Shown here: one piece after another, positions 1 to 8,226 of the stretch
Layout of the letters: each line of letters begins with the position of its first letter
How positions within the stretch are numbered: position 1 is the stretch's first letter
NCBI GenBank assembly: GCA_007120055.1
Contig: SKOL01000779.1
Coordinates: forward strand, 1-8,226
Direction of reading: 5' to 3'
Length of the DNA stretch: 8,226 nt
Origin: Anaerobacillus sp.
GTDB taxonomy: Bacteria > Bacillota > Bacilli > Bacillales_H > Anaerobacillaceae
Notes under the pieces: generated by a model
Databases searched by the model: none
What the model was told of the DNA's origin: nothing
Seen by the model: only the letters and a program-made list of their open reading frames with translations
Made by a program: the position numbers and the translations under genes

Positions 1-327
1 AAGAGAATCGTTAAAGAAACCGAAGACTTTGGTACTTGTGTATTACATTGTAAAGACTGTGATTATGAATTTGAGATGGATTGGGAAACAATTTTTGCAA
101 TACAAGAGTGTACTCATGGATCAATTGGAGTATTGATGCTGAAAAACTATAGAAGGCTCTTGTATATCTTTTATCATCTCATTGAGCATATGGAATTTGA
201 TTCTCAGTCATTAAAGTATGTAAAATGCTTGAGGCGAGATGTACCTCATTTTGGAACGAATGCATCATTTCCATTAGAGTCGGGTTTAAATAATCTTGTT
301 GGTTACTCACCGCACTATGTTTCTTAA
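1..327 (+). CDS. C-terminal part of a plus-strand zinc-ribbon-like protein, read through into antisense pseudogene sequence
   Basis: The frame is open from the first base, so the gene starts outside the window. I do not recognise the family. Roughly the first 40 codons look like real protein: acidic and aromatic, with a CxxC pair (HCKDCDYEF) and a later CTHG, a pattern that could bind zinc. From base 122 on, the frame reads the antisense strand of a degraded copy of the gene at 5937-6533, so about the last 68 residues before the TAA at 325-327 are probably not ancestral sequence. This is the only plus-strand gene and it converges on the minus-strand array. The duplicated segment seems to have landed in, or replaced, the 3' end of this gene. 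The ATG at 76 is internal and not a likely start. The coding part is likely; its function is unknown. Confidence 0.5.
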   Translation, partial: KRIVKETEDFGTCVLHCKDCDYEFEMDWETIFAIQECTHGSIGVLMLKNYRRLLYIFYHLIEHMEFDSQSLKYVKCLRRDVPHFGTNASFPLESGLNNLVGYSPHYVS

Positions 328-458
328 AACCGTAAAAAACGCTAATTAACAAGAGGAAAACTAATAGATAATATCTCTTTTTTGAAATTTAAATCACACG
401 CAATCCCCTCAAATCTGTAAAAAGTTAACAAATTGTTGACCTCAACACGTTAAAGCTC
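122..458 (-). pseudogene. Internally deleted, inactivated copy of the anchored helical protein gene at 5937-6533
   Basis: Bases 122-180 match 5941-5999 and bases 181-458 match 6317-6593, with about nine bases in ten identical by eye. The 317 bp between them (6000-6316) are absent, with the junction at 180/181. The copy keeps the upstream region, a 17-bp near-palindrome (424-440) and the GAGGGG ribosome binding site. An extra base beside that site and several substitutions turn the start region into GTG ATT TAA, so translation would stop after two codons. Homology ends just before the parent's stop codon, and a plus-strand gene follows. No boundary element lies between this copy and the next gene (459-486), unlike the rest of the array. 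The parent encodes a protein with one N-terminal membrane anchor and a helical extracytoplasmic domain. Confidence 0.88.
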
Positions 459-486
459 ACCATTATGAAAAAGTAAGATTAATAAA

Positions 487-1032
487 TTAGTCCTTTTCAT
501 GTTCAATGGTTTCAAGTTTATAATGGTTATCAAATAGTCTTTTATAGTATCTAATTGTATACTTTTCATTTTCTTCGACAAGATTCCAAGTTGTCGCTGG
601 TACTTCAACTTGAATTTTTTAATTAGGATCATTTTCACTTCTTAAATTAATGTAATGCTTGTCGTCAACTAAAATCTTTTCCTCTGCCTTCATACTCACT
701 GCTATTCCAGCACTTCCAGTATGATCATATATATAGCTAGCCCCATACATAATTGGCATTAATATAATCAAAAAGACAGCACATATTATTAACGTTTTTG
801 ACACCGCTTTAGGTAATTTTTCTCTACCCTTTCCTGTGTACCATCCACTAAATTGTAGTTTATTTCTATATAAAACAAAAATTAAGATAAAAACACCGAG
901 CATAGCTGTCCATCCATATTTTTCTGTATCAATTCCCATATTCGAATAAATAGCATGAGGCATTCCACCTATTAGTGTTGCAAGAATAGCAAAAATGAAA
1001 ATAATCCTTAGTAACTCTAACAATACCCGCAC
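487..1032 (-). pseudogene. Three-helix membrane protein with C-terminal extracytoplasmic domain, interrupted by an in-frame TAA
   Basis: Translation starts at GTG 1032, a few bases after a run of G ending in GGGAG, and gives 137 residues to a TAA at 619-621. The same frame stays open for 43 more codons to a TAA at 487-489. That extension looks like genuine protein, including VEVPATTWNLVEENEKY and a Tyr/Lys-rich end, as expected for the rest of an extracytoplasmic beta domain. The most economical reading is one protein of about 180 residues broken by a single substitution, for instance a GAA or AAA codon changed to TAA. Hydrophobic segments lie near residues 10-24, 41-55 and 80-97, with a conserved-looking FSGWYTGKGREKLPK loop between the second and third. 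The truncated form would keep all three helices and lose most of the last domain. I do not recognise the family. The next unit downstream is the inactivated duplicate. Confidence 0.75.
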
Positions 1033-1052
1033 ATTACTCCCCCCCCATTATG

Positions 1053-1083
1053 TCTTCTTCACCAACGCCATCTGTTAGTTGAG
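1053..1083 (-). repeat. Boundary element 1
   Basis: In gene sense it reads CAACTAACAGATGGCGTTGG. The CTAACAG core contains the TAA stop codon (1075-1077) of the lipoprotein remnant upstream. CAAC and GTTG form short inverted arms. It lies between that remnant and the next gene's G-rich ribosome binding site. Confidence 0.5.
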
Positions 1084-1568
1084 TTCTCTATAAGACAACA
1101 CATTTAATCCACCTAACTCAAAAATTAGTTTTTCGTTGGCTATTAATAAACCTTTAGGAATCTGAACCCCTATCCATTGTTCATATCCATATTTCTCACC
1201 GTCTCCACTTCCCCTCGGTATTCAACAAACAAAAATCCTCCATCTTTTTCAGGAACTGAATACACCTTTGTCCCTTTTGGTAATTTGGTTGCACTAAGGT
1301 CATTAAACAGCAAGGTACTGGTAGTCTGTTTTTCTATTTCACCTACAAAGTAATCTTTAGAAAATGAAATTTTCTCTCTGTCATTTTTGAACCATTCTAA
1401 ATTTGTCACATTACTAAAAATTCTGCCGTCATACTGAATAATGTCCGCATCTTTGTTTTGTTTCAATACGTCTCTGGCAGTCACTATTCCACCATCAGCT
1501 ACACCACAACTTGCAAGAAAGAATATTATTAAAGGTGCAAACAAAGCTACAATTAACGATTTATATAT
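1075..1568 (-). pseudogene. Lipoprotein gene with lost ATG start and a frameshift near its 3' end
   Basis: The sequence has a hydrophobic signal segment and a lipobox LASC with the lipidated Cys about 21 residues in, followed by a soluble extracytoplasmic domain. A GGGAGG ribosome binding site at 1578-1583 is followed, 8-9 bases on, by AUA (1566-1568), not a normal start. In-frame TTG and ATG codons further upstream lie before the ribosome binding site, in what looks like intergenic repeat, so they are poor starts. Near 1200-1208 the frame breaks. The initial frame ends at 1170, whereas another frame continues convincingly (EKYGYEQWIGVQIPKGLL) to a TAA at 1075-1077 inside a boundary element. 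The ancestral protein was about 164 residues. Two separate lesions argue for a dead gene rather than one sequencing error, though AUA initiation cannot be excluded. Family not recognised. Confidence 0.72.
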
Positions 1569-1632
1569 ATAATGTTCCCTCCCGTATTTCAACGTGATTA
1601 CTTGTGCAAGTAACTGACTCTTAAACGTAATA

Positions 1633-1730
1633 GAAGCTGCCGAATTCGATAGCTTCCTGTTCAACTTCGTTAAAACACAACAGCTGCAACAGGTTACTAA
1701 ACTATTGCTACCCGTTTGATTAAGTAGTTT
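1633..1730 (-). repeat. Boundary element 2, apparently two units
   Basis: In gene sense the first part reads TTAATCAAACGGGTAGCAAT then AGTTTAGTAA, a good match to the array consensus, with its core at 1710-1718. It starts 38 bases after the stop of the 1768-2427 gene. A second stretch has TTTTAACGAAG and an inverted repeat GAAGCT (1633-1638) with AGCTTC (1651-1656), which looks like another, more diverged unit. Confidence 0.55.
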
Positions 1731-1767
1731 TCTTCACAAGCAGTTTTTCCTGAACTAGGTTACTATT

Positions 1768-2427
1768 TTATAACTCTCTTTTACTTTTCCCAGACTTTAA
1801 AATAATGTCAACACCGTTAGCTGTGCCACCCCAAATATGGTTTTCCAATGTTGAGATATCAATTTCTGTTTCTAGATAAACAGTTTTTCTTTGCTTCCCA
1901 GAAAGAGTAATTTCATGTAGCCCGTGATGATTCATTAGAGTGAGCATTTTCGGGTCATCCTCAAAACGAAATCGATCATAGAACTCAACTGTAAATTCAA
2001 CTGGATTTCTACTATGATTTACAAACGGAAGCTTACAAGAACCTACTAATGTATCATCATCAATCATCGTAAATATACAATTACTTGCCTGGCGATCATA
2101 AGAAACTGCATGAATGCCGGTCGCGACTGTTTGTTGAAAGATACTAACTAAAAAGACTGGTCCACCCATCATAACCACAAATGCGATGAGAACAAAACGC
2201 CCTCTATACTTTTTCAAAGAGTTAGACAGTAGGAACAAACTAATAATGACAAGAAGGAGCGAAAAAATCCCCACATAATGAAATCCTCCAAAAAAACGAT
2301 ATGGGACATTTAAGCTCACCAAAACAGTCTCGGCTAACGGTCGTGTATGTGGGTATGGTAAGTTGAGGAAAATCACAACTAAGATGATACCTATCGACCA
2401 ATAAAAGTATTTCTTGTTTTCAATCAT
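1768..2427 (-). CDS. Membrane protein with three N-terminal helices and a C-terminal extracytoplasmic domain, unknown function
   Basis: An intact 219-residue ORF starting at ATG 2427, with GGGAG about 8 bases upstream. Hydrophobic segments lie near residues 8-24, 51-69 and 78-97. From about residue 100 the protein is soluble and beta-rich in character, with Cys at 117 and 131 that could pair as a disulfide outside the cell, and an aromatic/acidic stretch EFTVEFYDRFRFEDD. No catalytic motif is visible and I do not recognise the family. It is preceded by a 196-base gap and followed by boundary element 2. It is one of the few larger genes in this part of the array without a visible lesion, so it is probably still made. 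Confidence 0.85.
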   Translation of the reverse strand: MIENKKYFYWSIGIILVVIFLNLPYPHTRPLAETVLVSLNVPYRFFGGFHYVGIFSLLLVIISLFLLSNSLKKYRGRFVLIAFVVMMGGPVFLVSIFQQTVATGIHAVSYDRQASNCIFTMIDDDTLVGSCKLPFVNHSRNPVEFTVEFYDRFRFEDDPKMLTLMNHHGLHEITLSGKQRKTVYLETEIDISTLENHIWGGTANGVDIILKSGKSKREL

Positions 2428-2490
2428 TTCAACAACTCCCTAGTAGAAATAGTTTGTTTCCGCTGCTTTTATCTCTCCTTTCAAACTTTG

Positions 2491-2623
2491 CGAAGAGCCC
2501 TTTGTTTCAATAGTAAGCTATGTGTAACATTGCAACTCATCATTTTATTAACGCTCTTCGTTACTTCAAGAAGTTATTTATTTTTTATCAAACTTCGCTT
2601 CTTGGAAAAAAATGCCCTGTTAG
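2491..2623 (-). repeat. Boundary element 3 with two inverted-repeat pairs
   Basis: The CTAACAGGG core (2615-2623) directly abuts the TGA of the propeller lipoprotein gene (2624-2626). Beyond it lie two inverted repeats: CAAGAAG (2567-2573) with CTTCTTG (2598-2604), and CGAAGAGC (2491-2498) with GCTCTTCG (2553-2560). The rest of the 2428-2623 gap shows no credible gene; a 20-codon ATG frame inside it lacks a ribosome binding site. Confidence 0.5.
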
Positions 2624-3634
2624 TCAGTAGTTTATTAGAGACAAGTCTTCTTTATCAGGATTAAATCGATATAAATAAGTATGATCGTCTGTATTCCAAT
2701 CCAATAAATAAAGTGTATCGTCGATAATATTAATCCAATTCCAATTTTTTTCTCCACGATAAATCTCGGTCGGGTTGCTACCATCAATATTCATTCTAAA
2801 TAATGCTGGGTTTTCATTTGAAGAAAAATATAAGTATTCAGATGATTTATCTATCAAATGCAAACGCCCTTCAGCTAGCCCTTCCACGCTACCATCTACT
2901 AATGAAAGTCTGAATATATTCGTAGAAGAATCTTCGGCATAAAGGCTATAAAACAACGTATCATCACGGTTTTCAAAATAAATCCATTCTCTATCAACTA
3001 AAAAATTAGTTGTTGATATTGCAATATCGTGCTTCGTCCTTAACTGAACTTTATCGTCCCCAGACGGTCGCATTTTGTACACGTGACCGCCGGATGAAAC
3101 AGCATAATATATCCAACCATCATACCATTGAAGTCCATTGATCATTTCTTCAACTAGCTGCACTTGATCTGAACCATCAACCTTAGATCGATACAGACCG
3201 TCTATTCCTACCTTATAGAAAATGCTATAAAATATATAATCATTAACAATAATTGGCATGTTTGTGTGATGACTATGAACTTTTTCGATGTCTTTAGGGT
3301 TATCTTTGTGGACGCGATAAAACCCACTGCTTCCTACAAAATCGGAACTATGAGAAGCGAAATAAATATAGTCACCATAGAGATTTAACCCACGTGCATA
3401 AGTATTTTCATAGGTTTCTTTGATGATACCGTTTGTACGGGTAATGTCGTGATTGTTTTCTCCATCAATATAATAAAACCAGTCACTTTCTTTTGCAACG
3501 AACCCAAATTGATTTGAGTTCATTGGCTCGTTACCAGTTATATATGGAGGCTCGATCTCCAACTTTGAAAGATTACAACTAACCAACAACAGAAGTAAAA
3601 ATACTACAATAATCGTGATAATACTTTTTTTCAT
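2624..3634 (-). CDS. Extracytoplasmic lipoprotein with DUF5050-type propeller repeats
   Basis: An intact 336-residue ORF. ATG 3634 is preceded by AAGGGGGAAACT. The signal peptide is Lys-rich then strongly hydrophobic and ends in a lipobox LVSC, so Cys20 should be lipidated and the protein held on the outer face of the membrane. The rest consists of repeats of about 45 residues. Each has a 'W/Y-I-Y-Y/F' strand (DYIYFASH, DGWIYYAV, EWIYFEN, YLYFSSN) followed by a turn of the type LYR/KMxxDGSxxxxL (GLYRSKVDGSDQVQL, ALFRMNIDGSNPTEI). This is the pattern of the DUF5050 / low-density-lipoprotein-receptor-like beta-propeller domain, a binding rather than catalytic scaffold in general. The ligand cannot be read from sequence. 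It is the largest gene in the window and the clearest domain call. Element 4 lies upstream and element 3 begins at its stop codon. Confidence 0.88.
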   Translation of the reverse strand: MKKSIITIIVVFLLLLLVSCNLSKLEIEPPYITGNEPMNSNQFGFVAKESDWFYYIDGENNHDITRTNGIIKETYENTYARGLNLYGDYIYFASHSSDFVGSSGFYRVHKDNPKDIEKVHSHHTNMPIIVNDYIFYSIFYKVGIDGLYRSKVDGSDQVQLVEEMINGLQWYDGWIYYAVSSGGHVYKMRPSGDDKVQLRTKHDIAISTTNFLVDREWIYFENRDDTLFYSLYAEDSSTNIFRLSLVDGSVEGLAEGRLHLIDKSSEYLYFSSNENPALFRMNIDGSNPTEIYRGEKNWNWINIIDDTLYLLDWNTDDHTYLYRFNPDKEDLSLINY

Positions 3635-3660
3635 AGTTTCCCCCTTATCGATTGATTATC

Positions 3661-3728
3661 GAACTATCCTGCTTTATTAGCAGAACAGCGGCAGCCTTTA
3701 TTAAGCTATCGCTCTTGTTAGTTAAAAG
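3661..3728 (-). repeat. Boundary element 4, near twin of element 6
   Basis: In gene sense it starts TTTTAACTAACAAGAGCGAT and later contains CTGTTCTGCTAAT and AAGCAGGATAG. It matches element 6 (5311-5380) at most positions over about 58 bases, the closest pair in the array. The core CTAACAAG is at 3714-3721. It lies before the G-rich ribosome binding site of the propeller lipoprotein. Confidence 0.7.
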
Positions 3729-3820
3729 CCATTATTCAGATAATGAGAACTTTTATAATATATCATTTTAAAAAACTGCTTTGTCAGTATATTACTCCCT
3801 CTACAAATAAACGAAAAGTT

Positions 3821-4256
3821 TTAACTATCGACTTCCGTAGTCCCTGATGAAAAAGTATTAAAGTTATATTCTGAATGGTAAAGAAGTTCCCCTTTTTCAT
3901 CATAGCCATTAATAAGAAAAGGTTCTTCGTAAGTAACCAATATGATGTACCAGATAGTAATCGCATTGTCATTTTGTAGCACTATCAGATTCATTTCGAA
4001 CAAATACGGTTTCTACATAGATTTGATTATTCCCTTCATCATAAAGCACTTTCCCCACATTGCTTCTTAAATAACTTAAATCAATTGTAACTGTATATTC
4101 TCCTTCAATAGGATAAGTTTGAAGATGATAACCATCTACATCGTTTGCAATAACGCTTATTCCATTTATCCAAAGATTTAGCCACCCACTTCCCCAAAGT
4201 GTTAACAAAATGACAAATGCACCAACAAGTGCCACCTTTATATGTGTTCTCCTCAT
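3821..4256 (-). pseudogene. Small anchored extracytoplasmic protein, frameshifted at an A-run
   Basis: Translation begins at ATG 4256, five bases after GGGGG, with an Arg/Lys N-terminus and one membrane segment at about residues 8-24. It continues as a soluble domain with DLSYLRSNVGKVLYDEGNN and YVETVFVRNESDSATK, where the frame ends at 3969. A second frame overlapping this end is open to a TAA at 3821-3823 and reads DNAITIWYIILVTYEEPF and YDEKGELLYHSEYNF. That is a plausible continuation of the same domain. The switch falls at the short run ACAAAATGAC (about 3968-3977). Removing one A joins the halves into a protein of about 144 residues. This could be real inactivation or a homopolymer error in the assembly. 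A programmed shift seems less likely because the A-run is short and I see no stimulatory structure. Family not recognised. Confidence 0.72.
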
Positions 4257-4289
4257 ATAATCCCCCTAACATTTAAAAAACAAATTGCT

Positions 4290-4356
4290 TTTCACTATTG
4301 CTCCTCATTACTTCAATAGTACTTCCGCTGCCCCAGTAGAATTTTCGTTAACTAAA
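4290..4356 (-). repeat. Boundary element 5
   Basis: The core is GTTAACGAAAAT (4341-4352), 24 bases past the stop of the 4376-4942 gene. It is followed by GGGGCAGCGGAAG and a perfect 7-bp inverted repeat, ACTATTG (4294-4300) with CAATAGT (4314-4320), separated by 13 bases. Confidence 0.5.
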
Positions 4357-4375
4357 AAAAGCATATTTTGAAGTC

Positions 4376-4942
4376 CTAATCAATTGGTGGAATTTGCAAC
4401 AATATTTGCTCATTACGATCCACGATATTCTCTATGAAATGAGCTAACTCTATATGTTCGTCTTTTAGCGTTGTATTTGTTGTGCGAAACAACTCATATT
4501 TTTCATTAAATTTATTAGAAACTGTTTGTAAATTTTTATTAAATTCACTTAAATATTCCTGTTGCTCTTGTGATAAGGTCTGACCCTCATTACGATAAAA
4601 ATATTTTGTTACCGTAATATTCACTTGTTGTCCAAGTAGAAAAAGACTACTAGACAATTCACTCATTTCATAACTTGGTAACCCGCCATTTAACCTCAAA
4701 TATTCAGAATTAGATACCATCCATAGGTAGTTTTCTTCATTTTCAAAGTCTTCAATTACCTTTTCCATATTATTAGTTAATTGTTGAAATTGATTGACAT
4801 ATTTATTGAAATGATCATCATTAATAAAATCAATATATTTATTTGATGTATATAATGCATTAAATAAATATAGGTTACCAAATAAACTTAAAACTAACAT
4901 TATTCCTATAACTTTTTTATTACTTATCAAACTTTTAAAAAT
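4376..4942 (-). CDS. N-terminally anchored, helical extracytoplasmic protein, possible AUU start
   Basis: There is one hydrophobic segment near residues 12-30. About 155 mostly helical, Asn/Gln/Glu-rich residues follow, for example FNKYVNQFQQLTNNMEKVIE and QEQQEYLSEFNKNLQTVSNK, which may form coiled coils. No enzymatic motif is seen. The architecture matches the protein at 5937-6533 (short cytosolic end, one anchor, helical outer part of similar length), so the two may be remote paralogues; this is inference. The start is odd. GGGGGAGG is followed, five bases on, by an in-frame AUU (4940-4942) giving 188 residues. The nearest normal start, TTG 4930, is 17 bases from that site and gives 184 residues. 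Either the original ATG mutated to ATT or AUU or TTG is used weakly. The frame is otherwise intact. Confidence 0.75.
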   Translation of the reverse strand: MFKSLISNKKVIGIMLVLSLFGNLYLFNALYTSNKYIDFINDDHFNKYVNQFQQLTNNMEKVIEDFENEENYLWMVSNSEYLRLNGGLPSYEMSELSSSLFLLGQQVNITVTKYFYRNEGQTLSQEQQEYLSEFNKNLQTVSNKFNEKYELFRTTNTTLKDEHIELAHFIENIVDRNEQILLQIPPID

Positions 4943-5190
4943 AATTTCCTCCCCCTTACTTAAAAAAGGCTAAATGTAATTTTACCACAAAATTCCACAC
5001 CCCCTTCTTACCAGTACGTATTTAAATTACATTTCTACGTAATGATTCAATCGTGAAAAGAGCCGCACACTATCATTTCAATATTAACATTATTTACCTT
5101 TTTGTTGTTAGAAAACTTTAAAAAGCTTTACTTCATTTTTGAAGTAAAGCTCTCTATTGTTACATACGTCTCTTCACAAATGTTATTTTG
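4943..5190. other. 248-base gap between the 34-residue microprotein and the 4376-4942 gene
   Basis: This is the longest gene-free stretch in the window. It holds the terminator of the upstream microprotein unit at 5112-5151. Beyond that is a perfect 11-bp inverted repeat, AAATGTAATTT (4972-4982) and AAATTACATTT (5024-5034), and two copies of the palindrome TACGTA. A TGGTAAAAT box (extended -10 type, in gene sense) lies upstream of the ribosome binding site, but I find no good -35 for it, so a promoter here is only suspected. No boundary-element core is obvious in this gap. Confidence 0.4.
5112..5151 (-). terminator. Strong intrinsic terminator
   Basis: The perfect 11-bp stem AGCTTTACTTC / GAAGTAAAGCT (5124-5134 with 5141-5151) has a 6-base loop and is followed on the minus strand by TTTTAAAGTTTTC. 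It would end transcription of the 5191-5295 microprotein unit. It is the only textbook terminator I can find in the window. Confidence 0.85.
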
Positions 5191-5295
5191 TTATTTTTTT
5201 GATAATAAACGAATTAATAGCCAAATACCTCCAACAAATAAAACAGTAATAATCAAAATCATCATTAAGCCTGGAATACCCACATTAGTTAACAA
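5191..5295 (-). CDS. 34-residue single-helix membrane microprotein
   Basis: TTG 5295 lies seven bases after GGGGGG and opens a 34-codon frame ending in Ser-Lys-Lys and TAA. The product is a short polar N-terminus (MLTNVGIPGL), one hydrophobic helix at about residues 8-28 and a basic tail (RLLSKK), so it probably spans the membrane once with the tail in the cytosol. The G-rich ribosome binding site, the preceding boundary element and the strong terminator after the stop all support a real gene. The IPGL start recalls the beginning of TatA proteins, but the FGP hinge and amphipathic helix of TatA are missing, so I do not call it that. It is intact unless it is the stump of something longer. Function unknown. 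Confidence 0.65.
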   Translation of the reverse strand: MLTNVGIPGLMMILIITVLFVGGIWLLIRLLSKK

Positions 5296-5310
5296 AACAA
5301 ATCCCCCCTA

Positions 5311-5380
5311 TTAACTTTGCTAATTGCTTCATTAGCAGAACAGCAATAGCCTATATTAAACTATCGCTTCGTTAGTGAAA
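5311..5380 (-). repeat. Boundary element 6, near twin of element 4
   Basis: In gene sense it reads TTTTCACTAACGAAGCGATA then GTTTAATATAGGCTATTGC and CTGTTCTGCTAAT. Core CTAACGAAGC is at 5366-5375. Inside it is a 7-bp inverted repeat, TGCTAAT (5318-5324) with ATTAGCA (5331-5337). It sits between the two microprotein genes and ends just before the GGGGGG site. Confidence 0.7.
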
Positions 5381-5405
5381 AGTAATATTGAATTTGAAAG
5401 TTGGT

Positions 5406-5501
5406 TTATTTATTACTCTTACTTCTAAATGTCAAATACAATATAAAAAAAATTAAAATGACTAATCCAATCAGAATTGGATTTGATATAATAAATTGCA
5501 T
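5406..5501 (-). CDS. 31-residue single-helix membrane microprotein
   Basis: ATG 5501 lies seven bases after GGAAGGA and opens 31 codons to a TAA at 5406-5408. The product has a short polar start (MQFIISNP), a continuous hydrophobic helix at about residues 8-25, and a basic tail (FRSKSNK), predicting one membrane span with the tail in the cytosol. It is flanked by element 7 upstream and element 6 downstream, exactly as the longer genes are, which is the main reason to believe it. No family is recognised; proteins this small are often missed by gene callers. It could be a stable microprotein or the remains of a longer gene. Confidence 0.6.
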   Translation of the reverse strand: MQFIISNPILIGLVILIFFILYLTFRSKSNK

Positions 5502-5562
5502 GAAAACATCCTTCCATAAAATTTGCCCTAGATAAAAAATCGACTTCAATGCAACAAGAAAA

Positions 5563-5603
5563 ACTTAGTTGCTACTGTTTCACTTAAACGTTCGTTTCTT
5601 GAA
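5563..5603 (-). repeat. Boundary element 7
   Basis: This diverged copy follows within a few bases of the stop of the 5608-5831 gene. In gene sense it reads AAACGAACGTTTAAGTG and then AACAGTAGCAACTAAG. It keeps the AACG core and a GTAGC segment like element 2, and has a short TTCTT/AAGAA inverted repeat at its start. The match is weaker than in elements 2, 4, 6, 9, 11 and 12. Confidence 0.4.
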
Positions 5604-5607
5604 GAAG

Positions 5608-5831
5608 CTACTTTTTCTTTAAGGAAATAACTAATAATACGATTCCAACTACTAAAAATATCGGAGTAAAGATGTTATCAAAAAAAGAATATTCTTCGAT
5701 AGTCGGATATGAACCCGCCGTCTTTATTAGCGCAAGCCAGTGTACAGTAGAGCTCAAGCGTTCAATTGAATAAATTAAACCACTAGTTAAAATAAATACA
5801 GAACCTAAAATTAAACTTGTGTTTTTTTCAT
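5608..5831 (-). pseudogene. Two-helix small membrane protein, frameshifted at an A-run right after its ATG
   Basis: A very strong ribosome binding site (GAGGGGGGAG) is followed five bases later by ATG (5829-5831) and seven A's. In that frame translation ends after six residues (MKKTQV then TAA). The long open frame, ending in a basic VVGIVLLVISLKKK, is offset. One more A in the run would give MKKNTSLILGSVFILTSG, a normal start for a 74-residue protein with helices near residues 5-22 and 54-70. No start codon suitable for the long frame lies after the ribosome binding site. A GTG at 5877 would open that frame earlier but places the ribosome binding site inside the gene, so it is a poor choice. 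Real decay, slippage-based switching and an assembly error are all possible. Family not recognised. Confidence 0.7.
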
Positions 5832-5870
5832 CTGTTCTCCCCCCTCTTTTCTGCTCAATACTAAAACAAA

Positions 5871-5910
5871 GCGCCACTGCTGCTATTGCAGTAACGCGTT
5901 ACTTTAAGTG
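5871..5910 (-). repeat. Boundary element 8 with a 14-bp perfect palindrome
   Basis: In gene sense it reads CACTTAAAGTAACGCGTTAC and then TGCAATAGCAGCAG. AGTAACGCGTTACT at 5890-5903 is a perfect palindrome that contains the core-like TAACG. It lies between the stop of the 5937-6533 gene and the next ribosome binding site. Confidence 0.5.
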
Positions 5911-5936
5911 AATACAATCACAATTTGCTATAAAAC

Positions 5937-6533
5937 CTACCAATTGAGGTATTGATGTTGAAAAACTATAGAAGGCTCTTGTATATCTTTCATCATCTCC
6001 ACCCAATACGTTCGTTTAATTATATCGTTAGAAACATTATAGCGACTGGACACTTCATTCCATGCAACGGTGGTTTCATATATGAGTTCTAACATTGATT
6101 GCACTTTCGTTGGGAATGTGATCGAATCCATTCTATCCAAGTTATCTTCTAAGAAATTCTCTTCTATATATTCTAAATAATTGGCAATTAAATAAGATGT
6201 GCTTTTCGTTGCGTTTTCTAATCCTTGCGCACGACGAGGATATATGGCTCTACCCATTTTTTCCATTTCATAACTAGCATCTTCTATGACTATTAATGCC
6301 CTATTTAGTTGTTTCCATTGAGCATATGGAATTTGATTTTCAGTCATTGCAGTATGTAAAATGCTCGAGGCAAGATGCACCTCTTTTTGGAACGAATGCA
6401 TCATTTGCATTAGATGCGGGTTTAAATAGTCTTGTTGATTACTCACCTCACTATGTTTCTTAAAACCGTAAAAAACACTAATTAATAATAGTAAAATTAA
6501 TAGATAATATCTCTTTTTTGTAATTTGAACCAC
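5937..6533 (-). CDS. N-terminally anchored helical extracytoplasmic protein, intact parent of the 122-458 copy
   Basis: A frame open from 6566, but GTG 6533 is the best start: GAGGGG lies six bases upstream, giving 198 residues. The N-terminus is basic (ITKKRYY) and followed by one hydrophobic segment at about residues 9-23. The remainder is helical and charged, including LMQMMHSFQKEVHLASSIL, EDASYEMEKMGRAIYPRRA and NYLEYIEENFLEDN, and likely lies outside the membrane. No catalytic motif is visible and the family is not recognised. In overall plan it resembles the protein at 4376-4942. A shortened, inactivated copy lies at the left of the window. Comparing the two shows that the upstream region, including a 17-bp near-palindrome, was copied with the gene. 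The intact frame suggests this copy is still functional. Confidence 0.85.
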   Translation of the reverse strand: MVQITKKRYYLLILLLLISVFYGFKKHSEVSNQQDYLNPHLMQMMHSFQKEVHLASSILHTAMTENQIPYAQWKQLNRALIVIEDASYEMEKMGRAIYPRRAQGLENATKSTSYLIANYLEYIEENFLEDNLDRMDSITFPTKVQSMLELIYETTVAWNEVSSRYNVSNDIIKRTYWVEMMKDIQEPSIVFQHQYLNW

Positions 6534-6558
6534 AAGCAACCCCTCAAATCTGTAAAAA

Positions 6559-6575
6559 GTTAACAAATTGTTGAC
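6559..6575. promoter_or_regulatory. 17-bp near-palindrome upstream of the anchored helical protein gene
   Basis: GTTAACAAATTGTTGAC reads almost the same on both strands, apart from one mismatched pair and the central base. It ends 26 bases before the GTG start and is identical in the duplicate at 424-440, although bases around it differ. It may be an operator or an mRNA hairpin; there is no direct evidence for either. Confidence 0.35.
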
Positions 6576-6607
6576 CTCGACACATTAAAGCTCTTTAGAC
6601 TTACATA

Positions 6608-6636
6608 ATTTGAACTAGAGATACCCGTTAGCTTAA
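6608..6636 (-). repeat. Boundary element 9
   Basis: In gene sense it reads TTAAGCTAACGGGTATCTCT then AGTTCAAAT, one of the best consensus matches. Its TAA (6628-6630) is itself the stop codon of the DUF3953-like gene. The duplicated segment described at 122-458 ends 15 bases beyond it. Confidence 0.65.
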
Positions 6637-6867
6637 TAAACCATTTATACTGACAAATAAAACAAACCCAGAACAAAGAAAAAGAAAAATACTTGTCACT
6701 TTTCGTTTCTCTTGAAATTGAGTAATTCCCAAAACTAAAAGCATTATCCCTAAGAGTAATTGCGTTTGAAAAAGTATTCCGTATTCACCCGTTATTAAAC
6801 TATACGCTGATAAAGAAAGTACAACTAATGCTAAAATTGTTTGTGTTATTTTCAACCATAATTTCAA
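6628..6867 (-). CDS. DUF3953-like small three-helix membrane protein
   Basis: A 79-residue ORF starting at TTG 6867, ten bases after AGGAGG; the ATG a few codons in is a less likely alternative. Hydrophobic segments lie near residues 8-25, 34-49 and 58-75. A short loop, LITGEYG, separates the first two helices and a basic loop, QFQEKRKVTS, separates the last two. Length, three-helix layout and the pattern of a charged loop followed by a final helix ending in FVSI are those of the small Bacillus membrane proteins grouped as DUF3953 (YczI type). No function is established for that family as far as I know. The stop codon lies within boundary element 9. The frame is intact. Confidence 0.75.
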   Translation of the reverse strand: MKLWLKITQTILALVVLSLSAYSLITGEYGILFQTQLLLGIMLLVLGITQFQEKRKVTSIFLFLCSGFVLFVSINGLLS

Positions 6868-6904
6868 TCAAATTCCACCTCCTATTTTTTTACAAACCTG
6901 CTTC

Positions 6905-6979
6905 AATACTGCGCTTGGAAGAGGATCCGTCGCAACGACAGCTTATTTTTTACTAATGTATAAATGAATGACGTTTTAA
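6905..6979 (-). repeat. Boundary element 10, diverged
   Basis: In gene sense TTAAAACGTCATTC, overlapping the TAA of the 6976-7218 gene, is followed by CATTAGTAAAAAATAAG. This resembles TTAAACTAACG and CATTAGTTCAAA of element 12 but with a longer gap. A small GTCG/CGAC hairpin lies at 6929-6939. It is a weak member, included by position and partial match. Confidence 0.35.
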
Positions 6980-7218
6980 TTCTTTGGCATAGTAAAAGTT
7001 GTTGTAATACTTTTATCTTTCTCTAATTTTTCATAAATTTCTTTTATTACTTCTAATGCCCTTTCATTTGAGTCATATTTTCCTAATACCCTATCCCAAA
7101 AAACAAGTAAACTTCTACTTACAATACCTTCTATGTTGGTCCCATTCGCTGTCTTTCTAATTCTAATTTCTTTTACATTTAATAAATTATTCTTATCTTG
7201 TGTGATTATCCATAACAT
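6976..7218 (-). CDS. Small soluble protein of unknown function
   Basis: An intact 80-residue ORF. ATG 7218 follows GAGGGGAG by six bases. It has no signal peptide or membrane helix, so it should be cytosolic, unlike most of its neighbours. It opens with MLWIITQDKNNLLNVKEI and has a central LGKYDSNERALEVIKEIYEK stretch followed by a short strand, ITTTFTMP. This beta-then-helix layout, with the 'L-G-x-Y-x-S-x-E-x-A-x-x-V' run, is seen in many small uncharacterised Firmicute proteins, chromosomal and phage-borne. I cannot name a family with confidence. Elements 10 and 11 flank it. Confidence 0.78.
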   Translation of the reverse strand: MLWIITQDKNNLLNVKEIRIRKTANGTNIEGIVSRSLLVFWDRVLGKYDSNERALEVIKEIYEKLEKDKSITTTFTMPKN

Positions 7219-7238
7219 TAAATACTCCCCTCTCTTTC

Positions 7239-7290
7239 AAAAATTTAGCGATAACCTTTACTCAGTTATCGCATATCGTTTGTTTAAGAA
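7239..7290 (-). repeat. Boundary element 11
   Basis: In gene sense it reads TTAAACAAACGATATGCGAT and so on, starting seven bases after the stop of the DUF1871-like gene. A perfect 8-bp inverted repeat, GCGATAAC (7248-7255) and GTTATCGC (7265-7272), has a 9-base loop. The tail TAAATTTTTG after it is too weak for a sure terminator call. Confidence 0.65.
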
Positions 7291-7294
7291 GAAA

Positions 7295-7579
7295 CTACTT
7301 TTTCTGTTTAGTTTCTGCCCAAATTTTTCGGGAAACTGGCAAACACTCTTCCTCTGAAAAGCTCCAACCAAACGCTTTAGTAAAAATCTGTGCAATGCCA
7401 TCTGAAAGAGTATTTACAGTGTCAACATTACTTAATAAAGAAACAATTCTTGCTATTTCAAACTCATATTCATCGTCAGGTGCAGAAGGCAACAACCCAA
7501 CAGGGTCCCATTCATTAACTATCTTTTTTACTATATTAAATGTCGCATTATATTTCTCTTTAAGATGTTTATTTGACAA
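7295..7579 (-). CDS. DUF1871-like small soluble protein (YugE type)
   Basis: A 94-residue intact ORF. TTG 7579 is preceded by AAAGGGGAG at about eight bases. It has no signal or membrane segment. The N-terminal helix leads to the motif VNEWDPVGLLPSAPDDEYEF (residues 21-40), then EIARIVSLLSNV, a second helix, and a C-terminal FSEEECLPVSRKIW. The W-D-P-x-G-L-L and P-D-D-E-Y signature with the E-E-C-L-P end is what I associate with the DUF1871 family, which includes B. subtilis YugE. Its biochemical role is not established. Recognition is from memory of the motif, not from a search. Elements 11 and 12 flank it. Confidence 0.78.
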   Translation of the reverse strand: MSNKHLKEKYNATFNIVKKIVNEWDPVGLLPSAPDDEYEFEIARIVSLLSNVDTVNTLSDGIAQIFTKAFGWSFSEEECLPVSRKIWAETKQKK

Positions 7580-7616
7580 TAAAAAATCTCCCCTTTAGGT
7601 TGCACAACAACTAATT

Positions 7617-7649
7617 CCTTTTTTTGAACTAATGCTTCCGTTAGTTTAA
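7617..7649 (-). repeat. Boundary element 12, best consensus copy
   Basis: In gene sense it reads TTAAACTAACGGAAGCATTA then GTTCAAAAAAAGG, ten bases after the stop of the last lipoprotein gene. AACTAA and TTAGTT form a perfect 6-bp inverted repeat around CGGAAGCA. The hairpin is followed by A's, not T's, so it is not an intrinsic terminator in the gene direction. Confidence 0.7.
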
Positions 7650-7659
7650 TAAATTTAAT

Positions 7660-8166
7660 TTATTGTAATGACTCAATAACCTTATTGAATTCATTTTCCT
7701 CAAGCCCGACTGAAACGACTCTGTAATAAGGATACATCGAAATTTCGTCTCTAGGTATGATAGGTATAAATGAAAACTGAAAAAATTCTTTGTTTGGAGT
7801 TTTTTTGTACTCTCCAACAAAATCGCCAATTTTTAGATAAGTGAAATCAGGACTCTTATCATACGGATTTTCTCCTGTTTCGGCAAACTTTAAAAGTCTT
7901 TCCCAATTTAAATAGGTGTGGTCATCTTGTGTGATATGAATGCGTTTTGTTCCGTCTCCATTTTCATAAGATATTCTAAACAAGTTGTAATCTGTAATTA
8001 CACTTTTGAACTTTAAATCAGAAGGGATATATTCTGGTAGTAATACATGATATTCAATATCCTCAATTGCATCATCAATTACTTGTTGCTCATCTACATT
8101 ATTCGAACAACCTACTATTAAGACAGAAACAATAGTTAAACAAAAATAGAATAATTTTTTTCTCAT
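7660..8166 (-). CDS. Small lipoprotein of unknown function
   Basis: An intact 168-residue ORF. ATG 8166 follows TTAGGAGG by seven bases. The signal peptide (MRKKLFYFCLTIVSVLIVGC) has a lipobox IVGC, placing the lipidated Cys at residue 20 and the protein on the outer membrane face. An acidic linker (residues 22-39) leads to HVLLPEYIPSDLKFKSV. A 'LP-x-Y-I/L-P' strand like this opens DUF4367-type domains found on the outside of Bacillus anti-sigma and related proteins, so a remote relation is possible. Later segments such as KRIHITQDDH fit such a beta domain, but the match is weak. It is the first unit of the array as seen here; another boundary element begins at the right edge. Confidence 0.85.
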   Translation of the reverse strand: MRKKLFYFCLTIVSVLIVGCSNNVDEQQVIDDAIEDIEYHVLLPEYIPSDLKFKSVITDYNLFRISYENGDGTKRIHITQDDHTYLNWERLLKFAETGENPYDKSPDFTYLKIGDFVGEYKKTPNKEFFQFSFIPIIPRDEISMYPYYRVVSVGLEENEFNKVIESLQ

Positions 8167-8193
8167 AGTTCAACCTCCTAAATAACTCTTTAA

Positions 8194-8226
8194 ACAAGAA
8201 TAGCAACAACTTCTTGTGCTAAACTG
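8194..8226 (-). repeat. Boundary element 13, cut by the window edge
   Basis: In gene sense CAGTTTAGCACAAGAAG resembles the second half of element 2 (ATAGTTTAGTAA). A 7-bp inverted repeat, ACAAGAA (8194-8200) and TTCTTGT (8211-8217), follows. The expected CTAACG core would lie just outside the window. Confidence 0.4.

Follow-up and report, generated by a model that had tools for sequence, protein, structure and literature searches.

The window, the whole 8,226-nucleotide stretch of Anaerobacillus DNA analysed here, carries its genes on the minus strand, and in 13 minus-strand gaps we found a near-palindromic core with arms CTTnTTnAACTAA and TTAGTTnAAnAAG around an asymmetric centre of 8-9 nt, from which the orientation of a core was read. 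In sequence, the site consists of inverted 13-bp arms flanking a centre of 8 nt in one type, LEFT, or 9 nt in the other, RIGHT. LEFT cores lie after stop codons, and RIGHT cores often lie 35-135 bp beyond a LEFT core. LEFT-type cores occur at or after the stop in 12 gaps, with their first base on the minus strand at 7644, 7282, 6631, 5906, 5598, 5375, 5159, 4351, 3721, 2564, 1718 and 1078; RIGHT cores start at 6909, 5335, 4311 and 3680, and the 13th gap holds the RIGHT core at 6909 alone. This count agrees with an earlier note on this DNA, which had claimed a recurring core at or after the stop codon in 12 or 13 gaps. The labels LEFT and RIGHT were given by eye, from position and centre, and four cores labelled LEFT (7282, 6631, 2564 and 1718) obtain their highest score from the RIGHT matrix. 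Matches of about 8 or more also occur inside ORFs, at 3997, 3040, 1625 and 663.

All features described below are on the minus strand. The strongest LEFT core, CTAACGGAAGCATTAGTT (7627..7644, score 30.0), follows the stop of 7660-8166, and homology with A. arseniciselenatis and with an array of another genome, G194, begins one base ahead of it, at 7645. Here starts a complete cassette, bounded LEFT to LEFT (7277..7645) and containing an ORF at 7295-7579; at 7277, within a weak LEFT copy, CAAACGATATGCGATAAC (7265..7282, score 8.7), its homology with G194 stops. The RIGHT core GTATTGAAGCAGGTTTGT (6892..6909, score 25.1) coincides with a break in homology with locus L170 at 6902, and the LEFT core CTAACGGGTATCTCTAGTT (6613..6631, score 16.6) with another at about 6628. 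A divergent core copy (5889..5906, score 15.1) belongs to a 41-47-base repeat recurring in A. arseniciselenatis, and is followed by the LEFT core GAAACGAACGTTTAAGTG (5581..5598, score 22.7). The element at 5318..5375, in which a central hairpin separates the LEFT core CTAACGAAGCGATAGTT (5359-5375) from the RIGHT core CTAATGAAGCAATTAGC (5318-5335), scores weakly (4.9 and 5.6) and forms an 86% direct repeat with 3670-3713. At the LEFT core CAATAGAGAGCTTTACTT (5142..5159, score 19.7) homology with L170 breaks at 5154, and within the element at 4294..4351, with a LEFT core at 4334-4351 and a RIGHT core at 4294-4311 (scores 10.3 and 17.7), homology with loci L166 and L081 ends at 4305. The element at 3663..3721 joins LEFT core CTAACAAGAGCGATAGCT (3704-3721) and RIGHT core CTAATAAAGCAGGATAGT (3663-3680) through a central segment; its cores score 18.7 and 18.3 and are also recognised by models of Oceanobacillus arms (20.4 and 25.7). 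Beyond the LEFT core GTAACGAAGAGCGTTAAT (2547..2564, score 22.4), a probable RIGHT core (2490..2500), which the matrices do not recognise, was assigned by eye, and homology with locus L168 begins at 2494. The cassette gene that follows (1768..2427, 219 aa) matched no Pfam family above its cut-off and is found at two A. arseniciselenatis loci (96% and 86%) with differing neighbours. Near the next LEFT core, CAAACGGGTAGCAATAGTT (1700..1718, score 12.9), homology ends at 1712 for L081 and, for L168, at 1710 under strict or 1666 under looser scoring. The last copy, a weak LEFT core CTAACAGATGGCGTTGGT (1061..1078, score 8.8), lies next to position 1079, where homology with G194 begins.

The earlier note had asked for an excess of such elements over shuffled sequence, and weight-matrix matches in the window do exceed dinucleotide shuffles. 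At a threshold of 8, a model of Oceanobacillus LEFT arms only gave four matches on the minus strand and three on the plus strand, compared with a mean of 0.095 per strand and a maximum of 2 in 200 shuffles; the RIGHT arms model gave one and none, respectively, versus 0.06 in shuffles. An Anaerobacillus model at 8 yielded 9 LEFT and 10 RIGHT matches on the minus strand, compared with 0.95 and 0.26 in shuffles, a partly circular result since homologs of the window were among its training loci. Its LEFT version also yields 10 plus-strand matches because the core is near-palindromic. Upon iteration (108, then 164 training sites) this matrix drifted to palindromic arms and matches both strands, so that it serves location and not orientation.

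The arrays of Oceanobacillus chungangensis contain 221 cores within 173 kb, as counted with matrices trained on these same arrays. Here 214 of 217 sites share one orientation, sites mostly follow stop codons and a cassette usually holds one gene, in line with the single orientation at gene ends that had been proposed for the window. Sequence linkage does not persist across the core, with weak linkage at RIGHT sites, and the segments running from LEFT to RIGHT form sequence families common to unrelated genes; in 134 pairs of LEFT sites, the downstream flank alone is shared.

Such sharing is what would be expected if the elements were MITE- or REP-like dispersed repeats at gene ends and homologous recombination between them shuffled the genes, and repeat-only sharing was also seen in the comparison with G194 (50 bp at 6947-6898). 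However, whole gene units bounded by cores move as well. The complete cassette recurs in G194 (369 bp, 93%) flanked by unrelated cassettes, with homology limited by ACTAACG at its start and CAAACG at its end and none outside the cores. Window units are found in different orders on six A. arseniciselenatis contigs, a variation in gene order that the earlier note had asked to have checked, and cassettes are acquired, dropped or relocated one by one, the breaks falling at the site. The accompanying question, whether breakpoints fall at the core, is answered yes in part: homology ends between units are enriched there, while 20 of 33 alignment ends in the window, and 39 of 68 in O. chungangensis, lie elsewhere. 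Dispersed repeats leave unexplained why whole-gene homology stops at the core; moreover, the sequence common to such ends is only the short, imperfect core, and the elements are associated with a recombinase family (see below). We therefore regard this explanation as quite improbable. When compared with plasmids, window DNA gave a single match (69% over 176 bases), and the DUF5050 protein, used as bait for genomes, brought 14 pattern matches and no relative.

The central segments contain hairpins, some with T-runs, and the mean fold Z was -2.1 against mononucleotide shuffles (80 elements), which would suit gene-end elements acting in RNA processing or stability or as terminators. This reading accounts at most for the hairpins between LEFT and RIGHT: linkage is lost within the core, gene units break there, and an Rfam search of the window gave four sub-threshold chance matches and no family reaching threshold. 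As an account of the elements it is very hard to credit, even though the central segment may additionally have a role in the transcript. Folding would matter differently if the array were a diverged true integron in which each LEFT-RIGHT pair is an attC site recombining as a folded single strand. An attC site comprises two simple sites with unequal centres and a variable segment between them, an anatomy that the elements resemble, and one-gene cassettes in a single orientation and a cargo gene encoding the integron-associated Cass2 point the same way. A covariation test on the arms of 97 elements found none and gave no support for attC-like folding, within the limits that conserved arms set on such a test, and we counted 137 solo LEFT sites. 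Because the arms lacked covariation, weight matrices and breakpoints were used instead of a covariance model. Unlike in integrons, when a break falls at LEFT the central segment stays with the gene downstream. We consider a diverged integron improbable.

The earlier note had seen no recombinase, and while none is visible in the window, sister arrays do contain one. It belongs to a family of tyrosine recombinases of 279-284 aa that carries the expected catalytic residues and is located within such arrays, often flanked by cores; cores lie at most 132 bp 5' of 9 of 18 distinct copies in the close clade, and at 4 of 20 recombinase loci there is no more than one site. In A. arseniciselenatis we found no member at E 1e-40 and no close ortholog. 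The recombinase scores below the cut-offs of the XerA (208/220 bits), XerD (207/330) and XerC (202/335) models, and reaches 98 of 265 bits with the IntI model TIGR02249. About 42 columns of IntI1 from R388 are absent from aligned family members, and an IntI-specific insertion is the defining feature of IntI. The clade is separate from XerC/XerD-like proteins encoded in the same genomes. By sequence, the closest solved structures are XerD (1a0p), an archaeal XerC-like protein (4a8e) and XerA (5hxy). Eight phage records match at E 1e-30 with a best identity of 41%, and hence that collection holds no close phage relative. Two Peribacillus frigoritolerans records hold plasmid copies that are split in two, have no gene annotated and lie in the same gene order; unit-wise change is therefore not seen in them. 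Neither the recombinase nor five other proteins matched a defence model; the mads_2 defence model did match one methyltransferase, over its methyltransferase part.

Of the three options left by the earlier note, single-unit moves, core-enriched breaks and the recombinase in sister arrays favour a recombination boundary of a cassette system. On sequence evidence, the elements are likely to be where recombination occurs in an integron-like gene cassette system of Bacillaceae, one that seems to use a recombinase and a joint sequence of its own and whose sites probably act double-stranded. With somewhat less assurance, we consider it more probable than not that Bacillaceae have independently assembled an equivalent of the integron, in which a dedicated tyrosine recombinase, often itself an array unit, shuffles single genes via double-stranded palindromic cores. 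The recombinase would bind the arms, and strands would be exchanged between two double-stranded LEFT cores, or between two RIGHT cores, within their conserved centre, such that units could be excised, inserted and shuffled. A unit would be bounded LEFT to LEFT and comprise a central segment, with a terminator-like hairpin and sometimes a promoter and ribosome-binding site, and usually one gene. The Anaerobacillus array in the window may be partly decayed or served by a recombinase outside the window.

This proposed system resembles chromosomal integrons and CALIN in its mostly one-gene units, single orientation and one site per unit. Like chromosomal integrons it has a tyrosine recombinase next to or within the array, and like CALIN some arrays lack a detected one; its recombinase, however, does not reach the IntI cut-off and lacks the IntI1 insertion. 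The dif site has two inverted arms around a short centre, as do the sites described here, but these are many per genome and lie at gene ends, and the recombinase forms its own clade below the XerA, XerC, XerD and XerS cut-offs. In the pdif modules of Acinetobacter plasmids, small gene modules lie between recombinase core sites on which the host XerC/XerD act; the arrangement of modules is alike, whereas here a separate recombinase family resides in the arrays. Our search of the open-access literature found no description of the system. According to IntegronFinder 2.0, integrons in Firmicutes are extremely rare, a single complete one, in Limnochorda pilosa, being reported besides a few CALIN, and the reasons for such gaps are unclear (PMC9024848). 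IntI/attC searches would miss a separate cassette system that relies on a different recombinase and a different site; such a system, if real, would help to explain this near-absence and provide Bacillaceae with a platform for gene-by-gene shuffling. It would also let cassette capture that needs no folded attC sites be tested directly at the bench.

Among 197 relatives, 99 had a pattern match and 44 the recombinase (E 1e-40), while a reversed-pattern control on the same relatives gave 17 matches in total (hand count). By hand count, 28 relatives matched the recombinase strongly (E 1e-100 or better); of the 169 others, 22 had at least three pattern matches. In 398 genomes sampled evenly over the phylum, 15 had the pattern and 4, the query genome among them, the recombinase at E 1e-85, which narrows a phylum-wide reach when set against the relatives. 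Besides chromosomes, one Sporosarcina plasmid was seen to carry an array, with a mercury-reductase operon among its units.

The earlier note had proposed a short boundary element after the genes of the window, and gap sequences and matrix scans alike established that this core is real. It is near-palindromic, with inverted arms and an asymmetric centre, and comes as a LEFT type 3' of stop codons and a RIGHT type that often lies further on. When we searched nine genomes with a short core pattern, runs of same-strand matches were found on three contigs of Oceanobacillus chungangensis. Logos built from 114 LEFT and 60 RIGHT copies of this genome gave LEFT as CTTaTTnAACTAA - 8 nt - TTAGTTnAAnAAG with the centre C(T/G)GGTGCn, and RIGHT with the same arms and the 9-nt centre (A/C)GGGGCAGn; Anaerobacillus cores share these arms and have centres such as CGAAAGCn. 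Weight matrices (score 12, overlapping hits merged) detected 143 LEFT and 78 RIGHT sites in 173 kb of O. chungangensis; unmerged, the counts were 144 and 79, compared with 0 and 1 in mononucleotide shuffles. Since the matrices were trained on the very arrays counted, the independent test lies in other genomes. At score 14, one orientation was common to 214 of 217 O. chungangensis sites. LEFT sites fell inside an ORF in 11 of 141 cases, though ORFs cover 69% of array bases, and for 123 of 140 LEFT sites the preceding ORF lay on the site's own strand; the median distance from stop codon to site was 41 bp. In the arrays of five genomes, LEFT and RIGHT cores were paired 100 times, while 137 LEFT and 31 RIGHT cores stood alone. 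A stretch like TTGTGAAGnnnTGTACTTAAA precedes many LEFT cores in Anaerobacillus and Oceanobacillus alike (contig stretches L081-L086, L166-L173 and L067-L074).

The genes of the window are small and lie on the minus strand. Two of ten scanned proteins passed Pfam cut-offs, namely those encoded at 2624-3634 (minus strand, DUF5050) and 6628-6867 (minus strand, DUF3953). The 219-aa protein encoded at 1768-2427 has its closest named relatives in Anaerobacillus, and A. arseniciselenatis has genes for it at two loci, 96% and 86% identical; for these reasons we place the window in or near Anaerobacillus. The gene at 5937-6566 and its leader have a second, broken copy at the window start (1-458 versus 5941-6593, 90-96% identical in three pieces).

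Considering matches of at least 100 bases, six A. arseniciselenatis contigs hold window units in changed order at 86-99% identity, and two further, paralogous matches reach 71-72%. On one A. arseniciselenatis contig (L170), the segment starting at 5154 joins the DUF3953 gene directly at that gene's core, so that this contig lacks about 1.5 kb including ORFs 5937-6566 and 5608-5877. Genome G194 carries exactly one window cassette (7645-7277, 93%), homologous from ACTAACG to CAAACG and flanked by unrelated cassettes on both sides, and G208 shares the 50-bp central segment 6947-6898 at 98% identity between different neighbours. Using all four models, 13 of 33 window endpoints had a core of one or the other partner no more than 25 bp away, where 5.3 would be expected; with the models trained without Anaerobacillus sequences, the figure was 6 of 33 (1.3 expected). 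The break at 2494 is a RIGHT core by eye, yet it was not accepted in the automated count. Sequence comparison demonstrates the sites, the units and their breakpoints.

The remaining 20 endpoints lay away from cores. Six of them, from five genomic places, cluster at about 764-780 within ORF 619-1032 (137 aa), each half of which matches a different partner gene. This ORF looks chimeric, with a putative junction at about 764-780, where no core was recognised. Three others fall at 4940-4958, a ribosome-binding-site region at which A. arseniciselenatis has an extra gene between similar TAAGGGGGAG sequences; this is apparently gain or loss of a unit away from any core.

One O. chungangensis array carries, on the strand opposite to its sites, an intact gene for a tyrosine recombinase of 284 aa; the arrays of this genome also contain two broken copies at other places. 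R140, K164, H230, R233, H256 and Y265, which we take to be the catalytic residues, are present as expected, and the protein scores under the NCBIfam cut-offs for XerA, XerD, XerC and IntI. In a tree of 40 proteins, the 23 members of its family formed one clade (100/100). The XerC/XerD-like proteins that these genomes also encode fell outside it, as did R388 IntI1, which has about 42 alignment columns that the family lacks. The sister group (97/92) comprises four longer tyrosine recombinases from related genomes (L198, L200, L201, L203; 304-334 aa, 35-40% identical), with an N-terminal extension of about 20-50 aa; deeper placing is unsure because of long branches.

Around 20 recombinase genes from 19 genomes (371 kb), the matrices found 132 sites at score 10, whereas control stretches totalling 400 kb, taken from ten of these genomes, had 5; at score 18 the counts were 86 and 1. 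Four of the 20 loci had at most one site, three of these none. For recombinases at least 72% identical to the query, sites on the opposite versus the same strand numbered 199:6 (16 loci, overlapping locus L215 excluded), and for those at most 66% identical, same versus opposite numbered 49:4 (12 loci). Seen from the gene, the recombinase runs antisense to the array in the former class and with it in the latter (L204-L214 versus L215-L223). Among 18 distinct copies of at least 72% identity, nine have a core within 132 bp 5' and eight a core 76-82 bp 3', as though the recombinase gene were one of the units, inverted. Around the intact query copy the cores lie further off (496 and 885 bp). The recombinase would presumably act at these cores, and we infer recombination chemistry there.

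The recombinase was matched at E 1e-40 in 44, and the pattern in 99, of 197 genomes related to O. chungangensis, the query among them; a reversed-pattern control gave 17 matches in all. Of 28 genomes whose recombinase match was strong (E 1e-100 or better), 12 had at least three pattern hits, versus 22 of 169 others (counted by hand, p 0.0005). Phylum-wide, recombinase (E 1e-85) and pattern were found in 4 and 15 of 398 genomes, query genome included in both. No recombinase of this family was found in A. arseniciselenatis at E 1e-40; 32 of 120 relatives of this species carried one at that threshold, some with window-like cores. Of the latter, G207 encodes a 74% recombinase opposite in strand to an array whose first site (score 12) lies 2.8 kb away, and G194 has two copies (73% and 77%).

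Published papers record, for Firmicutes, one complete integron and a few CALIN (PMC9024848), no integrons in 103 complete genomes as of 2008 (PMC2426708), and a place among integron-bearing phyla (PMC8618304). Searches of the open-access literature, judged on titles and abstract starts, yielded no description of such Bacillaceae arrays. These arrays appear to work like an integron and, by the tests made, do not appear to be integrons of the IntI kind.

Elsewhere the window's 219-aa gene is mostly an ordinary gene: 30 of 36 loci had no same-strand core within 400 bp, five had one on one side and one on both. Because it mostly lacks cores yet is a cassette in the window, ordinary genes can probably be converted into cassettes. 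All ten proteins in a hand-picked, non-random sample of O. chungangensis and G021 cassette genes matched a Pfam family (DUF192, methyltransferase, VTT/PAP2, two alpha/beta hydrolases, glyoxalase, LysE, PhzC-PhzF, Cass2 and ASCH). The Cass2 gene (G021, L175:9450-9857) matches PF14526, an integron-associated effector-binding family, which suggests cargo common to integrons and these arrays. Beside the recombinase on Sporosarcina psychrophila plasmid pSP10-266k, cores bound a merR-merA-NUDIX unit, and further core-delimited genes nearby encode an M1 peptidase, a hypothetical protein and a GNAT protein.
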